Source of the DNA: Marmoricola sp. URHB0036
GTDB lineage: Bacteria; Actinomycetota; Actinomycetes; Propionibacteriales; Nocardioidaceae
Length of the DNA stretch: 64,000 nt
Direction of reading: 5' to 3'
Assembly (NCBI RefSeq): GCF_000426045.1
Contig: NZ_AUEP01000011.1
Coordinates: 1-64,000 of the forward strand
Positions 1-64,000 of the stretch are shown one piece after another (position 1 is the first letter of the stretch; every line of letters starts with the position of its first letter). Made by a program: the position numbers and the translations under genes. The notes beneath the pieces were generated by a model. That model was not told where the DNA came from. It saw only the letters and a list, made by a program, of their open reading frames with translations, and did not search any database.

Positions 1-1
1 C

Positions 2-217
2 GACGGGACGGACACCGGAACCGGCACCGACCCGGGCACCGATACCGGCACGGACACCGGCACCAACGTCGGCACCAACGACGGGACGGACGTCGGGACG
101 GACGTCGGGACGGACGATGGGACCGATGTCTCGATCGGGACCGGCGGCGAGACAGGAACCGGTATCGACGTGGGCACGGATATCGACGTGGGCACCGACT
201 TCGATCCCGGAACCGCG
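2..217 (+). repeat. Gly-Thr-Asp codon repeat
   Basis: About 70 codons in frame with the oxygenase read as G-T-D, G-T-N and G-T-G triplets with Val, Ile or Pro inserted. The DNA is a degenerate tandem repeat around gacgtcggg/acggac. It runs off the left edge, so its full length is unknown. It resembles acidic, possibly Ca-binding or spacer, low-complexity linkers; no function can be assigned. Confidence 0.8.
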
Positions 218-1372
218 CTCGAGGTGTTGGCTCCTCCCGAGGAGGACGAGGAGTTCGGCCGCGGTGCCGGTCGGGCAGGCGTCGCGCGGGCGGTGGCCAC
301 CATCGAGGGCGTCCGACGGGCCAGGGTGACAGTCGACTCCTCGACCAGCCGGCAGGAGCTCGACCTCCTGATGACGAGAGCGATGCACTCGGGCGATCTC
401 GCGGCAGCGTCGTGGTTCGCCGACAAGCATGCGTTCAAGCTGACCGAGGAGCTGCAGCGCGAACGCTACTTGTCGATACCCAAGCTCCGGCACGATCTCG
501 CCCAGCTGCGATATCTCGACGGCCTGGGGGTCACGCTGCCCCAGATGGACCGGATGATCGCCGCCTACCGCGACCTGCTGGAGGACGCCTCGCGCCGTGA
601 GCCAGCCTCTGGTCGCTGGTTGATGAGCGAGACGGAGCGCAGCCGGATCGGCGCCTTCTACAACCGGATCCTGCACCGACCCGCCGCCGACCGCGTGCCC
701 TCGGCCCTGTCTGCGAGCTGGGATCCGGAGCGCATCGAGGAGGAGTACCTCCACGGCCCGCGGCAAGCCGTGGTGATCGACGACTTCTTGTCGCTGCCGG
801 CGCTCGACCTCCTGCGCAGGTTCTGTCTGGAGTCCACGGTCTGGTTCAACAACCGATACTCCTACGGCCGTCTCGGAGCCCTGTTCTCCCGTGGCTTCAA
901 CTGCCCGCTGTTGGTGCAGATCGGCGAGGAGATCGCCGCGTCGTTCCCGAACATCATCGGTCCCGAGCACCAGCTTCGTCAGATCTGGGGATACAAGAAC
1001 AACGAGAACCAGCCAGCGACGCCGCCGCATGCCGACTTCGCGGCCGTCAACGTCAACATGTGGCTCACGCCCGACTCTGCCAACCTGGACCCGCAGACCG
1101 GCGGACTGGACGTGTACGACGTCGAGGCGCCGATGTCCTGGGGCTTCGACACGTACAACAAGGACGGCCGCGCCATCCGCGACTTCCTCCGCGAGTCCAA
1201 GGCGGTGGCCACCAAGATCCCGTACCGCGCCAACCGGGCGCTGATCTTCAACTCCGACCTGTTCCACGCGACGCAGCCACTGACATTCGAGGAGGGCTAC
1301 GTCAACCGCCGGTTGAACGTGACGTTCCTGTTCGGCCGCCGCGAGGACGACTGGACGTCCACCGACAGCTGA
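2..1372 (+). CDS. 2-oxoglutarate/Fe(II)-dependent oxygenase, 5' end missing
   Basis: The reading frame is open from base 2, so the true start lies left of the window; an internal GTG at 170 is the first start codon that could be used inside it. The first ~70 codons are a low-complexity Gly-Thr-Asp repeat. The C-terminal third looks like a double-stranded beta-helix oxygenase: an H-x-D pair (PHADF, 1025-1039), a distal His (LFHAT, His at 1265-1267) and an Arg in RRLNVT that would bind the 2-oxoglutarate carboxylate. The middle is helical without a recognised domain. The substrate is unknown; distant prolyl-hydroxylase-like oxygenases are the nearest match by motif. There is no signal peptide in the visible part. 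Confidence 0.7.
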   Translation, partial: DGTDTGTGTDPGTDTGTDTGTNVGTNDGTDVGTDVGTDDGTDVSIGTGGETGTGIDVGTDIDVGTDFDPGTALEVLAPPEEDEEFGRGAGRAGVARAVATIEGVRRARVTVDSSTSRQELDLLMTRAMHSGDLAAASWFADKHAFKLTEELQRERYLSIPKLRHDLAQLRYLDGLGVTLPQMDRMIAAYRDLLEDASRREPASGRWLMSETERSRIGAFYNRILHRPAADRVPSALSASWDPERIEEEYLHGPRQAVVIDDFLSLPALDLLRRFCLESTVWFNNRYSYGRLGALFSRGFNCPLLVQIGEEIAASFPNIIGPEHQLRQIWGYKNNENQPATPPHADFAAVNVNMWLTPDSANLDPQTGGLDVYDVEAPMSWGFDTYNKDGRAIRDFLRESKAVATKIPYRANRALIFNSDLFHATQPLTFEEGYVNRRLNVTFLFGRREDDWTSTDS

Positions 1373-1427
1373 GCAGGAACTCGCACACCGTCGATGAGTT
1401 CTGGGACGCGCGTCGGTCTGCCCCTAC

Positions 1428-1967
1428 ATGCGACCTTTGATCCTGAAGATGGAAATGACCCTCGACGGCTTCGTCGGACAACCCGACGAGGAGCCTGGGT
1501 GGCCCACGCACTACTACGACGACGACTTCTCCTCCTCCATGCTCGAGCTGATCAGCGGCGCCGGCGTGCACGCGCTGGGCCGGGTGGCGTACGTCGGGAT
1601 GGCGCCGTACTGGCAGTCCTCCGACGACGCCTTCGCCAAGCCGATGAACGAGATCCCGAAGGCGGTGTTCTCGCGCACGTTGACCGAGGCCGAGGCCGAC
1701 TGGCCGGAGACGACGGTCTACCGCGACGTCGCGAGTGGCATGGCCGAGCTCAAGGCCCAGGACGGCGGCCCGATCCTCACCTACGGTGGCGCCGGGTTCG
1801 CGCAGGAGCTGACCCGGCTCGGGCTCGTCGACGAGTACCGGATCAACGTCCACCCCATCGCCTTCGGCACCGGCTACCGGCTCTTCGGTGGACCGATGGA
1901 CCTCGAGCTCAAGGACGTACGCCGCTTCGGCGCCGGATCGATCGCCTACACCTACACGTCTGGCTGA
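1428..1967 (+). CDS. RibD C-terminal/dihydrofolate reductase-like protein
   Basis: 179 residues, the usual length for single-domain RibD_C/DHFR-fold proteins (YyaP/YwjB type). It opens with the family's beta strand (LILKMEMTLDGFVG), has a LGRVAY segment where NADPH-binding members have GRxTY, and a Gly-rich ILTYGGAGFAQELTRLGLVDEY block (first 20 residues of the conserved C-terminal half) followed by the HPIAFGTGYRLF strand. The reaction is probably an NADPH-dependent reduction but the substrate is unknown; classical DHFR activity is not implied. It ends inside the convergent DinB-like gene (16-bp overlap). Confidence 0.8.
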   Translation: MRPLILKMEMTLDGFVGQPDEEPGWPTHYYDDDFSSSMLELISGAGVHALGRVAYVGMAPYWQSSDDAFAKPMNEIPKAVFSRTLTEAEADWPETTVYRDVASGMAELKAQDGGPILTYGGAGFAQELTRLGLVDEYRINVHPIAFGTGYRLFGGPMDLELKDVRRFGAGSIAYTYTSG

Positions 1968-2746
1968 GCGTCCGGCCGCTGCGCCTGCAGTACGTCGAGG
2001 TCGCGCTCGGCGAACTGGCGGTGCGACCACTCCTCGTTGAGCACGACCCCCAGGCACTCCTTCACCGGGAAGCTCCGTGATGGGGGCCAGCCCGGACCCT
2101 CGACCGGCTCGGTATCGGCGGCCAGTGACTCGTCGGTCAGGCTGTCGATCAGCGTGCGCACGCCGTCCATCCGGTCGCGGCGCAGCGCCAGCACCTCGTC
2201 GAGCGACGGACGCACCTGGCGGTTGCGCGGGATGCCCGGTGTGTCGGGCATCTGGTCCCACGGCAGGTCTAGCGGGTCCCAGGGCGCCGGGTCGCCGAGG
2301 ATGCCGCGGCGTACCCACGCGTCGGTGGCGAACACGAGGTGGCGCAGGGTCTCGATGAACGACCACTCCCCGTCCACCGACTCGTGCAGCTGCTCCGGCG
2401 GGAACCCGCGGGCGCGCTCCACGGTCTCGTCCCAGCGGCGTTCGACGACGGCCCAGGCCTCCCGGAAGCCGGCGGCATCCGTGGGTCGCAGCTTGACGCG
2501 ATCGGGATCACGCTTGTCGAGCTCGGCGCTGACGTAGGCCGTCACGTCGACGCCGTCGATGCTCAGGTTGCGGATGAAGCCGTCGATGCGCACGTCGACC
2601 AGCTCGACGCCTCGCATCACGACGCCGTCCATGCCGGCACCGTGGATCAGCGCGCGCCGGAGGTTGACCCGTCTGAACTCGCAGTCGCTCAGGTCGGCAT
2701 CGGCGAAGCGGGATCCGCTCAGGTCCTCCTCGATGAACTCAGCCAT
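1952..2746 (-). CDS. Pentapeptide-repeat/DinB-like protein
   Basis: 264 residues. Residues ~1-50 carry pentapeptide-repeat-like A(D/N)Lxx units (SRFADADLSDCEFRRVNLRR). The remainder is a DinB/YfiT-type four-helix bundle with a WSFIETLRHLVFATDAW helix carrying one typical His and a late helix NEEWSHRQFAERDL carrying another His; these are the positions used for metal binding in the DinB family. Members act as metal-dependent thiol S-transferases (mycothiol or bacillithiol) or have no known role. The ATG at 2746 gives the full repeat region. Its 3' end overlaps the convergent RibD-like gene. Confidence 0.8.
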   Translation of the reverse strand: MAEFIEEDLSGSRFADADLSDCEFRRVNLRRALIHGAGMDGVVMRGVELVDVRIDGFIRNLSIDGVDVTAYVSAELDKRDPDRVKLRPTDAAGFREAWAVVERRWDETVERARGFPPEQLHESVDGEWSFIETLRHLVFATDAWVRRGILGDPAPWDPLDLPWDQMPDTPGIPRNRQVRPSLDEVLALRRDRMDGVRTLIDSLTDESLAADTEPVEGPGWPPSRSFPVKECLGVVLNEEWSHRQFAERDLDVLQAQRPDAQPDV

Positions 2747-2786
2747 GGGCGGACACTAGACGCGCGCACCGACAAGCCGTGCGGTC

Positions 2787-3371
2787 TCAGGTCGACGGTC
2801 GTGACCCGGCCCAGACGAGGCTGCCGAAAGCGATGACCAGGGCGACGTTCACGGGGACGGCCACAGCCGACAGGTTGCCGATGTGAGCCACTGGCCACGC
2901 CGCCATGGCGACGAGGACGAGCAGACCCTGCCAGCGGTGACCGAGCCTGAGCAGCGCCACGGCGACCAGCGCGAACGACAGCGGGAAGAACAGCCCCAGC
3001 GGCTTGATCAGGTTGGCGGCGCCCGGCTGGTCGACGAGCTGGGTGTCGCCCAGGGACATGTGGATCGCCTCGAAGCCGTAGGCGGCGTTCCCGACCAGGC
3101 CGATCAGCCCGGTGAACAGGATCCAGGCGGCGAGCTTGGCGTCGTGGGGGAGCCAGGAGGCAGCCCGGAGCACGACGAATCCGTAGGCGATGGCGCCCAG
3201 GACGTGCAGCACGCCGGCAGTGGGGTCGTCCCAGCCGCGGGCGGCGTACGTCGAGTCGGCGGCCAGGTAGACGATCGGCGCGACGAGCAAGGAGCCGGTT
3301 AGCAGTCGTTCGGTCGGCGTGGTCGAGCTGAGCTCGGCCCTGACGTCCGCGGTCGCGGTGGTGCTGGTCAT
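2787..3371 (-). CDS. Multi-pass membrane protein of unknown function
   Basis: 194 residues beginning MTSTTATADV. The frame stays open further upstream, but the ATG at 3371 is preceded by a GGGAGA ribosome-binding site six bases away and the upstream codons read as non-coding. Five or six hydrophobic segments (for example LLVAPIVYLAA, GAIAYGFVVLRAA, LLVLVAMAAWPVA, ALVIAFGSLVWAG) make it an inner-membrane protein. No catalytic motif is visible. It is divergent from a membrane-anchored LuxR regulator across a 134-bp gap, which suggests, but does not prove, that the regulator controls it. Confidence 0.7.
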   Translation of the reverse strand: MTSTTATADVRAELSSTTPTERLLTGSLLVAPIVYLAADSTYAARGWDDPTAGVLHVLGAIAYGFVVLRAASWLPHDAKLAAWILFTGLIGLVGNAAYGFEAIHMSLGDTQLVDQPGAANLIKPLGLFFPLSFALVAVALLRLGHRWQGLLVLVAMAAWPVAHIGNLSAVAVPVNVALVIAFGSLVWAGSRPST

Positions 3372-3455
3372 GAGATCTCCCGGTGGTCGATGTGGAACCC
3401 CACTCTGGGGAGGTGTCGACACGTTGCGCCCCGGGGAAGACCCTGGATCGGAGAA

Positions 3456-3471
3456 GCAGGGAAAACCCTGC
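3456..3471. promoter_or_regulatory. Inverted repeat in a divergent promoter region
   Basis: GCAGGG-AAAA-CCCTGC, a perfect 6-bp-arm repeat with a 4-base spacer, lies in the gap between the divergent membrane protein and LuxR genes and 34 bp before the LuxR start. Dimeric LuxR-type regulators bind this sort of site; assignment to this regulator is inference. Confidence 0.45.
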
Positions 3472-3505
3472 ATGGGCCGATGGTCCGGCATGCCACGATG
3501 ACGCC

Positions 3506-4882
3506 GTGACCGCCACCGACCCTCGGGGACTCCGGGGGTTCCTGCCACTGCTGGTGGTCAGCCTGGTGGTCGTGGCCGTCGCCTTCGGGTTGTCGCGGGA
3601 CCTCTGGCTGGAGAACCTGCACAACGGGTTGCTCGCCCTCTCGCTCACCATGGTGGGCGCCTACGTGCTGTTCCAGCGACCGGGACATCGCGAGGGGTTG
3701 CTGTTCCTGGCCGCCGGGGTCGTCGAAGGGGTGATGTTCCTCGGCCGGCAGGTGGGTCACGCGCCGAGCTCGGACGCGAGCCAGTGGTGGGGGTGGCTCG
3801 GGGTGTGGCCGCTGGCTGTCGCCCTGGCCCTGACCACGTTCGCGGTGATCTGCTTCCCCGACGGTCGGCTGCCGTCACCGCGTTGGCGCCCGGTCGCCGC
3901 GGTGGTCGTGGTTCTCGCGGTGTGCTGCGCGTCGGTCTCGGCGATCTGGCCGGTGGAGTACGCCGCGGCCGGCGTCGTCACTCCTCATCCGTTCCATGCC
4001 GAGACTCCCGATCTCGTCGCCCGCGTGTGGGACGCGGTCGCCCATCCGTCGTACATCGTGTTCCAGGTCCTCTGGGTGGTCGCCCTCGTCGCTCGCTGGC
4101 GGTCCTCCGACGGCAGCGGTCGCCGCCAGGTGGCCTGGCTCGCCGTGGCCGCCGGCATCTCGGTGGGCGCCCTGCTGGTCGGCCTGGTGATCTGGGGTAC
4201 GCCGGTGCCGGGACTGATCTCGGCCACCCTGCTGCCGATCACGGCCGGCTGGGCGATCGTGCACGGCCAGAACGTGGCCGCCTACTCCGCACTGAGCTGG
4301 ATGTCGCGGGCCGGGCCGGCGTCCGAGGACCGTCCGACCGACCTGGCCCGTGCCGTGGCCGAGGCCCTGGCTGCGCCGGGAGCGATCCTGTGGATGGGTC
4401 CGCGCGACGACCTCCACGCCGTGGGCGTCTGGCCTGAGAGCGACGAGGACATCCCGCCGATGGACCTCGACCTGTTGGCGAGCTGGCCCGACCACCAGGT
4501 CCGCGCCGTGACGAGCCGGGACGCGGTGGTGGGCGCCCTCAGCGTCCGGCGTACCGGGATCGACCGGCTCTCGCTGGCCGAGAACCGGCTCTTCGACGAC
4601 CTCGCCGCCCAGGCCGCGCTCGTGATCGACCACCTCGACCTCGGCGAGATCATCCTGCGCCAGCGGCAGGCCGGGCACCTCGAAGGGCTCAGCCCTCGCG
4701 AGCGCGAGGTCCTGCAGCTGATGGCCCGTGGCCTCTCGAACGCGGCCATCTGCGAGGAGCTGCACCTCAGCGTCAAGACCGTCGAGCCGGTCGTCAGCAC
4801 GATCTTCACCAAGCTCGGTCTGCATCCCGACGCGGCCAGCAACCGCCGCGTCCTGGCGGTGCTGGCGTTCATCCGCACCTGA
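3506..4882 (+). CDS. Membrane-anchored LuxR-family transcriptional regulator
   Basis: 458 residues from the GTG at 3506 (MTATDPRGL); an upstream in-frame start at 3383 would run through the divergent promoter. Residues ~10-260 hold about seven hydrophobic segments (such as GFLPLLVVSLVVVAVAFGL and LALALTTFAVICFP). A GAF-like region follows (~290-390: LARAVAEALAAPGAILWMGP). The C-terminal HTH (395-440) has the LuxR/FixJ signature LSPREREVLQLMARGLSNAA then LHLSVKTVE; the usual TVxxHxxxIxxKL is here TVEPVVSTIFTKLGL, so the conserved His is replaced. It is probably a one-component membrane sensor; the ligand is unknown. Confidence 0.8.
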   Translation: MTATDPRGLRGFLPLLVVSLVVVAVAFGLSRDLWLENLHNGLLALSLTMVGAYVLFQRPGHREGLLFLAAGVVEGVMFLGRQVGHAPSSDASQWWGWLGVWPLAVALALTTFAVICFPDGRLPSPRWRPVAAVVVVLAVCCASVSAIWPVEYAAAGVVTPHPFHAETPDLVARVWDAVAHPSYIVFQVLWVVALVARWRSSDGSGRRQVAWLAVAAGISVGALLVGLVIWGTPVPGLISATLLPITAGWAIVHGQNVAAYSALSWMSRAGPASEDRPTDLARAVAEALAAPGAILWMGPRDDLHAVGVWPESDEDIPPMDLDLLASWPDHQVRAVTSRDAVVGALSVRRTGIDRLSLAENRLFDDLAAQAALVIDHLDLGEIILRQRQAGHLEGLSPREREVLQLMARGLSNAAICEELHLSVKTVEPVVSTIFTKLGLHPDAASNRRVLAVLAFIRT

Positions 4883-4885
4883 GCA

Positions 4886-4921
4886 CCCGGGCTAGCCAGG
4901 ACGGGTGAGGTTTCGCCCGGG
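4886..4921 (+). terminator. Possible terminator hairpin after the LuxR gene
   Basis: CCCGGGC (4886-4892) pairs with GCCCGGG (4915-4921) three bases after the LuxR stop codon, with a 22-base loop and no T run. A second GC-rich hairpin, TGCCCCG/CGGGGCA (4960-4986), lies just before the cupin ribosome-binding site. Confidence 0.35.
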
Positions 4922-5004
4922 ACCTTGCCTATCCGCGGCGCCGGGTCTGTGATCGAAGGTGCCCCGTGACCGGCCAGGCCGGGGCAACGAACCAAGGAGG
5001 AATC

Positions 5005-5364
5005 ATGGCCACATCCCAGACGCGCAGCATCGACCAGCCGCACGAGACGCGCCCGTTCAAGGCCCACGGCCACATGGACGTCATCACCCTGGACGACTTC
5101 ACCATGGGCCACGGAGTCTTCGAGCCGGGCTGGCGCTGGTCCGCGGACGTCAAGCCGATCGCCGGCACCGACTCCTGCCAGGCACGGCACACCGGCTACT
5201 GCCTCTCCGGCCAGATGACCGTCAAGTTCGACGACGGCTCCGAGATGAACGTCGGCCCCGGTGACGTCGTGCTCATCGAACCCGGCCACGACGCCTGGAC
5301 GGTCGGCGACGAGGCGTGCGTGCTCCTGGACACCGGGGTGGCGGAGTACGCGAAGCCGTCCTGA
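5005..5364 (+). CDS. Small cupin-domain protein
   Basis: 119 residues. The start ATG at 5005 follows AAGGAGG, a near-perfect ribosome-binding site; an upstream in-frame ATG at 4966 lacks one. A single cupin barrel is visible: ARHTGYCLSGQMTVKFDDG (strands with H and the G-x-M motif), then VGPGDVVLIEPGHDAWTVGDE, matching the second cupin motif with a His. The first motif keeps only one His, so metal binding may be reduced. Such stand-alone cupins are often stress or sugar-related, but no substrate is evident. It precedes an ArsR regulator in the same direction. Confidence 0.75.
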   Translation: MATSQTRSIDQPHETRPFKAHGHMDVITLDDFTMGHGVFEPGWRWSADVKPIAGTDSCQARHTGYCLSGQMTVKFDDGSEMNVGPGDVVLIEPGHDAWTVGDEACVLLDTGVAEYAKPS

Positions 5365-5401
5365 TCGACGCACCCGGGATCCGCGACGGACGCTGACCTT
5401 T

Positions 5402-5424
5402 CGTACCCTTGCGGGTACGTACCC
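5402..5424. promoter_or_regulatory. Interlocked inverted repeats in the arsR-type promoter
   Basis: CGTACCC-TTGC-GGGTACG (5402-5419) overlaps the perfect palindrome GGGTACGTACCC (5413-5424). A TACATT -10-like hexamer follows at 5432-5437, 6 bases before the ATG at 5444, so the transcript may be leaderless and the repeats cover the -35/-10 space. Autorepression by the ArsR-type protein just downstream is the likely use (inference). Confidence 0.5.
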
Positions 5425-5443
5425 GATCGGTTACATTACCTGC

Positions 5444-5758
5444 ATGGACGCAGTACTGCAGGCACTGGCAGACCCGAGCCGGCGCACGGTGCTGGAGATC
5501 CTGCGCGACCATCCGGCGTCGGCCGGCGAGCTGGCCGATGCGCTGCCGATCGCCCGTCCGGGGGTGTCCCGGCACTTGCGCGTGCTGCGCGAGGCCGGGC
5601 TGGTCGAGGTACGCCAGGAGGCGCAGCGGCGCATCTACAGCCTGCGTCCTGAGCCGCTGGCCGACGTGGACGAGTGGCTGGAGAGCTACCGCGCGCTGTG
5701 GCGCAACCGGCTCGACGCCCTGCACACCGAGATCGCTCGAGGAAAGAGGAAGTCATGA
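5444..5758 (+). CDS. ArsR-family winged-helix repressor
   Basis: 104 residues. The ATG at 5444 opens the classic ArsR N-terminus (MDAVLQALADPSRRTVLEIL). The winged helix follows: LADALPIARPGVSRHLRVLR is the recognition helix region and the wing is LVEVRQEAQRRIYSLRPEPL. There is no Cys metal site, so it belongs to the metal-independent ArsR/SdpR subgroup usually paired with an SRPBCC gene. It overlaps that gene by four bases (ATGA at 5755-5758), so both are expected to be co-translated. Confidence 0.9.
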   Translation: MDAVLQALADPSRRTVLEILRDHPASAGELADALPIARPGVSRHLRVLREAGLVEVRQEAQRRIYSLRPEPLADVDEWLESYRALWRNRLDALHTEIARGKRKS

Positions 5759-6285
5759 CCATCATCGGGAGTCTGCGAGCCCTGGACGAGAAACATGGAG
5801 TGGTGCGCGTCGAGGACGTCTACGACACCGGGATCCAGGACCTGTGGGAGGCGTGCACGACGCCGGAGCGGCTCGCCCGCTGGTTGGCCGAGGTGACCGG
5901 GGAACTGCGCGTCGGGGGAACCGTGCAGGTGGTGTTCACCAGCACGTGGACGGGTCCGGGACGCATCGAGGTGTGCGACGCACCGCACCACCTGCTGCTC
6001 ACCATGCAGCCGGGTTCCGAGGGCGAGTGTGAGCTGGAGGCGTGGCTGACCGAGGAGGGCTCGAAGACCCGGCTGGCGGTCGAGGAACGCGGCCTGCCGC
6101 GCGACGAGCTCTACCTGCACGGAGCCGGGTGGCAGGCCCATCTCGAGCACCTCGGCATGTCGTTGACCACGGGCGCATCGGCCCACCCCGGAGGCTGGTC
6201 CTCCTCGCGACCCGCGTCCGTGTGGCAGGAGCGCTGGAACGAGCTCTCGCCGGCGTACAGCACCATGACGGTGGAAGAGGGGTGA
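5755..6285 (+). CDS. SRPBCC/AHSA1-like protein
   Basis: 176 residues starting at the ATG in the ATGA overlap with the arsR-type gene. The pattern YDTGIQDLWEACTTPERLARW followed by GGTVQVVFTSTWTGPGRIEV and ATG-like CELEAWLTEEG strands is the START/AHSA1 helix-grip fold, which binds hydrophobic ligands or chaperone partners. The C-terminal helix (GWQAHLEHLGMSL) closes the pocket. ArsR plus AHSA1 pairs are common in actinobacteria; the ligand is not known here. Confidence 0.85.
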   Translation: MTIIGSLRALDEKHGVVRVEDVYDTGIQDLWEACTTPERLARWLAEVTGELRVGGTVQVVFTSTWTGPGRIEVCDAPHHLLLTMQPGSEGECELEAWLTEEGSKTRLAVEERGLPRDELYLHGAGWQAHLEHLGMSLTTGASAHPGGWSSSRPASVWQERWNELSPAYSTMTVEEG

Positions 6286-6290
6286 TCCGG

Positions 6291-6521
6291 ATGAGCAACC
6301 CGAACGTCTACCCCGAACTGATCCTGGACTCGGCGCAGGAGAAGATCCGGGCCCTGGCGCGCAAGCAGGCCCGCGACGAGGCACGCCGCAACGCCAGAAC
6401 CGCGCGGCGCCGCACCCGCGCTCATCACCCGTTCGGACCCTTGGCACGCTGGGCACATGGACTCCGATCCCAGCTGGGTCACCACGAACATCACCGCGGA
6501 GCTGATCCGCGGCGCCCTTGA
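6291..6521 (+). CDS. Small basic hypothetical protein
   Basis: 76 residues beginning MSNPNVYPEL, six bases after the SRPBCC stop and behind a GAGGGG ribosome-binding site. Residues ~12-45 are a strongly basic helix rich in Arg, Lys and Ala (ARKQARDEARRNARTARRR). Its last 22 codons overlap the beginning of the SGNH hydrolase in another frame, so either both starts are real or one is annotated wrongly. No function is recognised. Confidence 0.45.
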   Translation: MSNPNVYPELILDSAQEKIRALARKQARDEARRNARTARRRTRAHHPFGPLARWAHGLRSQLGHHEHHRGADPRRP

Positions 6522-7629
6522 TCTCCAACCGACGGAGCAGGGGCTGCTGCCGCACCGGCTGCCGACGTGGGCTCGCAGGCAGATCCCCGACGACCAGCTG
6601 GCCGTGGCAGAGGCGCAGCCGTCCGGCGTACGCCTGGTGTTCCGTACGACGTCGACCGCGATCGAGCTCGACGTACTCCCCACGAAGCTGGCCTACGTCG
6701 GGGCACCGCCTCGGCCGGACGGGATCTACGACCTGGTCGTCGACGGGCACCTGCTCGACCGGGGGAGTGTGACCGGCGGCAACGTGCGGCTGGTCGACAT
6801 GCAGACCGGTGCGACAGAGATCCAGCCGGGCTCGCCCGGCACGCTGGCGTTCACCGACCTCACGCCGGACGCCAAGGACGTCGAGATCTGGCTGCCGCAC
6901 AACGAGGTCACCGAGCTGGTCGCGCTCCGCACCGACGCGCCGGTCGAGGCGCTGCCAGCCACGGGACGCAAGGTCTGGCTGCACCACGGCAGCTCGATCA
7001 GCCACGGGTCCGACGCCGAGAGCCCGAGCACGACGTGGCCGGCCGTCGCTGCCGCGGGTGGGGGAGTGGAGCTGGTCAACCTCGGATTCGCCGGGAGCGC
7101 CATGCTCGACCCGTTCACCGCGCGAGCGATCCGGGACACTCCTGCGGACCTGATCAGCGTCAAGCTCGGCATCAACCTCGTCAACGGCGACGTGATGCGG
7201 CTGCGGGCATTCGGTCCGGCGGTGCACGGGTTCCTCGACACCATCCGCGAGGGGCACCCGACCACGCCGCTGCTGGTGGTCTCTCCGATCCTCTGTCCCA
7301 TCCACGAGGACACGCCGGGCCCGGCGATGCCAGACTTCAGCAAGCTGAGCGAGGGCCAGCTGAACTTCCTCGCCACCGGCGACCCGACGGACCCCACGCG
7401 GCTGACGCTTCGCATGATCCGCGACCAGCTCGCGCACATGGTCGAGTCACGTGCCGCCGACGACCCGCACCTGCACTACCTCGACGGCCGCGAGCTGTAC
7501 GGCGAGGCCGACTTCGCCGAGCTGCCGCTCCCAGACCAGCTCCACCCCGATGCTGCGACGCACCGGCGGATCGGCGAGCGGTTCGCAGCCCTCGCCTTCG
7601 CCGGCGGGGGCGCGCTGGCTGTCGGCTGA
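6457..7629 (+). CDS. SGNH/GDSL-type hydrolase
   Basis: 390 residues. Residues ~30-160 form a beta-rich N-terminal domain; ~165-390 form the SGNH hydrolase. The nucleophile block is HHGSSISHG (Ser 179/180), block II is NLGFAGSA (oxyanion Gly), block III KLGINLVNGD (Asn), and the catalytic Asp-x-x-His is LPDQLHPD near 365. This layout matches carbohydrate-esterase-like SGNH proteins that remove acyl groups from sugars. There is no obvious signal peptide, so it is probably cytoplasmic. The ATG at 6457 is the first start; its ribosome-binding site is weak. Confidence 0.85.
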   Translation: MDSDPSWVTTNITAELIRGALDLQPTEQGLLPHRLPTWARRQIPDDQLAVAEAQPSGVRLVFRTTSTAIELDVLPTKLAYVGAPPRPDGIYDLVVDGHLLDRGSVTGGNVRLVDMQTGATEIQPGSPGTLAFTDLTPDAKDVEIWLPHNEVTELVALRTDAPVEALPATGRKVWLHHGSSISHGSDAESPSTTWPAVAAAGGGVELVNLGFAGSAMLDPFTARAIRDTPADLISVKLGINLVNGDVMRLRAFGPAVHGFLDTIREGHPTTPLLVVSPILCPIHEDTPGPAMPDFSKLSEGQLNFLATGDPTDPTRLTLRMIRDQLAHMVESRAADDPHLHYLDGRELYGEADFAELPLPDQLHPDAATHRRIGERFAALAFAGGGALAVG

Positions 7630-7740
7630 GCTGGGTGCGCAGCACTTCCCCTGCTCTCGAACGTGGCCAGCGCAACCGAAGGTCACGCGCCGGCGGCTGG
7701 CTCGGCCCACGTGAAGGCGCCGGTCCGGCACTGGGTCAGG

Positions 7741-7836
7741 ACGTCATACGAACTGGTCGCCATGACAGCCACTTCGTATGACGTCCCGGGCAACGTCATA
7801 CGAACTGGTCGCCATAGCAGCCGATTCGTATGACGT
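7741..7836. repeat. Two tandem copies of a 44-bp palindromic element
   Basis: ACGTCATACGAA (7741-7752) and TTCGTATGACGT (7773-7784) form a perfect 12-bp inverted repeat with a 20-base centre; the same arms recur at 7793-7804 and 7825-7836 with a 20-base centre differing at four positions. The copies repeat with a 52-bp period. They sit in the only gap above 300 bp (7630-8042), between two same-strand genes; the rest of the gap shows nothing else. They could be operators, a mobile repeat, or paired RNA hairpins. Confidence 0.85.
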
Positions 7837-8042
7837 CCCGCAACCCAAGTGCTCCCGGCAGAGCGGTACATCGACAACCCCGGGAGGCGAGCCGCATGCG
7901 GGCTGCGCGGAGGCTGACCGGTGTGCTCATCCGGACCGCGGCATCGCAGGCGCGGATGCCGAGCATCAGCACACACCGCTTCCGGGCGTACGACGGAGCA
8001 GGCACTCTCGGGGAGACCGCTCACCCGACCTCGAGGACGCGC

Positions 8043-9203
8043 ATGTTCGAGTACTTCCCCGGCAACTACATCTGGAACCTCGGGGTGGTCGCGACCCTGA
8101 ACAGCGGCGGTCTGATCGACGAGGTGGACCGGGCGTGCCGGCCGATCCGCGAGCTCGCCGCGCAGGGATCAGACGTCGGGACCAGGGAGTTCATGGCGTC
8201 GTGGAACGCGGTGGCCGACCAGCTGGAGGCACAAGCAGCCGAGGCCGAGAAGGCGGGCCACACGAGAACGGCCGGCCAGAAGTACCTCCGTGCCGCGGCG
8301 TACCTCTGCCAGGCCGAGCGGATGCAGAGCGCCAGCGACCCGAACCGGAAAGCCGTCTACCAGCACTGCCTCGACCTGATGCAGCAGTCGTTCGACCTGA
8401 TCGACCCGGCGACGACGCGGGTGGAGGTGCCCTTCGAGGGGACCACGTTGCCGGCGTACTTCACCCGGGCCGAGCGACCGGACGGCAGCCCGGCACCGAC
8501 CGTGATCATGTGGAACGGGCTGGACTCCACCAAGGAGCACATGTACACCTCGGGATGGCCGAGCGAGATGGCCGCGCGCGGGATCTCCGTGCTGCAGGTC
8601 GACACCCCCGGCAGCGGCGAGGCGTTGCGGTTCGGTGACCTGAAGTCGCGGATCGAGACCGAGGACTGGGCCGAGGCCTGTGTCGTCTACCTCGAGAGCC
8701 GCGACGACGTACGCCACGACCGGATCGGCCTGGTCGGCTGGTCGCTGGGTGGGTACTACGTGCCGCGCGCTGCCGCCTTCGAGAAGCGGCTCGCCTTCGC
8801 GGTCGCGTGGGGCGCCAACCACAACTGGGGCGAGGTGCAGAAGGCGCGCCTCGAGCGTGAGGGCGAGAACCCGGTGCCGCACTACTGGGAGCACGTGCTC
8901 TGGGTGTGGGGGTACGACGACGTCGACACCTTCATCGAGTTCGCCGAGGACATCCACCTCAACGGCGTGGTCGAGCAGATCACTTGCCCGTTCCTGATCA
9001 CCCATGGCGAGAACGACCGGCAGATCAACATCAAGTACGCGCACCAGTCCTACGACCAGGCGGTCCGCAGCCCCAAGCGAGAGCTGCGGGTGTTCACCTC
9101 CGACGAGGGCGCGACGGAACACATCGGGCTCGACCATCTGCCACACGTCGGTGCGTTCACCGCGGACTGGATCGAGGACACCCTGGGCGAGCTGGACGGC
9201 TGA
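8043..9203 (+). CDS. Alpha/beta hydrolase, FrsA/pseudooxynicotine-hydrolase-like
   Basis: 386 residues from the ATG at 8043, preceded by GAGGA five bases away; the frame is open further upstream but reads as non-coding. After an N-terminal helical cap (~1-130) comes an alpha/beta hydrolase core: oxyanion segment MWNGLDSTKEH, nucleophile elbow GWSLGGYY (Ser 234), acid HGENDRQIN (Asp) and TEHIGLDH (His). The architecture matches the DUF1100/FrsA and 2,6-dihydropseudooxynicotine hydrolase group, which cleave esters or C-C bonds. The substrate is unknown. Confidence 0.85.
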   Translation: MFEYFPGNYIWNLGVVATLNSGGLIDEVDRACRPIRELAAQGSDVGTREFMASWNAVADQLEAQAAEAEKAGHTRTAGQKYLRAAAYLCQAERMQSASDPNRKAVYQHCLDLMQQSFDLIDPATTRVEVPFEGTTLPAYFTRAERPDGSPAPTVIMWNGLDSTKEHMYTSGWPSEMAARGISVLQVDTPGSGEALRFGDLKSRIETEDWAEACVVYLESRDDVRHDRIGLVGWSLGGYYVPRAAAFEKRLAFAVAWGANHNWGEVQKARLEREGENPVPHYWEHVLWVWGYDDVDTFIEFAEDIHLNGVVEQITCPFLITHGENDRQINIKYAHQSYDQAVRSPKRELRVFTSDEGATEHIGLDHLPHVGAFTADWIEDTLGELDG

Positions 9204-9419
9204 GAGACCACCCTGACGACACAACGGGCCGCCGAAGATGCCCGGTTCGGCATCCGCGGACTGCGTGAGTCCCCAGATGTTCGCGTCACCAGCCACCCGC
9301 GGCGACCTGCTGTGCGCTGACCATCCCACGACGAGAGCGCCAAAGCGATTCGGATCGGTCGAACTGGACAATCCGAGCGTAGTGGCCGGCTTGTCGGTGC
9401 TGCGTGCCACTGTGGCGCC

Positions 9420-9764
9420 ATGGCGTACGACGAGGACCTCGCTGACCGGATCCGGGTGGCCATCGGCAACGCCGTGGACGTCGACGGGCTGGTCACCGAG
9501 AAGCGGATGTTCGGAGGGCTCGCCTTCCTGCTCGGCGGCAACATGGCGGTCGCCGCGAGCGGCCAGGGCGGGCTCATGCTGCGGGTCGATCCGGACGAGA
9601 CCGAGACTCTCCTGGCGCAGCCACACGCCGCGCCGATGGAGATGCGTGGTCGCGAGATGGCCGGCTGGCTGAGGGTCGGCGCCGCCGGCGTGGACTCGGA
9701 CGAGGACCTTCGGCGCTGGGTCGAGATCGGTCTCACCCGGGCCGGTTCGCTGCCACCGAAGTAG
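9420..9764 (+). CDS. TfoX N-terminal-domain protein
   Basis: 114 residues. The KRMFGGLAFLLGGNMAVAA segment is the hallmark of the TfoX/Sxy N-terminal domain (family motif K-x-M-F-G-G). The C-terminal TfoX domain is absent, as in most actinobacterial members, whose role is unknown and need not involve competence. The upstream 216-bp gap shows only a small GATGCC/GGCATC hairpin (9237-9254). Confidence 0.8.
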   Translation: MAYDEDLADRIRVAIGNAVDVDGLVTEKRMFGGLAFLLGGNMAVAASGQGGLMLRVDPDETETLLAQPHAAPMEMRGREMAGWLRVGAAGVDSDEDLRRWVEIGLTRAGSLPPK

Positions 9765-9855
9765 CTGTCTGCCACCGACACCCCCCCACGCGGAACGACC
9801 CCCGGCGGCGGGAGACAGAAGCTCCACAACCGCCGAAGGTCGCCCGTGGTTCACC

Positions 9856-10197
9856 TCAGCGGGGCCATTCTGCGCTCGTGACCCGTCCGCCTGCCACCGT
9901 CAGGGTCAGCCGCCGGACAGCGGTCTCCTTGAGGTAGAGCCCGTAGCGGCCTTCTCGCACCTCCGGGAAGACCAGCGAGGGCAGCTCTCCGCCTGCGACC
10001 GGACGGTTGACGACGGCCACGTGGGGATGGTGGACGTGACCGGTGGACCATCCGTCTTGCCCATCGGGTCGGATCTCGACCTCGACCCCCTCCATCCCGG
10101 AGGGCACCACGACCACGACCGCGCCGACGTCGTCACCGATGTCGAGCAGGACCGAGCCCTGCCCGGCGAACGGGTTCTCCACCGCCGGGGCGCTCAT
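9856..10197 (-). CDS. Hypothetical protein coupled to DUF4331
   Basis: 113 residues, no signal peptide or membrane segment. The sequence is beta-rich (SVLLDIGDDVGAVVVVVPSG, then RYGLYLKETAVRRLTLTVAGG), consistent with a small beta-sandwich. Its ATG overlaps the DUF4331 stop by four bases (10194-10197), so it is translationally coupled and probably works with that protein. No function is recognised. Confidence 0.7.
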   Translation of the reverse strand: MSAPAVENPFAGQGSVLLDIGDDVGAVVVVVPSGMEGVEVEIRPDGQDGWSTGHVHHPHVAVVNRPVAGGELPSLVFPEVREGRYGLYLKETAVRRLTLTVAGGRVTSAEWPR

Positions 10198-11570
10198 GAC
10201 GCCTTCGTGGTGCCGGGCACGGTCTGGTACCCACCGCCCGGAAGTCCGAGGTACGGGAACGAGCCGAGCAGTGCCGCGTTGCTGTTCGAGGTGCCGTCGG
10301 TGATGGCACTGGCCGCGCCGTCCGGGGTGTACGACGGGTCGACCAGCGGGATCGTCGCACCGGCGATGGCCCGCAGCTCGATCGTGACCACGTCGTCGTC
10401 GATGCGTCGGCCGTTGGGGAACCCGGCCGCGTCACCGGCGACCAGTCCTCCGTTGTCCGGCTTCTTGGAGGGCGGCACCGCGAGGTTGAGCCGCAGCATG
10501 TCCGACTCGACCGGCCCGGTGTAGTTCTGGAACCCGGGTACAACTCCCGACGGGATGCCGGTGAGCAGGATCGCGTTCAGGTCCGCGCGCGGCTTGGTGT
10601 AGGCCTTGAGGTTCGGGAACACCCCCGGGTAGAGCACCGGCAGCAGCCCCTGGAGCTCGGGCTTGTCGACGTACTTCGCGAAGGCCGAGTCAGCACTGGG
10701 CTCGAGGTGGTTCCACCGGTCCTTCTCGGCCATCGGCACCAGCACCTCGTTGAACAGCGGGTTGCCCAGGCGGGAGACCTGCTCCCACGGACCGTGGCTG
10801 ACGTAGCACCCCCTCTTGGCGTCCCAGACCCGCGACTTCTGCCGGCTGGCGGTGGCCCACACCCCGATGACCGAGCTCGGGTCCATCACGTTCTTCGGGA
10901 TGTCGCCCTTGCGGCTCAGGTCGGAGATCGGCACCTGCAGCGCGATGGTGTGCACGTTGAACGCCTGCAGCCCGTTGACGCCCGTCGTGTCCGGCATCGA
11001 GATCAGGTGCAGGTGGTTGAACGGCCGCAAGGCCCCGAGGTCGAAGATGCTGCCGAGGTCGACGTGGAAGGCATCGGCGCGCTGGCCGGCGAACACCTTC
11101 CGGTTGCCGAGCGTGTGGACCGCTTGGTTGGCCAGGGTGGCGTAGTTCGGCGTACTCCTCTTGCCGACGTTGACGGGCGGGCAGGTCAGGTTCGTGCCGA
11201 GCACCTTGGAGTGGCCGCCCTCGATGCGGGTGACCGAGTAGAACTGCGGCCGGTTCCAGTTCGGGTCGTTGATGCTGGCGATCGGGCCGGTGTTGTAGAG
11301 GAACGTCTTCGGGTTCCGGATCCTGGTCTGGAACTGGAACCGGTAGACGATGTCGGCCTTCCCCTTGCCGCCGTTCGCGACCTTGATGTCGTAGGCCACG
11401 TCGTCGCCGAACTCATAGAAGTTCGGTCCGCCGTCCGGCGGCTGCAGCGGGATGAAGTTGGCGATGAGCGTGACGTAGCCGGGCTTGTCGGGGCTGACGA
11501 ACGCGTAGGTGTCGGTCCCGTCGGCGACGGGGTCCTTGGAGATCTCCGGTGCTTCGCGGTGCGACGACAT
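10194..11570 (-). CDS. DUF4331-family protein
   Basis: 458 residues. The start MSSHREAPEISKDP and the block DGTDTYAFVSPDKPGYVTL are the DUF4331 signature; the rest is beta-rich with several PxxFPNG and D-rich loops. Family members are secreted or cell-surface proteins in many bacteria, but this one has no signal peptide of its own. It begins one base downstream of the stop codon of a Tat-signal protein gene, so export by association is possible (inference). The enzymatic role of the family is not known. Confidence 0.85.
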   Translation of the reverse strand: MSSHREAPEISKDPVADGTDTYAFVSPDKPGYVTLIANFIPLQPPDGGPNFYEFGDDVAYDIKVANGGKGKADIVYRFQFQTRIRNPKTFLYNTGPIASINDPNWNRPQFYSVTRIEGGHSKVLGTNLTCPPVNVGKRSTPNYATLANQAVHTLGNRKVFAGQRADAFHVDLGSIFDLGALRPFNHLHLISMPDTTGVNGLQAFNVHTIALQVPISDLSRKGDIPKNVMDPSSVIGVWATASRQKSRVWDAKRGCYVSHGPWEQVSRLGNPLFNEVLVPMAEKDRWNHLEPSADSAFAKYVDKPELQGLLPVLYPGVFPNLKAYTKPRADLNAILLTGIPSGVVPGFQNYTGPVESDMLRLNLAVPPSKKPDNGGLVAGDAAGFPNGRRIDDDVVTIELRAIAGATIPLVDPSYTPDGAASAITDGTSNSNAALLGSFPYLGLPGGGYQTVPGTTKAS

Positions 11571-11571
11571 C

Positions 11572-11826
11572 TCACTCGCCCCCTGCCGCGTTCAGGATGC
11601 GGGTGACCAGGTCGCGGTCGTGCACCACGACCTCCCGCTCGCCCACCAGCAGCGTGACCGTGCTGCCCTGGTGGTCCTCCACGTAGGCGACGACCGTCTC
11701 CTTGGCCGCCGTGCTGCTGCGCGCGGGTCCCCCCGCGAACGCCGGCCCGGCGGTGATGCCGACGACGCCCGCAGCCGCTCCGGCACCAGCCGCAGCGAGG
11801 AACTTCCTTCTGTTGGTCTCACTCAT
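11572..11826 (-). CDS. Small Tat-exported protein
   Basis: 84 residues from the ATG at 11826. The N-terminus MSETNRRKFLAAAGAGAAAG is a twin-arginine signal, followed by a hydrophobic stretch and an AFAGG cleavage-like site. Only ~50 residues remain after processing, with no motif. The Shine-Dalgarno GGAGG is in the loop of a small hairpin (CAACTG/CAGTTG, 11829-11844). First gene of a three-gene operon with DUF4331 and the 113-residue protein. Confidence 0.75.
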   Translation of the reverse strand: MSETNRRKFLAAAGAGAAAGVVGITAGPAFAGGPARSSTAAKETVVAYVEDHQGSTVTLLVGEREVVVHDRDLVTRILNAAGGE

Positions 11827-11967
11827 GTCAACTGCCTCCAGTTGTCGCGACACGCGTCGGAGTGACCCGCGTCACCACGGGCTTCGACACGAGCCGGGGG
11901 CCGGATGGGGCCGGCCGCCGCCGGGCTAGACCAAGCTCACCGGATCGGCTTGGCTGGGAGCGTGAGC

Positions 11968-12837
11968 GTGCGTGTGGGACTGGTCGGCGCCGGCCCGTGG
12001 GCCGGGATGTTCCACGCGCCGATGCTGTCCGCGCACGCCGGTACGACGCTCGAGGCGGTCTGGTCGCGCCGCCCCGAAGCCGCCCAGGCACTGGCCGCAG
12101 ACCACGGCGCCATCGCGGCTGCGACCTACGAGGACCTGCTCAGCCGCTGCGAGGCGGTCGCCTTCGCGGTGCCGCCCGACATCCAGGCCGAGATGGCCGT
12201 CGTCGCCGCGCGGGCAGGCAAGCACCTGATCCTGGAGAAGCCGCTCGCGTTCACCCTCGACGACGCCGAGCGCCTTGCCGGTGCGGTCGACGACGCCGGC
12301 GTGCAGACCGTGCTGATGCTGCGCAACCGGTTCACGGCGGTGGGGCAGGCGTTCGTCGAGACCGCCCAGGACTCCACGGTGCGGGGCGGGGTGGCCCACC
12401 ACGTCACCGGCGCGGCTCTGCCCGGCAGCCCGTTCGCGACGCCGTGGCGCATCGAACGCGGTGCGCTCCTCGACCTAGGCCCTCACCTGCTCGACCTGAT
12501 GGACGCCTCGATGGGCCGCATCGAGCACGTCGACGCGAGCGGCGACCCGCGGCGGTGGATCTCGATGGTCACCCACCACGAGGGCGGTGCGCTCGGTTCC
12601 GCCGCGCTGTCCATCACCGTTCCCGGAGTGACCGGCGACTGTCGGCTGGAGGTGTTCACCGACGACGGTCCGGTGGTCTTCGACAGCGAGGAGTCAGACA
12701 AGGACAGCGGCGTCGGCGAGGCGATCACGCGCGCGCTGGCCCGGGCGGTCGAGACCGGCGAGAGACCGTTGGTCGACGTACACCGGGGGCTGCACCTGCA
12801 GCGCCTGATCGCCGGGATCGAGGCCGAGCTGAGCTAG
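11968..12837 (+). CDS. Gfo/Idh/MocA-family oxidoreductase
   Basis: 289 residues. The GTG at 11968 is chosen over in-frame GTG 11962 because GGGAG then sits seven bases upstream. The Rossmann start RVGLVGAGPWAGMFH and the catalytic HLILEKPLAF (conserved E-K-P) define the family; the C-terminal half is the open beta-sheet substrate domain. It uses NAD(P) to oxidise or reduce a sugar-type substrate that cannot be named. Its stop overlaps the stop of the convergent phosphatase gene by two bases. Confidence 0.85.
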   Translation: MRVGLVGAGPWAGMFHAPMLSAHAGTTLEAVWSRRPEAAQALAADHGAIAAATYEDLLSRCEAVAFAVPPDIQAEMAVVAARAGKHLILEKPLAFTLDDAERLAGAVDDAGVQTVLMLRNRFTAVGQAFVETAQDSTVRGGVAHHVTGAALPGSPFATPWRIERGALLDLGPHLLDLMDASMGRIEHVDASGDPRRWISMVTHHEGGALGSAALSITVPGVTGDCRLEVFTDDGPVVFDSEESDKDSGVGEAITRALARAVETGERPLVDVHRGLHLQRLIAGIEAELS

Positions 12838-13628
12838 TCGACGAGCTTCTCGCGAAGGGCGTCCAGCACGTCGGGGGAGAGGCCCAGCCCGGTCGTCACG
12901 TAGTCCTCGACGGTGCCGAAGCTCTCCTCCATCTGCGCGGATGCTGCCTCGAGGTAGCTCTCCTGGACGCCGAGGATCGGCACGAGCAGCTCCGGGTCAC
13001 CGCCCCCGGCGGCGAACTGGTCCATCCACGGCTGCACCATCGGGAGCAGCTCGGTGTTGGTGAGGAGGTACTCCTCCAGGATCTGGTCCTCGGGCACCCC
13101 GAGGAGCCGGAACAGCACCGCGGTGGCCCAGCCGGTGCGGTCCTTGCCGGTCGTGCAGTGGTAGAGCACCGGCGCGTCCGCGGCGGCGAGTCCCTCGAAG
13201 AGCCGGCGGTACGCCGACTGCGCCGACGGGAGGGTCACGAAGCCGCGATAGGCGGACTCGAAGTACTGCTGCGCCTGGCCCTCCCGGAGGAGCTCGTCGG
13301 CCCGCGACGGGTCCTCGAAGATCTGCTGCAGCTCGGCCGGCGCAGCGTGGCTGGCGTCGGCGAGGACGTCGAGCACCTCCGACGACGTGCCCGGGGGGAG
13401 TGCGTCGGGCTGGTGCGAGACCTCGGCAGCGGTGCGCAGGTCGTAGACGGTGCGTACGCCGAGCTCGGCGAACGCTGCCAGATCCTCACCGTGCAGCCGA
13501 CTCAGCTCGGCGGACCGGTACACGACCCCCGGCCGGACCTGTCTCCCGTCGCCGGTCGGCCAGCCGCCGAGATCGCGGAGGTTGGCGGCGGTCGCGATGG
13601 CGAGGCGGGCTCGTCGCTCGGTGGTCAC
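12834..13628 (-). CDS. Protein-tyrosine/lipid phosphatase (Tyr_phosphatase_3 type)
   Basis: 264 residues from a GTG at 13628. The N-terminal NLRDLGGWPTGDGRQVRPG and LYRSAELS-type block are typical of the Tyr_phosphatase_3/PtpB-like family. The P-loop is HCTTGKDRTG with nucleophile Cys 158 and Arg 164 (C-x5-R), and the AAD of the general-acid region lies before it. Related mycobacterial PtpB removes phosphate from phosphotyrosine and phosphoinositides; here it is probably cytosolic since no signal is seen. Confidence 0.9.
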   Translation of the reverse strand: MTTERRARLAIATAANLRDLGGWPTGDGRQVRPGVVYRSAELSRLHGEDLAAFAELGVRTVYDLRTAAEVSHQPDALPPGTSSEVLDVLADASHAAPAELQQIFEDPSRADELLREGQAQQYFESAYRGFVTLPSAQSAYRRLFEGLAAADAPVLYHCTTGKDRTGWATAVLFRLLGVPEDQILEEYLLTNTELLPMVQPWMDQFAAGGGDPELLVPILGVQESYLEAASAQMEESFGTVEDYVTTGLGLSPDVLDALREKLVD

Positions 13629-13829
13629 GGGCCCATCACAGCACGCTGTACCGCCGGTCCGGCACTCGCGGGGTTTCGAGTCAAATCCCGGCAATTCATC
13701 CCAAATGTATGCGACGATCCTCGCGGGCGAACCCGCCCGTGCCCTCGTCGTGCCTCGCCTGTGCAGAGCGTTTCCGACGCTACGGTGCTGACACAGGGGG
13801 CAACGACTCTTCAGCGGAGGAACGGCGGC

Positions 13830-15371
13830 ATGCGTCACCCCATTCGGCACCTGGCGCCGGTCGCAGTCCTGGCGACCGTGCTGGCCCTCGTCGCAGGCTG
13901 CGGCGGTGGCAACGGTGTCAGCGAGCTGCCCAAGGCCCAGCCGCCGACGACCTCGCCGACTCCGACCGATCCCGACGTGACCGTGGCCGGTGTCGACTCC
14001 TCGGACCTCGACGTCACCAACGCCGCCGGGTCCTCGCCCGGGGTCAACCTCAGTTTCGCCTCTCCGATCTACACGGTGACCGCAGCCTCCGAGCTCACCG
14101 CTCCCGCGCAGGTGCAGCTCCTGCTCGACAACGCCCTGCCACGCACCGTGCCCGTCTTCGTGGTCTCGCGGCAGTCGGCGAAGCAGCCCTGGACCTATCA
14201 GCCCGGCCGGCTGATGTCCGACCAGCGGCACGTGCAGTTCACCACCTCGCGCCTCGGCGACCTCGCGGTCGTGGTGATGGACCTCGACGGCGCCCTGCAG
14301 AGCTTCCAGGACGACCTGCACAGCCGCCTCGACTTCAGCATCGACAAGAAAGTCAAGAAGCCGGAGTGTGCGGACGCCAAGGAAGCCCGCAGGGACGGCT
14401 ACGCCGTGACCTCCTCGATCGGCCGCAAGACCGTCTTCTGGTGCTTCGGCTACGAGAACGGCAAGCGGGTGCTGCGTGTCGTCAACCGCCGCGTGCAGCC
14501 GATCCAGCTGGCGCACCCCAACGTCCCGGTGCTGCCGCCGACGGCCGAGGTCCCCAAGGCCTGGAACCCGTGGGTCGGTGTCATGGGTGACGACGCCTCC
14601 TTCCTGGCGCCCGGCCGTACAGCGACCTACGACGTCGACGTCGAGCCGACCAAGCGACTGCTCCTCAGCGCCACCGCCGACACCACCGCCCAGTCACTGC
14701 GGACCCTCCAGGCGACGACGACCTCGCTGGTGGCCCGGCTGAACGGCTTCGGCGGACCCCGGCACAAGCCCCTGGACACCATGACCGCCATGCTCGCGAA
14801 GCCGCAGTGCGCGAAGACGATCGGCCTCGGCGCCGACAAGATGCTCGCCGGCTGCTTCTCGCGGCCGAAGCTGGTCTCGATGTTCGGCACCCAGGGGCTG
14901 CTGCTCGCCAAGATCACCACCGACCCGAGGACGAAGGCCTACCTCCGCCAGCAGTTCAAGGCGGTGGCGCTCGACGTGCTCAAGAACGGCAACGAGAACA
15001 TCCTGGTGCGGCGGGCCAAGCCCGACTTCACTGCGTTCGTCGGCTCCTTCACCGGCACGTCGCGGGTGATGGTCGTCAACGGCGACGGCCTCGTCTACGA
15101 GAGCGCCAGCAACACCACGGCGAAGGGTGTGACCACGCAGGTCGCCGACGTGACCTACCAGCTTTCGCTGCCACGCGTCGACAACGGTGTCGCGCATGCC
15201 GATGCCGTCGTCACCAAGGTGAAGATCTACGACAAGAAGGCGTTCAAGGGCCGCGTCCCGAGGGTCGGCGACACCGGTGTCTTCCGGCTGGACAAGGGCG
15301 TCGTCAGGTCGCCGTTCGTCAAGCGGCTCTACTGCGACGGCAAGGCCGCCAAGAAGGGCACCTGCGACTGA
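13830..15371 (+). CDS. Large secreted lipoprotein of unknown function
   Basis: 513 residues. The ATG at 13830 follows GCGGAGG and opens a lipoprotein signal (VAVLATVLALVAGCGGG, lipobox LVAGC, Cys near 28). A Thr/Pro linker follows. The mature part is beta-rich with no catalytic motif; several Cys (PECADAKEA, VFWCFGYENG, PQCAKTIG, AGCFSRP, YCDGKAAKKGTCD) could form disulfides. It sits on its own behind a 201-bp gap that holds no recognisable gene. Confidence 0.8.
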   Translation: MRHPIRHLAPVAVLATVLALVAGCGGGNGVSELPKAQPPTTSPTPTDPDVTVAGVDSSDLDVTNAAGSSPGVNLSFASPIYTVTAASELTAPAQVQLLLDNALPRTVPVFVVSRQSAKQPWTYQPGRLMSDQRHVQFTTSRLGDLAVVVMDLDGALQSFQDDLHSRLDFSIDKKVKKPECADAKEARRDGYAVTSSIGRKTVFWCFGYENGKRVLRVVNRRVQPIQLAHPNVPVLPPTAEVPKAWNPWVGVMGDDASFLAPGRTATYDVDVEPTKRLLLSATADTTAQSLRTLQATTTSLVARLNGFGGPRHKPLDTMTAMLAKPQCAKTIGLGADKMLAGCFSRPKLVSMFGTQGLLLAKITTDPRTKAYLRQQFKAVALDVLKNGNENILVRRAKPDFTAFVGSFTGTSRVMVVNGDGLVYESASNTTAKGVTTQVADVTYQLSLPRVDNGVAHADAVVTKVKIYDKKAFKGRVPRVGDTGVFRLDKGVVRSPFVKRLYCDGKAAKKGTCD

Positions 15372-15374
15372 CGG

Positions 15375-16226
15375 CTACTGCCGGGCGAGATACTCGGCCA
15401 GGGTCATCGGTTGCCGCGCGGTCAGGCGGAGCACGTCGTCGGTGACCTCCGCCATCTCGCCGGCGGCGACAGCGGTGTAGGTGCTCACCCATGCGTCGTA
15501 CTGCCAGTCCGGCGCCTCCCAGCGCTTGCGTGACTCGTAGGCCTCCTCGACGGTCTCGTCGTGGAAGGTCACCTCTCGCCCCTGCACATGGGCGATGGTC
15601 TCGGCGACCTGCGACATGGTGATCGCCTCCGGGCCCGTCATCACGTACGTCGAGCCCACGTGGGCTCCCGGTTCGGTGAGCACAGCTACGGCCGAGGCAG
15701 CGATGTCGTCGCGCGTGACGGCGGCGACCACGCCGTCCCCGGCCGGTCCTCGGATCACGCCGTCCTCGCCGACCAGGTACGGGAAGAAGTCGAGGTAGAG
15801 GTTGTCGCGCAGGAAGGTCCAGTCCATGCCCGAGTCCTTGATCCGCTCCTCGGTGTGGAAGTGGTCGCGACCCAGCGTGAAGGTGCAGTCCGCGGCAGCG
15901 CCGGCGAACGAGGTGTAGACGACGTGACGTACGCCGGCCTCGGCGGCCGCGTCGACGAAGGCGAAGTGCAGGCCCAGGCGATCGGCGTCCTCGGCGGCCG
16001 ACACCATGAACAACGTGGTGACTCCGTCGAGCGCCGCGACCACACTGTCGTGGTCGCCGTATCCGGCGAAGGGCACCGGCACGGCCCCGTCGAGTGTGGG
16101 GGCCCGCGAGGGGTCGCGGACGAGCAACCGCTGGCCGACGCCGGCGGCGGCCAGGAGCGTGGCCACCCGCCCGCCGAGGCCGCCCGTCGACCCGGTGACG
16201 GCCAGGGTGGGGAGTTCGGTGTTCAC
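15375..16226 (-). CDS. NmrA-like NAD(P)H-binding SDR protein
   Basis: 283 residues from a GTG at 16226. The N-terminal AVTGSTGGLGGRVATLLAAA is the atypical SDR nucleotide-binding motif (T-G-x-T-G-x-x-G). There is no YxxxK pair; instead YTSFAGAAADCTFTLGR and WTFLRDNLY fit the NmrA/QOR2 class. These act as NADPH sensors or quinone reductases. It points away from the F420 reductase gene. Confidence 0.85.
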   Translation of the reverse strand: MNTELPTLAVTGSTGGLGGRVATLLAAAGVGQRLLVRDPSRAPTLDGAVPVPFAGYGDHDSVVAALDGVTTLFMVSAAEDADRLGLHFAFVDAAAEAGVRHVVYTSFAGAAADCTFTLGRDHFHTEERIKDSGMDWTFLRDNLYLDFFPYLVGEDGVIRGPAGDGVVAAVTRDDIAASAVAVLTEPGAHVGSTYVMTGPEAITMSQVAETIAHVQGREVTFHDETVEEAYESRKRWEAPDWQYDAWVSTYTAVAAGEMAEVTDDVLRLTARQPMTLAEYLARQ

Positions 16227-16323
16227 ACCTCGAAGACTAGGTGGTCGACCACCGAGGGGTGGGCCCAGACCCAGCGCGGATGCGGAGGGGTGTTGGATGA
16301 CGACAGACCCCGAGGAGATGAGC

Positions 16324-17004
16324 ATGTCCCTGCCCGCATCGTTGGCCGCCACGACCGTCGCCGTGCTCGGTGGCACCGGACCCCAGGGCCGCGGTCTCGC
16401 GCGCCGCTTCGCCACCGCCGGGCTGCCCGTGGTGATCGGCAGTCGCAGCGCCGACCGCGCCGAGGAGACGGCCAAGACGCTGGCCTCGGCAACCGGCGGC
16501 GACGTCACCGGCGCCGACAACGAGGGCGCGGCGGCAGCCGGCGACATCGTCATCGTCGCGGTGCCGTGGGACGGGCACGGCGACCTGCTGAGGTCGCTCG
16601 CCGGCACCCTGGCCGGCAAGGTGGTGGTGGACTGCGTCAACCCGCTCGGGTTCGACAAGCAGGGAGCCTTCGTCCTCGAGGTGGAGGAGGGTTCCGCCGC
16701 CGAGCAGGCGGCCGCGCTGCTCCCGGACTCCACCGTGATCGGTGCCTTCCACAGCGTCTCCGCGGTGAAGCTCGAGGACCCCGACGTGGCCGAGGTGGAC
16801 ACCGACGTGCTCGTCCTCGGCGAGGGCGAGAACCGCGAGGCCTGCGACCTGGTCCAGGACCTCGCCGGCGTCATCCCAGGCGTCCGGGGTGTCTACGGCG
16901 GGCGGCTGCGCAATGCCCACCAGATCGAGTCGCTGACCGCCAACCTGATCGCGATCAACCGCCGCTACAAGGCCCACGCCGGCATCCGGATCACGGACAT
17001 CTGA
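16324..17004 (+). CDS. npdG: NADPH-dependent F420 reductase
   Basis: 226 residues. The ATG at 16324 has GAGGAG six bases upstream; alternative in-frame ATGs exist at 16297 and 16318. The Rossmann motif AVLGGTGPQGRGLA and the SRSADRAEETA NADP 2'-phosphate-binding loop are diagnostic of the F420:NADP oxidoreductase family (NpdG/Fno), as is GAFHSVSAVKLEDPD. It moves hydride between NADPH and coenzyme F420; F420 biosynthesis genes lie at 52-54 kb. One-base overlap (TGATG) with the acyl-CoA dehydrogenase suggests co-translation. Confidence 0.85.
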   Translation: MSLPASLAATTVAVLGGTGPQGRGLARRFATAGLPVVIGSRSADRAEETAKTLASATGGDVTGADNEGAAAAGDIVIVAVPWDGHGDLLRSLAGTLAGKVVVDCVNPLGFDKQGAFVLEVEEGSAAEQAAALLPDSTVIGAFHSVSAVKLEDPDVAEVDTDVLVLGEGENREACDLVQDLAGVIPGVRGVYGGRLRNAHQIESLTANLIAINRRYKAHAGIRITDI

Positions 17005-18245
17005 TGGCGCTCGGATCCGGCATGTACGCCGCCTACCCCGAGCCGTCGGCTCAGGCCGTGCAGCTGTACGACGCACTCGTGGCCTTCATGCGCGAGGAGG
17101 TGTTCCCGGCCGAGGAGTCCTACGACGCGTACCGGGCCGAGGTCGGACCGAACGACCACACCGTCCCGCCGGTGATCGAGGAGCTGAAGGTCAAGGCGCG
17201 CGAGCGCGGACTGTGGAACCTCTTCCTGCCATCGGAGTCGGGCCTGACGCAGCTCGAGTACGCCCCGATCGCCGAGCTGTCGGGCTGGAGCAACGAGCTC
17301 GCACCCGAGGCCATGAACTGCCAGGCCCCCGACACCGGCAACATGGAGCTGCTCCACCTGATCGGCACCGAGGAGCAGCAGGCGCTGTGGCTGACGCCCC
17401 TGCTCGACGGAGAGATCCGCTCGGCCTTCTGCATGACCGAACCGGCCGTCGCCAGCTCGGATGCCACCAACATCGCGACGCGGATCGTGCGCGACGGCGA
17501 CGAGTACGTGATCACCGGCACCAAGTGGTGGTCGAGCGGCGCCGCCGACCCGCGCTGCAAGCTGCTGATCGTGATGGGCAAGACCGACCCGTCGGCGGCG
17601 ACGCACCGCCAGCAGTCGATGGTGCTGGTTCCGGCGAACACCCCCGGTGTGTCGATCAAGCGGTCGTTCCCGGTGTTCGGCCGGCATGACCAGCACGGCC
17701 ACTGCATCGTCGAGTTCGACGAGGTGCGGGTGCCGGCGGCCAACATCCTCGGTGAGGAGGGCGGCGGCTTCGCAGCTGCGCAGGCCCGTCTCGGCCCGGG
17801 TCGCATCCACCACGTGATGCGTGCGCTCGGCGCGGGGGAGCGAGCCCTGGCGATGATGGTGTCGCGCACGCAGGAGCGGGTCGCGTTCGGCAAGCCGCTC
17901 TCCGACCAGTCCTCGGTCCGGGAGCGCATCGCCGAGTCGCGGATCGAGCTCGAGCAGGCCCGCGCCCTGTGCCACAAGGCGGCGTACGTCGTGGACAGCG
18001 CCGGCAACAAGGAGGCGCGGCACCTGATCGCCGCCGCCAAGGTCGCCGTGCCGCGGGCCGTGAACAACGTGATCGACCGCGCCATCCAGGTGCACGGCGC
18101 GGCCGGGATCTCCGACGCGACGCCGTTGTCGATGATGTACGGCTGGCATCGCGCGATGCGCATCTTCGACGGGCCCGACGAGGTGCACCTGACCTCGCTC
18201 GCGCGGGCCGAGCTCGGCGCCGAGCCGTTGTTCGACCTTCCCTGA
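17004..18245 (+). CDS. Acyl-CoA dehydrogenase
   Basis: 413 residues, full length for the family. Conserved blocks are FCMTEPAVASSDATNI (flavin/substrate), VITGTKWWSSGAADP, the C-terminal HGAAGISDATPLSMMYGWHRAMRIFDG and DEVHL. The pattern matches the long-chain ACAD10/11-like clade that oxidises acyl-CoA or 4-hydroxy acyl-CoA substrates using FAD. It lies between an F420 reductase and a haemoglobin/crotonase pair, all in one direction with minimal spacing, so probably one operon for a fatty-acid or related degradation step. Confidence 0.9.
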   Translation: MALGSGMYAAYPEPSAQAVQLYDALVAFMREEVFPAEESYDAYRAEVGPNDHTVPPVIEELKVKARERGLWNLFLPSESGLTQLEYAPIAELSGWSNELAPEAMNCQAPDTGNMELLHLIGTEEQQALWLTPLLDGEIRSAFCMTEPAVASSDATNIATRIVRDGDEYVITGTKWWSSGAADPRCKLLIVMGKTDPSAATHRQQSMVLVPANTPGVSIKRSFPVFGRHDQHGHCIVEFDEVRVPAANILGEEGGGFAAAQARLGPGRIHHVMRALGAGERALAMMVSRTQERVAFGKPLSDQSSVRERIAESRIELEQARALCHKAAYVVDSAGNKEARHLIAAAKVAVPRAVNNVIDRAIQVHGAAGISDATPLSMMYGWHRAMRIFDGPDEVHLTSLARAELGAEPLFDLP

Positions 18246-18255
18246 GGAGCACACT

Positions 18256-18732
18256 GTGACGGTGCGACCCTCCCTCTACGAGTACGCCGGCGGCGACGCG
18301 GCCTTCCTGGCGCTGGCCCGGGCCCACCACCAGCGCTGCCTCGACGATCCCGAGCTGAACCATCCCTTCTCCCACGAGGGCCAGCACCCGCAGCACGTCG
18401 AGCGGCTGGCGGCGTACTGGGCCGAGGTGATGGGAGGCCCGTCGACGTACTCCCAGGAGTGCGGTGACCAGTCGGGACTGCAGCACATGCACTCGGGCAA
18501 CGGCGACATCACCGACCTCGGGCGTCGCTTCGTGGAGTGCTTCGTGCTGGCGGCCGACGATGCCGATCTGCCTGACGACGCGGAGTTCCGAGCCGTGCTG
18601 CGCGACTACATGGTGTGGGCCGTCGCCGACGTGCTCGCCTACTCACCCGTCGGGGCAGCGGTCCCGGCCGGCTTGCCGATGCCGCACTGGTCGTGGGACG
18701 GCCTCGTGGAAGGAACGCAGCAGGATGCCTGA
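18256..18732 (+). CDS. Group II truncated haemoglobin-like protein
   Basis: 158 residues from GTG 18256 with GAGGAG eight bases before it. The sequence follows the truncated-haemoglobin layout: LYEYAGGDAAFLALARAHHQRCL (helix B), HPFSHEGQHPQHVERLAAYWAEVMGG first half, a proximal-His candidate in GLQHMHSGNGD, and a late helix FRAVLRDYMVWAVAD. These small haem proteins bind O2 or NO. It overlaps the crotonase start by eight bases. Confidence 0.75.
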   Translation: MTVRPSLYEYAGGDAAFLALARAHHQRCLDDPELNHPFSHEGQHPQHVERLAAYWAEVMGGPSTYSQECGDQSGLQHMHSGNGDITDLGRRFVECFVLAADDADLPDDAEFRAVLRDYMVWAVADVLAYSPVGAAVPAGLPMPHWSWDGLVEGTQQDA

Positions 18733-19489
18733 CGAGGTCCTCACCGAGACCCGGGACGGCGTGCTCGTCGTCACCATCAACCGCCCCGAGGCGAAGAACG
18801 CCGTCAACGCGGCCGTGGCTGCCGGAGTGGCGGCTGCGATGGACGAGCTCGACGCGGACGACGACCTGCGCGTCGGCGTACTCACCGGGGCCGGAGGCAC
18901 CTTCTGCGCCGGGATGGACCTGAAGGCGTTCCTGCAGGGCGAGGCCCCGATCGTCGAGGGGCGCGGACTGGCCGGCATCACCCAGCAGCAACCGCGCAAA
19001 CCGCTGATCGCGGCCGTCGAGGGCTGGGCGCTCGCCGGCGGCTTCGAGATCATGCTGGCCTGCGACCTGGCGGTGGCGGCCGAGACGGCCCGCTTCGGCG
19101 TACCGGAGGTGAAGAGGGGGCTGGTCGCCGGCGCCGGTGCTGCTCTGCGACTGCCGGAGCGGGTGCCGATGCCGATCGCGCTCGAGCTGCTGCTCACCGG
19201 CGACCCCATCGACGCCGCGCGGGCAGCCGAGCTCGGCCTGGTCAACCGGCTGACTCCGGAGGGCGGCGCGCTCGACGCGGCGCTCGCGCTCGCCGCGACG
19301 ATCGCCGAGAACGGTCCGCTCGCGGTGGAGGTGACCCGCCGGATCGCTCGTGGCTCCCGTGACTGGACGGTCGAGGAGGGCTGGTCGAAGCAGGACGAGC
19401 TGATGGGTCCGGTGTTCGTGTCCGAGGACGCGATGGAGGGCGCGAAGGCGTTCGCCGAGAAGCGCAAGCCGGTCTGGAAAGGGCGCTAG
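18725..19489 (+). CDS. Crotonase-fold enoyl-CoA hydratase/isomerase
   Basis: 254 residues. Crotonase marks: INRPEAKNAVN, oxyanion-hole segments GAGGTFCAGMDLKAF and AAVEGWALAGGFEIMLACD, and catalytic-region FGVPEVKRGLVAGAGAALRLP. In classical hydratases two Glu act; the first aligned position here lies in GFEIM and the second is GLVAGAGAA without Glu, so the exact reaction (hydratase, isomerase or other) is unclear. The ATG lies inside the globin gene. Confidence 0.85.
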   Translation: MPDEVLTETRDGVLVVTINRPEAKNAVNAAVAAGVAAAMDELDADDDLRVGVLTGAGGTFCAGMDLKAFLQGEAPIVEGRGLAGITQQQPRKPLIAAVEGWALAGGFEIMLACDLAVAAETARFGVPEVKRGLVAGAGAALRLPERVPMPIALELLLTGDPIDAARAAELGLVNRLTPEGGALDAALALAATIAENGPLAVEVTRRIARGSRDWTVEEGWSKQDELMGPVFVSEDAMEGAKAFAEKRKPVWKGR

Positions 19490-19502
19490 CCCCAGAGCCG
19501 GG

Positions 19503-19679
19503 CTAGCCCCCCGTGCTGCCGCGGTTGCCGACGATGGCGGCGATCGGCGGGATGACTGCCGCGATCACGCTCATCACGACCGCGGCCGTGACCGACCAGA
19601 ACCGGACCACGTTCCAGGCCAGCAGGATGAGCACGATGCAGGTGCCCATCAGCCAGAAGTAGCCCTTCTTGCGGTCCAT
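19503..19679 (-). CDS. Small DUF3099-like membrane protein
   Basis: 58 residues: MDRKKGYFWLMGTCIVLILL then two hydrophobic helices and PPIAAIVGNRGSTGG at the end. The positive N-terminus and the double helix with the PPIAAIVGNR tail resemble the actinobacterial DUF3099 family of tiny membrane proteins of unknown function. It is convergent with the crotonase gene, 13 bp apart, and divergent from the alcohol dehydrogenase. Confidence 0.7.
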   Translation of the reverse strand: MDRKKGYFWLMGTCIVLILLAWNVVRFWSVTAAVVMSVIAAVIPPIAAIVGNRGSTGG

Positions 19680-19780
19680 GCTTCGAGGCTAGCTGCTCCC
19701 TTCTCGCCCGGCCGACGGCATGAGCCGGGCAGCAATGGGCACGGAGTTCCCCCACCCCCCTTGACCCAGGAGGTACTCCG

Positions 19781-20959
19781 ATGAAGGCAGCCGTGTGGCA
19801 CGGCAAGCAGGACGTGCGTGTCGAGGAGGTGCCGGACCCGGCCATCAAGGAGCCCACCGACGCGATCGTGAGGATGACGACGACCGGGCTCTGCGGCTCC
19901 GACCTGCACCTCTACGAACCACTGACCCCGTTCATGACCGAGGGCGACATCCTCGGCCACGAGCCGATGGGCATCGTCGAGGACGTCGGCGCGAGCGTCG
20001 ACAACCTCAAGGTCGGTGACCGGGTGGTGATGCCGTTCCAGATCTCCTGCGGCCACTGTCACATGTGCGACCTCGGCCTGCAGACGCAGTGCGAGACCAC
20101 CCAGGTGCGCGAGCACGGCATGGGCGCCGCGCTCTACGGCTACACCAAGCTGTACGGGCAGGTGCCGGGTGCGCAGGCGGAGTACCTCCGCGTTCCGCAC
20201 GCGGACTACAACCCGATCAAGGTGCCCGACGGTCCCTCCGACGACCGGTTCGTCTACCTCTCCGACGTGCTCCCCACCGCGTGGCAGGCGGTGGAGTACG
20301 CCGCCATCCCCGACGGTGGATCCGTCGTCATCCTCGGCATCGGCCCCATCGGCGACATGGCGGCCCGCATCGCCATCCACCGCGGGCACCACGTGATCGC
20401 CGTCGACCTCGTCCCCGAGCGACTCGACCGGGTGCGGGCGTTCGGCGCCGAGACCATCGATCTGCGTGACCACGACAACCTCGGCGAGATGGTCCGCAAC
20501 CTCACCGAGGGCCGTGGTGCCGACTCGGTCATCGACGCGGTGGGCATGGAGTCGCACGGCTCCCCGGTGGCCGGGATGGCCCAGAAGATGGTCGGGCTGC
20601 TGCCGGACGCGCTGGCCGAGAAGGTGATGACGACCGCCGGTGTCGACCGGATGTCGGCCATCCACACCGCCATCGACGTCGTACGACGGGGCGGGACGAT
20701 CTCGCTCATCGGCGTGTACGGCGGGGCCGCCGACCCGATGCCGCTGCTGACGATGTTCGACAAGCAGCTCACCCTGCGGATGGGCCAGGCCAACGTGCGC
20801 CGCTGGGTCGACGACATCCTGCCGCTGCTGACCGACGACGACCCGCTGGGCGTCGAGTCGTTCGCCACGCACCGGATGCCGCTCACCGACGCTCCGCACG
20901 CCTACGACATCTTCCGCCGCAAGCGTGACGGTGCCTGCAAGATCGTGTTCACGCCCTGA
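19781..20959 (+). CDS. Zinc-dependent alcohol dehydrogenase, formaldehyde-dehydrogenase-like
   Basis: 392 residues behind a strong AGGAGG site. Catalytic zinc ligands are Cys 38 (GLCGSDLH) and His 60-Glu 61 (ILGHEP); the structural zinc site is Cys 90, 93, 96 and 104 (SCGHCHMC and QC). The Rossmann motif VVILGIGPIGDMAARIAIHRG follows. The extended region with AVGMESHG and insert near 250 resembles glutathione-independent formaldehyde dehydrogenases. NAD-dependent oxidation of an aldehyde or alcohol is expected. Confidence 0.85.
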   Translation: MKAAVWHGKQDVRVEEVPDPAIKEPTDAIVRMTTTGLCGSDLHLYEPLTPFMTEGDILGHEPMGIVEDVGASVDNLKVGDRVVMPFQISCGHCHMCDLGLQTQCETTQVREHGMGAALYGYTKLYGQVPGAQAEYLRVPHADYNPIKVPDGPSDDRFVYLSDVLPTAWQAVEYAAIPDGGSVVILGIGPIGDMAARIAIHRGHHVIAVDLVPERLDRVRAFGAETIDLRDHDNLGEMVRNLTEGRGADSVIDAVGMESHGSPVAGMAQKMVGLLPDALAEKVMTTAGVDRMSAIHTAIDVVRRGGTISLIGVYGGAADPMPLLTMFDKQLTLRMGQANVRRWVDDILPLLTDDDPLGVESFATHRMPLTDAPHAYDIFRRKRDGACKIVFTP

Positions 20960-20993
20960 GCGACGTCAAGGGGCACCCGTCTAGGTTGGCGAG

Positions 20994-21914
20994 GTGGAAC
21001 GCACGCACCGGTGGCAGGACTGGGACCTCGACGTACTGCTGAAGCGCAAGCGAGACACCGGTCTGAGCACCACCTTGGTGGTGCCGGCTCGCAACGAGGC
21101 GGCGACTGTCGGCGACGTGGTCTCCCGGGTGCGGTCGGCATTGATGGAGACCACCGAGCTGCTCGACGAGATCGTGGTGATCGACTCCGACTCGACCGAC
21201 GACACCCACTCGGTCGCGACGGCTGCCGGGGCCGTCGTACACCGCTCGCGGGAGATCCGCCCCGACCTCGGCACCCACCCGGGCAAGGGCGAGGCGATGT
21301 GGAAGTCGCTGTTCGTGACCCGCGGGGACCTGGTGGTGTTCATGGACGCCGACCTCGTCGACTGGGACACGCACTTCGTGCCGGGCCTGCTGGGGCCGAT
21401 GCTGAGCGACGACTCGGTCGCCCTGGTGAAGGGGTTCTACCAGCGGCCCCTGCGTGGCCACGCCGGTCTGGAGGAGTCCCTCGAGGGCGGCCGGGTCACC
21501 GAGCTGGTGGCGCGTCCACTGATCGCCCTGGAGTGGCCAGAGCTGAGCTGGCTGCTGCAGCCGCTGGCCGGTGAGTGGGCCGTACGACGCTCGCTGTTCG
21601 AGCAGCTGTCGGTGCCGACCGGGTACGCCGTCGAGCTGGCCGCGCTCATCGACACCCACCGGCTGCTCGGCGCCGACGCGATCGCGCAGGTCGACCTCGG
21701 CCGGCGCGCCCACCGCCACCAGGCGCTCGGTGACCTCGGCGCGATGGCCGCCCAGATCCTGGCCGCCTCCCGCCGCCGCTCGACCGGCGCTGCCCCCGAC
21801 CGGGTGCAGCTCGACCAGCACCGTGTCGCCGACTCGACCGGCTCCGGGGAGATCGAGACCGTACGCCGCGAGATCACCCTCCTCGAACGCCCTCCAGCCG
21901 CAGGTCTCCGCTAG
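20994..21914 (+). CDS. gpgS: Glucosyl-3-phosphoglycerate synthase
   Basis: 306 residues, start GTG 20994. GT-A fold family 81: PARNEAATVGDVV, DSDSTDDT and the metal site MDADLVDWD (D118-x-D120), with HPGKGEAMWKSL and GWQ-like LAGEWAVRR downstream, all typical of GpgS. It transfers glucose from UDP- or GDP-glucose to 3-phosphoglycerate, the first step toward glucosylglycerate and methylglucose lipopolysaccharides. A folP2-like gene follows, the same neighbour as in M. tuberculosis (Rv1207-Rv1208). Confidence 0.9.
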   Translation: MERTHRWQDWDLDVLLKRKRDTGLSTTLVVPARNEAATVGDVVSRVRSALMETTELLDEIVVIDSDSTDDTHSVATAAGAVVHRSREIRPDLGTHPGKGEAMWKSLFVTRGDLVVFMDADLVDWDTHFVPGLLGPMLSDDSVALVKGFYQRPLRGHAGLEESLEGGRVTELVARPLIALEWPELSWLLQPLAGEWAVRRSLFEQLSVPTGYAVELAALIDTHRLLGADAIAQVDLGRRAHRHQALGDLGAMAAQILAASRRRSTGAAPDRVQLDQHRVADSTGSGEIETVRREITLLERPPAAGLR

Positions 21915-22101
21915 CCCGCCGACCGGGCAAGTTTGGTTGGCTGGAGTCCGCCGACAGGGCGGATTTGGTTGGCGGGAGCGTTCCGAGCGGGCGAGAGCGG
22001 TTGGCTCGGCCCAACCATGACTGCCCTCTCGGCGTACCGCCAGCAACCAGAAGTGCCCTCTCGGCGTACTCCGAGCGACCAAAAGTGCCCGCTCGGCGTG
22101 C
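21915..22101. repeat. Inverted array of ~32-bp GC-rich repeats
   Basis: Starting directly after the gpgS stop, three related units on the + strand (21915-21947, 21948-21982, 21983-22016; core CCGACMGGGC-n4-TTTGGTTGGC) are followed by three units in the opposite orientation (22011-22037, 22038-22069, 22070-22101; core AGTGCCCTCTCGGCGTAC). The two halves are reverse complements of each other in outline, so the whole block could form a large hairpin or cruciform. It may act as terminator, mobile palindromic repeat or structured RNA. Confidence 0.8.
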
Positions 22102-22155
22102 TGAAGGAGGGCCTCCGGCGATTGAGGCTTCAACCGGGGTGGCAGGATCGACGGC

Positions 22156-23019
22156 ATGACGCTCCGTCTCGGCCGGCACTCGTTCGCCGACGACCGACGG
22201 CTGATGATGGCGATCGTCAACCGGACTCCCGACTCCTTCTACGACAAGGGCGCGACCTGGTCCGAGGACAAGGCCTTCGACCGTGTCTCCGAGGTCGTCG
22301 AGCAGGGTGCCGAGATCATCGACATCGGCGGCATCAAGGCCGCACCTGGCGAGGAGATCGACGTCGAGGAGGAGCAGCGGCGCACGGTCGGCTTCGTCGA
22401 ACGGGTCCGGGCTGCCCACCCCGACGTGGTGATCAGCGTCGACACGTGGCGCGCGCCAGTGGGCCGGGCGGTGTGCGAGGCCGGGGCCGACGTGCTCAAC
22501 GACGCTTGGGGTGGCGCCGATCCGGCGCTGGTCGACGTCGCCGCGGAGTACGACGCCGCCATCATCTGCACGCACACCGGGGGAGTCACCCCGCGGACAC
22601 GACCGCACCGAATCGAGTACGCCGACGTGGTGGCCAGCGCGATCGCCGACACCACCGCCTACGCCGACCGGGCGCTGGCGGCCGGCGTGGCCCGCGAGAG
22701 CATCGTCATCGACCCGGCCCATGACTTCGGGAAGACCACCCGCGACTCCCTCGACCTGACCCGTCGGCTCGACGAGATGGTCGCGACCGGCTGGCCGGTG
22801 CTGGTGAGCCTGTCCAACAAGGACTTTGTGGGGGAGTCCCTCGATCTGCCCGTCGGAGAGCGCCTCACCGGCACCCTGGCTGCCAGCGCCATTGCCGCGA
22901 TGCACGGCGCCCGCATCTTCCGGGTGCACGAGGTCGTCGAGACCCGCCAGGTCGTCGACATGGTCGACGTGATCTTCCAGCGTCGGGCGCCACGTCGCGC
23001 GATCCGGGGACTGGCGTGA
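22156..23019 (+). CDS. folP2: FolP2-like dihydropteroate synthase homologue
   Basis: 287 residues of the pterin-binding TIM-barrel family: MAIVNRTPDSFYDKG is the N-terminal loop; DIGGIKAAPGEE replaces the DxGGxSTRPG of true DHPS, as in mycobacterial FolP2, which lacks DHPS activity; later blocks are DVLNDAWGG, IDPAHDFGKT and SLSNKDF. The partner gene gpgS upstream argues for a role linked to glucosylglycerate rather than to folate (inference). Confidence 0.85.
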   Translation: MTLRLGRHSFADDRRLMMAIVNRTPDSFYDKGATWSEDKAFDRVSEVVEQGAEIIDIGGIKAAPGEEIDVEEEQRRTVGFVERVRAAHPDVVISVDTWRAPVGRAVCEAGADVLNDAWGGADPALVDVAAEYDAAIICTHTGGVTPRTRPHRIEYADVVASAIADTTAYADRALAAGVARESIVIDPAHDFGKTTRDSLDLTRRLDEMVATGWPVLVSLSNKDFVGESLDLPVGERLTGTLAASAIAAMHGARIFRVHEVVETRQVVDMVDVIFQRRAPRRAIRGLA

Positions 23020-23029
23020 GGGGGTCGGC

Positions 23030-23629
23030 GTGATCGACTCCGCCCTCGTGCTGCCGAGCCCGCGCGCGCTGTTGCCCGAGCTCTCCGAGACCGACCCCGT
23101 CCCCGAGCTGCGTGCCGCCTGCGCGGCCGCGCTCGACATACTGCTCGCCGACGGCCCCGACCGGCTGGTCGTGCTGGCCCCTCCGGTCAGCGACCTCAAC
23201 CGGGCGCGTGGCGTCGTCGACCCCGTCGGGCACCGCATCGCCAGGCACCTGCTGGGCGAGCACGACTTCGAGGCACAGGTGGCGCTGCCCTACGAGGCGG
23301 CGTCGCTGGTAGAGCACGAGGACGTCCGCTCGACGGCGGTGATCGTGATGGCCGACGGCTCGGCCTGTCGAGGCGAGAAGGCGCCTGGACACCTGCACCC
23401 CGAGGCAATCCCGTTCGACGACGCCATCGAGTGCGCGCTGCGCACCGGCGACGTCGACGCCCTCGCTGGCATCGATCCCTCGCAGGCACACGAGCTGTGG
23501 TGCGAAGGTGCCGCCGGCTTCCACGTCCTGGCCGAGATCGCCCGCGGTCGGCAGATCGCGACCGACGTGAGCTACGCCGATGCGCCGCACGGCGTCGCCT
23601 GGTGGGTGGCCCGCTGGGACCTGGCCTGA
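23030..23629 (+). CDS. Class III extradiol dioxygenase-like hypothetical protein
   Basis: 199 residues from GTG 23030, ten bases after the folP2-like stop. A VIVMADGSACRGEKAPGHLHPEAI region and a final DVSYADAPHGVAWWV strand match a small actinobacterial family distantly related to the class III extradiol/MEMO fold. The His/Glu metal ligands of active dioxygenases are not clearly conserved, so catalysis is doubtful. In frame and spacing it belongs to the gpgS-folP2 group. Confidence 0.6.
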   Translation: MIDSALVLPSPRALLPELSETDPVPELRAACAAALDILLADGPDRLVVLAPPVSDLNRARGVVDPVGHRIARHLLGEHDFEAQVALPYEAASLVEHEDVRSTAVIVMADGSACRGEKAPGHLHPEAIPFDDAIECALRTGDVDALAGIDPSQAHELWCEGAAGFHVLAEIARGRQIATDVSYADAPHGVAWWVARWDLA

Positions 23630-23652
23630 ACGACAACGAGATGGAGGAGCGC

Positions 23653-24405
23653 GTGCACACGATCGAGATCCCGATGCCCGACGGCGGCGTGGCGGAGGCG
23701 CTGGTCGCCCGTCCGACCGGTGACAGCCGTGAGCACCCCGGCGTGCTGTTCTTCATGGACGCCATCGGGCTGCGGCCGCGGATCGAGGAGATGGCCGGGC
23801 GCATCGCCGACTGGGGCTACGTCGTGCTCGCGCCCAACGTGTTCTACCGCGAGGGCAGCGCCGAGGACCTCGCGCCGACGGCCGACCTCCAGGAGCCCGG
23901 CGAGCGGGAGGCGTTCTTCGCGGAGGCCATGCCCCGGGTGCACACCCTCTCCTCCGACAAGGCGGAGCGCGACATCCCGGCGTACCTCGAGGCGCTGCGC
24001 GGGCTCCCCGGCGTCGCCACCGGAGCAGTCGGGACCGTGGGCTACTGCATGGGTGCCCGACTCGCGATCCGCGCCGCCGCCCTCGACCCCGAGGTGGCGG
24101 CCGTGGCTGGCTTCCACGGTGGCGGTCTGGTCACCGACGCCGACGACAGTCCCCATCGGGGACTGCCGCGGGCACACGCCGAGTTCGTCTTCGGCCACGC
24201 CGAGAACGACCGGTCGATGCCGTCGGAGGCGATCGTGACGCTGGGGGAGACGCTGCGCGAGGCGGGTCTGACCGCCAGCAACGAGGTGTACGACGGAGCG
24301 GCCCATGGCTACACCATGTCCGACACCCCGATGTACGACGAGGCGGCCACCGAGCGGAGCTTCGAGGAGCTCCGCGAGCTGCTCGGACGCACCCTGCAGG
24401 CCTAG
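23653..24405 (+). CDS. Dienelactone hydrolase-family protein
   Basis: 250 residues from the GTG at 23653, which follows GGAGGAGCGC; an in-frame ATG 12 bases upstream lacks a ribosome-binding site. DLH marks: HPGVLFFMDAIGLRPR, nucleophile elbow GYCMGARLA (Cys 132), acid HAENDRSMP and His in YDGAAHGYT. It hydrolyses dienelactones or other small esters in the cytosol; the substrate here is unknown. Its stop overlaps that of the convergent 42-residue ORF by two bases. Confidence 0.85.
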   Translation: MHTIEIPMPDGGVAEALVARPTGDSREHPGVLFFMDAIGLRPRIEEMAGRIADWGYVVLAPNVFYREGSAEDLAPTADLQEPGEREAFFAEAMPRVHTLSSDKAERDIPAYLEALRGLPGVATGAVGTVGYCMGARLAIRAAALDPEVAAVAGFHGGGLVTDADDSPHRGLPRAHAEFVFGHAENDRSMPSEAIVTLGETLREAGLTASNEVYDGAAHGYTMSDTPMYDEAATERSFEELRELLGRTLQA

Positions 24406-24530
24406 AGGCCCATCCCACCTGGGCTGATCGGGCGGCCGTGGGCACGGGTGCGCTGGCGCACGACGGCCGGGTCGGTCGGCACCGGGTTGCGGGGCCAGCT
24501 CTTGCCGAGGCCGAACTTCAGGCCCCTCAT
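24402..24530 (-). CDS. 42-residue protein coupled to DUF4097 gene
   Basis: The ATG at 24528-24530 overlaps the DUF4097 stop (ATGA, 24527-24530). The product begins MRGLKFGLGKSWPR and ends HGRPISPGGMGL; it is basic and Gly/Pro-rich with no membrane segment. The coupled start, the full open frame and the tight packing against the convergent gene support it; no family is recognised. Confidence 0.5.
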   Translation of the reverse strand: MRGLKFGLGKSWPRNPVPTDPAVVRQRTRAHGRPISPGGMGL

Positions 24531-25363
24531 GACCGGTGCACCCGGAGGTTGCCGCTCACGGTGTGGGCGGTGATCTCGACTCGTTGCTGGCCGTCGGCCG
24601 GAGCGCCGGTCTGCTCGAGCTCCTGGATGACGCGGCCGGTGAGGGTGGAGACGTCGAGCCAGGCGGCGGTGCCCTCGGCCACGCCGATGGTGATGCTGCC
24701 GCTGGCGCCGTTGGCCTTGACCGAGCCACTCGTCGCACGTCGTACGACGAGGTCGCCGGAGCCGGACTTGGTCACGAGCGTCCCGCCCAGCCGGTCGACC
24801 TCGACATCGCCCGAGCCGGTCTTGGTCACGGTCTCACCCGTGACGTCGGCGATCTTGATGTCGCCGGAGCCGACGCTGAGCTGGGCGCTGTGGCCGGCGC
24901 TCTCGAGGCTGACGTCGCCCGAGCCGGTGCTGATCAGGGCGGCCTTCCCGATGGTGCCGGCGGTGACGGTGCCGGAGCCGGACTTGAGCTTGGCTGATCC
25001 GGTGACGTCGTCGATCTGGACCTCACCGGACCCGGTGGTCAGGACCGCCTCGGCGTAGCGACCGGTGGCGGTGATGTCGGCGGACTCGGCCTTGACCTCC
25101 ACGACGCTGTCGATCGGGCAGGTGATCTCGATCCCGACCGAGGGGTGGGGGCGGAACAACCCACCGCGGTGGCGTGGGATGTCGACGACGACCGACTCGC
25201 GCTGCTGCTCGACGCGTGCCTCGGCGATCGCGTCCTGCCCGGCGGCGTTCAGAGCGGTGAGCTCGACGGTCGTGCGCGGGGTGTCCTCCGCGCGGACGGT
25301 CACGTGGCCGGCGCCGGCGCGGACCACCAGGGTGATCGGTGCGGGTGTCTCGAAGGTGTGCAT
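24527..25363 (-). CDS. DUF4097 beta-helix protein
   Basis: 278 residues. From ~100 to ~240 it is a ladder of beta strands with repeated G-S-G-D/E/T turns (TTGSGEVQIDDV, KSGSGTVTAG, STGSGDVSLES, SVGSGDIKIAD, KTGSGDVEVDR, KSGSGDLVVRR), the pattern of the DUF4097 putative adhesin fold. There is no signal peptide or anchor, so it is probably cytoplasmic. It is 32 bp downstream of a ribbon-helix-helix regulator gene in the same operon; similar pairs exist in other actinobacteria, role unknown. Confidence 0.85.
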   Translation of the reverse strand: MHTFETPAPITLVVRAGAGHVTVRAEDTPRTTVELTALNAAGQDAIAEARVEQQRESVVVDIPRHRGGLFRPHPSVGIEITCPIDSVVEVKAESADITATGRYAEAVLTTGSGEVQIDDVTGSAKLKSGSGTVTAGTIGKAALISTGSGDVSLESAGHSAQLSVGSGDIKIADVTGETVTKTGSGDVEVDRLGGTLVTKSGSGDLVVRRATSGSVKANGASGSITIGVAEGTAAWLDVSTLTGRVIQELEQTGAPADGQQRVEITAHTVSGNLRVHRS

Positions 25364-25395
25364 GGAGATGCTCCTGTTCCTGTGGTCGGTCCGGG

Positions 25396-25920
25396 TCAGC
25401 TGACCCAGCCCCGGATCTGCTTGCGGCGGACGCCTTCCTCGCTGAACGTGATGCGGTTGCTGCCGATCTCGAGATCGATGCGGCGTCCGTCGAGGGCGCT
25501 GCGGACCGCGTCGACCAGCCAGGCGTTCAGGGACTGACCGATGCCGTTGGCTGCCTCCTCGGCCCGGACCTTGACCGACTCGGGGAGACGCAGGGTGATC
25601 CGCGACTGGGAGTCGTCCTCGGGCTCCGGCGGGGCGGGCGGCTCGGGGGGAGCGGGCGGGGCGGGCGGTCCGGCCGGCTCGACGTGGGTGATCACGAACT
25701 GCGGCTCGCGGCCGCTCATCCGCACGTCGACGGCGTCGCTCTCGAGCTCGCCGGTGATCTCGTCGGCGGCCTGGGAGAGCGCCTCGAGCAGCATCATCCG
25801 GGTGGCGGGGTCCAGCGCGAGGGCCAGGCGCTCGGCGGCGGCCTGGGCCTCGGGGCCGCCAGCTGCGGCAGCGTCGGTGAGGTCGCGGCGGAGCCGTTCG
25901 ACGAAGGGCGTGAGTTCCAT
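25396..25920 (-). CDS. Ribbon-helix-helix regulator with long N-terminal region
   Basis: 174 residues from the ATG at 25920. Residues 1-78 are helical (MELTPFVERLRRDLTDAAAA), 82-100 a Pro-rich linker, 107-144 an Arc/HicB-type ribbon-helix-helix (SRITLRLPESVKVRAEEAA, LNAWLVDAVRSAL). A DUF1778/toxin-antitoxin style repressor is likely, but there is no toxin gene; the following genes encode DUF4097 and a 42-residue protein. A perfect inverted repeat covers the start codon, so it probably represses itself and is translated from a leaderless or near-leaderless mRNA. Confidence 0.75.
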   Translation of the reverse strand: MELTPFVERLRRDLTDAAAAGGPEAQAAAERLALALDPATRMMLLEALSQAADEITGELESDAVDVRMSGREPQFVITHVEPAGPPAPPAPPEPPAPPEPEDDSQSRITLRLPESVKVRAEEAANGIGQSLNAWLVDAVRSALDGRRIDLEIGSNRITFSEEGVRRKQIRGWVS

Positions 25921-25950
25921 GACGTCACTGTGACACCACAGTGACGTCAT
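25919..25950. promoter_or_regulatory. Perfect palindromic operator over the RHH gene start
   Basis: ATGACGTCACTGTG (25919-25932)-ACAC-CACAGTGACGTCAT (25937-25950): 14-bp perfect arms, 4-base spacer. The left arm includes two bases of the start codon of the ribbon-helix-helix gene. RHH dimers bind such paired sites; autoregulation is inferred. Confidence 0.75.
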
Positions 25951-25963
25951 GTCAAGGGAGAAC

Positions 25964-26004
25964 GACATCACTGTGCTGTCAATGCGGCGTCACAGTGCCG
26001 TCAT
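25964..26004. promoter_or_regulatory. Second, spread operator copy
   Basis: GACATCACTGTG (25964-25975) and CACAGTGCCGTCAT (25991-26004) repeat both arms of the neighbouring palindrome with one change each and a 15-base spacer. It lies before the divergent DUF2231 gene, so the repressor may control both directions. Confidence 0.55.
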
Positions 26005-26061
26005 GCCGGCGTCGGGGTGCTGTCACTGGTCGCGAAGTCGCAGGAGTGCTTGGCTGGACCG

Positions 26062-26622
26062 GTGACCCAGAATCCGACCCAGAACCCGACCCAGAACCCG
26101 AGCCAGAGCTCGCTCCCCAGCCGCTTCGTCAGTGCCGTGCAGGACAGTCCGGTGAGCCGGGTCCTCGACCACGTGCTGACCACCGTCACCGCGCCGTTCG
26201 TGCCCTCCGACGACAACATCGCGCGCAGCACCGTGCTCGGTCACTCGCTGCATCCGGTGCTCACCGACCTGCCCCTGGGCTGCTGGACGTCGGCCTCGAT
26301 CATCGACCTCGTCGGCGGCCAGTCGGGGCGTACGGCGGCCACCAGGCTGGTCGGGCTCGGGTTGCTGGCGGCCGGCCCGACGGCGTACGCCGGCCTGGCC
26401 TCGTGGAGCCGGCTGCAGGGCGAGGACCGGCGAGTCGGAGCGGTGCACGCGATCGGCAACGACGTGGCGATCGTGCTGTTCGCGGGTTCGTTCCTCGCCC
26501 GGGCACGCGGCGACCACTGGCTCGGCGTACGGCTGGCGCTGCTGGGCAACCTCGCGACGGCCGCGGCCGGCCACCTGGGCGGTCACCTGGCGCTGAGCAA
26601 GGGCACGGCGGACCGCTCGTGA
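26062..26622 (+). CDS. DUF2231 membrane protein with TQNP repeats
   Basis: 186 residues if the GTG at 26062 is used; GTG 26017 would add 15 residues and would start just after the operator. Three copies of TQNP coded by a 12-bp tandem repeat (26065-26100) open the protein. Four hydrophobic segments follow, including HPVLTDLPLGCWTSASIIDL, the DUF2231 hallmark with its conserved His, and AVHAIGNDVAIVLFAGSF. Inner-membrane protein of unknown function. It overlaps the PaaK-like gene by four bases (GTGA). Confidence 0.7.
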   Translation: MTQNPTQNPTQNPSQSSLPSRFVSAVQDSPVSRVLDHVLTTVTAPFVPSDDNIARSTVLGHSLHPVLTDLPLGCWTSASIIDLVGGQSGRTAATRLVGLGLLAAGPTAYAGLASWSRLQGEDRRVGAVHAIGNDVAIVLFAGSFLARARGDHWLGVRLALLGNLATAAAGHLGGHLALSKGTADRS

Positions 26623-27896
26623 GCGGAGAGATCCCCGGCTTCACCCGCGGTGAGCTGGAGGAGCTCCAGCTGCAGCGGCTGCGGAGCACGCTGCGCTCGG
26701 CGTACCAGCACGTGCCGCACTACCGACACGCCTTCGACGAGCTCGGCGTGACACCGGAGGACCTGCACACCCTCGGGGACCTCGCTCGGTTCCCGTTCAC
26801 GGCCAAGGCCGACCTGCGCGCCAACTACCCCTTCGGGATGTTCGCCGTCCCGCGGGAGCAGGTGGTCCGGGTGCATGCCTCCAGCGGTACGACGGGCAAG
26901 GCGACCGTCGTCGGCTACACCCGCGAGGACCTCGACACCTGGGCCGAGGTGATGGCCCGCTCGATCCGGGCAGCAGGCGGTCGTCCCGGCGACATCTGCC
27001 ACGTCGCCTACGGCTACGGACTGTTCACGGGTGGGCTCGGCGCGCACTACGGAGCCGAGCGGCTGGGCTGCACGGTGGTGCCGGTCAGTGGAGGGATGAC
27101 CGAGCGACAGGTGCAGCTGATCCTCGACTTCGAGCCGCGGATCATCATGGTGACGCCGTCGTACTTCCTGGCGATCCTCGACGAGCTCGAGGCGCAGGGC
27201 GTCGACCCCCGCAGCACCAGCCTGGAGGTCGGCATCTTCGGCGCCGAGCCGTGGACCGACGAGATGCGTCGCGCGGTCGAGGAGCGTGCGGGGATCCGCG
27301 CGGTGGACATCTACGGCCTCTCCGAGGTGATGGGTCCCGGGGTCAGCCAGGAGTCGGGGGAGACCAAGGACGGGCTGCACGTCTGGGAGGACCACTTCCT
27401 GCCCGAGATCGTCGACCCGGTGACGATGGAGGTGCTGCCCGACGGTGAGGAGGGCGAGCTCGTCTTCACCTCGCTGACCAAGCAGGCGATGCCGGTGATC
27501 CGCTACCGGACCCGCGACCTGACCAAGCTGCTGCCCGGCTCGGCGTACCCCGCCTTCCGGAGGATGCAGAAGGTCACCGGCCGCACCGACGACATGATGA
27601 TCGTGCGCGGCGTGAACGTCTTCCCCAGCCAGATCGAGGAGCAGATCCTCGCCATCGAGGGGCTCACGCCGCACTACCTGTGCGTGCTCACCCGGCCGGG
27701 GAACCTCGACGAGCTCACCGTCCAGGTCGAGCACGCCGGCGGTGTCGCGGACCCCGACGCCCTCGGCAGCGCGCTTCGCGACCGGGTCAAGCAGCGCATC
27801 GGGGTGAGCACCCGGGTCGAGGTGCTCACCCCGCACGCGCTCGAGCGGTCGCTCGGCAAGGCGAAGCGGATCAGCGACCGGCGTCGGCCTCGGTAG
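26619..27896 (+). CDS. paaK: Phenylacetate-CoA ligase-like adenylating enzyme
   Basis: 425 residues, the length of PaaK. ANL-family motifs: HASSGTTGKATVVGYT (P-loop), DIYGLSEVMGPG (A5), ELVFTSLTKQAMPVIRYRTRD (A8), and MIVRGVNVFPSQIE with a final Lys in SLGKAKRISD (A10). It makes acyl-AMP and then acyl-CoA from an aryl-acetate type acid. No other paa genes are nearby, so the substrate may differ from phenylacetate. It begins inside the DUF2231 stop and ends 26 bp inside the convergent FAD oxidoreductase gene. Confidence 0.85.
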   Translation: MSGEIPGFTRGELEELQLQRLRSTLRSAYQHVPHYRHAFDELGVTPEDLHTLGDLARFPFTAKADLRANYPFGMFAVPREQVVRVHASSGTTGKATVVGYTREDLDTWAEVMARSIRAAGGRPGDICHVAYGYGLFTGGLGAHYGAERLGCTVVPVSGGMTERQVQLILDFEPRIIMVTPSYFLAILDELEAQGVDPRSTSLEVGIFGAEPWTDEMRRAVEERAGIRAVDIYGLSEVMGPGVSQESGETKDGLHVWEDHFLPEIVDPVTMEVLPDGEEGELVFTSLTKQAMPVIRYRTRDLTKLLPGSAYPAFRRMQKVTGRTDDMMIVRGVNVFPSQIEEQILAIEGLTPHYLCVLTRPGNLDELTVQVEHAGGVADPDALGSALRDRVKQRIGVSTRVEVLTPHALERSLGKAKRISDRRRPR

Positions 27897-29337
27897 CCGG
27901 CCGGACCGGGTGGTTCGAGCGGATCACGTCGCTTGCGTCGTACTCCGCCTTGACCGCGCGCAGCCGTGCGTAGGTCCCGTAGGAACCGAACAGTGCCTTG
28001 CCGGTCTTGGGGCGCTCGGCGAAGTTCAGGTAGACCCCGCCGGTCGTCCACGGCCCCATCACGTGCTGTACGCCGACCACGGCCGACTCGACTGCCTCGG
28101 CCGCCTCCGGAGTCGGGGTGATCCCCACCGCGAACAGCGCGAACTCGGCGTCGATGCCGGACACGGCACCGCCCGTCATCCGTCCCGGTGTGAGTGCACC
28201 GCCGAGGTGACGCAGCTCGATCGACAGCAGCGGCGAGCTCTCGGCGGAGGCGACGCGTGCGAACGACTCGATCGCCTCGGCCGACAGGGAACCCAGCAGG
28301 GCACCGTCGCCCTTGCCCGGCACCGGACCAGGTGGGTCCATGTGCAGCTGCGAGAGTCCGATCATCGGGATCGTGTCGAAGGTGTCCATCGCCGGACCGA
28401 GCGCGCGTAGCGGGGCGAGCAGGTCCGCGGCCTCGTCGGCGGGCAGCTGGCAGGCGGCCTCGACGACGACGAAGGACTGACCGCTCAGGTGCGGCGGCAG
28501 GTCCGGGAGGGGCGGGAAGCGCAGGACCCGGCCCACCGAGGTCACCGAGTCGGGGACCGACGGCAGCCACTGCCGCCAGGCCTCGAGCACCTCGGCAGCA
28601 CGGTCGAGCGGGAAGAACAGGACGCCGGCGTACACCTCGGTGACCGGGTAGAGCCGGAACTCGATCGCGGTGACGATGCCGAAGCTGCCGCCGCCTCCCC
28701 GCAGGGCCCAGAACAGCTCGGGCTCGTGGGACTCGTCGACGCGGCGGTGCACGCCGTCGGCGGTGACCACCTCGATGGCCACGACGCTGTTGGCGGCCAG
28801 GCCGTGCGACCGGGCCAGCCACGACATGCCGCCGCCCAGGGTGTAGCCGGAGACGCCGACGTCGGGTGCCGAGCCGGCCAGTGCGGCGAGCCCGTGCTCG
28901 GCCGCCGCGGGGGTGACGTCCATCCACATGGCGCCGCCTTCGGCGCGAGCCACCCGGGCCACCGGGTCGATCTGCACGTCGCGCATGGCGGAGGTCTTCA
29001 GCAGGATGGTGCCGGCGAGGTCGCCCATCGGTCCCGCGTTGTGACCGGTGGACTGAGGTGCGACGCGCAGGCCGTGCTCGCGTGCGACGTGCACGACGGA
29101 GACGACGTCGCGCACCGTCTCGGCGATGACGACGGCCGTCGGGCTCTGGTCGACGGCCAGGTTCCAGGCGGCGCGGGCTCCGTCCCAGGTCGGGTCGTCG
29201 GGCCGGGCGAGGGTGCCGTCCAGGTCGGCGGCGAGGGTGTCGAGTGCTCGGGTGAGAGCTGACCGGTCCTGCTGGCGGGGCAACCTGTGGGTCGTCTGGT
29301 CAGTCTGCTGGCCGGTGGTGGGGAGCGTGACGCTCAT
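27871..29337 (-). CDS. FAD-binding (BBE-type) oxidoreductase
   Basis: 488 residues from the ATG at 29337 with GAGGAAC nine bases before it. The PCMH FAD domain has PQSTGHNAGPMGDL, with His 99 at the position that links covalently to FAD, then GVSGYTLGGGMSWLAR. A BBE-type C-terminus is present (NFAERPKTGKALFG; the final YDASDVIRSNHPVRP). Relatives oxidise sugars, alkaloids or polyketides. It is divergent from a GAF-LuxR regulator across 235 bp, a common sensor-target arrangement. Confidence 0.85.
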   Translation of the reverse strand: MSVTLPTTGQQTDQTTHRLPRQQDRSALTRALDTLAADLDGTLARPDDPTWDGARAAWNLAVDQSPTAVVIAETVRDVVSVVHVAREHGLRVAPQSTGHNAGPMGDLAGTILLKTSAMRDVQIDPVARVARAEGGAMWMDVTPAAAEHGLAALAGSAPDVGVSGYTLGGGMSWLARSHGLAANSVVAIEVVTADGVHRRVDESHEPELFWALRGGGGSFGIVTAIEFRLYPVTEVYAGVLFFPLDRAAEVLEAWRQWLPSVPDSVTSVGRVLRFPPLPDLPPHLSGQSFVVVEAACQLPADEAADLLAPLRALGPAMDTFDTIPMIGLSQLHMDPPGPVPGKGDGALLGSLSAEAIESFARVASAESSPLLSIELRHLGGALTPGRMTGGAVSGIDAEFALFAVGITPTPEAAEAVESAVVGVQHVMGPWTTGGVYLNFAERPKTGKALFGSYGTYARLRAVKAEYDASDVIRSNHPVRPATEADAGR

Positions 29338-29572
29338 GGCGGGGGTTCCTCTCGATGCTGGTGGTGCTTTCCGGGGTCTTGGAGTGCCACCAGCCTCCGC
29401 TGGATACATCGCGTGACCCATCCCACGAAAGTGAGTCCGTTTCGCCGTACTGATCCCCGGGTCAAGGGGTCCATACCAGTGCGGCCCCCTACAGATGAGG
29501 GGTTGCCGCCGGGACGCTGGACTGTCGAGAATCACACTGTTCCCTTCGCGGGGGACACCCGTGGGAGGGGTC

Positions 29573-30706
29573 GTGTCCGTCACCGCCAGGTCCGCAGCCA
29601 CCAGCCAGCGCCGGCTGGGTGAGCTCTCCGAGGTGTGCGCGAAGGCCGCCAACGACCAGCAGCTCTTCGAGGACGTCTCCAACCGACTGCGCGAGATGGT
29701 GCCGTACGACGGCGCCGCGTTCTTCGCGACTGACCCGACCACGATCCTCGCGACCAGCCCGGTGCGCATCGAGAACGTCGAGGAGGGCCACTGCGAGTCC
29801 TACTGGGAGCGCGAGTGTCTGGTCGAGGACACCATCCTCTACCGCGACCTCGCCCGCAGCCCGCTGGGGATCGGCACGCTCTACGACGCCACCGACGGTC
29901 AGCCGGGACGCAGCGCGCGCTACCGCGAGTTCCTCGCTCCGCAGGGGTACGGCGACGAGCTCCGCGCCGCCTTCCGGCTGGGCGACAGCACCTGGGGCGT
30001 GCTGGACCTCTACCGTGACCGCGCCCGGAAGGCGTTCTCCGCCGAGGAGATCGAGATGGTGCGTTCGATCGTGCCGCCGGTCGCCACCGCCCTGCGCAGC
30101 TTCGCGACCCAGCCGAGCCCGGCCCACCAGGGTCCCGACGGACCCGGCACCGCCTTGTTCTCCGGCCACAACACCCTGCTCTCGCTCGACGACCAGGCCG
30201 AGCGGCTCTTCGAGGAGGTCGCTGGACCCGACTGGGCCGCGACGCCGCTGCCGATGACGCCCATCTTCGCCGTCGTGGCCCGCGCCACCGCCGTCATGGA
30301 GGGTCGCGAACGCGGCCCAGCCCAGGCCCGGATGCGCTCGTCGGTCGGCCGCTGGCTCTCGGTCCACGCCTCGTGCCTGCGCGGCGCCGACGGCCAGCCC
30401 GGCCCCACCGCGCTGACCATCGAGCCGGCCAAGTCGGCACAGATCGCACCCATCATCGTCGAGGCCTACTGCCTCACGCCGCGCGAGCAGGAAATCACGA
30501 GGGGTGTCTCCCGCGGGCTCTCCAACCAGGAGATCGCGGCCGATCTCTTCTTGTCCCCCCACACCGTGCGTGACCACCTCAAGGCGATCTTCGCCAAGGT
30601 CGGGGTGACCAGTCGCGGCGAGCTGGTGGCCAAGCTGTTCGCGGAGCACTACTACCCGGCCATCCACGCCCCGGGTGCTTACGAGCACGTCGAGGTCTCG
30701 GCCTGA
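29573..30706 (+). CDS. GAF-LuxR transcriptional regulator
   Basis: 377 residues from GTG 29573 (GGGAGGGG precedes). Residues ~15-175 form a GAF-like sensor (LREMVPYDGAAFFATDPTTI). A linker domain follows and the LuxR HTH is at 301-357: LTPREQEITRGVSRGLSNQE, then LSPHTVRDHLKAIFAKVGV. The organisation is that of soluble one-component regulators; the likely target is the divergent FAD oxidoreductase. The intervening region includes a CCCCT/AGGGG inverted repeat around 29488-29502. Confidence 0.8.
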   Translation: MSVTARSAATSQRRLGELSEVCAKAANDQQLFEDVSNRLREMVPYDGAAFFATDPTTILATSPVRIENVEEGHCESYWERECLVEDTILYRDLARSPLGIGTLYDATDGQPGRSARYREFLAPQGYGDELRAAFRLGDSTWGVLDLYRDRARKAFSAEEIEMVRSIVPPVATALRSFATQPSPAHQGPDGPGTALFSGHNTLLSLDDQAERLFEEVAGPDWAATPLPMTPIFAVVARATAVMEGRERGPAQARMRSSVGRWLSVHASCLRGADGQPGPTALTIEPAKSAQIAPIIVEAYCLTPREQEITRGVSRGLSNQEIAADLFLSPHTVRDHLKAIFAKVGVTSRGELVAKLFAEHYYPAIHAPGAYEHVEVSA

Positions 30707-30720
30707 CCCCCACGTAGCCC

Positions 30721-30767
30721 CTTCGGTCGGACCGCTCATCCCCCGGCAAGGAGCGGTCCGGCCGAAG
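30721..30767. terminator. Bidirectional terminator hairpin
   Basis: CTTCGGTCGGACCGCTC (30721-30737) pairs with GAGCGGTCCGGCCGAAG (30751-30767), 17 bp with one G-U pair and a 13-base loop, between the convergent LuxR and CHAT genes. No T run, as usual at this GC content. Confidence 0.7.
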
Positions 30768-30790
30768 CTGCCCGGATCCTCCCGACCCAC

Positions 30791-33247
30791 CTACCAGCCG
30801 GCGCCGAAGCTCAGCATCGGCACGACGTCGTCGGCCTCGGCCGACACCTGCGCCAGCGCGTCGGCGGGTGCGGTGCCGGCGGCGAGCAGCGTGTGCCAGC
30901 GCGACATGGCGTCGCACGCGATGTCGTCGGCGATGAGGACGGGGGAGGAGAGCACCGTCCGCGCACCGGCGTGCAACCACGCGGCCGACATCCCGATCGC
31001 CTCCTCGCCGGAACGCACCGAGACGCGGCCGAGCTCGCAGGCCGAGAGCACCACGGTCGACGGCGTACGCCGCAGCTCGTCGATGTCGTAGCCGAACCAG
31101 GGACCGTCGACCAGCTCGACGGCGGAGAACAGCGGGTTCTCCCCGGTGTGCCGGCCGTGCCCGGCGAGGTGGAGCACGTCGACGGTCTCGGCCAGCTCGG
31201 CGACCCGCGTCGTGGTCGCGTCAGGCCCGCCGAGCACGGTCGCGTCCCGCCAGGCGAAGGCGGCACGGGTGACCTCTTCCGGTCCGCGGGCCACGTCCGG
31301 TCCGGCCACCAGCCCGACGCGGCCGGGCTGGGGCGCGCCGCGCAGCTCCAGCCAGCGGGTCGCCGAGGGCGGGATGGTGAGAGGTCGCCCGACGAGTCCC
31401 GGGAGCAGTGACCACGGCGTGCCCGCCAGACCGCCGGACGGGGTCAGCACCAGCCTGCTGTCGCCCAGCAGGTCCACCAACGGCGCCACCAGCTGCTCGG
31501 CGACGACCGCGAGACGGGCGCGCAGTGCAGCACGCAGGGGTACGGCGAGGGGGCCGTCGCGATGAGCCGCGGCCATGGTCAGGTCAGAGGTCAGACCGTC
31601 CAGCCGGTCGCGGAGCCCGTCCAGCCGGCCGAGGTTCACGACGGCGGACCGGTCCGGCGCACAGACCAGCGCCGAGACCCGGTCATTCACCACGAGGTGG
31701 GCCACCAGGACGGCGTCGTCCTCCTTGAGTGCCGACTGCAGCTGGTCGACGTCGGCGGGCTCGGTGACCTCGCCCGCTCCCTCGGCGTACCACCGGTGCT
31801 GGCGCACCCGGTCGCGGAGCGCCTCCATCCGTCGGGCCTCGGGCGTCCTGGGAGCCGGGCCGGCGGTCTGCAGCACCCGCAGCTCGGTGAGGTCGCTGGC
31901 CACCTGCTCGTCGGTCGGCGGGCGCACCGGGGTGACCCGGCCGACCAGGGTGCGGGCACGCTCGGACCACTCGAAGACCATCGCCGGGTCGCCGTGCTCG
32001 AGCGCGAGTCGCAGGCCCTGTCTGGCCAGGTCGCGGCCATGGCCGACGAGCGTGCTCTGGAGGTCGAGGCTCCCGAACGACGCCTGCCAGGTGTGCAGGT
32101 CGGCCAGCCCGGCCCGGACGTGGTCGCGTGCGTGTCGTGCGTCCCCGCGGGCGTGTGCCAGCTCGGCCCGGACCTCCCGCCAGAGCAGGCGCGTGGTGAC
32201 AGGAGTGTTCATGTCGACGCGCACCGCGCTCAGCCGGTCCCGCGCGTCGTCGAGCTCGCGGCGGACGACGCTGACCCGGGCGCCCTGCAGCTCGAGCACG
32301 ACGGCATCTCGCACCAGGCCGTGGGCGTGCAGCGCCGCGACCAGCCGGTCAGCCCGCTCGAGCAGTGATCGTGACTTCCCGCCGGCAGCGATCTCGGCCA
32401 CCAGGGCCACCGTGTCGGCCCGCAGCTCTCGCGCCGGGCTGGCCTGACCGCGGAAGCGGCGGGCGGCGCGGCGGGCGACCACACGTGCCTTGGCCGGGTC
32501 GTCGCGGAGGAGCGTCCAGGCCAGGGTGAGCTCGCACTCGGCCTGGAAGGTGCGCAGCCGCCGGGAGCCGTAGGCCGTGGCCGCCTGCTGGAGGGCCCGG
32601 GCCGCTTCGCGCGGACGCCCGGCAGCAGTGAGGATCTCGGCGCGGTCCTGCTCCACGGTCGCCCGGTTGATCGCGGACGAGGGCGAGAGCACCTCGGCCG
32701 CCTCGGCGATCTGGGTCATGGCGCCGATCAGGTCGCCGAGGAGCAGCTGGGAGTACCCCAGGTTGTGCTCGGCCTTGGCCCGGTCGAGCTCGAGTCCGGG
32801 CTTGTCCAGCTCCGCGCTCGCCGCCGCGAAGTCGGCTGCCGCCTGGCGCGGACGCCCATGTTGCAGGTGCACGTTGCCCCGGTTGATCAGGGCGTAGCCG
32901 AGGTCGTCGCTGCCCGGCGGCAGCACGGCGATCGCCTGCGCGAGGGCCTCCATGGCCGCCTCGTTCTCGCCGGTGCGCATGCGGATCAGGCCGAGCTGCT
33001 GCCAGGCCTTGCCTTCCGTCACCGGGTCGAGGTCATCGCTGTCGAGCACCTCGAGACAGCGCTTGAGCGCCGCGGCCGGGTCCCCGGTCTCAGCCTCGAT
33101 GTAGGCCCGCGTGATCTCCGCGCGCGCCAGGACGTACGGGTCCTGCGAGGCCGCGCACGCCTGTTCCAGATATCGGGTCGCCCGCGGGTAGCTCCCGCTG
33201 CTCGCCGCCAGTCGTGCGCGGTCGAGGAGGTCGTCAGCGCCCGGCAT
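30791..33247 (-). CDS. TPR-CHAT caspase-like protease
   Basis: 818 residues. Residues 1-~450 are TPR-like helical repeats (for example ALINRGNVHLQHGRPRQAAA and AEHNLGYSQLLLGDLIGAMT). The CHAT peptidase (~520-818) has the caspase dyad intact: His 697 in LHLAGHGRHTGEN and Cys 737 in VVLSACELGRV. Related TPR-CHAT proteins are separase/caspase-like Cys proteases activated by protein partners, such as Csx29 of type III-E CRISPR. It is last in an operon with an ECF sigma factor, a 168-residue protein and a subtilase, eight bases from the subtilase gene. No signal peptide: cytosolic. Confidence 0.9.
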   Translation of the reverse strand: MPGADDLLDRARLAASSGSYPRATRYLEQACAASQDPYVLARAEITRAYIEAETGDPAAALKRCLEVLDSDDLDPVTEGKAWQQLGLIRMRTGENEAAMEALAQAIAVLPPGSDDLGYALINRGNVHLQHGRPRQAAADFAAASAELDKPGLELDRAKAEHNLGYSQLLLGDLIGAMTQIAEAAEVLSPSSAINRATVEQDRAEILTAAGRPREAARALQQAATAYGSRRLRTFQAECELTLAWTLLRDDPAKARVVARRAARRFRGQASPARELRADTVALVAEIAAGGKSRSLLERADRLVAALHAHGLVRDAVVLELQGARVSVVRRELDDARDRLSAVRVDMNTPVTTRLLWREVRAELAHARGDARHARDHVRAGLADLHTWQASFGSLDLQSTLVGHGRDLARQGLRLALEHGDPAMVFEWSERARTLVGRVTPVRPPTDEQVASDLTELRVLQTAGPAPRTPEARRMEALRDRVRQHRWYAEGAGEVTEPADVDQLQSALKEDDAVLVAHLVVNDRVSALVCAPDRSAVVNLGRLDGLRDRLDGLTSDLTMAAAHRDGPLAVPLRAALRARLAVVAEQLVAPLVDLLGDSRLVLTPSGGLAGTPWSLLPGLVGRPLTIPPSATRWLELRGAPQPGRVGLVAGPDVARGPEEVTRAAFAWRDATVLGGPDATTTRVAELAETVDVLHLAGHGRHTGENPLFSAVELVDGPWFGYDIDELRRTPSTVVLSACELGRVSVRSGEEAIGMSAAWLHAGARTVLSSPVLIADDIACDAMSRWHTLLAAGTAPADALAQVSAEADDVVPMLSFGAGW

Positions 33248-33255
33248 GCCTCACA

Positions 33256-34869
33256 TCATGGCGTCAGGTCGGTGATGCCCGTCAACGCCTGCCAGCCGCG
33301 TTGCACCGCGGAGGAGCGGTCGTCGTGGTCGGGGTCGATGGTGTCGCACAGCTTGGTGGCGACCCGACCGGCGAAGAGGGGGGCCGCGAACGACGTGCCG
33401 CTCCACAGGGCGAAGGTGCCGGTGAAGTCGTCGGGGTCGATCGACTCGCGCACCCGTTGGTAGGCCTCCGTGCGGGCGGCCGGCTCGAGTCCGCCCTGGA
33501 ACTGGGGGAGCGTGCTCATCACCGAGGCGCCGGGCGCGTAGGCCCGGACCCAGGGGCCGGCGTTGCTGAACAGGGCATCGGTGCCGTTGGGGTTGAGGGC
33601 TCCGACCGAGACCACCGGCACGAGATCCTTGGTCGCGGGCACGCCCCCCTTGCCGTCGGCCCACGGCGCGAAGGCGGCCGGGAACATCGGTCGCGCGGTG
33701 GCGTCGTTGCCGGCCGAGCAGACGACGGACACACCGCACTCGCCGAGCAGCTTCAAGATGTCGTACATCGTCGGGTCGAAGAGGAGGTCCTCGGGCGTCT
33801 CGTGGTAGTACCCCATGGACAGGCTGAGCACGTCGATCGGGTGGCCGCCCTCCTCGCCGTCACGGTGGCGGCGGGCCACCTCGGCGATGTCGCCCAGCGC
33901 CTTGACCAGGTCGCTCTCGACGACCGGCCCGTCGGAGCCGACGATGCGCCAGGCCAGGATGTCGGCGTCGGGGCAGCCCTGGTGGATCAGGCCGGCGATG
34001 AAGGTTCCGTGGCCGGCGAGCGGGTCGATCCCGCCGTCGAGCGCGCCGACCTGGTCGAACCACTTCTCCGGGTCGGAGGCGTCGTCGACGTAGCCGATCG
34101 GCTGACCGTCGAGCGAGGGGCCGTGGGAGACCACCGGTGCCAGCCAGTCGTGCTTGCCGCACCCTGTGTCGAGCGTGGCCACGACCGGACGTCGACCGAC
34201 GATCTCGTCGTCGGTACGGCGCACGGGCCCGGGCCCGACGTACATCATCGGCTGGCGACCGCCGAAGCCGGGAGCGCCGTAGGAGCTGATCGCGGCCGAG
34301 TCCGCCACTCCGGACGCCGGACTGGGCGAGTGGAAGGGGCTGGGGGAGTGGAAGGGGCTCGGGGAATGGAACGGGTTGGAGTCGATCGAGCGGATCAGCA
34401 CCACGTGGTCGAGGCCGACGCGGCTCATCGCCTCGATGCCGAACCGGGCGCGCGCGTTCTGGAGCAGCACCCAGCCGTCGGGTGCCAGCGTGGCGGTCTC
34501 GTCCTTGACCGCGAGATCGAGGCGTACGACGCGCGGCACTGCCTCGCGCGGCGGCTCGGCGGCCTTGGCCTCGTCGTCGGTGTGGACCGTCGCCACCCAG
34601 CCGAGCGACTCGGCCACCTCCTGCAGCTGCTGGATCACCCGCGGGGTGTCCGGCGTCAGCGAGACGATCAGCCGCGGGCCGACGTACACCGTGCTGCGCG
34701 GGCGCACGTTCTTCACCGACAGGGCCGTCCCGGGGTCCAGCACGCGCCCGCTGACCTGGTCGAGCACCGGTCGAGGTGGCACGAACGGCTCGCGTTGCGC
34801 CGAGAGCGACGACTGACGCGACTCGGCCTGGTTGGGGCGTTCGGGGTGGGGCGTGGAGTTGGAGCTCAT
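33256..34869 (-). CDS. Cytosolic subtilisin-family (S8) serine protease
   Basis: 537 residues. Catalytic triad: Asp 234 (VATLDTGCG), His 287 (LAGHGTFIAG), Ser 493 (WSGTSFAAP), with oxyanion Asn 388 (CSAGND). There is no signal peptide or anchor, unlike secreted mycosins, so it should act in the cytosol. Residues 1-165 form an N-terminal domain of unknown fold; 167-184 is FHSPSP repeated three times, a likely flexible linker. It begins six bases after the 168-residue gene and ends eight bases before the CHAT gene; a proteolytic cascade with CHAT is inferred. Confidence 0.9.
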   Translation of the reverse strand: MSSNSTPHPERPNQAESRQSSLSAQREPFVPPRPVLDQVSGRVLDPGTALSVKNVRPRSTVYVGPRLIVSLTPDTPRVIQQLQEVAESLGWVATVHTDDEAKAAEPPREAVPRVVRLDLAVKDETATLAPDGWVLLQNARARFGIEAMSRVGLDHVVLIRSIDSNPFHSPSPFHSPSPFHSPSPASGVADSAAISSYGAPGFGGRQPMMYVGPGPVRRTDDEIVGRRPVVATLDTGCGKHDWLAPVVSHGPSLDGQPIGYVDDASDPEKWFDQVGALDGGIDPLAGHGTFIAGLIHQGCPDADILAWRIVGSDGPVVESDLVKALGDIAEVARRHRDGEEGGHPIDVLSLSMGYYHETPEDLLFDPTMYDILKLLGECGVSVVCSAGNDATARPMFPAAFAPWADGKGGVPATKDLVPVVSVGALNPNGTDALFSNAGPWVRAYAPGASVMSTLPQFQGGLEPAARTEAYQRVRESIDPDDFTGTFALWSGTSFAAPLFAGRVATKLCDTIDPDHDDRSSAVQRGWQALTGITDLTP

Positions 34870-34875
34870 GGGACC

Positions 34876-35382
34876 TCAGATCCAGAAGGGCGGGGTGACC
34901 CGTGGCTTGGAGCCGCGGGCCGGGTCGACGAAGGTGAGGCGGGAGAGGCCGGCGGCGACCGACGGGAACTCGAAACGACCGAACTCGTCGATCTCGCTCT
35001 CCAGCGGCTCGGCCTGTCCGTCGCCGCGCAGCTGCACGCTCAGCGGCTTCACGGGCACCACCCAGCCGTCGAGCCGGGTGCGGTCCTCGATCCGGGTGAA
35101 CCGCACATAGATGCGTACGTCGGGACCTTCGTACTCCAGCATCCAGGCGCCGGTGTCGGGGCCGTCTTCCGGAGCCGCATGACGTACGCCGGCCAGGGCG
35201 CCGTCGGTCTCGACCAGGGTCAGCAGCTCGAACTCGAGGTCCTCGGCAGCGATCGCCGCGAGTACGCCGTCGACGAGGTCGACCGGCGGCGGGTCGACCT
35301 GGGCCCAGACCTCGGCGATCGCAGTCAGCAGTGTCGTGTCGTCGGGGTGGACGGGGGGACCGGTGGGCTGTTCGTTGACCAT
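34876..35382 (-). CDS. Soluble protein between ECF sigma and protease genes
   Basis: 168 residues, ATG at 35382 overlapping the sigma-factor stop by one base (TGATG). An N-terminal helical part (TTLLTAIAEVWAQVDPPPVD, LVDGVLAAIAAEDLE) is followed by a beta-rich C-terminal half (WVVPVKPLSVQLRGDG, GRFEFPSVAAGLSRLTFVDP). No transmembrane segment and no zinc-binding anti-sigma HCC motif. Position directly after the ECF gene makes it a candidate sigma regulator or protease substrate; this is inference and no family was recognised with certainty. Confidence 0.7.
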   Translation of the reverse strand: MVNEQPTGPPVHPDDTTLLTAIAEVWAQVDPPPVDLVDGVLAAIAAEDLEFELLTLVETDGALAGVRHAAPEDGPDTGAWMLEYEGPDVRIYVRFTRIEDRTRLDGWVVPVKPLSVQLRGDGQAEPLESEIDEFGRFEFPSVAAGLSRLTFVDPARGSKPRVTPPFWI

Positions 35383-35963
35383 CAGAACCCTCCTGCCTGC
35401 GCCAGCTCGCGGCGCAGCTTGTCGAGACACCGACCCCGGGTGGGGCCGATGCTGCCCACCGGCATGCCGAGCTCGGTGGCGATCGCGGAGTAGTCGGGAC
35501 GGGCCTCGGCGGCCACGATGCGCAGCAGCCGCTGGCACCGCTCGGGCAGCTTGCCCAGGCACCCCCAGAGCCGGGCGTTGTCGTCGTCGAGGACGACCTG
35601 GCCCTCGGGTGCGGGCTCGTCGGGCAGGCGGCGGGCGATCGCTTCGTCATCGGTGGGCTGCTGGCGCCCGGACGCGCGCGACACGCGCCAGGCCTCGCGG
35701 CGGGCGGTCGTGGTCAGCCAGCCGGCGACGGCACGCGGCTCGGTGATCGAGTCACCGGATCGCACCAGTGTCAGCCAGGTCGTCTGGACGACGTCCTCGG
35801 CGGTGCTGGGATCCAGCCGGCTCGCGCGCACGACCTGCCACAGCATCGGGCTCAACAGCCTGACGAGGTCGTCGAGGGCGCCCTGCTCGCCGGCACGCCA
35901 CCGCTCGAAGAGACGCGCTGAGGCCTCCCACACCGACGGAGTCTCGGTGGGTAGTTCTGACAT
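35382..35963 (-). CDS. ECF-type RNA polymerase sigma factor
   Basis: 193 residues from the ATG at 35963 (GGAGG ten bases upstream); an in-frame GTG nine bases earlier is too close to that site. Sigma region 2 spans ~30-97 (TAEDVVQTTWLTLVRSGDSI, GWLTTTARREAWRVSR) and region 4 ~131-187 (KLPERCQRLLRIVAAE, YSAIATELGMPVGSIGPTRG). It leads a four-gene operon with the 168-residue protein, a subtilase and TPR-CHAT. A 16-bp perfect palindrome lies in its promoter region. It probably directs transcription of its own operon or of effector genes elsewhere. Confidence 0.9.
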   Translation of the reverse strand: MSELPTETPSVWEASARLFERWRAGEQGALDDLVRLLSPMLWQVVRASRLDPSTAEDVVQTTWLTLVRSGDSITEPRAVAGWLTTTARREAWRVSRASGRQQPTDDEAIARRLPDEPAPEGQVVLDDDNARLWGCLGKLPERCQRLLRIVAAEARPDYSAIATELGMPVGSIGPTRGRCLDKLRRELAQAGGF

Positions 35964-35984
35964 GGTCTGCACACCTCCCCATGA

Positions 35985-36000
35985 GCGGTCCCGGGACCGC
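35985..36000. promoter_or_regulatory. Perfect palindrome upstream of the sigma gene
   Basis: GCGGTCCCGGGACCGC, 16 bp with no spacer, centred ~29 bp before the ECF start codon. It could be an operator or a transcript hairpin next to the ribosome-binding site. Confidence 0.5.
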
Positions 36001-36021
36001 CTGATACATCCTGCCTTGGAA

Positions 36022-36042
36022 AGGTCTCACAGAGCGAGACCT
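36022..36042 (-). terminator. Terminator between crotonase and ECF operon
   Basis: On the minus strand AGGTCTC-7 nt-GAGACCT followed by TTCC lies nine bases after the crotonase stop, so the ECF operon is expected to have its own promoter. Confidence 0.6.
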
Positions 36043-36050
36043 GCTCCGGA

Positions 36051-36917
36051 TCAGTAGATCGGGGGGAGGTCGCTGGCCTTGCCGGTGAACTCGGGATCGC
36101 GCTTGTCCAGGAAGGCGGCCACGCCCTCCTTGCCGTCGCCGATGCTGGCGTGCCACATCGCGAGGCTGTCGGCGCGGTGCGCCTCGATCGGGTGGTCGAC
36201 CGAGCTGTTGCGGTAGAGCAGTCGCTTGGCCAGTCCGAGGGCGACCGGAGAGCGGCGTACGACGAACGAGCGGGCCAGCTCGACGGCCGCCGGGAGCAGC
36301 TCGTCGGGCTCGTGCACCGACCGCAGCAACCGACCCTCGAGCGCCTGCTCGGCTGTGAGGATCTCGGCCGAGTAGACCCACTCGAGTGCCTGCTGGAGGC
36401 CGACGAGGCGCGGCAGGAACCAGGTGGACGCGGCCTCCGGCACGATGCCGAGCCGGCCGAACACGAACCCGATGCGCGCCTTGGTCGACGCCATCCGGAT
36501 GTCCATCGCAAGGGTCATGGTGGCGCCGATGCCGACGGCCGGACCGTTGATGGCGGCGATCACCGGCTTGGGCAGCTCGTGGATGGCGAGCGTCACCTTG
36601 CCGCCGGTGTCGCGCACGCCGGACTGGTAGGGCTCCTCGGTCAGGTGGTCGCGGAGGTCCTCGGGCGTGGGATGCGCTTCCTCGTCGAGCCCGAAGACGT
36701 TGCCCTCCGCGGAGAGGTCCATGCCGGCGCAGAAAGCCCTACCGGCACCGGTCACGACGACCGCCTTGACGGCGTCGTCGGTGGCATCGGTACGGAAGAA
36801 TTGCTCGAGCTCCTGCGCCATCGTGACGGTGAACGAGTTGAGCGCGTCGGGCCGGTCGAGGGTCAGGGTCGCGACGCCCTCGTCGTCCAGGGTCGAGCTG
36901 ATCGTCTCGTAGGCCAT
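36051..36917 (-). CDS. Enoyl-CoA hydratase/isomerase (crotonase) family
   Basis: 288 residues. Crotonase blocks: LDRPDALNSFTVTM, oxyanion hole GAGRAFCAGMDLSAEG and AAINGPAVGIGATMTLAMD, and the region IGFVFGRLGIVPEAASTWFLPRLVG carrying the catalytic Glu of true hydratases (VPEAAS). It likely hydrates enoyl-CoA in fatty-acid oxidation. One base separates it from the LCP gene upstream on the same strand, so they share a transcript although their functions look unrelated. Confidence 0.85.
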   Translation of the reverse strand: MAYETISSTLDDEGVATLTLDRPDALNSFTVTMAQELEQFFRTDATDDAVKAVVVTGAGRAFCAGMDLSAEGNVFGLDEEAHPTPEDLRDHLTEEPYQSGVRDTGGKVTLAIHELPKPVIAAINGPAVGIGATMTLAMDIRMASTKARIGFVFGRLGIVPEAASTWFLPRLVGLQQALEWVYSAEILTAEQALEGRLLRSVHEPDELLPAAVELARSFVVRRSPVALGLAKRLLYRNSSVDHPIEAHRADSLAMWHASIGDGKEGVAAFLDKRDPEFTGKASDLPPIY

Positions 36918-36918
36918 C

Positions 36919-38160
36919 TCAGTTGTTGACTCCCGGCAGACCGGTCGGCGTGCACAGCCGCTTCGGGATGTCGCCGGTGCTGTCGGTCTTGATGTACTTG
37001 ATCAGTGCCAGGGCGCGCTGCTTGTCCCAGTGGATCGCCTGGTCGGCGATCGGCATCGCGCAGGTCAGCCCGTTCTTGCCGTTGACCCGGGTCATCGCCA
37101 GCCCGAACTTGGCCAGTGCGATGGGGCCGGTGCCCTTGCTGATCACCAGCGAGGACGTGGCGGCGTCGTTGACCCGGAAGTAGCGCACCGGATTGATGAA
37201 GGTCCACGGCGACTTCACCTCTGAACCGATCGCGCTGACCACCTCGCGCTGGTGGCGGGCCCGGTCGATGTCGCCGTACCTGCTGACGTGGCGGGACCGC
37301 GAGTAGCCCAGGGCCGTGACGCCGTCCACCTCCTGGCACCCCTTCTTGATGTTCAGGTTGGCCCGGCGGTCCTTCATCCGCTGCGTCGGGCAGATGGTGA
37401 TGCCGCCGACGGCGTCGACCGAGTTCACGAAGCCGCCGAAGCCGATCTCGACGTAGTGGTCGACCCGGATGCCGGTGTTCTGCTCGATGGTCTTGACGAG
37501 CAGCTTCGGTCCGCCGTACGCGAAGGCGGCGTTGATCTTGGTGGTGCCGTGACCGGGGATGTCGACAAGGGAGTCGCGGGGGATGGAGAGCAGCATGCTG
37601 GGGCCGCTGCCGGTGTGGAGCAGCATGATCGTGTCGGTGCGCTGCCCGACGTCGCCGACGCCGCCGGCGCCGAGCCGCCGCTTCTCCTTCTTGGACAGTC
37701 CCTTGCGGCTGTCGGAGCCGACGAGCAGGTACGTCGTGCCGGGCTGCGAGGCCGGTCTGGCCCCAGCGGGGTCGGCGTCGACCTTCTCGATCTTGCTCCA
37801 GGCCCACAGGGGTACGGCGATGAGGAACACGATCCATGCGACCAGGAGCAGCAGCAGGATCTTGCCGATCGGCCACCGGCGCCGCTGCTTCTTCTCCTGG
37901 GCCGGCGGCTGCACGGGTTGGGCCGGCTGCACCGGTCGTCGTCCGGGTGGGCCGTCCCCGCCGCGTGAGGCCGAGGTGGGCTCCGGACGATCCATCTTCG
38001 GCAGCATCCTGGTGGGTTCGGGGTCATCCGATCCGGTCGGGGCTGCGGGCGACGAAGGCGTGCCCGTGGACGGCGACTGCTGGCCCCCGTAGAGCCATCC
38101 GTAGTCGGGGCCGTCGTCCGGTGGGGTGCCGGGGCCGCCACTTCTCCCGCTGTCAGGCAT
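36919..38160 (-). CDS. LytR-CpsA-Psr (LCP) family wall-polymer ligase
   Basis: 413 residues from ATG 38160, which has no clear ribosome-binding site; TAGCGT eight bases before it suggests a leaderless mRNA. A Pro-rich cytoplasmic region with a YGWLYGG motif (1-~95), one TM helix (KILLLLLVAWIVFLIAVPLW) and the LCP domain: RTDTIMLLHT, LLSIPRDSLVDIPG, INAAFAYGGP, DHYVEIGFGGFVNSVDAVGGI. LCP enzymes transfer polyprenyl-linked glycans to peptidoglycan. A cluster for galactan synthesis lies just to the right, so galactan is a plausible substrate. Confidence 0.9.
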   Translation of the reverse strand: MPDSGRSGGPGTPPDDGPDYGWLYGGQQSPSTGTPSSPAAPTGSDDPEPTRMLPKMDRPEPTSASRGGDGPPGRRPVQPAQPVQPPAQEKKQRRRWPIGKILLLLLVAWIVFLIAVPLWAWSKIEKVDADPAGARPASQPGTTYLLVGSDSRKGLSKKEKRRLGAGGVGDVGQRTDTIMLLHTGSGPSMLLSIPRDSLVDIPGHGTTKINAAFAYGGPKLLVKTIEQNTGIRVDHYVEIGFGGFVNSVDAVGGITICPTQRMKDRRANLNIKKGCQEVDGVTALGYSRSRHVSRYGDIDRARHQREVVSAIGSEVKSPWTFINPVRYFRVNDAATSSLVISKGTGPIALAKFGLAMTRVNGKNGLTCAMPIADQAIHWDKQRALALIKYIKTDSTGDIPKRLCTPTGLPGVNN

Positions 38161-38276
38161 GGCGCAGACGCTACCGTGCGGCCCCTCCGTCGGCGCGCCG
38201 CCACCGATGGGGCCCATGTGACTGGTGATACTGGGCGGCACCGACCGGCCCGCCTCGACCCGAGAGGTCCTTCCCC

Positions 38277-39737
38277 ATGCCGCCAGTCCTGACTGCCGAC
38301 CCACGCTCGTCCAGTGCGGGGGCTATCAGTGGTCGCTCCACCAGCGGCGTGCAGTTCCGTCGGGCCGTCGTACTCATGCTGATGACGCTGGTGCTCCCGG
38401 GCTCGGCCCAGCTGGCAGCCGGTCGCAAGCAGGTCGGCCGGATCGCGCTGCGCATCTGGTTCGGGTTGATCACCACCTGCGTGCTGCTGTTCGGGCTCGG
38501 GCTGCTGTCCAGCTCGTTCGTGTTCTGGCTGCTGAGCAACACCTTCGTGCTCGGCCTGGTCCGGATCGTGCTGATCGTGATGGCGATCGGGTGGGCCTTC
38601 CTGTTCATCGACGCCTGGCGGCTCGGCGATCCGCTGGCGCTGCGCCAGAAGCAGCGCCTCGCGATGGTCGGCATCAACGGGGTGCTGTGCTTCAGCGTCG
38701 CCGGCACGCTGCTCTTCGCCTCCCACGTCGTGGGCGTGCAGAAGGACTTCCTCAGCGCGATGTTCACCAACGGCCACGTCAGCAGCGCCGTCGACGGCCG
38801 CTACAACGTGCTGCTGCTGGGCGGCGACTCCGGGGCGGACCGCTGGGGCCTGCGCCCCGACAGCCTCTCGGTCGCCAGCATCGACGAGGACACCGGCCAG
38901 ACGGTGCTCTTCGGCCTGCCCCGCAACATGCTGAACTTCCCGTTCCCCAAGGCCTCGATCATGGCCGAGCAGTTCCCCAACGGCTACGACTGCGGCTCGC
39001 AGTGCGAGCTGAACTCGCTGGCGACCTGGGCCGCCGACCACAAGAGCCTGTTCAAGGGCTATGCCAACCCCGGGGTCGAGGCCACCAAGGAGGCCGTCGA
39101 GGGGATCACCGGGCTGAAGATCAACTACTACGCGATGGTGAACCTCCAAGGCTTCCAGAAGCTGGTCAACGCCGTCGGCGGTGTCACCCTCAACGTGCGC
39201 GACCGGATCCCGATCGGCGGCATCGGCGCCCCGATCTCGGGCTACATCGAGCCCGGCAAGCGCAAGCTCAACGGCTTCGAGACGCTCTGGTTCGCGCGCT
39301 CGCGCGTGGCCGCCGACGACTACTCGCGGATGGCGCGCCAGAAGTGCGTGATGAACGCGATGCTCACCCAGCTGAGCCCCACGACCGTCGTGCTGAAGTT
39401 CGAGAAGATCGCCAAGGCCAGCGAGGCGCTGATCACCACCGACCTGCCCAAGAGCGAGGTCGACAACTTCATGCAGCTGGCCCTCAAGGCCCGCAGCAAG
39501 CCGATCCGCACCGTCTCCTTCGTGCCGCCGATGATCTCCACCGGCCACCCCGACATCGACCTGATCCACAGCTCGGTGCAGAAGGCGATCGACCGCGCCG
39601 AGGGCAAGAAGTCGAAGAAGAAGACCTCGACCCCGTCGAGGACCAGCCAGCCCACCGGCACCACCGGCGGCTCGATCGGCAACCTCAAGCAGGGGTACGC
39701 CGCCAACCAGTCCTCCGACCTGTCCTCCGTCTGCTGA
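38277..39737 (+). CDS. Second LCP-family protein with three TM helices
   Basis: 486 residues, divergent from the other LCP gene over 116 bp with a GATACT -10-like box at 38227-38232. Three hydrophobic helices (~30-150) precede the LCP domain: YNVLLLGGDSGADRWGLRPD, VLFGLPRNMLNFPFP, NYYAMVNLQGFQKLVNAVGG, LWFARSRVAADDYSRMARQK. The Arg residues of the LCP active site are present. A CDCGSQCELNS-like loop (DCGSQC) may hold a disulfide and a Lys/Ser/Thr-rich tail ends in Cys. It is a probable polymer-to-peptidoglycan ligase. Confidence 0.9.
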   Translation: MPPVLTADPRSSSAGAISGRSTSGVQFRRAVVLMLMTLVLPGSAQLAAGRKQVGRIALRIWFGLITTCVLLFGLGLLSSSFVFWLLSNTFVLGLVRIVLIVMAIGWAFLFIDAWRLGDPLALRQKQRLAMVGINGVLCFSVAGTLLFASHVVGVQKDFLSAMFTNGHVSSAVDGRYNVLLLGGDSGADRWGLRPDSLSVASIDEDTGQTVLFGLPRNMLNFPFPKASIMAEQFPNGYDCGSQCELNSLATWAADHKSLFKGYANPGVEATKEAVEGITGLKINYYAMVNLQGFQKLVNAVGGVTLNVRDRIPIGGIGAPISGYIEPGKRKLNGFETLWFARSRVAADDYSRMARQKCVMNAMLTQLSPTTVVLKFEKIAKASEALITTDLPKSEVDNFMQLALKARSKPIRTVSFVPPMISTGHPDIDLIHSSVQKAIDRAEGKKSKKKTSTPSRTSQPTGTTGGSIGNLKQGYAANQSSDLSSVC

Positions 39738-39742
39738 AAACC

Positions 39743-39832
39743 AGGTGGTCGAGCAGCCTTGCGTTGAGCAGCGAGCGCCAGCGAGCGGTCAGTCGAAACG
39801 GGCGGAGCGAGTGATCGGTCGAGACCACACAC
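39743..39832. repeat. REP-like palindromic intergenic element
   Basis: GTGGTC (39745-39750) pairs with GACCAC (39823-39828) around GAGCAGCGAGCGCCAGCGAG-type sequence and GTCGAAAC. It has the look of the GGTGGTCGAG...CGAGACCACC repeats scattered in actinobacterial genomes; only one clear copy is seen here. Confidence 0.45.
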
Positions 39833-39869
39833 CGCAAGCCGCACGCTGACCGGACGTTAGGGTTCCCAC

Positions 39870-41657
39870 GTGCCCGAGACCAGCGAGCGATCGACCCGTG
39901 TGGTCGCGGTGGTGGTCACCTGGAACCGGCGTGAGCTGCTCGGCGAGGCATTGACGGCCCTGGGCGTCCAGACACACCCGCTCGAGCAGGTCGTGGTGGT
40001 CGACAACGCCTCCGACGACGGCACCGAGGAGCTGCTGTCGAGCCGCGCCGACCTCGACGTCGTACGCCTGGCGACGAACACCGGGGGCGCCGGCGGGTTC
40101 GCGGTGGGCATCGCGCGGGCGCTCACCCACGAGCCCGACCTCGTCTGGCTGCTCGACGACGACACCATCCCGACGCCGGACGCGGCGCGGGAGCTGGTCC
40201 GCGTCTGGGAGGAGTACGACGACCCGGCGGGCCGGCCGCCCGTCGTACTCGCCAGCAAGGTGGTGTGGACCGACGGTCGCGACCACCCCATGAACACACC
40301 GCGCCAGAAGCCCGGAGCCAGCCGCCACGAGATCGACTCGGCCGCCCGGCTGGACGCGATCCCGATCCGGTCGGCCTCGTTCGTCTCGATCATGTGTGAC
40401 GCCGACGTGGTGCGTGAGCGCGGGCTGCCCATCGCCGACTACTTCCTGTGGAACGACGACTTCGAGTACTCCACCCGGCTGATCCGCGACCGGGTGGGGG
40501 TCTACGTCCCCACCAGCGTGGTGCTGCACAAGACCAGGACCTTCGGCTCCACGGACGCCGACCCGGGGGAGCGGTTCTTCTTCGAGGTGCGCAACAAGGT
40601 CTGGCTGTTCACCCGCTCGCGCGGGCTCAGGCCGGGGGAGAAGGCGGTCTACGGCGCCTCGACCCTGCGCCGCTGGGCGCGGACCTTCGCACGGTCGAAG
40701 GACCGCCGCACGCTGCGCTCGGCGCTGCGCCGCGGGCTCGGCGCCGGGCTGCGCAGCGGACCGAGGCCCAACGAGGTCGTGCTTGCGCCTTCGGTGGTCG
40801 ACGCTCACCAGCTGCCGCCGGGCCAGCCGTTCGCCCTGCTGATCAGCACCTACGCCCGCGACAGTCCCCAGTTCCTGCGCCAGGCGTTCCACTCGACGGT
40901 GCACGACCAGACCCGTCGGCCGGCGCAGGTCGTGCTCGTCCAGGACGGGCCGGTGCCCGACACCCTGGCCGAGGAGATCGCACGGCTGAAGCAGGAGAGC
41001 CCCGTCCACGTGGACGTGGTCGAGATGCCGGTCAACCTCGGCCTCGGTCCGGCCCTCGACGCCGGGCTGCGCGCCTCCGAGCACGAGATCGTCGCGCGGA
41101 TGGACGCCGACGACGTGAGCGTCCCCGAGCGGTTCGAGAAGCAGCTGCCGCTGATCGAGGCCGGGGCGGACATCGTCGGCTCGGGGCTCTGGGAGTTCGG
41201 CTCCTCGATCGAGGACGTCGTCGGTCGTCGTACGCCGCCGACGGACCCGGACGAGATCCGCCGCGTCATCCGCTTCCGCGACCCGTTCAACCACCCGACC
41301 GTGGTCTACCGGCGCAGCGCCGTCCAGGCCGCCGGGGGGTACGCCGACATGGCCCTGATGGAGGACTACCTGCTGTTCACCCGGATGGTCGCGGGGGGTG
41401 CCGTGCCGGCCAACCTGGCCGAGCCGCTCGTCCACTATCGGGTCGGCGATGGTGCCTACGCGCGCCGCGGCGGACGGCAGCTGCTCCGGTCGGAGCTGGC
41501 CCTGCAACGCCGCTTCCGCGAGCTCGGCCTGACCACCCGCTCGCAGTACGCCCGCAACGTGGCGGTCCGGGGCGGCTACCGGCTCGTTCCTGAGAGTGTG
41601 AGAAAGGTCGCGTACCGCCGCTTGTTGGCGAACCGTTCCGGCGGCACCCACGGCTGA
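39870..41657 (+). CDS. Two-domain glycosyltransferase, GlfT1-like plus second GT2
   Basis: 595 residues, GTG start at 39870 with a TAGGGT box 8 bases before it, so possibly leaderless. Domain 1 (~10-300) is GlfT1-like: VVVTWNRRELLGEALTAL, VVVDNASDDGTEELL, TNTGGAGGFAVG, metal site LLDDDT (96-98), and WNDDFEYSTRL. Domain 2 (~320-595) is another GT2 fold: LLISTYARDSPQFLRQAF, VQDGPVPDTL, MDADDVSVPERFEKQ (D412/D414) and MEDYLLFTRM. GlfT1 starts galactan on the lipid linker; the second domain may add another sugar. Mycobacterial GlfT1 is not fused this way. Confidence 0.85.
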   Translation: MPETSERSTRVVAVVVTWNRRELLGEALTALGVQTHPLEQVVVVDNASDDGTEELLSSRADLDVVRLATNTGGAGGFAVGIARALTHEPDLVWLLDDDTIPTPDAARELVRVWEEYDDPAGRPPVVLASKVVWTDGRDHPMNTPRQKPGASRHEIDSAARLDAIPIRSASFVSIMCDADVVRERGLPIADYFLWNDDFEYSTRLIRDRVGVYVPTSVVLHKTRTFGSTDADPGERFFFEVRNKVWLFTRSRGLRPGEKAVYGASTLRRWARTFARSKDRRTLRSALRRGLGAGLRSGPRPNEVVLAPSVVDAHQLPPGQPFALLISTYARDSPQFLRQAFHSTVHDQTRRPAQVVLVQDGPVPDTLAEEIARLKQESPVHVDVVEMPVNLGLGPALDAGLRASEHEIVARMDADDVSVPERFEKQLPLIEAGADIVGSGLWEFGSSIEDVVGRRTPPTDPDEIRRVIRFRDPFNHPTVVYRRSAVQAAGGYADMALMEDYLLFTRMVAGGAVPANLAEPLVHYRVGDGAYARRGGRQLLRSELALQRRFRELGLTTRSQYARNVAVRGGYRLVPESVRKVAYRRLLANRSGGTHG

Positions 41658-41816
41658 GGCCGTGAACCTCGGACCTTCGCTGGCGTCCGCGGCGCTGCAT
41701 CCCGCCTGGCTGCGTTGTCGGCGCTCAACGCAGCCCGCTGCGCTTTCACACCTCCGCCTTGCCAGACGTGCGCAGCGCCACGCCCGCCAAACGCGAATCT
41801 CCTCGGTTCACGGCCT
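41657..41816. repeat. MITE-like nested palindrome between glycosyltransferase and glf
   Basis: AGGCCGTGAACC (41657-41668) and GGTTCACGGCCT (41805-41816) are perfect 12-bp terminal inverted repeats; a central GGCTGCGTTG (41708-41717)-8 nt-CAACGCAGCC (41726-41735) palindrome is nested inside, and the flanks match imperfectly (TTCGC, GGCGCTGC). It starts on the last base of the glycosyltransferase stop codon and ends at a possible -10 box (TAGACT, 41816-41821). Confidence 0.75.
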
Positions 41817-41891
41817 AGACTGCCTTGGGCCACGAGCGCCGTACGGCCTGCCTGCCTGCGCGACAACTTCCCACCCCGTGGCCCGTAGTGA

Positions 41892-45126
<3,235 letters not shown>

Positions 45127-45127
<1 letters not shown>

Positions 45128-46140
45128 TGGCCACCGCAGACAAGAAGGCCGAGTCCCAGGCCGCCATCGACGAGCGGGGCCGGCGCGAGAACGCCGCCCG
45201 CCGTGCCCGCCGGATGGCCAAGAACCAGGCCGACGCCATGCCGGTCGTCGAGGCGAGCGGTCCCCGCCAGCAGCGAGTGGTCGAGGCCGAGCTGATCTCG
45301 CCGGCACCACGCGGCGGGATCATCGAGACGATCCAGCAGCCCTACCTGCTGCGGCTGATCGTCTCGCGCCAGCTGGCCCAGATGTACGCCGCGTCGCTGC
45401 TCGGCCTGGCGTGGTCCTACGTCCAGCCGGCGATGCGCTTCGGCGTCTACTACATCGTGATGGGGTTCATCCTCAAGCTGCACAGGGACATCCCCTACTT
45501 CGCGCTGCACCTGTTCACCGGCATCGTGGTGGTGCACTACTTCAGCGAGACCTGGAGCGGGGGAACCCGGTCGATCTGGCAGAACAAGGCGCTCGTGCAG
45601 AAGATGCGAATGCCGCGCGAGATCTTCCCGGTCGCAGCGATGCTCGTCGCGGCGTACCACACCATGCCGCAGCTGCTCGTGCTCGTGCTGTGCTGCGTCA
45701 TCATCGGCTGGCACATCACCTGGTCGGCGGTGGCAGCCGGGTTGCTGGGGTTGGCCATCCTGGTGTGCTTCTCGATGGCGCTCGCGCTGTTCTTCGCGGC
45801 CCTGAACGTGTTCTACAAGGACTTCCAGAACATCGTCTCGACCATGCTGCAGTTCATGCACTTCATGGTGCCGATGATGTACCCGTTCACCCGGGTCTAC
45901 GCGATGCACGGGGACCACCCGATCCTCTACCAGATCTACATGGCCAACCCGGTCACGCAGGCGGTGCTCCTCTTCCAGAAGCTCTTCTGGGCCTCGTTGA
46001 GCGACAAGGACCTGTCCGCGGAGTTCCCGCCCGATCTCTGGGTGCGCGGCCTGATCACGCTGGTCGCCTGCGCGGGGCTGCTGTGGCTGGCCCAGAGGTT
46101 CTTCGCCCGTGTCGAAGGCAAGTTCCCGGAGCGTATGTGA
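45127..46140 (+). CDS. wzm: ABC-2 polysaccharide exporter permease (Wzm type)
   Basis: 337 residues. A basic cytoplasmic N-terminus (~1-75, RRENAARRARRMAKNQAD) is followed by six TM helices of the ABC-2/Wzm family (YAASLLGLAWSYVQPAMRFG, TGIVVVHYFSETW, MLVAAYHTMPQLLVLVLCCV, FSMALALFFAALNVFYKDFQ). With the ATPase it flips or exports lipid-linked galactan; homologue of mycobacterial Rv3783. TGATG overlap with glfT2. The N-terminal extension is longer than usual. Confidence 0.9.
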
Positions 46141-46196
46141 TGAACACCCCAACGAACCACTCGCTGCGCTCGCGCTTCGCCGGGGGCCCCGAATGA
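46140..46196 (+). CDS. 18-codon coupling ORF between wzm and wzt
   Basis: ATG at 46140 overlaps the wzm stop (TGATG) and its TGA (46194-46196) overlaps the wzt ATG (ATGA). It reads MNTPTNHSLRSRFAGGPE. The double overlap suggests translational coupling across the gap rather than a functional protein. Confidence 0.45.
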   Translation: MNTPTNHSLRSRFAGGPE

Positions 46197-46969
46197 CGAT
46201 TTCCATCCAGGTCGAGAACGTGACCAAAGAGTTCACGATGCAGTACCACCGCACCCTCAAGCAGATGGCCGTCGCCTCGCTCAAGCGACTCCCGCTCCAG
46301 GAGAAGTTCCTCGCCGTCAACGACGTCTCCTTCAACGTCGAGCAGGGCTCCTCGATCGGCCTGATGGGCCTCAACGGCTCGGGCAAGAGCACCCTGCTCA
46401 AGCTGATCAACGGCGTGATGCGTCCCGACACCGGCATCATCCGCACCCGTGGCCGGATCGCCGGACTGATCGCCACCGGCGCCGGCTTCCACCCCCAGCT
46501 GACCGGCCGCGAGAACCTGTTCCTCAACGGCGCCATCCTCGGCATGAGCGAGGCCGAGACCAAGCGCAAGTTCGACGAGATCGTGGAGTTCGCCGACATC
46601 GGCAAGTTCCTCGACACCCCCGTCTCGCACTACTCCTCGGGGATGTACGCCCGGCTCGGCTTCTCCATCGCGGTCCACGTCGACGCCGACGTCTTCCTCG
46701 CCGACGAGGTGCTGGCGGTGGGGGACCGGCCGTTCAAGAAGAAGTGCATGGCCAAGATGCAGGAGATCCGCCAGCAGGGCACCACGATCTTCTACGTCAG
46801 CCACGCCACGGCCTCCGTGCGCGCCATGTGCGACCGCGTGCTGGTGCTCGAGTCCGGCCGTCTGAACTTCGACGGCGACGTCGACGAGGGCATCCGCTAC
46901 CTGCAGTACGACGACGCCGACGACGACGAAGAGAACGAGATGGATTCCGAGCTCGGCGCCGACGTCTGA
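46193..46969 (+). CDS. wzt: ABC polysaccharide exporter ATPase (Wzt type)
   Basis: 258 residues. Walker A GLNGSGKST (59-67), signature YSSGMYARL (~147-154), Walker B VFLADE (167-172) and switch His in FYVSHAT. The early TLKQMAVASLKRL segment is typical of polysaccharide (Wzt/TagH) ATPases. There is no C-terminal carbohydrate-binding domain, only an acidic tail (DDADDDEENEMDSE). Pairs with Wzm to export the galactan; corresponds to mycobacterial Rv3781. Confidence 0.95.
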   Translation: MTISIQVENVTKEFTMQYHRTLKQMAVASLKRLPLQEKFLAVNDVSFNVEQGSSIGLMGLNGSGKSTLLKLINGVMRPDTGIIRTRGRIAGLIATGAGFHPQLTGRENLFLNGAILGMSEAETKRKFDEIVEFADIGKFLDTPVSHYSSGMYARLGFSIAVHVDADVFLADEVLAVGDRPFKKKCMAKMQEIRQQGTTIFYVSHATASVRAMCDRVLVLESGRLNFDGDVDEGIRYLQYDDADDDEENEMDSELGADV

Positions 46970-46996
46970 GCGCTCCCAAACGGCTCTTCGCATTTG

Positions 46997-47035
46997 ATTA
47001 CACGCCTGTTATTCGCAAAAATACAGGCGTGTAAT
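46997..47035. promoter_or_regulatory. AT-rich inverted repeat before the amidase gene
   Basis: ATTACACGCCTGT (46997-47009) and ACAGGCGTGTAAT (47023-47035) are perfect 13-bp arms around a 13-base AT-rich centre. A related half (TACACCTTTGTAATTC) follows at 47043-47058. The 46985-47145 gap is markedly more AT-rich than its surroundings. It could end the wzt transcript or be an operator for the amidase gene. Confidence 0.6.
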
Positions 47036-47145
47036 TCATTAAATACACCTTTGTAATTCGGGCAAATCGCTTGCGGTAAACCCTGTTACGGGTGTGAAAC
47101 TTGGTACTCGTGTGACACCTTCCCCTCTCACATGGAGTGCATTTA

Positions 47146-50100
47146 ATGCGATTCAGTCGTGCTCGTTACGTCACCTTGTGCCAGCAATCTCTGGTCACGG
47201 CTGCCGTCCTCGCCGTCGGTCTCACCGCCGCCGGCGTGAAGACCCTGGACATCGTTCCCCAGCCGGGCGCCACTGCCGGCCCGCAGACGAATGCACCCGC
47301 CAACGGCCCCGCTGTCGACTCCGCGGGCCCGAGCCAGGTCCTGGCCGAGGGGGGCAGGCCGGGCAGCACCGAGGTCGACACCGCACCGGTCACTCCCAAG
47401 GTCCGAGAGGTCTCGGTGACCACGGCGCAGTCGCACACGGCTGCCCGACAGGGCCAGTCCCAGAAGGTGCAGCCGACACCGAAGCCGACGGCGACCCCGA
47501 CCACGTCGCCGGACAAGAAGACCGCGACCACACCCACGCCGCGCACCGTCGAGTCGGCCCCGCAGAAGGTGTCGGGGTACGCCACCATCGGCGTGACGTG
47601 GGCCCATGGCGTGACCTACGCCGAGGACCAGATCAAGATCCAGGTCCGCACCCTCAAGGACGGCGCCTGGTCGGGCTGGACCAAGGTGCAGTACCACGAC
47701 GACCACGGCCCGGACGGTGACTCCAGCGAGGAGGAGTCGGCTCGCGAGCGTCCCGGCACCGACGCCCTGGTGATCGGTGACGTCGACCAGGTGCAGATGC
47801 GTGCGACGACCGCCGACGGCTCGGTGCCGCCGGACATGAAGCTCGCCCTCATCGACCCGGGCACCGGCAAGATGACCAAGCAGGCTCCCGCGATCGACAC
47901 CGCGAAGCTGCCCTCGGCCAAGACCGACGACGCCGGGAACGGCACGCCGCAGGCCTCCGGCACGTTGAAGGTCGAGGGCGACGACGGCACCCAGGACACC
48001 GTCACGCTGAGCGCGATGGCGCGGGCCCCCAAGCCCTACATCTACTCGCGTGCCCAGTGGGGTGCCAACGAGAAGATGCGCGAGCAGACCGCTCCGGCGT
48101 ACGGCACCGTGAAGACCGGCTTCGTGCACCACACGGTCAACGCCAACAACTACACCGCGGCCCAGGTGCCGGCGCTGCTGCGCGGCATCTACGCCTACCA
48201 CACGCAGTCCCGCGGGTGGCGCGACATCGGCTACAACTACCTCGTCGACCGCTTCGGCCGGATCTGGGAAGGCCGCTGGGGCGGCGTGGACCGCGCGGTG
48301 GTCGGCGCCCACACGCTCGGGTACAACGAGGTGTCCTTCGCGATGTCGGCGATCGGCAACTTCGACATCGCCCAGCCGCCGCAGGCCGTGCTCGACGCCT
48401 ACGCCCGTCTGTTCGCCTGGAAGCTGTCGCTGTACAACATCCCGGCCAACCAGACCAACATCCTGGTCAAGGGTCGCCGCCTGAACGCGATCAACGGTCA
48501 CCGTGACGTCGGGCAGACGGCATGTCCGGGCCGCTACCTGTACGCCAAGATCCCCTGGATCCGCACCAAGGCACGCGCCATCCAGGTCGCAGCCCAGTCC
48601 GGTGGTGGCGGTACGACGACGCCGACCCCACCCAAGCCACCGGTGTTCACCTCACCGACCCAGACGGCTCGCGCTGCCGTGGCACAGCCCAGCACCATCA
48701 GGTTCCCGCGCAGCCTCAACCTGGCTGGCTCGGCGTACCCGGACATCGCGATGCGCGACTACGCCGGCAACGTCAAGCTGCTCGCCACGGGTGGGCAGGC
48801 CGGCTACCGCGGCGGGACCTACTCGCGAGGTCCGTGGCGCTCGATGACCCTGCTGGCCGCAGTCAACGACGTGAGCGGCGACGGGCGGGGCGACGTCATC
48901 GGCCGCATCGGCGGCGGCTCGACCATGGTCTACCGCGGGGACGGGGCCGGCCACGTGTCGAGCGTCGGGATCGCGCCGACGACGATCTTCCGCCGGGCCA
49001 ACCTGGTCGTGGCCGCGGGCGACTTCAACGGTGACCGCCGCAACGACGTACTGATGCGCAGCTGGAAGAACGGCGGCCTGTACCTCGTGCGTGGGCTCGG
49101 TGCCGGCAAGTTCGCCGCACCGCGACTGCTCGGCATGGGCTGGGCGAAGTACTCCTCGATCGCCGTGCCCGGCGACGTGACCGGTGACGGACGTCCCGAC
49201 GTCGTCGGCGTGAAGAGCGGCGTCATGTACGTCTACCCGAACGTCGGCGGCCTCCGGATCGCTCGTGCGACCCAGAAGCAGACCGTGGGCTCGTCGTACA
49301 CCGCTGTCGCAGGCTCGGGTCGCGACATCAGCGGCGACGGCGTCGGCGACCTGCTCGTCCGTGACCGGGCGAGCGGTGGCCTCGGCATCCGCACCGGTCA
49401 GCGGAAGTCGACCTTCGGTGCGACCCTCGGCTGGTTCGGCGGAGCAGCGCGGTTGGCCAAGGTGTCCACCGGACAGATGTCCGGCAGCTCGCAGGCCGAC
49501 GTGCTCGGTGTCGGGCCGGGGGGCAGCCTCGTGGTGATGGCCCACAACGGGCTGAGCAACGTCGCGGCGGTGCTGTCCACGAACCTGAAGCTCCCGGACG
49601 CCTCGATGATCCTCGATGCCGGCGACTGGAACGGCGACGGCAAGGGTGACCTGATCGCCAGGGACACCGGCAAGGACCGGCTCGTCCTCTACCCGGGTCT
49701 GGGCAACGCCCGGTACGGCGCCGGTGCGGTGATGAGCACCGGATGGAAGACGTTCGTCAACCTGGCGGCAGTCGGCGACGTCACCGGCGACGGGCGGCCC
49801 GACCTGATGGGTCGCGTCGACGGCGGGAAGATGACCATCTTCCCGAGCGCGGGTGGCGCCAAGTTCCAGGCTCCGATCCTCGCCCCGGCGACGATGCGGA
49901 CGTTCAACCAGATCGGCTCGGGCATGTGGCGCACGACCTCGATGCCGACGACGAGCGTGTTCAACATCGGTGCGTTCTTCGTGCCGACGGTGGACGCACG
50001 CGGCAAGATCCCCAGCCCCTACACCCGCGTCGTCGGTCCCGGCGACGTCGACGGTGACGGGCGTGCGGACCTGGTCATGCGAGACAACGCAGGAACGCTC

Positions 50101-50184
50101 TGGCTGGTCCCGGGCCGGGCCACGGGCTACGGCCCCCGGCGGTACCTCGCCTCGGGCTACAACGGCTTCATGACCTTCGGGTAG
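47146..50184 (+). CDS. Secreted amidase (PGRP-like) with FG-GAP repeats
   Basis: 1012 residues; the ATG at 47146 has GGAG eight bases upstream (in-frame GTG 47137 does not). Signal peptide with hydrophobic core VTAAVLAVGLTAAG, a Thr/Pro linker, a beta domain (~130-300), then an Amidase_2/PGRP domain with zinc ligands His 328/329 (VHHTVN), His 452 (NGHRDVG) and Cys 460 (ACPG). A TPT-rich linker leads to FG-GAP/VCBS repeats (~530-1012) with D-x-(S/N/T)-G-D-G motifs (VSGDGRGD, FNGDRRND, VTGDGRPD, WNGDGKGD, VDGDGRAD) that bind Ca in relatives. It should cut or bind peptidoglycan outside the cell. Confidence 0.9.
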   Translation: MRFSRARYVTLCQQSLVTAAVLAVGLTAAGVKTLDIVPQPGATAGPQTNAPANGPAVDSAGPSQVLAEGGRPGSTEVDTAPVTPKVREVSVTTAQSHTAARQGQSQKVQPTPKPTATPTTSPDKKTATTPTPRTVESAPQKVSGYATIGVTWAHGVTYAEDQIKIQVRTLKDGAWSGWTKVQYHDDHGPDGDSSEEESARERPGTDALVIGDVDQVQMRATTADGSVPPDMKLALIDPGTGKMTKQAPAIDTAKLPSAKTDDAGNGTPQASGTLKVEGDDGTQDTVTLSAMARAPKPYIYSRAQWGANEKMREQTAPAYGTVKTGFVHHTVNANNYTAAQVPALLRGIYAYHTQSRGWRDIGYNYLVDRFGRIWEGRWGGVDRAVVGAHTLGYNEVSFAMSAIGNFDIAQPPQAVLDAYARLFAWKLSLYNIPANQTNILVKGRRLNAINGHRDVGQTACPGRYLYAKIPWIRTKARAIQVAAQSGGGGTTTPTPPKPPVFTSPTQTARAAVAQPSTIRFPRSLNLAGSAYPDIAMRDYAGNVKLLATGGQAGYRGGTYSRGPWRSMTLLAAVNDVSGDGRGDVIGRIGGGSTMVYRGDGAGHVSSVGIAPTTIFRRANLVVAAGDFNGDRRNDVLMRSWKNGGLYLVRGLGAGKFAAPRLLGMGWAKYSSIAVPGDVTGDGRPDVVGVKSGVMYVYPNVGGLRIARATQKQTVGSSYTAVAGSGRDISGDGVGDLLVRDRASGGLGIRTGQRKSTFGATLGWFGGAARLAKVSTGQMSGSSQADVLGVGPGGSLVVMAHNGLSNVAAVLSTNLKLPDASMILDAGDWNGDGKGDLIARDTGKDRLVLYPGLGNARYGAGAVMSTGWKTFVNLAAVGDVTGDGRPDLMGRVDGGKMTIFPSAGGAKFQAPILAPATMRTFNQIGSGMWRTTSMPTTSVFNIGAFFVPTVDARGKIPSPYTRVVGPGDVDGDGRADLVMRDNAGTLWLVPGRATGYGPRRYLASGYNGFMTFG

Positions 50185-50198
50185 GAGGCGGGGAAACT

Positions 50199-50936
50199 TC
50201 ACGCCCGAAGCTGTACGTCGGCCCGCTCGTCCTCCAGACGGGCGGGCCACGTCAGTTCCCGGGGATCGCGCAGCAGCACCAGCGAGCCGCCGCTGAGCAG
50301 TGGGCCGAGGAACGCCGGCACGCCGTGGTCGGCGGCCGGGTGCACGTCGGTCAGCAGTCGTGCCCCGGGTGCGTAGCCGGCCCCGGTGGCCTCCTCGAGC
50401 AGCTCGGCCTGGGTGCGCGCGTCGCCGGCGGCCAGCCAGGCGGGGGTGTCGGGAGTCGGCGGCGTCAGCGGCACGAAGACGTCGCTCTGGCCCGGCCACA
50501 GCACGCCGTAGTCCAGCACGCCCTCCGGCAGCGGCTCGGCGAACCGCACCGCGAACGGGAGCAGCGCGCAGGCCACCACAGTGTCGGCGTGCTGGTGCCG
50601 CTCGACCGAGTCGGGGCCGCAGACCACGAGGTCGTGCAGGACGTCGGTGTCGGTGGCGACCGAGAGTGCGGAGCTCCAGGCCGCGCCGAGGAAGACCGGC
50701 ACCAGCCAGTGGGAGGGCAGGTCGAGGAGGACGGTGTCCCCGGCGTCGAGGCCGAGCTCGTCGGTGAGCAGGTTCGCGGTCTTGCTGACCCAGTTGGCGT
50801 AGGTCGTGACCGACAGCTCGGTGCGTTCGCCGGTCGTGTCGTCGTACGCCGTGAGGAGTGGCTGTCCCGGGTCGCCCGAGAGTCGTGCGGCGAGCAGCTC
50901 GGGGAAGGTGCGCGGCGGGTTCGCGGGAGAGCTCAT
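50199..50936 (-). CDS. TIGR03089-family protein
   Basis: 245 residues. It resembles the N-terminal part of AMP-binding enzymes (LLTAYDDTTGERTELSVTTY, NLLTDELGLDAGDTVLLDLP) but lacks the SSGTTG P-loop and the C-terminal lid, as is usual for TIGR03089 actinobacterial proteins of unknown function. It is the counterpart of Rv3268, which also lies in this neighbourhood. Convergent with the amidase gene, 14 bp apart. Confidence 0.85.
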   Translation of the reverse strand: MSSPANPPRTFPELLAARLSGDPGQPLLTAYDDTTGERTELSVTTYANWVSKTANLLTDELGLDAGDTVLLDLPSHWLVPVFLGAAWSSALSVATDTDVLHDLVVCGPDSVERHQHADTVVACALLPFAVRFAEPLPEGVLDYGVLWPGQSDVFVPLTPPTPDTPAWLAAGDARTQAELLEEATGAGYAPGARLLTDVHPAADHGVPAFLGPLLSGGSLVLLRDPRELTWPARLEDERADVQLRA

Positions 50937-51002
50937 CGGGGCACGGTAGCGCCGTATGACCAGTCGCCGGGCAGACGGGCGCCGGATGGCAGGATGCGCG
51001 CC

Positions 51003-52082
51003 ATGACCTCCTCCGACCTGGACCGACTCTGGGCCGTCGTCCCGGCCGGAGGTGCGGGCACCCGGCTGTGGCCGCTCTCGCGGGCGCGCACCCCGAAGTT
51101 CCTCCTCGACCTCACCGGCACCGGGCGGACCTTGATCCAGGGCACGATCGACCGGCTGGCACCGCTGGTGGGGGACCGCGTCGTCGTGGTCACCGGCTCG
51201 GCCCACGAGCAAGCCGTTCGCCGCCAACTGCCGAGTGTGGCCCGCGTGCTCGCCGAGCCGTCCCCGCGCGACTCGATGGCCGCCATCGGGCTGGCCGCCG
51301 CCGAGCTCGAGCGAGAGGATCCCGACGCGCTGATCGGCTCGTTCGCGGCCGACCACCTGATCACCGACGAGCAGGCGTTCGCCGCCAGTGTCCGCGAGGC
51401 CGCCGGGCTCGCGGAGGCGGGCTGGCTGGTCACCATCGGCATCGAGCCCACAGCGCCGGCGACTGGCTTCGGCTACATCCGGGCCGGTGACGCGGTGCCG
51501 GGCTTCCCGACCGCGCGGGCCGTCACCGAGTTCGTCGAGAAGCCGGACGTCGAGCGCGCGCGGGCCTACGTCGCGTCGGGGGAGTACCGCTGGAACGCCG
51601 GCATGTTCCTGTGCCGCGCGACAGTGCTGCTCGACCTGCTCGCCGAGCACCACCCCGACCTCGCCGCAGGTTTGCGGTCCATCGCCGCGGACCCCTCGAC
51701 GCTGGAGGCCCGGTGGCCCGGCCTCACCAGGATCGCCATCGACCACGCTGTGGCCGAGCCCGCCGCGGCAGCCGGCCGGGTAGCGGTCGTGCCCGGCCCG
51801 TTCGGGTGGGAGGACGTCGGCGACTTCGCCTCGCTGGCCGCGCTCACCTCCCCTGACGAGAACGGCGTGCGGATCCTCGGCGACGAGTCGCTCGTGGTGT
51901 CCGCGGACGCCAGTGGGCTCGTGGTCCCGGCCGCGGGGCGGACGGTCGCGATCGTCGGCCTCGACGACGTGGTGGTGGTCGACACCGGCGACGCGCTGCT
52001 GGTGACGTCGTACCAGAGGGCGCAGGAGGTCAAGGCCGCCGTGGACGAGCTCCGGCGGCGCGGTCGCACCGACCTCACCTAA
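51003..52082 (+). CDS. manC: Mannose-1-phosphate guanylyltransferase
   Basis: 359 residues. Nucleotidyltransferase signature [15 protein letters not shown] at 13-27, [23 protein letters not shown] and the [10 protein letters not shown] block are those of GDP-mannose pyrophosphorylases; the bifunctional PMI cupin domain is absent. It makes GDP-mannose from GTP and mannose-1-P supplied by ManB (55510-56877). Its last bases overlap the convergent cofE stop. Confidence 0.9.
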
Positions 52083-53041
52083 CGCCGAGCCGGCGTCACC
52101 GTGAGCGTGTCGTCGGCGGCGGTGTCGCTCTGCGGGCGCCAGCCGTGGGCATGCGCCACCAGCCGGACGCGTTCGGCGGCCGCCACCTGGTCACGGGCCT
52201 CGGCGGGCAGGTGCACGCGCACCGAGATCCCCTCGGCCTCGACATTCAGTCCGCAGGACTGCAGCGCTGCCCGCACCTCCTCGGTCGACGCAGGCGCCCC
52301 GAAGCAGTCGGCCTGGTCGCCGCGCACGGCGGCGAGCACTGCCTCGCGGGCGCCGAGGGCGAACATGTCCTGGTCACGCGGCCGCAGCAGTACGACGGCT
52401 CCGGGGCCGTCCTCGCCGGGCGGGAGCACCCGCTCCGCGAGCCCGCGCACGACCGAGACCGGCCGACCGCCGAGCTTGCCGGTCACCAGCTCGGCCAGGG
52501 AGGCGAGCTCGTCCGCGACCGCCGGAGCGGTGACGGCCAGCTCGTTGCCGTAGGAGTCGGTGCTCCCGTCGAAGTCGTCGAGCGGCTCGAGGCCGGCCAC
52601 CCCGACGGCGAGATCGGTCTGTCCGGTGCGCCAGGCCCGGCCGGCGGTGTCCGTGACCAGGACGGCGACGTTGCGGCCCGACTCGTCGTACACCCGCTGC
52701 CGGATGGTGCGCGCCGAGGCGTCGGGGTCCTCCGGCAGCAGCACCACGTGCCCGGCAGTGACGTTGGAGGCATCGACGCCGGCGGCGGCCATCACCAGCC
52801 CGAGGTGGTTCTCCACGATCGAGGTCGGGCCACGACGGGCCACCACCCGTACGGTCTCGTCCCGGATCGCCTGTTCGCGCTCGCCGGCCCGGACGCGTCC
52901 CTCCGCCTTGCTGACCACCTTGCTGGTGACGAGCACGATGTCACCGTCTTGGAGGTCGAGGCGCGCGACGACGGCGGCGAGGTCGGTGCCCGCGTCCACC
53001 TCGCCGATGCCGTCGACGGGCCAGGCTTCGAGCCGCGTCAA
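52079..53041 (-). CDS. cofE: Coenzyme F420-0:L-glutamate ligase, short form
   Basis: 320 residues from a TTG at 53041, 19 bases after cofD. CofE domain ~1-235: [57 protein letters not shown] and [14 protein letters not shown]. It adds glutamates to F420-0 using GTP. Mycobacterial FbiB carries a C-terminal nitroreductase domain that reduces dehydro-F420-0; here only ~85 residues follow ([14 protein letters not shown] to the end) and the FMN-binding domain is missing. Confidence 0.9.
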
Positions 53042-53060
53042 CGGACGCTCTTCGCCCGGC

Positions 53061-54125
53061 TCATCGGACGAGGTCGAGGGCTGCGGCCGCCATGTCGGCC
53101 GTCGCGTCGTGGTCGGTCATCCACAGCGGCACCGCCCGGCAGCTCAGGCCGGCTGCGGTGACCCGGTCGACGGAGTCCGCGTCGCTCGTGTCGACCAGCC
53201 AGCCGTCGAGCACACCGCCGTTGCTCCGTGCGCCGTAGTGCTCGGCGACTCCGGCCGCGGACACCTCCACCCCGATGACCTCGAGCAGCTGTCGAGCCAT
53301 CCCACGGACGTGGTCGTGCCCGATGATCCCGGAGACGCCGACGACCGGGGCCGCGGTCCCGGTGATCGCGTCGCGCACGCCGGGCACTCCGAGGATGGTG
53401 CCCACCGACACGACCGGGTTGGACGGCGGCACGATCACGACATCGGCCTCGGTGATGGCCTCGACGACGCCGGGTCCGGGCTTGGCGTCCTCGATGCCGA
53501 TCGGCACCACGGCGTGGGCGGTCACGGAGGCCTGGTGGCGGATCCAGTACTCCTGGAAGTGCACGGCCTTGCGCTCGACAGCTTCGGGGCCCGGCTCCGG
53601 GTCGTCGATGACGACGTGGGTCTCGACGCGCTGGTCGGTCATCGGAAGCAGCTCGACGCGGTCCCCGTGGACCGGACTCAGCCAGCGCCGGCAGAGAGCG
53701 GCGGTCACGGCGCTGAGCGGGTAGCCGGCGTCGAGCATCTGGGTGCGCACCAGGTGGGTGGCGATGTCGCGGTCCCCGAGTCCGAACCAGGTGGGCTCCA
53801 CGCCGTACGCCGCCAGCTCGTCCTTGGCGTGCCAGGTCTCCGCCGTGCGGCCCCAGCCGCGCTCAGGATCGATGCCGCCGCCGAGCGTGTACATCACCGT
53901 GTCGAGGTCGGGGCAGACCTTGAGCCCGTGCACCCAGATGTCGTCGGCGGTGTTGGCGACCACGGTGACCCGGGTCTCGGCGCCGGTGCGCTCCACGAGG
54001 CGCAGCAGGCCCTGGATGAACCGGGCGCCGCCGACGCCTCCGGAGAGCACGGTGACGCGCGCCGGGGGAGTCAGGGAGGGGGTCTCGGGGACCGCTTCAG
54101 CAGTTGATTCGGGCATCTCAGACAT
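53061..54125 (-). CDS. cofD: 2-phospho-L-lactate/phosphoenolpyruvate transferase CofD
   Basis: 354 residues from ATG 54125; an upstream ATG 54185 is in frame but lies beyond likely promoter sequence. CofD/FbiA motifs: [58 protein letters not shown]-like [44 protein letters not shown]. It joins the activated lactyl or PEP moiety to Fo in F420 synthesis. Followed by cofE; divergent from whiB. Confidence 0.95.
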
Positions 54126-54189
54126 GTGGTCGGGAGGGTGGACAGCAAAGGCGAGTGTGGACCAGCCGTCCCCAATACCAGACATCGGC

Positions 54190-54219
54190 TTGACTTCCGG
54201 GGTACGACAGGCATGTAAT
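54190..54219 (+). promoter_or_regulatory. whiB promoter
   Basis: TTGACT (54190-54195), 18-bp spacer, TGTAAT (54214-54219), 63 bp before the whiB GTG. One of the few near-consensus sigma-70-type promoters in the window. Confidence 0.6.
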
Positions 54220-54235
54220 CACACCAGTGTGATTA
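54216..54235. promoter_or_regulatory. Operator-like inverted repeat over the whiB -10 region
   Basis: TAATCACAC-CA-GTGTGATTA, 9-bp perfect arms, overlapping the -10 box and probable start site of the whiB promoter; suited to a dimeric repressor. Confidence 0.6.
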
Positions 54236-54281
54236 GCAACTCGGTCCGTCAGGATCGAAGGGTCGAAGAGGGGCGAACACT

Positions 54282-54539
54282 GTGCGCGAACTGTATCTGC
54301 TGGATGACATGAGTGAAGAAGACGGCGGATGGGCGGAGCGCGGTCTGTGCGCTCAGACCGACCCAGAAGCCTTCTTCCCCGAGAAGGGCGGCTCCACTCG
54401 TGAGGCCAAGAAGGTCTGCCTCACCTGCGACGTACGCCAGGAGTGCCTGGAGTACGCACTGGAGAACGACGAACGGTTCGGGATCTGGGGCGGTCTCTCC
54501 GAGCGAGAGCGTCGCAAGCTGAAGAAGCGGGCCGTCTGA
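54282..54539 (+). CDS. whiB2: WhiB2/WhmD-type iron-sulfur regulator
   Basis: 85 residues from GTG 54282. Four cluster Cys at 23, 46, 49 and 55 (GLCAQTD, KKVCLTCDVRQEC) and the turn GIWGG (67-71) followed by a basic tail ERERRKLKKRA. The short C-terminus and C-x2-C-x5-C spacing fit the WhiB2/WhmD clade, which controls septation together with the major sigma factor. It sits beside fbiA/fbiB as in mycobacteria. Confidence 0.9.
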   Translation: MRELYLLDDMSEEDGGWAERGLCAQTDPEAFFPEKGGSTREAKKVCLTCDVRQECLEYALENDERFGIWGGLSERERRKLKKRAV

Positions 54540-54540
54540 C

Positions 54541-54596
54541 TCCTGACGATTGCGAGCGGGCCTCGAGGGTCCGGGGCCGGCTCGCAACCGTCAGGA
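54541..54596. terminator. Bidirectional terminator hairpin after whiB
   Basis: TCCTGACGATTGCGAGC (54541-54557) pairs with GCTCGCAACCGTCAGGA (54580-54596), 17 positions with one mismatch, between convergent whiB and the metallopeptidase-family gene. It begins two bases after the whiB stop. Confidence 0.7.
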
Positions 54597-54615
54597 CTCA
54601 CCTCAGCGGTGCCCG

Positions 54616-55050
54616 TCAGGGCTCGTAGTCCGGGTGGACCTCCTCGGCCGGTACGCCGAGGTAGTCCGCCAGCTGCTCCACCACGACGGTGAGCAGCAGG
54701 GCCTCGAGGTCGGCACGGGTCTCGGCCCGGTGCTCGATCGGACGCCGGAACAGCACGAGTCGCGGCGGCACCACCTGGGTGGCCGGCACCAGCGAGGCCA
54801 GCGGCACCCGCGGCGCCACCCACGTGTGCGGCAGCACCGGGATGTCCTCGACCGCGAGCTCGACGGTGGCGAGCTCCTCGGGCCAACGCGACTCGACGTC
54901 GCTCATCACGTCGATCGCGACCTGGTCGAACAGCTCGCGCGAGCTCAGGTGTGCCGGCACCCGGCCACCCGGAGCGTCCAGGCCGAAGGCCGGCCCGCGC
55001 ATCCCCCGGCCGCGGCGGTCATGGATCTGCCCACGGATGTGACTGGTCAC
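54616..55050 (-). CDS. Metallopeptidase-family (Zincin_1) protein without HExxH
   Basis: 144 residues from GTG 55050. The family pattern is clear (FDQVAIDVMSDVESRWPEEL, VAVEDIPV-like VELAVEDIPVLPHTW, PPRLVLFRRPIEHR) but the zinc helix expected as HExxH reads VVVEQLADYLG, so zinc binding is unlikely. It corresponds to Rv3259 by position between whiB2 and the DUF3499 gene. Function unknown; perhaps a non-catalytic scaffold. Confidence 0.75.
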   Translation of the reverse strand: MTSHIRGQIHDRRGRGMRGPAFGLDAPGGRVPAHLSSRELFDQVAIDVMSDVESRWPEELATVELAVEDIPVLPHTWVAPRVPLASLVPATQVVPPRLVLFRRPIEHRAETRADLEALLLTVVVEQLADYLGVPAEEVHPDYEP

Positions 55051-55099
55051 GACCGCGAGCCTACGGCGAGGGGTCGCTCCTGCGTTGTAGCGTCCGAGC

Positions 55100-55456
55100 G
55101 TGGGTCTCCTCCGCCGTTGTTCTCGCACCGCCTGTGGGCGTCCTGCGACGACCACGCTCACCTACGTGTACGCCGACATGACCGCCGTGGTCGGGCCGCT
55201 CGCGACCTATGCCGAGCCGCATGCCTACGACCTCTGCGACCCGCACAGCGAGCGACTCTCCGCCCCCCGCGGCTGGGAGGTCCTCCGCCTCGCCCATGAC
55301 GACGATCGCGGCCCGTCCTCCGACGACCTGCTCGCGCTGGCCGACGCCGTCCGCGAGGCGGCCCAGCCGCGTCCGGTGGAGCAGCCGTTGCAGCCCGCCC
55401 GCCCGGTCGAGGGCACCCGTCGCGGCCACCTGACGGCCGTCCGCAGCGAGGACTGA
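55100..55456 (+). CDS. DUF3499 protein
   Basis: 118 residues, GTG start. The zinc-ribbon-like RRCSRTACGRPATTTLTYVY (Cys 7 and 12) with a later Cys in YDLCDPHS and GWEVLRLAHD are the DUF3499 signature. Corresponds to Rv3258c next to manB. Divergent from the metallopeptidase-family gene with a 49-bp gap; no function known. Confidence 0.85.
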   Translation: MGLLRRCSRTACGRPATTTLTYVYADMTAVVGPLATYAEPHAYDLCDPHSERLSAPRGWEVLRLAHDDDRGPSSDDLLALADAVREAAQPRPVEQPLQPARPVEGTRRGHLTAVRSED

Positions 55457-55509
55457 CCGGAGGACTGACCGGAGGCTGACGGCGGCGCGGCCCCGGCTAG
55501 GGTCGGGAC

Positions 55510-56877
55510 ATGTCGACCAGTGACCCTGCCGCCCTGGCCGCCACCTTCAAGGCCTACGACGTCCGGGGCACCGTCCCCGACCAGGTCGACGAGGACCTCG
55601 CCCGTCGGGTGGGCAACGCCTTCGTCACCGTCACGGGGGCCGAGGCCGTCGTGGTGGGCCACGACATGCGCCCCTCCTCGCCCGGGATGTCCCGCGCCTT
55701 CGCCGAGGGTGCGGCGCGCGCCGGTGCCGATGTCGTGCTGATCGGCCTGGCCTCGACCGACCAGCTCTACTTCGCCTCCGGGCGGCTGCAGCGCCCCGGC
55801 GCGATGTTCACGGCGAGCCACAACCCGGCTCGCTACAACGGCATCAAGATGTGCCACGCGGAGGCCGCCCCCATCGGCATGGAGACCGGGCTGGCCGAGA
55901 TCCGCGACCGGGTGGCCTCCGGCGAGACGACCACCGCCGGGACTCGTGGCGAGATCACCGAGCAGGACGTGCTGGCCGACTATGCGTCGTACCTGCTCGA
56001 CCTGGCGCCGGTGACCGGTCGCCACCTCCGCGTGGTGGTCGACGCCGGCAACGGGATGGCCGGCCTGACCGCGCCGGCGGTGCTCGGCCGGCTGGACCTC
56101 GACGTCGAGGAGCTGTTCTTCGAGCTCGACGGCACCTTCCCCAATCACGAGGCCAACCCGATCGAGCCGGCCAACCTGGTCGACCTCCAGGCCAAGGTGA
56201 TCGAGACCGGCGCCGACATCGGCCTGGCCTTCGACGGTGACGCCGACCGCTGCTTCCTGGTCGACGAGCGCGGCGAGCTGGTCAGCCCGAGCGTGCTCAC
56301 CGCGCTGATCGCCGCCCGCGAGCTGGCCAAGGAGCCCGGGGCGACGGTGATCCACAACCTGATCACCTCGCGGGCGGTGCCCGAGATCGTCGAGGAGCTC
56401 GGCGGCAAACCGGTGCGGACGCGCGTCGGGCACTCCTTCATCAAGGCCCGGATGGCCGAGACCGGGGCGATCTTCGGCGGGGAGCACTCGGGTCACTTCT
56501 ACTTTCGCGACTTCTGGCGTGCCGACTCCGGGATGCTCGCCGCCTTGCACGCGCTCGCCGCGCTGGCGGAGTCGGACGCCCCGCTCTCGGAGGTGCTGGC
56601 GCCCTACGTGCGCCACGTCGCCAGCGGCGAGATCAACTCCGAGGTCGCCGACCAGGCCGCCATCCTGGCCGAGCTCGAGCAGACCTGGGGCAGCCGCGAG
56701 GACGTGGAGGTGGACCAGCTCGACGGGCTCACCGTCACCCATGCCGACTGGTGGTTCAATGTTCGCGCGTCCAACACCGAACCGCTCCTGCGGCTCAACG
56801 CCGAGGGCGCCGACGGTGCCACCATGGCCCGGGTCCGCGACGACGTCCTGGCCGTCATCCGAAGGAGCGACCGATGA
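55510..56877 (+). CDS. manB: Phosphomannomutase/phosphoglucomutase
   Basis: 455 residues. Phosphohexomutase motifs: phosphoserine loop TASHNPARYNG (Ser 103), metal loop DGDADR (242-247), sugar loop GGEHSGHFYFRD and phosphate-binding RASNTEPLLRLN. It converts mannose-6-P to mannose-1-P for ManC, feeding GDP-mannose to wall and lipid glycans. Its stop overlaps the Trm112 start (ATGA). Confidence 0.95.
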   Translation: MSTSDPAALAATFKAYDVRGTVPDQVDEDLARRVGNAFVTVTGAEAVVVGHDMRPSSPGMSRAFAEGAARAGADVVLIGLASTDQLYFASGRLQRPGAMFTASHNPARYNGIKMCHAEAAPIGMETGLAEIRDRVASGETTTAGTRGEITEQDVLADYASYLLDLAPVTGRHLRVVVDAGNGMAGLTAPAVLGRLDLDVEELFFELDGTFPNHEANPIEPANLVDLQAKVIETGADIGLAFDGDADRCFLVDERGELVSPSVLTALIAARELAKEPGATVIHNLITSRAVPEIVEELGGKPVRTRVGHSFIKARMAETGAIFGGEHSGHFYFRDFWRADSGMLAALHALAALAESDAPLSEVLAPYVRHVASGEINSEVADQAAILAELEQTWGSREDVEVDQLDGLTVTHADWWFNVRASNTEPLLRLNAEGADGATMARVRDDVLAVIRRSDR

Positions 56878-57044
56878 ACCTCGACCGCCATCTGCTCGAC
56901 GTGATCGTGTGCCCGGCCTGCCGGCAGTCGCTCGCCGCCGACGAAGCGGCCCAGGAGCTGGTCTGCGTCGGTTGCGGCCTGGCCTACCCGGTGCGCGACG
57001 ACATCCCCGTCCTGTTGGTCGACGAGGCGCACAAGCCGGCCTGA
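56874..57044 (+). CDS. Trm112-family small zinc-ribbon protein
   Basis: 56 residues. Two Cys pairs C13/C16 (VCPACRQSL) and C31/C34 (VCVGCGLAYPVRDDIPVLL) form a Trm112p zinc ribbon. Bacterial members partner methyltransferases or act in lipid/glycan pathways. ATGA overlap with manB and 13 bp before the SIS gene: same operon. Confidence 0.9.
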   Translation: MNLDRHLLDVIVCPACRQSLAADEAAQELVCVGCGLAYPVRDDIPVLLVDEAHKPA

Positions 57045-57057
57045 GAGGTCCACGGCG

Positions 57058-58077
57058 ATGACCTTCGACGACGGCCTCCTCGACGACGAGACGGCGCTGG
57101 CTCGGGCCGACGTACGCCTGCGCTACCTGGCCGAGAGCGGCGCCCGCGTACGCCGGGAGGCCGTGGCTGCCCAGGAAGCCGTCCTCGAGGCGATGCAGCG
57201 GCTCTCCGACGAGCAGCCGCGTGCGGTGGTGGCAGCCGGTCCCGACTCCCGGCTGCTCCGTGCGGTGCTGGAGCCGGTCTGCCCGGTGCCGTTCGTCGCC
57301 TGGCCGGGACCGGGACTGCCCGGTTGGGCCGGCAGCCTCGACCTCGTGGTGGTGCTCGCGCCCGAGGGCGACGACCCGGGCACGGCGGCCGGCGTCGCGG
57401 AAGCCGTACGACGAGGCTGCCAGCTGGTCGTGGCCGCACCCGAGGAGTCCCTGGTCGGGCAGCACGCGCAGGGTCGCTACGCCACCCTCCTGCCGACCCA
57501 GACCGGTGACCAGCTCGCCATCGCCGTGGTGGTGCTCGACCTGCTCGACCGTGTGCACCTCGGGCCGCAGACCGACCCCAACGTGGTCGCCGACGCGCTC
57601 GACGAGATCGCGGTGTCCTGCAGCCCCCATCACGACCTGGCGGTCAACCCGGCCAAGATCCTGGCCATCGGCATCGCCGACTCCAACCCGGTGCTGTGGG
57701 GCGGCACCGTGCTCGCCGCCCGCGCGGCCCGCCGGATCGCGGAGTCCATCCGCCGCGCGACCGGCCGGACCGCCCTGGCCGCGGACGCCGAGCACCTGCT
57801 GCCCGTCCTGGAGGCGACGGCGCCGGCCGACGTCTTCGCCGATCCCTTCGCCGACGGCGGTGCCCAGCGCCGGCCGGCCCTGGTGCTGCTGGACGACGTC
57901 ACCGGCGACCCGACGGTGCTCGAGACCCGCCAGAAGCTCGAGCAGACCGCGCACGACCACGGCGTACGCGTGGAGTCCATCGCCTCGGAGGCCGACGGCG
58001 ACGTGGCGCGCTACGCGGCACTGCTCTCGACAGGCACCTATGCCGCGGCGTACCTCCAGCTCGGGCTGGACGCCTGA
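57058..58077 (+). CDS. SIS-domain phosphosugar isomerase-like protein
   Basis: 339 residues. The double SIS layout of bifunctional phosphoglucose/phosphomannose isomerases is visible (VVVLAPEGDDPGTAAGVAEA, then a PMI-like C-terminal half: IADSNPVLWGGTVLAARAAR) but the SYSGNTEET-type active-site loop of true PMIs is altered to VVLAPEGDDPGT. It corresponds to Rv3256c, between manB and manA in M. tuberculosis; here no manA follows. Perhaps regulatory or with lost activity. Confidence 0.8.
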   Translation: MTFDDGLLDDETALARADVRLRYLAESGARVRREAVAAQEAVLEAMQRLSDEQPRAVVAAGPDSRLLRAVLEPVCPVPFVAWPGPGLPGWAGSLDLVVVLAPEGDDPGTAAGVAEAVRRGCQLVVAAPEESLVGQHAQGRYATLLPTQTGDQLAIAVVVLDLLDRVHLGPQTDPNVVADALDEIAVSCSPHHDLAVNPAKILAIGIADSNPVLWGGTVLAARAARRIAESIRRATGRTALAADAEHLLPVLEATAPADVFADPFADGGAQRRPALVLLDDVTGDPTVLETRQKLEQTAHDHGVRVESIASEADGDVARYAALLSTGTYAAAYLQLGLDA

Positions 58078-58110
58078 GGGTCGCTGGCCCCGGCTCGCTA
58101 CGCTGCCGCC

Positions 58111-59055
58111 ATGTCAACCGAAGGCGGCAACCGGGCTGTCGTGGCGGCGCTCCTGGCCAACACCGGCATCGCCGTCACGAAGTTCATCGCGTTCGCGCTG
58201 ACCGCGTCCTCCTCGATGCTGGCGGAGGCGATCCACTCGGTCGCCGACTCCGGCAACCAGCTGTTGCTCCTCCTCGGCGGCCGCCGGGCCCGCAAGGACG
58301 CGACGCCGGAGCACCCCTTCGGCTACGGGCGCGAGCGCTACATCTACGGCTTCATCGTGGCCATCGTGCTGTTCAGCGTCGGTGGCCTGTTCGCGCTCTA
58401 CGAGGCGTACCACAAGTGGCACCACCTCCATGAGCACCCGGGCGACATGGGCGAGCTCGACGGCCGCTGGTGGTGGGTGCCGCTGCTGGTGCTGGGCGTA
58501 GCCATCGCGATGGAGTCGTTCAGCTTCCGTACGGCGATCCACGAGTCCAACCAGGTGCGCGGCGACGCCAACTGGGTCCAGTTCGTACGACGGGCCAAGG
58601 CGCCCGAGCTGCCGGTGATCCTGCTGGAGGACTTCGCCGCCCTCACCGGTCTCGGCTTCGCGCTGTTCGGGGTCGGGCTCACCCTGATCACCAAGCAGCC
58701 CATGTTCGACGTGATCGGCACCGCCATGATCGGGCTGCTGCTCGTCGCCGTCGCGGTGATCCTGGCCATCGAGACCAAGAGCCTGCTGCTCGGCGAGGCC
58801 GCCAGCCCCGATGCCCAACGCCGGATCCGCGAGGCGATCGAGGCCAGCGAGGGGATCGACGGTGTGATCCACATGAAGACGATGCACCTCGGTCCCGACG
58901 AGCTGCTGGTGGCGGTGAAGATCGCCGTCTCCGCCTCGGACACCGCGGCCCAGGTGGCCAGCGCCATCGACACTGCCGAGATCGCCATCCGCGAGGCCGA
59001 GCCGACGGCGCGCGTCATTTACCTCGAACCCGACCTGCGTAGGGTCATGTCCTAG
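58111..59055 (+). CDS. Cation diffusion facilitator transporter
   Basis: 314 residues. Six TM helices, metal site HxxxD in TM2 (AEAIHSVADSGNQ: His 42, Asp 46), the family's GRRRARKDATPEHPFGYGRE cytoplasmic loop region, and a C-terminal cytoplasmic domain. It exports divalent cations (Zn, Fe, Mn or Co) in exchange for protons. A second metal site in TM5 reads LEDFAALTG. Confidence 0.85.
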   Translation: MSTEGGNRAVVAALLANTGIAVTKFIAFALTASSSMLAEAIHSVADSGNQLLLLLGGRRARKDATPEHPFGYGRERYIYGFIVAIVLFSVGGLFALYEAYHKWHHLHEHPGDMGELDGRWWWVPLLVLGVAIAMESFSFRTAIHESNQVRGDANWVQFVRRAKAPELPVILLEDFAALTGLGFALFGVGLTLITKQPMFDVIGTAMIGLLLVAVAVILAIETKSLLLGEAASPDAQRRIREAIEASEGIDGVIHMKTMHLGPDELLVAVKIAVSASDTAAQVASAIDTAEIAIREAEPTARVIYLEPDLRRVMS

Positions 59056-59058
59056 AAT
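59053..59058 (+). promoter_or_regulatory. -10 box before the ahcY leader
   Basis: TAGAAT overlaps the stop codon of the cation-efflux gene and lies five bases before the ATG of a short leader ORF, so transcription could start at or near that ATG. Confidence 0.5.
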
Positions 59059-59063
59059 CGAAG

Positions 59064-59141
59064 ATGCGCCTTTCGCACGAGATCGTGGTCAGACGCTCGC
59101 GCTCTTTCTGCGCGCCACCACGACACATGACCCCTCGCTGA
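59064..59141 (+). CDS. 25-residue putative leader peptide upstream of ahcY
   Basis: Reads MRLSHEIVVRRSRSFCAPPR then HMTPR; starts just after a -10 box (leaderless) and stops 15 bases before the ahcY ATG. Basic, with Arg runs and one Cys, like the short regulatory leader peptides placed before sulfur-metabolism genes in actinobacteria. Regulatory function is inferred. Confidence 0.45.
   Translation: MRLSHEIVVRRSRSFCAPPRHMTPR
59083..59123 (+). other. Two-level hairpin in the ahcY leader
   Basis: TCGTGGT (59083-59089) pairs with ACCACGA (59117-59123) and, inside it, CGCGC (59098-59102) with GCGCG (59110-59114). The structure lies within the leader ORF, so ribosome movement could open it; it does not match the known SAH riboswitch core. 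Confidence 0.5.
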
Positions 59142-59156
59142 AAAGGAACTTCACGC

Positions 59157-60587
<1,431 letters not shown>

Positions 60588-60600
60588 CCGAGGAGCTCGC

Positions 60601-61320
60601 GTGGCGCAGGCGGAGGTGGTGGCAGATCGGCCACGGGTGCTCGTCGTCGACGACGACGCCGCCCTGGCCGAGATGCTCACCCTCGTCCTGCGCAACGAGG
60701 GGTTCGTCAGCGAGATCGTCACGCGCGGTGACGAGGCAATGGCGGTCTTCCGTTCGTTCCGCCCCGACGTGGTGCTGCTCGACCTGATGCTGCCCGGCAA
60801 GGACGGCATCGACGTCTGCCGCGAGATCCGCGCCGAGTCCGGCGTACCCATCGTGATGCTGACCGCGCGCAGTGACACGGTCGACGTGGTCGTCGGCCTC
60901 GAGTCCGGGGCCGACGACTACGTCGCGAAGCCGTTCAAGCCCAAGGAGCTGATCGCCCGCATCCGGGCGCGGGTACGCCGCTTCGAGGTGCCCACGCCGG
61001 AGGACCTGCACATCGGCGACCTGGTCATCGACGTCACCGGCCACGAGGTCACCCGCGCGGGCAGTCCCATCGGGTTGACCCCGCTGGAGTTCGACCTGCT
61101 CGTGTGCCTGGCCCAGAACCCACGCAAGGTGTTCACGCGCGAGGTCCTGCTGGAGCAGGTCTGGGGCTACCGCCACGCCGCCGACACCCGGCTGGTCAAC
61201 GTGCACGTCCAGCGACTTCGCGCCAAGATCGAGGTCGACCCCGAGAATCCCACGATCGTGCTGACCGTCCGTGGTGTGGGCTACAAGGCGGGCAGCGCGG
61301 ATGAGCCCGCAGGGGACTGA
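60601..61320 (+). CDS. mtrA: Response regulator MtrA
   Basis: 239 residues, GTG start. Receiver: acidic pair VVDDDA, phospho-acceptor Asp 61 (LLDLMLPGKDG), Thr in MLTARSD, Lys in AKPFKPKEL. OmpR winged helix: LTPLEFDLLVCLAQNPRKVF, RLVNVHVQRLRAKIE. Global regulator of cell division and wall hydrolases in actinobacteria. Overlaps mtrB by 20 bp. Confidence 0.95.
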   Translation: MAQAEVVADRPRVLVVDDDAALAEMLTLVLRNEGFVSEIVTRGDEAMAVFRSFRPDVVLLDLMLPGKDGIDVCREIRAESGVPIVMLTARSDTVDVVVGLESGADDYVAKPFKPKELIARIRARVRRFEVPTPEDLHIGDLVIDVTGHEVTRAGSPIGLTPLEFDLLVCLAQNPRKVFTREVLLEQVWGYRHAADTRLVNVHVQRLRAKIEVDPENPTIVLTVRGVGYKAGSADEPAGD

Positions 61321-62932
61321 GGGACGCTTCCGGCTCTGGGCACTGGTGCGTGCCTGGCCGAGCAGCGCGCTGCACCTGTGGCGCCGGTCGCTGCGCACGC
61401 GTGTCGTGACCGCGATCGTGGTGCTGAGCGCGGTGGTCGTCGGCTCGGTCGGTTTCATGGTGATGCGGCAGATCTCCAGCGGCCTGGTCAAGGGCCGGGT
61501 GGACAGCTCGGTGGCCGAGGCCCGCACCGAGACCTCGACGGCGCGCGAGCTGCTGAATTCGGCCGGTGGCAGCGACTACGACCCCGAGACACAGCTGCGG
61601 CTGCTGGCGGAGAACCTCGTCTCGCGCGGCGAGGTCAAGGGGTTCGACGTCGTGGTCCGCGGACCGGTCGGCACGGGCAGCACCGCCGGCGGCGTACGCA
61701 CCACACCCGCGGTCGACATCGCGAGCGTCCCGGCCAACCTGCGCAGGACGGTGGAGGACGACGGCAGCAACGGTGTGGCCTGGACCTACACCCGGATCCG
61801 CCACCTCGCGACGTCAACGACGGACCGGGTCGACGAGCCCGGAGTGGCCGTCGGCTCGACCGTGGTGCTGCCGTCCGACGGCGGCACCTACGCGCTCTAC
61901 TACCTGTTCCCGATGGACGAGGAGCAGCAGACGCTCCTGCTCCTCCGTCGGGTGCTGCTGACTGCCGGCATCCTCCTGCTGCTCCTCGTCGCCGGAGTCG
62001 CTGCCCTGGTGACGCGCCAGGTGATCACCCCGGTCCGGCTCGCCCGCCGCGTCGCGGAGCGGATCGCCTCCGGACGGCTCGAGGAGCGGATGCACGTCTC
62101 GGGGGAGGACGACATCGCCCGGCTCGCGATGTCGTTCAACCAGATGGCCGAGGCGCTGCAGTCGCAGATCCGCAAGCTGGTGGAGCTCTCCCGGGTGCAG
62201 CGCACCTTCGTCTCCGACGTCTCCCACGAGCTGCGCACTCCGTTGACGACGGTGCGGATGGCCGGCGACGTGCTGCACGACGCGCGCGAGAGCTTCGACC
62301 CGGTCACGGCGCGGGCGGCCGAGCTGCTGCAGACCGAGCTCGACCGGTTCGAGAACCTGCTCGGCGACCTGCTCGAGATCAGCCGGTTCGACGCCGGCGC
62401 CGCGGTGCTCGAGCTCGACGACACCAATCTCGGCGACGTCGTCCACCGCGTCGTGGGCACCGTCGCACCTGTGGCGTTGCAACGCGGCGTCCCGGTGCGC
62501 GTGGTGGACGACGGCGTGTTCATGGTCGAGGCCGACGTACGCCGGGTCGAGCGGATCGTCCGCAACCTGCTGACCAACGCGATCGACCATGCCGAGGGCA
62601 GCGAGGTGACCGTCCGGCTCGCCTCCGACGGGGAGGCCACCGCGTTGACGGTGCGCGACCACGGGATCGGGCTCCAGCCGGGCCAGTCGGCCATGGTGTT
62701 CAACCGCTTCTGGCGAGCCGACCCGGCCCGCGCCCGCGCCACCGGGGGCACCGGTCTCGGCCTGGCCATCGCGCTCGAGGACGCGCGGCTGCACGGTGGC
62801 TGGCTGCAGGCCTGGGGCACGCCGGGTGGGGGAGCGCAGTTCCGGCTGACCCTGCCGCGCCGTGCCGGCGACCCGCTGACCCACAGCCCGCTCCCGCTCG
62901 TGCCGCGCGACGTCCCGGAGAGTGTCACGTGA
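61301..62932 (+). CDS. mtrB: Sensor histidine kinase MtrB
   Basis: 543 residues from ATG 61301. TM1 (~36-54, VVTAIVVLSAVVVGSVGFM), extracellular sensor ~60-210, TM2 (~212-237), HAMP, HisKA with phospho-acceptor His 309 (VSDVSHELRTPLTTVRM), ATPase boxes NLLTNAIDHA, DHGIGL and GGTGLGLAIA. The extracellular domain is MtrB-like. It phosphorylates MtrA. Its stop overlaps lpqB by four bases. Confidence 0.95.
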   Translation: MSPQGTEGRFRLWALVRAWPSSALHLWRRSLRTRVVTAIVVLSAVVVGSVGFMVMRQISSGLVKGRVDSSVAEARTETSTARELLNSAGGSDYDPETQLRLLAENLVSRGEVKGFDVVVRGPVGTGSTAGGVRTTPAVDIASVPANLRRTVEDDGSNGVAWTYTRIRHLATSTTDRVDEPGVAVGSTVVLPSDGGTYALYYLFPMDEEQQTLLLLRRVLLTAGILLLLLVAGVAALVTRQVITPVRLARRVAERIASGRLEERMHVSGEDDIARLAMSFNQMAEALQSQIRKLVELSRVQRTFVSDVSHELRTPLTTVRMAGDVLHDARESFDPVTARAAELLQTELDRFENLLGDLLEISRFDAGAAVLELDDTNLGDVVHRVVGTVAPVALQRGVPVRVVDDGVFMVEADVRRVERIVRNLLTNAIDHAEGSEVTVRLASDGEATALTVRDHGIGLQPGQSAMVFNRFWRADPARARATGGTGLGLAIALEDARLHGGWLQAWGTPGGGAQFRLTLPRRAGDPLTHSPLPLVPRDVPESVT

Positions 62933-64000
62933 GCGCCCGTCGAGTGCTGGCAGCGATCGTCGCCGTGCTGGCGGTCGCGCTGACCGGCTGCGCCACCCTT
63001 CCGGAGTCCGGGCCGGTGCACCGCGCGTCGTCGGAGGAGGCCGACCGGCCCCAGGACCCGCCGTACTTCAGCCCGCCGGGACCGGCCCAGGACGGCAGCC
63101 CGTCGGCCATCGTCTCGGGGTTCCTGCTCGCCATGCAGGCCAACCCGCTGAGCACCTCGGTGGCGCGCTCCTACCTGACCGAGCACGCCCGGGCCTCGTG
63201 GAAGCCGAACGACGGCACCATCATCTACGACGCCTACACCGTGCGGCAGACCACGGACGGCGCCGTGGTCCGGTTGGCCGACACCCACCGTCTCGACGCC
63301 CGCGGCGGGTGGCAGAACACGCCGCCCGGGCGGTCGCTGGACCTGCGGTTCGACCTCGTCTCCGAGCACGGCCAGTGGCGCATCGACAACCCGACCAACG
63401 CGTTGATCGTGCGCACCTCGTTCTTCGAGAGCAGCTTCGCCCGGTTCAACCTCTACTTCTACGACCAGACCGGTCGGGTGCTGCTGCCCGACCCGGTGTT
63501 CATCCCGCGCGGCGAGCAGACGGCCACCAACCTGGTGCGCGGGCTGCTCGCCGGACCTGGCTCGACGCTGGCGGAGGTGAGCCGGTCGGCGCTGCCCGAG
63601 CGCACCGACCTCGACCTGTCGGTCGTCGTGACCGAGAGCGGAGTGGCCGAGGTGCCCCTCAGTCGCGACGTCCTCAGGGCAGCGCCCGGCGAGCTCAGCC
63701 GGGCCGTCGACCAGCTGGCGTGGACCCTGCGTCAGGTTCCCGGCATCGAGCGGGTGCGCATCACCGTCGCCGGCGCGACCGTGCCGCTCTCCGGTGGCCG
63801 GATCGACGCCCCGGTCACCAGCGGCAACGAGTTCGACGCCGCGGGGCCCGACACAGCGGCGCTGTGGGGACTGCGCGGCGGCCGTGTGGTCGACCTCGCC
63901 AGCCCGACCGGCACGGCGACCACCGGACCGCTCGGTCGCCCCGGCTACTCGATGCGCAGCCTCGCCGTGAGCGAGTCCCCGCGCAGGCTGGCTGCCGTCT
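62929..64000 (+). CDS. lpqB: Lipoprotein LpqB, 3' end beyond the window
   Basis: Open from GTG 62929 to the window edge (357 codons). Lipoprotein signal with lipobox LTGCA (Cys 21). An N-terminal NTF2/Sigma-like region (GFLLAMQANPLSTSVARSYL) and a GerMN domain (NLVRGLLAGPGSTLAEVS to TLRQVPGIERVRITV) are complete; the C-terminal beta-propeller starts near the end. LpqB is the extracellular partner of MtrB in actinobacteria and modulates its activity. No stop is reached inside the window. Confidence 0.9.
   Translation, partial: MSARRVLAAIVAVLAVALTGCATLPESGPVHRASSEEADRPQDPPYFSPPGPAQDGSPSAIVSGFLLAMQANPLSTSVARSYLTEHARASWKPNDGTIIYDAYTVRQTTDGAVVRLADTHRLDARGGWQNTPPGRSLDLRFDLVSEHGQWRIDNPTNALIVRTSFFESSFARFNLYFYDQTGRVLLPDPVFIPRGEQTATNLVRGLLAGPGSTLAEVSRSALPERTDLDLSVVVTESGVAEVPLSRDVLRAAPGELSRAVDQLAWTLRQVPGIERVRITVAGATVPLSGGRIDAPVTSGNEFDAAGPDTAALWGLRGGRVVDLASPTGTATTGPLGRPGYSMRSLAVSESPRRLAAV

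Follow-up and report, generated by a model that had tools for sequence, protein, structure and literature searches.

Two neighbouring palindromes stand between a lipase gene and a hydrolase gene in a 64,000-nucleotide stretch of the Marmoricola sp. URHB0036 genome (hereafter the window), raising the question of what such a pair is and whether it serves the adjoining hydrolase. The features concerned are:

6457..7629, + strand: GDSL-type lipase gene, upstream (context); its stop lies 112 bp before the first box
7741..7784, no strand: palindromic element copy 1; 42-bp core at 7742-7783, stem extending to 7739-7786
7784..7793, no strand: linker between both 42-bp cores; 10 bp, giving a 52-bp period
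7793..7836, no strand: palindromic element copy 2; 42-bp core at 7794-7835
8043..9203, + strand: FrsA-like/alpha-beta hydrolase gene, downstream (context); longest open frame from 7830

The initial annotation described a tandem pair of 44-bp palindromes at 7741-7836 with identical arms and 20-base centres differing at four positions, and a hydrolase about 200 bp downstream. Both descriptions are accurate: the copies occupy 7741-7784 and 7793-7836, each arm is 12 nt long, and the called start at 8043 lies 206 bp after copy 2. It also placed the pair in the largest gap of the window; by our rough gene caller the 413-bp gap (7630-8042) ranks third, after gaps of 565 and 434 bp. Copy 1 forms an 18-bp stem with one mismatch (7739-7786). 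The exact arm occurs four times in the window, and arms with up to two mismatches nine times, against a mean of 1.79 over 100 shuffles, none of which reached nine. Two mechanical open reading frames, at 7778 and 7830, begin at an ATG that the right arm of the palindrome supplies; the hydrolase's longest open frame starts within copy 2, although its called start is 8043.

BLAST of the pair against its own genome (4.83 Mb, 22 contigs) returned 44 matches. The pattern TCATACG-N{22,26}-CGTATGA matches this genome exactly 41 times (reversed control, 0), and among the matches listed the boxes are always 24 bp apart. Searching for CGTCATACG-N24-CGTATGACG with up to three box mismatches gave 57 matches (control, 0). 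The element is a 42-bp unit, CGTCATACG-N24-CGTATGACG, of fixed length, with constant end boxes and a loose centre, present in about 50 copies in this genome. The description of the pair as lying alone holds for the exact arms within the window and fails for the genome, given these 41 and 57 matches. Facing box pairs less than 60 bp apart in the loci that we fetched have exactly 24 bp between them in 129 of 131 cases; since 67 of those loci were retrieved by a fixed-length pattern, the unbiased evidence for spacing is the N{22,26} pattern in the own genome. In the linker period and in most of the centre the two window copies agree, as a local duplication of a chance palindrome without wider meaning would have it; the probability of this explanation is close to nil, as it is refuted by some 50 copies throughout the genome and by copies in many species.

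Across 49 distinct copies, information content per position reaches 1.7-2.0 bits within the box and 0.3-1.4 bits within the centre, apart from one invariant G; because these copies were chosen by their box (at most two mismatches), the contrast arises partly by construction. The centres fall into several types, with left and right halves mixed among copies. Nonetheless their inner pairing, at 0.619, is above that of randomly re-paired halves, which average 0.524 and attained the observed value in a single shuffle out of 2000. The proposed constraint on the arms is supported: one box is kept through some 50 copies here and in other species while centres vary, though part of the contrast stems from box selection. 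The other explanation offered for the conserved arms, that the copy is recent, is insufficient for so wide a family, even if tandem number does differ between two relatives, G002 and G009. Elsewhere (L074, 6316-6570), a tandem array of ~80-bp units with right box CGCATGACG ends in a canonical element.

We examined where the elements lie. Of 52 units in the own genome, 44 are intergenic (22 between convergent, 20 between same-direction and 2 between divergent genes), six lie inside called genes and two at edges; the placement comes from a home-made rough gene caller, and a few of the 52 are chance matches at three mismatches. When gaps between stop codon and box of up to 60 bp are considered, 22 of 49 in this genome are 10, 11 or 13 bp. 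Across 112 element loci, stop-side gaps outnumber start-side gaps by 118 to 27. The 67 loci of other species give 45 same-direction, 41 convergent, 15 divergent, 13 edge and 1 inside placements, so that in those species either the 3'-end bias is less marked or the caller performs less well. REP repeats are widespread, and our element shares their hallmarks, being a short palindrome with many extragenic copies, mostly behind genes.

Such placement could mean that the palindromes are hairpins at transcript 3' ends, terminators or mRNA stabilisers kept for host function, with any link to a nuclease secondary. Many elements do lie 10-13 bp behind stops and fill convergent gaps, and both window copies fold strongly: as single-stranded DNA, each beats all 200 shuffles (z -6.20 and -4.27). 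An intrinsic terminator is a GC-rich hairpin followed by a T run; no T run follows the window hairpins, and a search for hairpin plus T run found none in 7500-8200. Moreover, terminators need neither a constant 9-nt box nor a rigid 42-bp length. Nor does this explanation account for the flanking, on both sides, of one nuclease family described below, or for the patchy distribution within the genus, where 11 of 24 genomes lack the element; we consider it unlikely. A search of the window against Rfam found no known RNA family at gathering score.

Linkers between neighbouring 42-bp units (70 distinct pairs) cluster at 10, 20-23, 31-33 and 41-43 bp, and the window pair belongs to the 10-bp class. 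The phasing has a resultant length of 0.75 at periods of 10.5-11.0, a value reached by none of 5000 uniform draws; it was counted once per locus and length (n=55), which removes shared array ancestry only partly. Together with the rigid 33-bp distance between box centres, the 10.5-bp linker steps speak for a dimeric or cooperative protein that recognises the element as duplex DNA.

Comparison of G002 and G009, which are ~91-95% identical where aligned, shows different unit numbers at two sites (1 versus 2 and 3 versus 5) and elements common to both at three others. Tandem number changes, and no clean empty site was seen in these two genomes; in the single presence/absence case, 3.4 kb of other genes confound the comparison. 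Both genomes also hold palindromes of a second type, similar to CGTCATCAG/CCGATGACG but with another centre, which adjoin canonical elements (L230, L231, L234 and L235), suggesting two systems side by side.

The element is carried widely within one family. Scanning the GTDB collection (one genome per species, 84,980 species) with the exact 40-bp pattern GTCATACGAA-N20-TTCGTATGAC, which variant elements escape, gave 67 stretches, whose titles throughout name Nocardioides, Marmoricola or Mumia; all three genera are Nocardioidaceae. At up to two mismatches, 13 of 24 genomes of the window's genus hold it (0-52 copies). At up to one mismatch, 126 of 294 Nocardioidaceae genomes, the own one included, hold at least one match (0-81 copies), so the element is far from private to this genome; its absence from every other genome, which the initial annotation had named as a refuting outcome, is thereby contradicted. 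A phage origin was considered and rejected, as IMG/VR viral contigs held no exact element match and, in the search made, no relative of the nuclease gene.

MITEs are defective transposon copies, marked by target-site duplication and a parent transposon. In the REPtron, as the cited passages have it, a RAYT (TnpA-REP) is linked with REP/BIME/REPIN repeats, short dispersed palindromes often in doublets; the enzyme gene lies near or between its own repeats, and enzyme and repeat co-evolve (PMC3116915, PMC8266576, PMC3733652, PMC2817692). Our elements might then be ordinary REPs spread by a HUH transposase, their genome placement being that described for REPs in PMC3733652. This is very improbable. 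The own genome has no match to the Y1_Tnp/HUH profile (PF01797), which rang in 5 of 14 controls; no GTAG-type tag stands at the hairpin foot, the box CGTCATACG lying on both arms instead; and a different gene is flanked. CGTC-tagged REPs, as described in the parts of Di Nocera et al. 2013 cited here (PMC3733652), have an unpaired CGTC at one end, an 8-9 bp stem, a 4-5 nt loop and a CCA tail. The present element resembles them in starting with CGTC followed by AT and in lying between convergent or same-direction genes near 3' ends; CGTCAT..ATGACG is found in the listed canonical copies and in most variant boxes, though not in CGTGTGACG/CGTCCTGCC. It differs in that CGTC is paired and stands at both ends, the 9-bp boxes being separated by 24 bp, in place of the unpaired CGTC, 8-9 bp stem, 4-5 nt loop and CCA-like tail of that superfamily. 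The words Actinobacteria, Nocardioides and DUF559 are absent from the main text of that paper.

A gene that might serve the element was first seen between copies at two loci, one on contig C3 of the own genome (L045) and one in Nocardioides lacusdianchii (L100). A search of the 24 genus genomes gave seven strong matches (E 2.7e-98 to 1.9e-87), followed by a gap to 7.3e-25, and all seven strong-match genomes hold at least 14 elements. Among the genus genomes that have the element, those lacking a strong gene are G003 (10 copies), G013 (14) and G022 (24), together with three that have a single match each. As a candidate partner we also weighed a methyltransferase gene lying between two neighbouring elements of contig C18 (L016), and discarded it as not transposase-like; one other member of its cluster lies near an element (L081).

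Profile matches across eight aligned proteins divide the partner into an N-terminal DNA-binding part that is AbiEi-like and a nuclease part of DUF559 (Vsr-like) type at the C-terminus. The N-terminal part matches PDLC02228 in 8 of 8 (best 3.9e-18) and PF13338 in 3 of 8 (best 2.6e-4), and is thereby an AbiEi-like domain. The C-terminal part matches PF04480 (DUF559) in all eight when E values up to 0.1 are admitted (best 8.6e-06), some weakly; it qualifies as a DUF559 domain, with the L100 member under the curated cut-off (15.8 versus 20.6 bits). The Vsr-like reading is based on the placement of DUF559 in the PD-(D/E)XK group in the passage cited (PMC12907096). AbiEi antitoxins, of the type IV toxin-antitoxin system AbiE, are described as binding inverted repeats (PMC7319586, in part); the partner resembles them through the AbiEi profile matches of all eight members and differs in its DUF559 C-terminal part. 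It resembles Vsr-like/DUF559 endonucleases such as VsrA of Caulobacter (as presented in the cited part of PMC12907096) through the DUF559 domain of the same eight, weak in some, and differs in its extra N-terminal part and flanking palindromes. A structure model from two sequences was poor (pLDDT 41), and the best sequence match in the PDB had an E of 0.21. No relatives of the L100 C-terminal part were found on plasmids at E up to 0.01. In the own genome, the reading frame of the nuclease gene (G000:C3:3893-4707; L045, L129) is interrupted once, with the C-terminal part open in one frame, so the repeat family may be coasting here; an assembly error is a possible cause.

The gene and the repeat are closely associated. 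Elements with up to three box mismatches lie on both sides of the gene in all seven strong same-genus homologues. Canonical elements are absent from the fetched flanks of all 20 weaker genus paralogues (up to 1.5 kb, two shortened by contig ends; L150 was left out as part of the own gene). At 70 family-wide loci, namely the 30 best matches (six being genus genes again) and 40 chosen ones, some for a genome without canonical elements, CGTC-tagged 42-bp palindromes stand on both sides in 50, on one side in 14 and on neither in six. Random windows from 190 kb of G002/G009 gave 0 of 2000 with both sides and 72 with one side. An identical 9-nt box lies on both sides at 48 of the 50 both-sided loci. 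Around the paralogues, CGTC-tagged 42-bp palindromes were seen in 1 of 20 cases (L131).

We then compared presence of gene and element across the family. A family profile search of 294 Nocardioidaceae genomes gave listed scores falling from 257 to 180 bits; the 100 genomes with a match above the score gap (from a hand-copied list, leaving out G231 with a partial match at 179.5 bits) were taken as gene-positive, and genomes with at least two elements at up to one mismatch as element-positive. Both were present in 74 genomes, the gene alone in 26, the element alone in 26 and neither in 168 (Fisher p 2.7e-25, uncorrected for relatedness). Within genera, kinship ignored, p was 0.004 in g1, 2.5e-13 in g6, 0.007 in g19 and 0.0006 in the rest; for g19 significance was obtained at two or more copies (0.007), not at 5 or 10 (p 0.20). 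Genomes with the gene hold 11.4 elements on average, versus 0.9 without. One genome (G008) was scored element-negative with one copy, though it holds 24 at up to two mismatches.

Exceptions occur on both sides. Ten gene-negative genomes hold at least five copies (G003, G013, G022, G035, G056, G064, G182, G188, G210 and G221), among them G035, a single complete contig with 23 copies and no strong gene. G013, G022 and G056 are fragmented or incomplete; as the others are at least 99% complete, gene loss or another partner must be allowed for. Conversely, 26 of the 100 gene-positive genomes fall short of two canonical elements, and a variant is seen in some of the fetched genomes but not in all; at gene loci L184, L187 and L195 the CGTC-tagged palindrome is absent.

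At many loci without the canonical box, 42-bp palindromes whose boxes differ but are still complementary flank the gene, sometimes on one side only; these boxes are CGTCATGGC, CGTCATCCC, CGTCATGCG, CGTCATCCG, CGTCATTCG, CGTCATGAG, CGTCATCAC, CGTGTGACG and CGTCCTGCC. The genome-wide count of variant boxes covers CGTCATGGC alone in 24 genomes. In the six genomes whose gene carries this box, it occurs in 7, 19, 3, 18, 3 and 25 copies, and in the two genomes with three copies one or two of these adjoin the gene. The 18 others gave 3 copies in G171, one each in G002 and G125, and none in the remaining 15. By this count of one variant, CGTCATGGC, the box changes in gene-side and dispersed copies in common, as read from the sequences.

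The elements might instead be operators of a regulon, bound by the AbiEi-like protein, which would regulate itself and neighbouring genes. AbiEi proteins are described as autoregulating through inverted-repeat binding (PMC7319586, in part), the elements flank the gene and the linker phasing is duplex-like. We regard this explanation as improbable all the same: just 2 of 52 own-genome units are called between divergent genes, most lie on the stop side, and copy number spans 0 to 81. Moreover, matches to the window's flanking genes elsewhere have no adjoining element. In six loci of other genomes that match one of the two genes flanking the pair, the fetched 1.5-kb flanks hold no element at up to four box mismatches. 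The suggested link to the FrsA-like hydrolase is thereby unsupported, and a conserved operator regulating the hydrolase was rejected. Most likely the two window copies are passengers with no role for this gene.

Our preferred reading, to which we assign a probability of about 60%, takes the pair as one location of a REP-like element dispersed in Nocardioidaceae; the element's partner, an AbiEi-like/DUF559 protein encoded between copies, would bind, cut and spread the repeat. At the sequence level, this reading builds on the established 42-bp anatomy, dispersal, 3'-end bias, linker steps, gene flanking, co-occurrence and the changes of box common to gene-side and dispersed copies; we infer that the nuclease binds, cuts and copies the element and so spreads it. 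The N-terminal part would bind both CGTCATACG boxes on duplex DNA, whose centres are 33 bp apart, about three helical turns, and neighbouring units on one helix face may cooperate. The nuclease part would then nick or cut at the palindrome, and repair would copy the palindrome, or a palindrome-gene-palindrome cassette, to new sites, where copies behind stop codons would survive. When grouped by shared flanking genes, 69 strong loci form groups of 20, 13, 8, 4 and 3, four groups of 2 and 13 singletons, which fits movement and equally fits old descent with rearrangement. Like the REPtron, this arrangement places an enzyme gene between copies of a dispersed, often tandem palindrome. The differences are that the gene encodes a DUF559 nuclease bearing an AbiEi-like part and not a HUH transposase, that the repeat is one rigid 42-bp palindrome with a box at both ends, and that the phasing would point to duplex DNA, not to a single-strand hairpin.

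Palindromes also accompany other DUF559 genes. Among 396 genomes drawn from the phylum, a match at 1e-45 was found in the own genome and three others. At the six loci of those three, matching palindromes of unrelated sequence stand on both sides of four (L242, L244, L246 and L247), on one side of L243 and on neither side of L245. In one such genome (G497), a combined pattern for its two palindrome types has 16 matches at up to three mismatches (control, 3), four of which adjoin its two genes; the same pattern gave 0-2 in 11 other genomes. In a test for matching palindromes of any sequence on both sides, genus paralogues scored 6 of 20, strong loci 38 of 69 and random windows 0 of 1140. The paralogues L131, L132, L133, L135, L145 and L147 are each flanked by their own, mutually different palindromes; those of L131 are likewise 42 bp and CGTC-tagged.

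Short DUF559 genes were inspected at 13 loci, E. coli ycjD and 12 of 38 matched plasmid-collection records. C-rich hairpins stand on both sides of the matched part in four, on one side in five and on neither in four; at two of the four both-sided loci a hairpin reaches into the annotated coding region, and 49.9-kb control stretches of these four replicons hold 10, 0, 0 and 2 such hairpins. We take these hairpins as a lead, not as a test. The four loci (L266, L269, L273 and L274) belong to Sphingomonas, Sinorhizobium and Deinococcus replicons, with hairpins of CCCCTCCC..GGGAGGGG type. In one Sphingomonas replicon a short DUF559 gene lies between sufB and sufC, and that of Deinococcus lies inside the hpa cluster on the opposite strand.

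To our knowledge, DUF559 is a nuclease family of unknown role. A wider proposal, which we put forward tentatively and at somewhat less than even odds, is that DUF559 (Vsr-like) nucleases form a general second class of bacterial repeat-spreading enzyme, independent of HUH transposases. Each lineage would own and spread a palindrome recognised as duplex, several orthogonal pairs could share a genome, and the class might explain families not known to have an enzyme, such as CGTC-like repeats and the C-rich hairpin repeats of alpha-proteobacteria and Deinococcus. In the openly licensed literature, outside of which subscription papers and preprints lie, we found no description of a link between a DUF559 nuclease and palindromic repeats, and no paper on REP-associated tyrosine transposases in Actinobacteria.

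Together, the pairing of gene and repeat points to a previously unrecognised way for short repeats to spread in bacterial genomes. That a DUF559 nuclease has matching palindromes of its own suggests what the protein may do and how the repeats may spread, each directly testable, and the roughly ten box types beside homologous nucleases are natural variants whose exchange may reveal how recognition works. Should this mechanism be right, the family would supply new nucleases that bind DNA sequence-specifically, and short repeats would have a new way of spreading.
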